Shown: piece by piece, positions 1-9,475 of the stretch
Position numbering within the stretch: position 1 is the first letter of the stretch
Layout: every line of letters starts with the position of its first letter
Origin: an uncultured Oscillospiraceae bacterium
GTDB lineage: Bacteria > Bacillota > Clostridia > Oscillospirales > Acutalibacteraceae
DNA: 9,475 bases
Assembly: GCA_900552985.1 (NCBI GenBank)
Contig: USBP01000031.1
Location: 1-9,475, forward strand
Direction of reading: 5' to 3'
Notes under the pieces: model-generated
What the model was told of the DNA's origin: nothing
Database searches by the model: none
Seen by the model: only the letters and a program-made list of their open reading frames with translations
Translations under genes and position numbers: made by a program

Positions 1-1
1 C

Positions 2-541
2 CGCAGCGACGGATTTTACCGCCGCCAGCTGGTGCTGACCACGAAAGAAAAACCAACTGGCCGTGTGGATGATCCCGACCTTGCCGAGAAGATGAAAGAC
101 GAGGTGGAGGGCATTCTGCTGTGGGCTTTTGAGGGATTGCAGCGGCTGGCCGCAAACAACTTCAAGTTCACCGAGAGCCAGCGCACCAGAGAGAACCGGG
201 AGGCAGCCAAGCGGGACAACAACAACGTGTTCGACTTTCTGGAATCCGAGGGCTATATCCGGTTGAAGGCGGATGCATCCATCAGCTCAAAGGATTGCTA
301 CGACATTTACCGGATGTGGTGCGAGGAAAACAGTCTGACTGCACTCAAACGCCGCAGTTTCAGCGATGCGCTGGTGGCCGCCTGCGGCAAGTACAATCTG
401 GAACACTGCAACACGATCACCAATTCGGCAGGACGCCGGGTGTGGGGCTTTATGGGCATTGAGGCAGTGGCAAGGCCGCATATAAACGAGTTTACGGACG
501 CTTCACAATGTACGTACGTACCGGAAGACTGGCGGGATTGA
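2..541 (+). CDS. Phage/plasmid primase-helicase (P4 family), C-terminal fragment
   Basis: The reading frame is open from the window edge, so the gene starts outside; 179 residues are visible before TGA at 539-541. The fragment begins RSDGFYRRQLVL and continues with DDPDLAEKMKDEVEGILLWA and a basic, NNN-rich linker. These are typical of the region after the D5_N/AAA+ helicase core of P4-type primase-helicases, which unwind and prime DNA for plasmid or element replication. The last 90 or so residues (from about NNNVFDFLESEGYI) fit the winged-helix-like C-terminal domain of this family. No Walker motifs or primase motifs are visible because they would lie upstream. A GTG at 32 is not the real start, since family sequence continues before it. 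It is the first visible gene of the mobile element and is followed by a long non-coding stretch. The family is recognised from memory of sequence patterns, not from a search. Confidence 0.8.
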   Translation, partial: RSDGFYRRQLVLTTKEKPTGRVDDPDLAEKMKDEVEGILLWAFEGLQRLAANNFKFTESQRTRENREAAKRDNNNVFDFLESEGYIRLKADASISSKDCYDIYRMWCEENSLTALKRRSFSDALVAACGKYNLEHCNTITNSAGRRVWGFMGIEAVARPHINEFTDASQCTYVPEDWRD

Positions 542-571
542 TTTCCGCTCTGGTCGCCGGTACGTATGTAC
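510..571. repeat. Paired palindromic sites forming an imperfect inverted repeat
   Basis: GTACGTACGTACCGG (510-524) and CCGGTACGTATGTAC (557-571) are inverted copies with one mismatch in 15, separated by 32 bases. The 12-base core of the left copy (510-521) is itself a perfect palindrome and the right core (560-571) is one change from it, so these can also be seen as two copies of a dimer-binding site with centres 50 bp apart. The left copy lies inside the primase codons (C-T-Y-V-P), the right copy just beyond its stop. There is no T-run, so this is not an intrinsic terminator. It may be a binding site for an element-encoded regulator or replication protein; the function is inferred only. Confidence 0.55.
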
Positions 572-978
572 GCAGCGATTAACCCTGTTACCTCATATAT
601 TGCAGGAATGCTTTATGCAGTTAAAGTGGCCGTTCTCATTTTGGGAACAACCAAAACAGCCAAGAAACACCGTGATTTTGCAGGCAGATTTTGAAGCAAT
701 CACAAAACGGCGAAATGTTTCTCCCTTATCCGCACACCGTTCGCCAAATAGCGGCTCGCGGAACTGCGCACACGTTGCGCCGTCTCGCGCAGATACCGTC
801 CGAATGGTGAAGAGTCCCGCATTTCCGCGAAGCCGAATATTCCGCTGTTGACCAACGATACGCGAGGAAGCATTTCTATCGCAAAACAGTAACTATAACA
901 ATTTTATCATCCCATGAAGCCGGTACGCCATCCAGCGCAGCCGGTTCTTTTTATGGGCAACAAATTTGGAGGATTATC
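542..978. other. Gene-free region between primase and mobilization genes; candidate oriT/control region
   Basis: I see no convincing gene here. An 83-codon frame at 600-851 has no good ribosome binding site and is very rich in Ser, Arg and Pro, as expected of non-coding DNA. The stretch contains two structured blocks. At 735-809, CACCGTTCG and CGAATGGTG form an outer inverted repeat (8 of 9), enclosing CTGCGC/GCGCAG (764-769, 787-792) and GCGCA-5-TGCGC (766-780). At 911-957, CCCAT/ATGGG enclose CCGG/CCGG. In MobV systems the oriT normally lies just upstream of the mob gene and contains inverted repeats, so this is the best oriT candidate in the window, but no nic consensus was recognised. Confidence 0.45.
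911..957 (+). repeat. Hairpin just upstream of the mobilization operon
   Basis: CCCAT (911-915) pairs with ATGGG (953-957), and inside them AGCCGG (918-923) can pair with CCGGTT (941-946) using one G-T pair, leaving a loop of about 17 bases. A C-T5 run (947-952) follows the inner stem, so the inner part could act as a weak intrinsic terminator for a leader transcript; alternatively the whole structure is part of oriT. It ends about ten bases before the ribosome binding site of the next gene, which is a position suited to control of the mobilization genes. Confidence 0.4.
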
Positions 979-1197
979 ATGAAATCAAAGATCAGAAACG
1001 AAATCAAGGCGCAGATCATCCGCGCTGGTTACACCATGCAGGAAGTCGTTGATCTTCTGCATGACGAATACGGCTGGAGCGACAGCGTATCCAATCTTTC
1101 CGGGAAATTGCAGCGGGAATCGCTGCGGTATCGGGAGGCCGTGGAGCTGGCTGATGTGTTGGGATATGACATTGTCTGGCAGAAACGGAGGGATTGA
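979..1197 (+). CDS. Small HTH-like accessory protein of the mobilization operon
   Basis: 72 residues, ATG preceded by GGAGG at 968-972 with six bases of spacing, a strong start. The protein is mostly helical: KIRNEIKAQIIRAGYTMQEVVDLL (about 4-27), then a GWSDSVSNLSGKL segment (32-44) and REAVELADVLGYDIVW (52-67). The pattern of a helix, a short turn, a 'S-N-L-S-x-K-L' recognition-like helix and a closing helix resembles small Cro/phage-repressor-type helix-turn-helix proteins, although the fold is inferred. The stop codon lies three bases before the relaxase ATG, so the two are almost certainly co-translated. A role as a relaxosome accessory factor or a repressor of the mob operon is likely from position. 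I recall similar small proteins being given enzyme names in databases; at this length an enzyme activity is not credible. Confidence 0.75.
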   Translation: MKSKIRNEIKAQIIRAGYTMQEVVDLLHDEYGWSDSVSNLSGKLQRESLRYREAVELADVLGYDIVWQKRRD

Positions 1198-1199
1198 GC

Positions 1200-2180
1200 A
1201 TGGAAAAAGCACAGTACGCGATTATGCGATTTGCAAAATACAAGGGGTCTGAAATCGGCAATATCGAGGCCCATAACGAGCGCACAAAGGAAAAGTACGC
1301 CAGCAATCCCGATGTGGATACCAGCCGAAGCAAGTACAACTTCCATCTTGTCAAACCGCCCGGCAAGTACCGGACGGAATCGGAACGGCAGATTGCTGCC
1401 GCCGGATGCCGTACCCGGAAGGACAGTATCCGTATGATCGAGACGCTGTTTACTGCCAGCCCGGAGTTCTTCAAGGGGAAGAAGCGGGCTGAGATTCGGA
1501 CATTTTTCGAGGAAGCTCTGCACTTTCTGGAACAGCATCAATCCAAAGAGACAATTATATCTGCCGTGGTGCATATGGACGAGAAAACGCCCCATATGCA
1601 CCTTTGTTTTGTCCCGCTTACGGAAGATGGCAGGCTTAGCGCCAAAGACATTATGGGCAACAAAAAGAAGCTGACCTGGTGGCAGGATGAGTTCTGGAAA
1701 CACATGGTCAAGAAATTCCCGGATTTGGAGCGCGGCGAAAGCGCCAGCCTGACCGGGCGCGACCACATTCCGCCCCGCGTGTTCAAGGAGATGACCCGAC
1801 TGACCAAACAGAAGGAAAAACTGGGGCAACTGCTCACTGGCATTACTCCATTTAATGCAAAAAGCCGGGCGGAGGAAATCTGCAAGATTCTGGATACCTA
1901 TATTCCCAGCGTGGAGAAGATGGACACACTGCTGCGGAAATATGGCGTAGCCTTCACGAAAACAGCATCCGAAAACAAAAAGTTGAAAATGAAAAATGCC
2001 GAACTGGAAGAATCTCTTGCATCGGCGCAGAAAGTCAGCACCCTAAAGCAGATCGAAGACCTCAAGCTGCGGCGCGACTATGACAGTGCCGTGGCGATTT
2101 TGGAGCAGATGCCGGCAGAAGTATTGGAATTTTACAAACAGCCTCACAGAAAAGAAAGGGAAAATGCCTATGATAGATGA
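1200..2180 (+). CDS. MobV-family relaxase (Pre/Mob plasmid recombination enzyme)
   Basis: 326 residues. It nicks one strand at oriT, stays attached to the 5' end and leads the strand to the recipient through a transfer channel supplied by another element. ATG at 1200 is chosen because GGAGG (1187-1191) is eight bases upstream; TTG at 1194 overlaps the previous stop. Motif I is visible around AHNERTKEKYASNPDVD (24-40), with H25 matching in position the nucleophilic histidine described for MobM of pMV158 (H22). Motif III is VVHMDEKTPHMHL (123-135): H125, E128, H132 and H134 have exactly the spacing of the metal ligands reported for MobM. The C-terminal third (about 255-325) is charged and probably coiled coil, as expected for dimer or membrane contact. 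It follows the 72-residue gene by two bases and overlaps the next gene by 17 bases. All key residues are present, so it is probably active. Confidence 0.93.
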   Translation: MEKAQYAIMRFAKYKGSEIGNIEAHNERTKEKYASNPDVDTSRSKYNFHLVKPPGKYRTESERQIAAAGCRTRKDSIRMIETLFTASPEFFKGKKRAEIRTFFEEALHFLEQHQSKETIISAVVHMDEKTPHMHLCFVPLTEDGRLSAKDIMGNKKKLTWWQDEFWKHMVKKFPDLERGESASLTGRDHIPPRVFKEMTRLTKQKEKLGQLLTGITPFNAKSRAEEICKILDTYIPSVEKMDTLLRKYGVAFTKTASENKKLKMKNAELEESLASAQKVSTLKQIEDLKLRRDYDSAVAILEQMPAEVLEFYKQPHRKERENAYDR

Positions 2181-2355
2181 GTGGAGCGGTTTTGCAGACC
2201 TGTTGGCCAATCTAATCGAAAAATACGCTTCAGAGTTAGATATTGAGAATATGTCTGCTCCTTTAGTTCCTTGTGATAGGATGGGCAACGCCGAAGTAGA
2301 TAGAAAAGATTCTGATTCCAAGCAGAAAGCAGTTGAAAGCAAAATCGCTGCATGA
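2164..2355 (+). CDS. Small hypothetical protein translationally coupled to the relaxase
   Basis: 63 residues starting MPMIDEWSGFADLLANLIEK. It starts inside the last codons of the relaxase (17-base overlap) and has AAAGGG (2155-2160) just before its ATG, so coupled translation is very likely; an in-frame ATG at 2170 is an alternative start. The first half is a probable amphipathic helix (FADLLANLIEKYASEL, about 10-25); the second half is charged and likely disordered (DRKDSDSKQK, 48-57). No domain is recognised. Position right after mobV suggests a mobilization accessory protein, perhaps a partner of the relaxase, but nothing in the sequence proves it. Confidence 0.65.
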   Translation: MPMIDEWSGFADLLANLIEKYASELDIENMSAPLVPCDRMGNAEVDRKDSDSKQKAVESKIAA

Positions 2356-2361
2356 TATAAT
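2333..2361 (+). promoter_or_regulatory. Predicted sigma-A promoter for rhuM
   Basis: TTGAAA (2333-2338) and TATAAT (2356-2361) are separated by exactly 17 bases: one mismatch in the -35 box and a perfect -10 box. The promoter overlaps the stop of the 63-residue gene and would start transcription near 2368, about 80 bases before rhuM. This suggests rhuM, and possibly the recombinase behind it, can be expressed apart from the mobilization operon. Confidence 0.7.
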
Positions 2362-2383
2362 TAACGTGATATAAATGTCCAAA

Positions 2384-2414
2384 CAAGAGGGCTGGTCTAC
2401 TCCCTGTCCTCTTG
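2384..2414 (+). repeat. Hairpin in the rhuM leader
   Basis: CAAGAGG (2384-2390) and CCTCTTG (2408-2414) are perfect inverted copies of seven bases with a 17-base loop. They lie in the predicted 5' leader between the promoter and the ribosome binding site. There is no following T-run, so it is not an intrinsic terminator. It could be a protein site or an RNA control element; it may also be chance. Confidence 0.35.
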
Positions 2415-2450
2415 GAACATAAAAACGGAAGCAGATGGGAGCGTGAATAA

Positions 2451-3503
2451 ATGGCGGAAGACAAGAACAGACCGGATCAGAGCCAGGGCGAAATTGTAAT
2501 TTATCAGGCCGAAGATGGACTCACAAAGGTAGAGTGCCGGTTTGTAGATGAAACCGTTTGGCTGACACAGCAGCAGATGGCGGAACTGTTCCATACATCC
2601 AGAAGCAACATTGTGGAGCATATCGGCCACATCTATGAAGAAGGCGAACTGGATGAGACTTCAACCTGTCGGAAATTCCGACAGGTTCGAATGGAAGGTA
2701 ACCGGCAAGTATCAAGAGAGTTACCTTTTTACAATCTGGACATGATCATTTCTTTGGGGTACAGAGTAAAATCCTTGATTGCCACCCAGTTTCGCCGGTG
2801 GGCTACCGAGCGCCTGAAAGAATACATGATCAAGGGCTTTACGCTAGATGATGAGCGCCTGAAAAATTTGGGCGGCGGCAACTACTGGCATGAGCTGCTG
2901 GAACGGATTCGGGACATTCGTTCTTCGGAAAAAGTCATGTATCGTCAGGTGTTGGACTTGTACGCCACCAGCGTGGACTATAACCCCAGAAGTGCGGAAT
3001 CTGTTGCGTTTTTCAAAATGGTGCAGAACAAGCTCCATTATGCGGCGCACGGACATACGGCTGCGGAAGTGATCTATGAGCGGGCTGATGCGGATAAGCC
3101 GTTTATGGGGCTCACCACTTTTTCAGGGGATTTCCCCACGGCAAAAGATATTGGGATTGCCAAGAATTATCTGACAGAGGAAGAACTTCGGGTTCTGAAT
3201 CAAATGGTATCCGGTTATTTCGACTTTGCCGAGGTGCAGGCCATTCGTCACCGGCCCATGTACATGAGCGATTATGTGGAGCAGCTGGATAACATTCTTC
3301 GGGCGACTGGGGAAGAAGTATTGACCCATGCAGGAAAAATCAGTCATGCACAGGCGATGGAAAAAGCAAAAGCGGAATATAAACGCTATCAGGCACAAAC
3401 TCTTTCCCCTGTGGAGGAAGAATATCTAAAGACCATTAAGCAGCTGGGAAAAACGGCCAAGTCGGAAGCGGAGAAGCAGGATGATACTTCTGCCCCCAAA
3501 TAA
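2451..3503 (+). CDS. rhuM: RhuM-family protein
   Basis: 350 residues, close to the normal length for the virulence-protein RhuM family; the molecular function of the family is not established. ATG at 2451 follows GGGAG (2437-2441) at nine bases. Residues 14-70 contain the conserved start (EIVIYQAEDGLTKVECRF, ETVWLTQQQMAELF) with an HTH-like element (QQMAELFHTSRSNIVEHI, about 41-58), so DNA binding is plausible. The segment TCRKFRQVRMEGNRQVSRE (72-90), the FYNLDMIISLGYRVKS core (93-108), HYAAHGHTAAEVIYERAD (196-213) and the MYMSDYVEQLD segment (270-280) are family hallmarks. A charged tail (320-350) ends it. RhuM genes are commonly carried by pathogenicity islands and mobile elements, as cargo. 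Here it lies between relaxase and recombinase, 33 bases before the first possible recombinase ATG. A perfect 12-bp-arm palindrome is embedded in codons 71-79. Confidence 0.88.
   Translation: MAEDKNRPDQSQGEIVIYQAEDGLTKVECRFVDETVWLTQQQMAELFHTSRSNIVEHIGHIYEEGELDETSTCRKFRQVRMEGNRQVSRELPFYNLDMIISLGYRVKSLIATQFRRWATERLKEYMIKGFTLDDERLKNLGGGNYWHELLERIRDIRSSEKVMYRQVLDLYATSVDYNPRSAESVAFFKMVQNKLHYAAHGHTAAEVIYERADADKPFMGLTTFSGDFPTAKDIGIAKNYLTEEELRVLNQMVSGYFDFAEVQAIRHRPMYMSDYVEQLDNILRATGEEVLTHAGKISHAQAMEKAKAEYKRYQAQTLSPVEEEYLKTIKQLGKTAKSEAEKQDDTSAPK
2663..2687. repeat. Perfect palindrome inside rhuM
   Basis: AACCTGTCGGAA (2663-2674), one central A (2675) and TTCCGACAGGTT (2676-2687) form perfect 12-bp arms. 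The codons spell T-C-R-K-F-R-Q-V, a conserved stretch of the family, so part of the symmetry may follow from the protein. A 12-of-12 match with a one-base centre is nevertheless striking. It could bind a dimeric protein or form a cruciform; as RNA the loop would have to open slightly. Confidence 0.6.
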
Positions 3504-3551
3504 AAGCGGTTCATCCAATTTTACGATAGGCACCACATGAGGAAGATTAAG

Positions 3552-5237
3552 ATGCAGAAAGAGAAGATAAAAGTTTATACTTATACCAGAGTTTCCACCG
3601 CTATGCAGGTAGACGGCTACTCGCTGGAGGCGCAAAAGGCCAAAATGAAAGCCTACGCAGACTATAACGATTATGAGATTGTTGGGGAATATGAGGATGC
3701 GGGAAAGTCCGGCAAATCCATTGAAGGACGGGCGCAATTCAGCCAGATGATGGAGGACATCAAATCCGGAAAAGATGGCGTGTCCTATGTTCTGGTATTC
3801 AAATTGTCCCGCTTCGGCAGAAATGCGGCGGACGTGCTTTCTTCCCTTCAGGTCATGCAGGATTTTGGCGTCAATCTGGTATGTGTGGAGGATGGCATTG
3901 ATTCTTCCAAGGATGCGGGGAAACTGATGATTTCCGTCCTCTCGGCAGTGGCCGAGATTGAGCGGGAAAATATCCGTGTCCAAACCATGGAGGGCCGCAT
4001 CCAAAAAGCAAGGGAGGGCCGCTGGAATGGCGGCTTTGCCCCCTATGGGTATCAGCTGGTGGATGGGAAACTGATGATCAACGAGGAAGAAGCGGAGGCA
4101 ATCCGCGTCATCTATGACCAGTATGTGCATACGGATATTGGCGCAAACGGAATTGCAAAATATCTGGAGAACCATGGCATCCGTAAAATTCCCCGGCAGA
4201 ATGGAAAGAATCCCCTGTTTGACGCACATTTGATACGCTTGATTTTGAAAAATCCGGTGTACTGCGGGAAAATCGCCTATGGCCGACGCAAGACGGAAAA
4301 AGTTCGAGGAACAAGGAACGAATATAAACTGGTGGAGCAGGACAACTATTTGCTTGCAGACGGGCAGCATGAAGCGATTGTTTCGGAAGAAGTCTGGCAA
4401 GCGGCGCAAGTGAAGCTGCTGGCACAAGCAAAAAAATATGAACACGTCAACCGCGGGAAGGACGAGCACGTACATCTTCTTTCCGGCATTGTAAAGTGCC
4501 CTGTCTGCGGAGCAGGAATGTATGGGAACAAAAGCATCAAGCGCAAAGCGGACGGCAGCAAGTATAAGGATTTTTACTACTACGGCTGTAAGCATCGCTC
4601 CATGATACGCGGACACAAGTGTGATTACAAAAAGCAGATTCGGGAAGAATTGCTGGACGATGCCGTGGCGGAAGTCATTGTAAAGCTGGTGAGCAATCCG
4701 AAGTTTGCTGCCATGATGCAGGAAAAAATCAACATGAAGGTAGATACTGCCGCCATTGACCAGGAGATTGCAAATTACGAGAAGCAGCTACGCCAGCACT
4801 ATTCCGTCAAATCAAAGCTGGCGGAGGAAATTGACTCTCTCGACCCGGATGATCGGCACTATGTGCGGCGCAAGGCTGATCTTGATAACCGCCTTTACAG
4901 GATGTATGATAAGATTGAAGATACAGAATCGCTGCTGATTGCAGCCAGAGCCAAAAAGCAGGCCATTGAAGCGGAAAAGCTGACCGGCGACAATATCTAT
5001 AAAGTGCTGATCTATTTTGAAAAACTGTACGGCGTGATGAATGAGGCGGAGCGGCGGCAGTTGATGGAGACGCTGATCTCTGAGATTCAAATTTACCCGG
5101 AACGCCAGCCCAATGGTCAGTGGCTCAAATCCATCAAATTTAAGCTGCCGATCATTGAGGAGGATATGAGTATTAGTTTGGACGATGAAGAACAAGTTGA
5201 GACGGTGTGCTTGTTGTCCAGGCTTTCTTCTGAATAG
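3552..5237 (+). CDS. Large serine recombinase (integrase/excisionase of the element)
   Basis: 561 residues from ATG 3552, preferred because GAGGA (3539-3543) lies eight bases upstream; an in-frame ATG at 3537 (566 residues) has only a weak AGG. It integrates and excises the element by site-specific recombination through a 5'-phosphoserine intermediate. The resolvase domain (about 7-150) has YTRVSTAMQ with catalytic S15 and the conserved KLSRFGRN (84-91). A recombinase domain (about 160-290: APYGYQ, EAEAIRVIYDQY, LKNPVYCGK) is followed by a zinc-ribbon with C316-x2-C319 and C346-x10-C357, then a long coiled coil (about 402-475), which in this class controls synapsis. It is the last gene of the element, like TnpX/TndX-type recombinases. 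The final residues, V549-E-T-V-C-L-L-S-R, match the C-terminal tail of RlmD-type rRNA methyltransferases, suggesting that the last codons come from the host attachment site. Confidence 0.93.
   Translation: MQKEKIKVYTYTRVSTAMQVDGYSLEAQKAKMKAYADYNDYEIVGEYEDAGKSGKSIEGRAQFSQMMEDIKSGKDGVSYVLVFKLSRFGRNAADVLSSLQVMQDFGVNLVCVEDGIDSSKDAGKLMISVLSAVAEIERENIRVQTMEGRIQKAREGRWNGGFAPYGYQLVDGKLMINEEEAEAIRVIYDQYVHTDIGANGIAKYLENHGIRKIPRQNGKNPLFDAHLIRLILKNPVYCGKIAYGRRKTEKVRGTRNEYKLVEQDNYLLADGQHEAIVSEEVWQAAQVKLLAQAKKYEHVNRGKDEHVHLLSGIVKCPVCGAGMYGNKSIKRKADGSKYKDFYYYGCKHRSMIRGHKCDYKKQIREELLDDAVAEVIVKLVSNPKFAAMMQEKINMKVDTAAIDQEIANYEKQLRQHYSVKSKLAEEIDSLDPDDRHYVRRKADLDNRLYRMYDKIEDTESLLIAARAKKQAIEAEKLTGDNIYKVLIYFEKLYGVMNEAERRQLMETLISEIQIYPERQPNGQWLKSIKFKLPIIEEDMSISLDDEEQVETVCLLSRLSSE
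5193..5212 (+). other. Predicted attR within an rlmD (rum) 3' end
   Basis: Codons CAA GTT GAG ACG GTG TGC encode Q-V-E-T-V-C, followed by LLSR. RlmD/RumA-type methyltransferases of Firmicutes typically end in H-V-E-(T/C)-V-V-L-L-S-R. The serine-recombinase ICE hotspot reported in the streptococcal rum gene reads CACGTGGAGTGCGTAG, which aligns codon for codon here. The GA at 5199-5200 would be the natural crossover dinucleotide. The attL copy and the body of rlmD should lie to the left, outside the window. This is an inference from sequence resemblance and known biology. Confidence 0.55.
5199..5237 (+). pseudogene. rlmD: Displaced 3' tail of host rlmD, read as the recombinase C terminus
   Basis: If attR is placed correctly, the codons from GAG 5199 to TAG 5235-5237 (E-T-V-C-L-L-S-R-L-S-S-E) are the original end of the host 23S rRNA (uracil-C5)-methyltransferase gene, now fused in frame to the recombinase. 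The host gene would have received an equivalent tail from the left end of the element, so methyltransferase function is probably kept. Only about 12 codons are involved, so the call depends on the motif. Confidence 0.45.
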
Positions 5238-5506
5238 GTGGAATCCGCAGCGGGCAAAGGAAAATGTGCTTTCATCCAACACCACGGGAGGCAGTATTCT
5301 CCTTGTGGCAGACTGCCCGGGTTTAGAGCGCTGGAAAATTTTTCGGAGAGAAAAGTGAGTGTTGGGAAGTCTGCAGGTCGAAAGCAGGGGGGACAACCGC
5401 AGAGGCGAGAACGCCTCCAGCGCCTGATTGGGAAGCGCCGGCAATCGCTTACACTAAAAGAAATGTTTTCAAGAAGTTTTTTCGAGAGCGGCGTTTGAAA
5501 CGAAGA

Positions 5507-5559
5507 ATCGCCAAGGGCACGAAAGCTGTCAGCATTCGCGCTTTTGGCGATGAGTTTTT
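5507..5559 (+). terminator. Possible intrinsic terminator for the + strand
   Basis: ATCGCCAA (5507-5514) and TTGGCGAT (5544-5551) are perfect eight-base inverted copies; AAAGC/GCTTT inside them can form an inner stem. GAG and then a run of five T (5555-5559) follow. The loop is longer than usual and the T-run is short and offset, so termination may be weak. It would end transcripts of the recombinase or, originally, rlmD. Confidence 0.4.
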
Positions 5560-5594
5560 AACGCAGGATTGTGCAACTCAGAAGGGACCTTGTT

Positions 5595-5613
5595 TCAACC
5601 TGTTTCAGGTTGA
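5595..5613. repeat. Compact hairpin
   Basis: TCAACCTG (5595-5602), loop TTT, CAGGTTGA (5606-5613): a perfect eight-base stem with a three-base loop. No T-run follows on either strand. It lies about 55 bases past the stop of the lipoprotein flavodoxin gene and may shape the 3' end of that operon's transcript. Confidence 0.45.
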
Positions 5614-5620
5614 TCGATAG

Positions 5621-5665
5621 GGCAACCGCTTGTTGAGAAGGCATTATTTTGAAAGAGCGGTTACC
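5621..5665 (-). repeat. Inverted repeat just past the flavodoxin operon stop
   Basis: GGCAACCGCT (5621-5630) and AGCGGTTACC (5656-5665) are inverted copies with one mismatch in ten and a 25-base loop. Read on -, it begins three bases after the stop of the last operon gene, the usual place for a terminator, but no T-run follows, so it may stabilise the transcript end or act with a Rho-dependent stop. Confidence 0.4.
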
Positions 5666-5667
5666 GT

Positions 5668-6330
5668 TTAGTGGATTGTGTCGAGCCACGCCTGCAAATC
5701 GGAGGCTGAGGCGCTGCCGCTGAATCGCTCGCCGGAAAGCCATGTGCCGCTCCCGGCCAGGGTGGCCAGCTGCTCTCCGCTGGCCCCAATGCCGCTGCCG
5801 CCGGAGGTGCAGAAGGGGATCACCGTGATCCCGTCAAAATCATAGCTTTCCACAAAAGTGCTCATGATGCGGGGCGCCTGCCCGTGCCAGATGGGATAAC
5901 CGAGATACAGGGTAGAATATTGCTCAATCGCAATCGGTTCACTGCCGATTTGAGGGCGGGCATCCGGGTCATCCATCTCCAGCGAGGTGCGGCTCTGCTC
6001 GTTGCCATAGTCCAAATCCTCTGAGGTGTATGGGTCAGCCGGGAGGATTTCATAGAGCGCTGCGCCGGTAATCTCTGCAAGCTTTTCGGCTACCGCTTCT
6101 GTGTTGCCGGTTGCGGAAAAATAGGCGACCAGAGCGCCGGTGTTTGCCGGTGATGGCCGGCTTTGTTCTGCCGTCCGGCTGCCGGCCGGGGGATTTGTTT
6201 CTGCCGCACTGGGGGCTTGCAGCCCGTTTGTATTTTCCTCTGCCGGGGCGCCGCCCTCTCCACAGGCAGATAAAGCGAACACCAGGCAGGCAGTCAGAAA
6301 CAAACCAAGGATTCTTTTTGCTTTTTGCAT
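5668..6330 (-). CDS. Lipoprotein flavodoxin
   Basis: 220 residues. The N terminus is a lipoprotein signal: basic MQKAKR, hydrophobic ILGLFLTACLVFAL (7-20) and lipobox L20-S-A-C23. A Ser/Pro/Glu-rich linker (about 24-62) puts the domain at a distance from the membrane. Residues 66-220 are a flavodoxin-like domain: phosphate loop S72-A-T-G-N-T77 after the first strand (LVAYF), SLEMDDPDARP (116-126), GYPIWHG (144-150) and TSGGSGIG (175-182). FMN binding and electron transfer outside the cell membrane are expected from the family; the partner is unknown. It shares most motifs with the cytoplasmic flavodoxin upstream in the operon, so the two are paralogs. ATG at 6328-6330 follows GGAAGGG at about eleven bases. 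It is the last gene of the operon, 35 bases after tetR. Confidence 0.87.
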   Translation of the reverse strand: MQKAKRILGLFLTACLVFALSACGEGGAPAEENTNGLQAPSAAETNPPAGSRTAEQSRPSPANTGALVAYFSATGNTEAVAEKLAEITGAALYEILPADPYTSEDLDYGNEQSRTSLEMDDPDARPQIGSEPIAIEQYSTLYLGYPIWHGQAPRIMSTFVESYDFDGITVIPFCTSGGSGIGASGEQLATLAGSGTWLSGERFSGSASASDLQAWLDTIH

Positions 6331-6365
6331 CGCGTTTCATTCCCTTCCGTTTGTAATTGGCCCTG

Positions 6366-6995
6366 TCACTGAAAGGCCTGCAGCTGCTTTGTGACAAAGG
6401 CCTTTGTAATCTCGTAGATGGAATAGCGGGCGTACTCCACATGGGCAAGCTCCATGGCCTTCTGCTGCTTTTCCGTTGCGGTCGTGTAAGGATAAATCCC
6501 GAATAAAAACGGGAAAAAGGCATAGAGAAAGCCCTGAATATCGCCTGCCGTCATGCGGGGGAAAAAGGCTTCCAGGCAGTGAGTGACCGCCCGCATTGCA
6601 CCTGCATAAACCGTTTTAAACGCCACAAGGTTTTCGATACGGCTGTTGCCCTCCATATCATAGAGGTTCATGGAGAGCAGTTTAAGCATGCAGTCGCGCT
6701 TTTCCAGCGTGTGGGCAAGCGCATCTGCGAGCTCTGCGGCGGAACGGGCGGCGTCCTTTTGCGGAATCGATTTTAAATCCGCAATCCACGCCTCATATTC
6801 TCTTTGCAGCAGCGCAAGGAAGATCTCCTCCTTCGTCTGGAAATAGTTATAGATGGAGGTGCGGGTAAAGGAGGTTTTTGCGCCAATATCCCGAATGGTG
6901 ATATCCTTAAACCCCATTGTTTCATAGAGGGCGGCACAGGCGTTGATGATTTCTTCTTTCCTGGCATTTGTCAGTTCTTCTGAGCCTTTTGGCAT
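6366..6995 (-). CDS. TetR/AcrR-family transcriptional repressor
   Basis: 209 residues, a normal length. The N-terminal DNA-binding domain is clear: ARKEEIINACAALYETMGFKDI (11-32), HTH IRDIGAKTSFTRTSIYNYF (34-52) and the following QTKEEIFLALLQREYE helix. The C-terminal part (about 75-209) is helical, with a hydrophobic FLYAFFPFLFGIYPYT segment (155-170); this domain forms the dimer and would bind a small ligand that is not known. ATG at 6993-6995 has AGAAGGGG about eight bases upstream. It sits between the two flavodoxin genes (23 and 35 bases apart), so it belongs to the operon and probably controls it: two TGACAC-type palindromes lie at the promoter upstream of the first gene. Confidence 0.92.
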   Translation of the reverse strand: MPKGSEELTNARKEEIINACAALYETMGFKDITIRDIGAKTSFTRTSIYNYFQTKEEIFLALLQREYEAWIADLKSIPQKDAARSAAELADALAHTLEKRDCMLKLLSMNLYDMEGNSRIENLVAFKTVYAGAMRAVTHCLEAFFPRMTAGDIQGFLYAFFPFLFGIYPYTTATEKQQKAMELAHVEYARYSIYEITKAFVTKQLQAFQ

Positions 6996-7018
6996 GGTAA
7001 GCCCCTTCTCTTATGGAT

Positions 7019-7489
7019 TTAGAGATTCAGCGCCTGTTTCACCCAGTCCGCCGCGCCGGCGCCGTTTAAAAGACGGCCCTCTTTCCAGTGCGCGTTGGGG
7101 CAGTGCGCTTTCAGGCTCTTTTCCGCCTTGCCAATGCCGCTGCCGCCGGAGGTGGCAAAGGGGATCACCGTTTTGCCGGAAAAATCATAGCTTTCCAGAA
7201 AGGTATCCACAATGCGGGGCTCTACATACCACCAGATGGGGAAGCCGATCAGAACCGTATCGTACTGCTCCATTGCCTGCACAGGCTCCGCAATGGCTGG
7301 GCGGCAGGCGGGGTCGTTCATCTCCAACGAGCTGCGGCTCATTTGATCCATCCAGTTGAGATCCGCAGGGGTGTATGGCTGTTCCGGGCGGATCTCATAG
7401 AGCGCCGCGCCCACAGCGCTTGCCATTTCCTGCGCTGCGCGGGCGGTTACACCGCTGGCAGAAAAATAGGCGATCAAGGTTTTACGCAT
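7019..7489 (-). CDS. Cytoplasmic flavodoxin
   Basis: 156 residues with no signal peptide. The first strand LIAYFS (5-10) leads into the phosphate loop S10-A-S-G-V-T15; further marks are SLEMNDPACRP (54-64), GFPIWWYVEP (82-91) and TSGGSGIG (113-120). It is expected to carry FMN and move electrons in the cytoplasm. The loop has GVTA where the lipoprotein paralog has GNTE, so FMN affinity may differ. ATG at 7487-7489 is preceded by AGGAGG (complement of 7498-7503) at eight bases, one of the best ribosome binding sites in the window, which suggests high expression. Second gene of the operon, 23 bases after the DUF362 gene. DNA identity with the lipoprotein gene is high around the TSGGSGIG codons, consistent with duplication. 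Confidence 0.88.
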   Translation of the reverse strand: MRKTLIAYFSASGVTARAAQEMASAVGAALYEIRPEQPYTPADLNWMDQMSRSSLEMNDPACRPAIAEPVQAMEQYDTVLIGFPIWWYVEPRIVDTFLESYDFSGKTVIPFATSGGSGIGKAEKSLKAHCPNAHWKEGRLLNGAGAADWVKQALNL

Positions 7490-7512
7490 GATGGTTGCCT
7501 CCTTTGGCGATA

Positions 7513-8403
7513 TTACAGCTCAATCAGTTGATATTCCCGGGAACCGAAGCCCAGGGCGGCGGCAGCCTCTATGGTATGAATCCCGTTGCGGCTGTTGACA
7601 CGCTCCATGAAGTGTTCTTTCCCAGGATCATCGGAGTTGACGACAAGGTCGATGCATGCCTGATCGATGGCCACAGGGTCAAGGGAGGCGAGCATGCCGA
7701 TATCCTGCATGCAGGGATCCTCCGCCACAACGCAGCAGTCGCAGTCCACTGAGAGATTCTTCATCACGTTAATGAAGGCGATTTTTCCCTTGAAATGCTC
7801 CGCCACGCTGGAGGCAGCGTCCGCCATGGCCTCGGGGAATGCGATGTTGCTGGCGTGCTGCCGCCAGGTTTCAAACCGGTCGTCCGTTTTCCCTGCGGAG
7901 TGGATCAGAGCCTTGCCCGCGCGGGAGGCGCAGCCAATGGCGAGTTGCTTGAGCGCGCCGCCATAGCCGCCCGCAGGATGACCCTTGAAGTGCGCCAGCA
8001 CCAGCATGGAATCATAATGGACAATATTTTTGCCCACATGATTTTCTTTGAGGATTTTGCCGTTGGGAACTGGCCAGATGATATCCGGGCCCTCGGCGTC
8101 CATTAAATCCACGTCAAAATAGCGCGTCCAGCCATGCTCCTCCAGGAGCTTGCGGTGCGTTTCCGTGTGATCCCGCACGCCGCCGGAGGCGTCGCCATAG
8201 GCGGTGTTGCACTCCACAACCGTACCGTGCACCTCTTCAACCATGGGGCGCCAAAATTCCGGACGTAGAAAGTTTTGGTTCCCCTGCTCGCCGGAGTGAA
8301 CCTTCACGGCCACTTTGCCGGGCAGCCGAATCCCCAAAGCATGGTACAGCTTTACGACCGCTTCCGGGGTGATTTCCCGTGTGAAATAGACCTTTGATTG
8401 CAT
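7513..8403 (-). CDS. DUF362-domain protein
   Basis: 296 residues. The domain runs almost the whole length: VAVKVHSGEQGNQNFLRPE (31-49), VVECNTAYGDASGGVRDHTE (62-81), a GHPAGGYGGALKQLAIGCASRAGK core (141-164) and LDPVAIDQACIDLV (241-254). DUF362 proteins are thought to be linked to iron-sulfur or redox metabolism, and many carry a two-cluster ferredoxin insert. No C-x2-C-x2-C-x3-C motif is present here, but there is a cysteine cluster C221-x-C223-C224-x6-C231 that could bind a metal or cluster. ATG at 8401-8403 has GGAGGG (complement of 8410-8415) six bases upstream. First gene of the operon under the TetR-controlled promoter; the two following flavodoxins make a redox role likely. The reaction is unknown. 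Confidence 0.83.
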   Translation of the reverse strand: MQSKVYFTREITPEAVVKLYHALGIRLPGKVAVKVHSGEQGNQNFLRPEFWRPMVEEVHGTVVECNTAYGDASGGVRDHTETHRKLLEEHGWTRYFDVDLMDAEGPDIIWPVPNGKILKENHVGKNIVHYDSMLVLAHFKGHPAGGYGGALKQLAIGCASRAGKALIHSAGKTDDRFETWRQHASNIAFPEAMADAASSVAEHFKGKIAFINVMKNLSVDCDCCVVAEDPCMQDIGMLASLDPVAIDQACIDLVVNSDDPGKEHFMERVNSRNGIHTIEAAAALGFGSREYQLIEL

Positions 8404-8470
8404 CGTAAGCCCTCCTGAAATCGTTTATGATGTGCTGCTTTATGGGTAGGGATGATTTCCATACTCATTC

Positions 8471-8483
8471 TGACACAATGTCA
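8471..8483. promoter_or_regulatory. Operator 1 (likely TetR site)
   Basis: TGACACAATGTCA contains a perfect TGACA/TGTCA inverted repeat with a three-base centre. It lies immediately downstream of the expected start point of the - strand promoter, where a bound repressor would block the polymerase. It matches operator 2 at 11 of 13 positions. Confidence 0.65.
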
Positions 8484-8491
8484 TCATTTGT

Positions 8492-8520
8492 ACTATAACA
8501 CTATTTTGACACTGTGTCAA
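8492..8520 (-). promoter_or_regulatory. Promoter of the DUF362-flavodoxin-tetR-flavodoxin operon
   Basis: On - strand, TTGACA (8520-8515) and TATAGT (8497-8492) are separated by 17 bases: a perfect -35 and a one-mismatch -10 box. Transcription would start near 8485, giving a leader of about 80 bases before the DUF362 ATG. Operator 2 covers the -35 box and operator 1 the start region. Confidence 0.78.
8506..8520. promoter_or_regulatory. Operator 2 (likely TetR site over the -35 box)
   Basis: TTGACACTGTGTCAA is a perfect palindrome of seven-base arms around a central T. Its right arm is the -35 hexamer of the operon promoter, so binding there would exclude RNA polymerase. Size and symmetry suit a TetR dimer. 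The centre lies 36 bp from that of operator 1. Confidence 0.75.
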
Positions 8521-8685
8521 TACAGATTTAACCTTAATAATAGAAATGAGACGTTGGATTTGGGAGCCAGAAAGCTTGTGCCCCAGGAGGCGATAACAGA
8601 AAGCGTTTTAGGAGAGAGGATTTTTAATGCGTTTCCTCTGCGGCAAGGGCTGGCTGTTTCCTCCTTTACAATCTCATTTCAATAT
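8521..8685. other. Short gene-free stretch between operon promoter and terminator
   Basis: No gene supported. A long + strand frame runs from 8452 through here into the antisense of the next gene but starts within the operators and crosses a strong - strand terminator. There is a purine-rich AGGAGAGAGGA at about 8608-8620 followed by an ATG at 8627 on +, but the frame behind it is antisense to a better supported gene. Confidence 0.4.
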
Positions 8686-8714
8686 AAAAATGACAGCGCT
8701 CCAAAGAGCGCTGT
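8686..8714 (-). terminator. Intrinsic terminator of the YHGS gene / hflX transcript
   Basis: ACAGCGCTC (8693-8701), loop of four, GAGCGCTGT (8706-8714): a perfect nine-base GC-rich stem. Read on -, the stem is followed by CA and five T (complement of 8686-8690). It lies 20 bases past the stop of the 142-residue gene, a textbook Rho-independent terminator. Confidence 0.88.
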
Positions 8715-8733
8715 ATCAGAAAAAGATGCATGT

Positions 8734-9162
8734 TCAGCGATTCGCTTTTTGGGGTTCGACGGAAGGGAGATTAGAAAGAGAGTCTACGCCCTGTGCTTCG
8801 TTTCGTTTGCCCTGCGCTTTGGCTTTGAGGCGCCTGGCGGCGGAGCGATGCGCCTTTGTATCCGGCCGCCCCAATTCGGCAATCAAACGCACACGCAGCG
8901 GCCTTGTGGTCAGATATTCTGCGCCTGGCGGAAGTGTTGTGCGCGGGTGTGGGATGAAATCCGTTTCTGCATGAAAAGGCTCCACGATATAGAGAAAACC
9001 TCTTCTTCGACCGTTATGCAGGATCGTTCCATCTTCCTCACAGGAGAGCAAAGACGGCTTGTGTGAAAAGGATTCTGCCAGTGCTCGATTGGGGGTGACA
9101 GTACTCCCTGCGCGCAGAACGGTGAAACGCCGGTTGGAGCCGTGATACCACTTTGTAGTCAT
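8734..9162 (-). CDS. Small YHGS-motif protein, possible ADP-ribosyltransferase-like fold
   Basis: 142 residues. ATG at 9160-9162 with AGAGAAG about eight bases upstream; the stop is followed by a strong terminator, which supports the gene over overlapping + strand frames. The N terminus WYHGSNRRFTVLRAGSTVTPNRALAESFSHKPSLL (5-39) has the 'YHGS ... GS' start that small ADP-ribosyltransferase-like and related toxin or RNA-repair domains show. FLYIVEPF (56-63) and PHPRTTLPPGAEYLTTRPLRV (71-91) look like following strands with a possible late glutamate (E82). This fold assignment is tentative. The last 45 residues are basic and Arg/Lys/Ala-rich, perhaps an RNA-binding or disordered tail. It begins 30 bases after hflX and is probably co-transcribed. 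No antitoxin-like partner is visible. Confidence 0.7.
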   Translation of the reverse strand: MTTKWYHGSNRRFTVLRAGSTVTPNRALAESFSHKPSLLSCEEDGTILHNGRRRGFLYIVEPFHAETDFIPHPRTTLPPGAEYLTTRPLRVRLIAELGRPDTKAHRSAARRLKAKAQGKRNEAQGVDSLSNLPSVEPQKANR

Positions 9163-9192
9163 CTTTCCATCTTCTCTTTTTCTACCGTTCGG

Positions 9193-9475
9193 TTATTCGA
9201 GAATATATTGTTTTACCAGATCTATCAAATATAGTTCAGCTGTAGCTTCTAGATAGATTCCGCTTTCGCGGTATTCCTCCGCATGGATGACGCCCTCTTT
9301 GCGCAGCCGCGCGGCAAAGCTGCCCATATCAAATGGCAACAGGAGCTTAACCCTGCGGCGGGAGGCGGGCAGGGCGTCTGTAATCGTGTGGAGCAGCTGC
9401 TCCAATCCCCGGCCCAGCAGGGCGGAGATCATCACAGTGCGCCCGATGGCGGGCAGAGCGTAGACGTCGCCCGCC
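9193..9475 (-). CDS. hflX: GTPase HflX, C-terminal fragment
   Basis: 93 residues are visible, open to the window edge (5' end cut). The fragment reads AGDVYALPAIGRTVMISALLGRGLEQLL, which holds the G5-type SA motif (ISALLGRGLEQLLHTI), and continues through RRRVKLLLPFDMGSFAARLR and EEYRESGIYLEATAE, the C-terminal domain typical of HflX. HflX binds the large ribosomal subunit and splits or rescues stalled ribosomes, especially under stress. The G1-G4 motifs are upstream. It is the first visible gene of a - strand unit with the YHGS gene, 30 bases apart, ending at the terminator at 8686-8714. Confidence 0.9.
   Translation of the reverse strand, partial: AGDVYALPAIGRTVMISALLGRGLEQLLHTITDALPASRRRVKLLLPFDMGSFAARLRKEGVIHAEEYRESGIYLEATAELYLIDLVKQYILE

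Follow-up and report, generated by a model that had tools for sequence, protein, structure and literature searches.

Why should a site-specific recombinase end like an rRNA methyltransferase? In the window, our name for the whole stretch of 9,475 nucleotides analysed here, a large serine recombinase (integrase) of 566 residues is encoded at 3537–5237 on the + strand and ends ...SLDDEEQ-VETVCLLSRLSSE-stop. A sequence-only reading of this DNA had likened that end to the C terminus of RlmD and had placed an attachment site, attR, inside the recombinase gene. The likeness is real, and the same kind of end is seen in intact rlmD genes from the family to which the host likely belongs. We consider it very probable that the recombinase ends in a displaced host rlmD 3′ end, acquired when the element that encodes it recombined inside rlmD.

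The recombinase and the right end of its element

The window begins within a mobile element, of which it covers the right-hand portion, and continues into host chromosome; of the two junctions only the right one is visible. The element genes found in it lie on the + strand and are the C-terminal part of a D5-like primase/helicase (1–541, cut by the window start; PF03288, E 3.9e-06), a Mob_Pre relaxase (1200–2180; PF01076, E 3.8e-53), an element-borne RhuM-family protein (2451–3503; PF13310, E 6.7e-112) and the recombinase, which carries the Pfam domains Resolvase, Recombinase and Zn_ribbon_recom (PF00239, PF07508 and PF13408). The recombinase is the element's last gene and its frame crosses the right junction. 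From the presence of its own recombinase and a Mob_Pre relaxase in the window, the element is likely to be an integrative and mobilizable element; in one relative, G007, the element junctions lie ~16.7 kb apart. Ahead of the relaxase operon, at 600–960, no gene was recognised and similarity to the related loci L004 and L009 breaks at ~620–660; this stretch could contain an origin of transfer or a leader. Comparison of the window with plasmids, phages and viral contigs (one of these searches by a single exact pattern) gave no useful match, the phage matches amounting to three records that cover 1–3% of the query, all at 7127–7408, and an Rfam scan of the window at gathering scores returned zero matches.

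The end of the recombinase frame is made up of Gln553 (5193–5195), Val (5196–5198), Glu (5199–5201), Thr (5202–5204) and further codons up to the stop (5235–5237). As relatives we kept the best 80 of 178 confirmed genome loci, with 81–97% identity to the recombinase, and the DNA around the Glu codon was aligned in 80 rows, the window and 79 relatives (L066 was left out). Conservation breaks at the GA of the Glu codon, window 5199–5200. Mean pairwise identity in the closest group of 13 rows falls from 0.889 in the 36 bases ahead of GA, with 1.0 at GA itself, to 0.444 in the next 36; across all 80 rows it is 0.735 before GA, 0.93 and 0.97 at its two bases and 0.425 after, and 76 of the rows have the exact GA. 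The alignment suggests that the exchanged dinucleotide is probably this GA. The element side of attR (5181–5200, + strand) is the conserved recombinase sequence ...GAC GAT GAA GAA CAA GTT GA, and the predicted crossover core, GAGAC, occupies 5199–5203 (+ strand) in the Glu-Thr codons. Since we predict that recombination with the element took place within the Glu-Thr codons of rlmD, the stretch at 5201–5237 (+ strand), which encodes the last 11 recombinase residues (TVCLLSRLSSE) and the stop, is likely to be a host-derived rlmD 3′ end.

Reciprocal 3′-end exchange with rlmD in close relatives

Comparison of 77 distinct recombinase tails with 72 distinct rlmD tails identified four recombinases that match intact rlmD-type ends of other genomes, with 94–99% DNA identity over a span that starts at the Glu codon and includes the stop and the next 60 bases. 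The matching pairs are L008/G450 (0.99), L033/L105 of G001 (0.98), L054/L233 of G502 (0.95) and L034/L233 (0.94). Two other pairs are alike in residues and poor in DNA, namely L055/L187 (all residues; 54% in DNA) and L053/L105 (from Glu on; 70%).

The first of these matches provides a before-and-after pair, G450 with an empty site and G007 with a filled one, whose flanks are 96% identical. The intact rlmD of G450 ends HVETVVLLRKAAP-stop. The G007 recombinase ends QIETVVLLRKAAP-stop and is followed by DNA as found after rlmD in G450, and the G007 rlmD ends in 103 element-type residues, of which His is counted as the first, and has its stop ~14.8 kb before the recombinase start. The junctions read CATGTG-GAGAC-CGTCGT at attB (G450), CATGTG-GAGAC-GGTAGT at attL (G007) and CAAATC-GAGAC-CGTCGT at attR (G007), and it is these bases that place the crossover within GAGAC. 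By comparison of such loci, rlmD and the recombinase are shown in the relatives, which come from other gut bacteria, to swap 3′ ends reciprocally and in frame at a 5-bp core. Two proposals made from the window's letters, that attR lies inside the recombinase gene and that rlmD is the target, are thereby borne out in close relatives, and the crossover falls within the interval 5190–5215 given for the junction, the G450/G007 pair confining it to 5199–5203. Completion of both reading frames by integration, the third proposal, is likewise seen in close relatives, with the qualification that what rlmD regains is an element-type tail of ~102 residues and not its own. An empty site was also sought in the genera of G005 and G001, where none was usable; a recombinase that ends in the same tail occupies the site in G438, and only short matches came from the remaining genomes of G001's genus.

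The left junction can be followed through the rlmD gene that would lie upstream of the recombinase. Family-model searches for rlmD covered 30 genomes (12 + 18) among those with the 80 relatives' loci, and distances to the recombinase were worked out by hand. Eighteen of the 30 have an rlmD-type gene on the strand and contig of the recombinase and upstream of it, within ~25 kb in 14 genomes (L001, L002, L006, L008, L009, L011, L018, L019, L023, L031, L046, L047, L056 and L064) and at ~34–73 kb in four (L048, L052, L076 and L079, the two genes probably sharing one contig in L076). Contigs were equated by their length, which differs slightly between the two records for L076 (1292500 and 1293679). 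All of these genes except one, 17 of the 18, end in an element-type tail of 102–107 residues counted from Val; the exception is L011, in which the rlmD-type gene 14.7 kb upstream keeps its native tail. The re-tailed genes include that of the Streptococcus caballi relative (L079, recombinase 81% identical), ~34.5 kb upstream on the same strand; L006 and L008 come from the gut isolates Gemmiger sp. An120 and Pseudoflavonifractor sp. An184. An rlmD so placed was not found in 12 of the 30 genomes; in eight of them the contig reaches less than 15 kb upstream (L003, L004, L005, L007, L010, L012, L044 and L078) and in four it reaches ~17–37 kb (L022, L037, L072 and L077). Left-junction tails that were unreadable were left out (L219, L236, L239, L242 and L243).

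The core quoted for streptococcal insertions is CACGTGGAG; rlmD of the element-free relative G050 reads CACGTGGAGACGGT at the crossover point, and CAYGTGGAGACGGT is common at the left junctions of relatives. Similar attR tails of a VETIVLLQRxxx-like kind recur, together with the DNA that follows, in several unrelated hosts (L003, L012, L033, L036, L046, L049, L052, L053, L057 and L077). The DNA just after the recombinase stop in these loci is mostly TAGAAATCCTT...GGCACTTT, and the tail of L033 matches an rlmD paralogue of G001, hinting that for tails of this kind the common target may be a conserved rlmD paralogue with its downstream DNA.

For the window we propose the same exchange. In the circular element, attP would lie inside the recombinase gene; attB lies within the last motif of rlmD (HVETVxLLSR), and exchange at GAGAC preserves the frame on either side. 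The rlmD gene at attL would keep its body and gain from the element a TVxLLSK-type stretch and ~95 further residues, as seen in 17 relatives, and at attR the recombinase would gain the short rlmD tail and its stop, as shown in relatives and inferred for the window. The rlmD of the window's host would before insertion have ended ETVCLLSRLSSE-stop, followed by the DNA now at 5238–5660. Given this exchange of 3′ ends at attL and attR, the recombinase encoded by the circle would end in a tail of ~102 residues. No circular form was seen; 10 of the 80 aligned recombinases carry a tail of this ~102-residue type in the chromosome.

The donor of the window's tail

The host chromosome flank at 5661–9475 is 94% identical to contig C32 of G050, the closest empty-site relative among the matches listed. 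Two flavodoxin genes, a TetR regulator and a DUF362 protein lie on one strand at 5668–8403, parts of which match, among the matches listed, in 141 of the 398 genomes drawn from the likely host family, that of G004. The flank also includes a 3′ end that looks like that of hflX; the C-terminal fragment at 9193–9474, from which the family of the host was guessed, was matched in 33 of 40 genomes, best in G036 (49%) and G004 (47%). On G050:C32, rlmD (+ strand) ends ...DLFPRTGHVETVCILSARQNCEEAE-stop and stops ~770 bp left of the shared block, with a reductase-like gene between. As rlmD adjoins the shared block there, the window's element sits where rlmD should end.

A comparison with an element-free relative had been suggested as a check, and G050 offers one: rlmD adjoins the shared flank, but its 3′ end matches the window only at the core. 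Across 5201–5660 the alignment to G050 consists of one 18-base match (83%, E 0.81), so that we suppose either a replacement of this sequence in one of the lineages or a tail that arrived by way of another element. Its part that separates the recombinase stop from the host synteny block, 5238–5660, has no credible alignment to the G050 interval and is uncovered by any match among the matches listed for the 398 family genomes, and on inspection alone no element gene was recognised in it. It holds a strong predicted hairpin at 5490–5570 (−37.8 kcal/mol) that has no Rfam match.

In the likely host family, 340 of the 398 genomes gave rlmD matches and the loci of the 30 best were read. Tails were readable in 27 (the others being L181, L185 and L197), of which 21 are native and 6 element-type, two of the latter cut by the stretch end. 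Counted from Val, the 21 native tails span 9–17 residues and the window's tail has 13. We regard host rlmD as the likely donor of that tail.

One alternative keeps the exchange mechanism unchanged and changes only the donor, the tail having come from the left end or a remnant of another element inserted in tandem at the same rlmD site. This would account for a 5201–5660 stretch with no G050 counterpart beyond the core, and G183, the one other genome of G050's genus in the comparison, has an rlmD with a 115-residue element-type tail. Residues after Glu in the 80 aligned rows number 5–113, with 20 or fewer in 62 rows, 21–60 in 8 and 99–113 in 10, so that 18 tails exceed 20 residues; the long-tailed chromosomal recombinases would fit a position adjoining the left end of an older element, and the long tail of the recombinase in L019 and L056 is of a different type from that on the upstream rlmD, as if two elements had met. 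Against this, VETVCLLSRLSSE agrees in length and motif with native rlmD tails from the likely host family, 5238–5660 is free of recognised element genes and of covering matches within the scope given above, and a second recombinase was found neither beside the long-tailed ones in ten loci nor, as a PF07508 match, on the same contigs in L019, L044 and L056. At most, a repressor-like repeat in L056 hints at a trace of a second element. We regard a tandem origin of the window's tail as unlikely.

The element might instead occupy a secondary site, in another gene or in an rlmD paralogue with a similar core. Related hosts do carry rlmD paralogues, the rumA-kind element CTn5 is known from both an adhesin gene and rumA in the accessible text of its description (PMC4320837), and L011 and the four loci with long upstream contigs show no re-tailed rlmD upstream; yet rlmD adjoins the matching flank in G050 and the window's tail reads as an RlmD end, and we hold a secondary site to be very improbable. 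Least credible of all is a constant C terminus that belongs to the recombinase itself and resembles RlmD by accident. Most of the 80 aligned rows do continue with VET-like residues, as a constant tail would have it, but the tails vary in sequence and in length, and the four that share 94–99% DNA identity with intact rlmD-type ends complete the case on which this candidate was rejected. Insertion into the host's own rlmD, with displacement of its 3′ end onto the recombinase, is the reading that we retain.

The donated tail and known systems

The tail that rlmD receives begins TVxLLS in most copies, restoring the motif cut by the crossover, and 13 columns are invariant among 24 aligned copies. 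A Nei-Gojobori comparison of 22 copies, with the first nine codons trimmed, gave dN/dS of 0.02–0.33 in every listed pair (60–99% residue identity) with a finite dS, many distant pairs being saturated in dS. By this codon-level measure purifying selection acts on the donated tail, and for that reason we think that RlmD is probably re-tailed, not destroyed. A protein search returned 4343 proteins of similar length that carry it, and 29 of the best 120 of these, by hand count, have the PF05958 methyltransferase domain.

No convincing Pfam family (best 0.026), no relative among solved structures (best 0.011) and no significant match in a fold comparison were found for the donated tail, the last with a predicted model of three helices and mean pLDDT 64. 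Weak matches were obtained with HTH_33 in 3 of 24 members (best 0.073) and with an IS630 transposase model in 8 of 24 (best 0.0011), and together with the three predicted helices they lead us to guess at a helix-turn-helix-like fold. The phage family phrog_27283, of unknown function, matches 22 of the 24 tails (best 3.7e-14). Locus L050 has two copies of the tail, at L050:3069–3413 and L050:6153–6497, 95% identical and ~3 kb apart, the second with no recombinase or rlmD frame directly before it; the pair may represent a small passenger element or a former attachment site. In three proteins, P0025, P0086 and P0091, the tail is fused to PadR-like, ABC-transporter-like and different resolvase-like N termini, respectively, which may represent secondary-site insertions or assembly chimaeras.

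Integration could amount to a protein-domain switch, in which a conserved tail of ~100 residues, its core helix-turn-helix-like, passes from the recombinase of the circle to host RlmD and a short tail is returned. We offer this tentatively and consider it rather doubtful at present. If it were true, state-specific recombinase C termini would constitute directionality control without a separate factor, and a host rRNA methyltransferase would carry an element-encoded, possibly DNA-binding domain. The question raised is whether the long-tailed recombinase of the circle and the short-tailed recombinase of the integrated element differ in direction or activity. More immediately, the recombinase C termini of the window's family depend on the insertion site, and any comparison, cloning or modelling of these recombinases should start from sequences truncated at the Glu codon. 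A base-level map of the att sites is also provided here. For rlmD itself, a heavily used integration hotspot, the findings suggest re-tailing with a selected domain and not breakage.

The exchange as such has a precedent. The gene rumA is the same as rlmD, and in the accessible text of Ambroset et al. 2016 (PMC4701971) the rumA-specific single serine integrases of streptococcal ICEs have attR inside the integrase gene; on integration rumA and the integrase gene trade their 3′ parts, so that both C termini change in sequence and length, and the authors expect that the two integrase forms may differ in function. Integrases of this group have Resolvase and Recombinase domains, usually joined by a zinc-ribbon domain, and the window's recombinase has all three. 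Reciprocal 3′-end exchange between rumA and a serine integrase gene is thus already published. What is added here is the purifying selection on the donated tail and the tail's predicted move to the recombinase in the circle. Our literature search, with most subscription journals outside it, returned no report, in the texts accessible, of selection on a donated tail or of a domain switch between recombinase and RlmD.

In their accessible parts, PMC5357655 and PMC5704250 place the rumA site within the gene, and PMC5704250 treats it as disruptive; here both frames are kept. According to the available portion of van Eijk et al. 2015 (PMC4320837), CTn5 fused rumA to a small element frame; CTn5 is an ICE, found in an adhesin gene of one strain and in rumA of its derivative, and that portion does not discuss the integrase tail. 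A gut element described in the consulted part of PMC12904643 lies in MAFF2 genes, not in rlmD. The Erysipelothrix prophage phiEr670 is flanked by rlmD, which in the accessible text of PMC12785378 also flanks prophages in other Gram-positive bacteria, but it is a prophage and that text describes no gene-end exchange. The myxophage Mx8, cited as a precedent in the accessible text of PMC4701971, has attP inside its integrase gene, as proposed here, but its integrase is a tyrosine integrase, its host belongs to another phylum and that text does not name rlmD in connection with it; there, integration trades a 112-residue C terminus for 13 residues and activity is lowered (Magrini et al. 1999, as cited in PMC4701971). 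Among these closest known systems, the streptococcal rumA ICEs share with the window's family an attR in the integrase gene and the exchange of 3′ ends, whereas the window's element is likely mobilizable, with a Mob_Pre relaxase, and its host is probably a gut clostridium.
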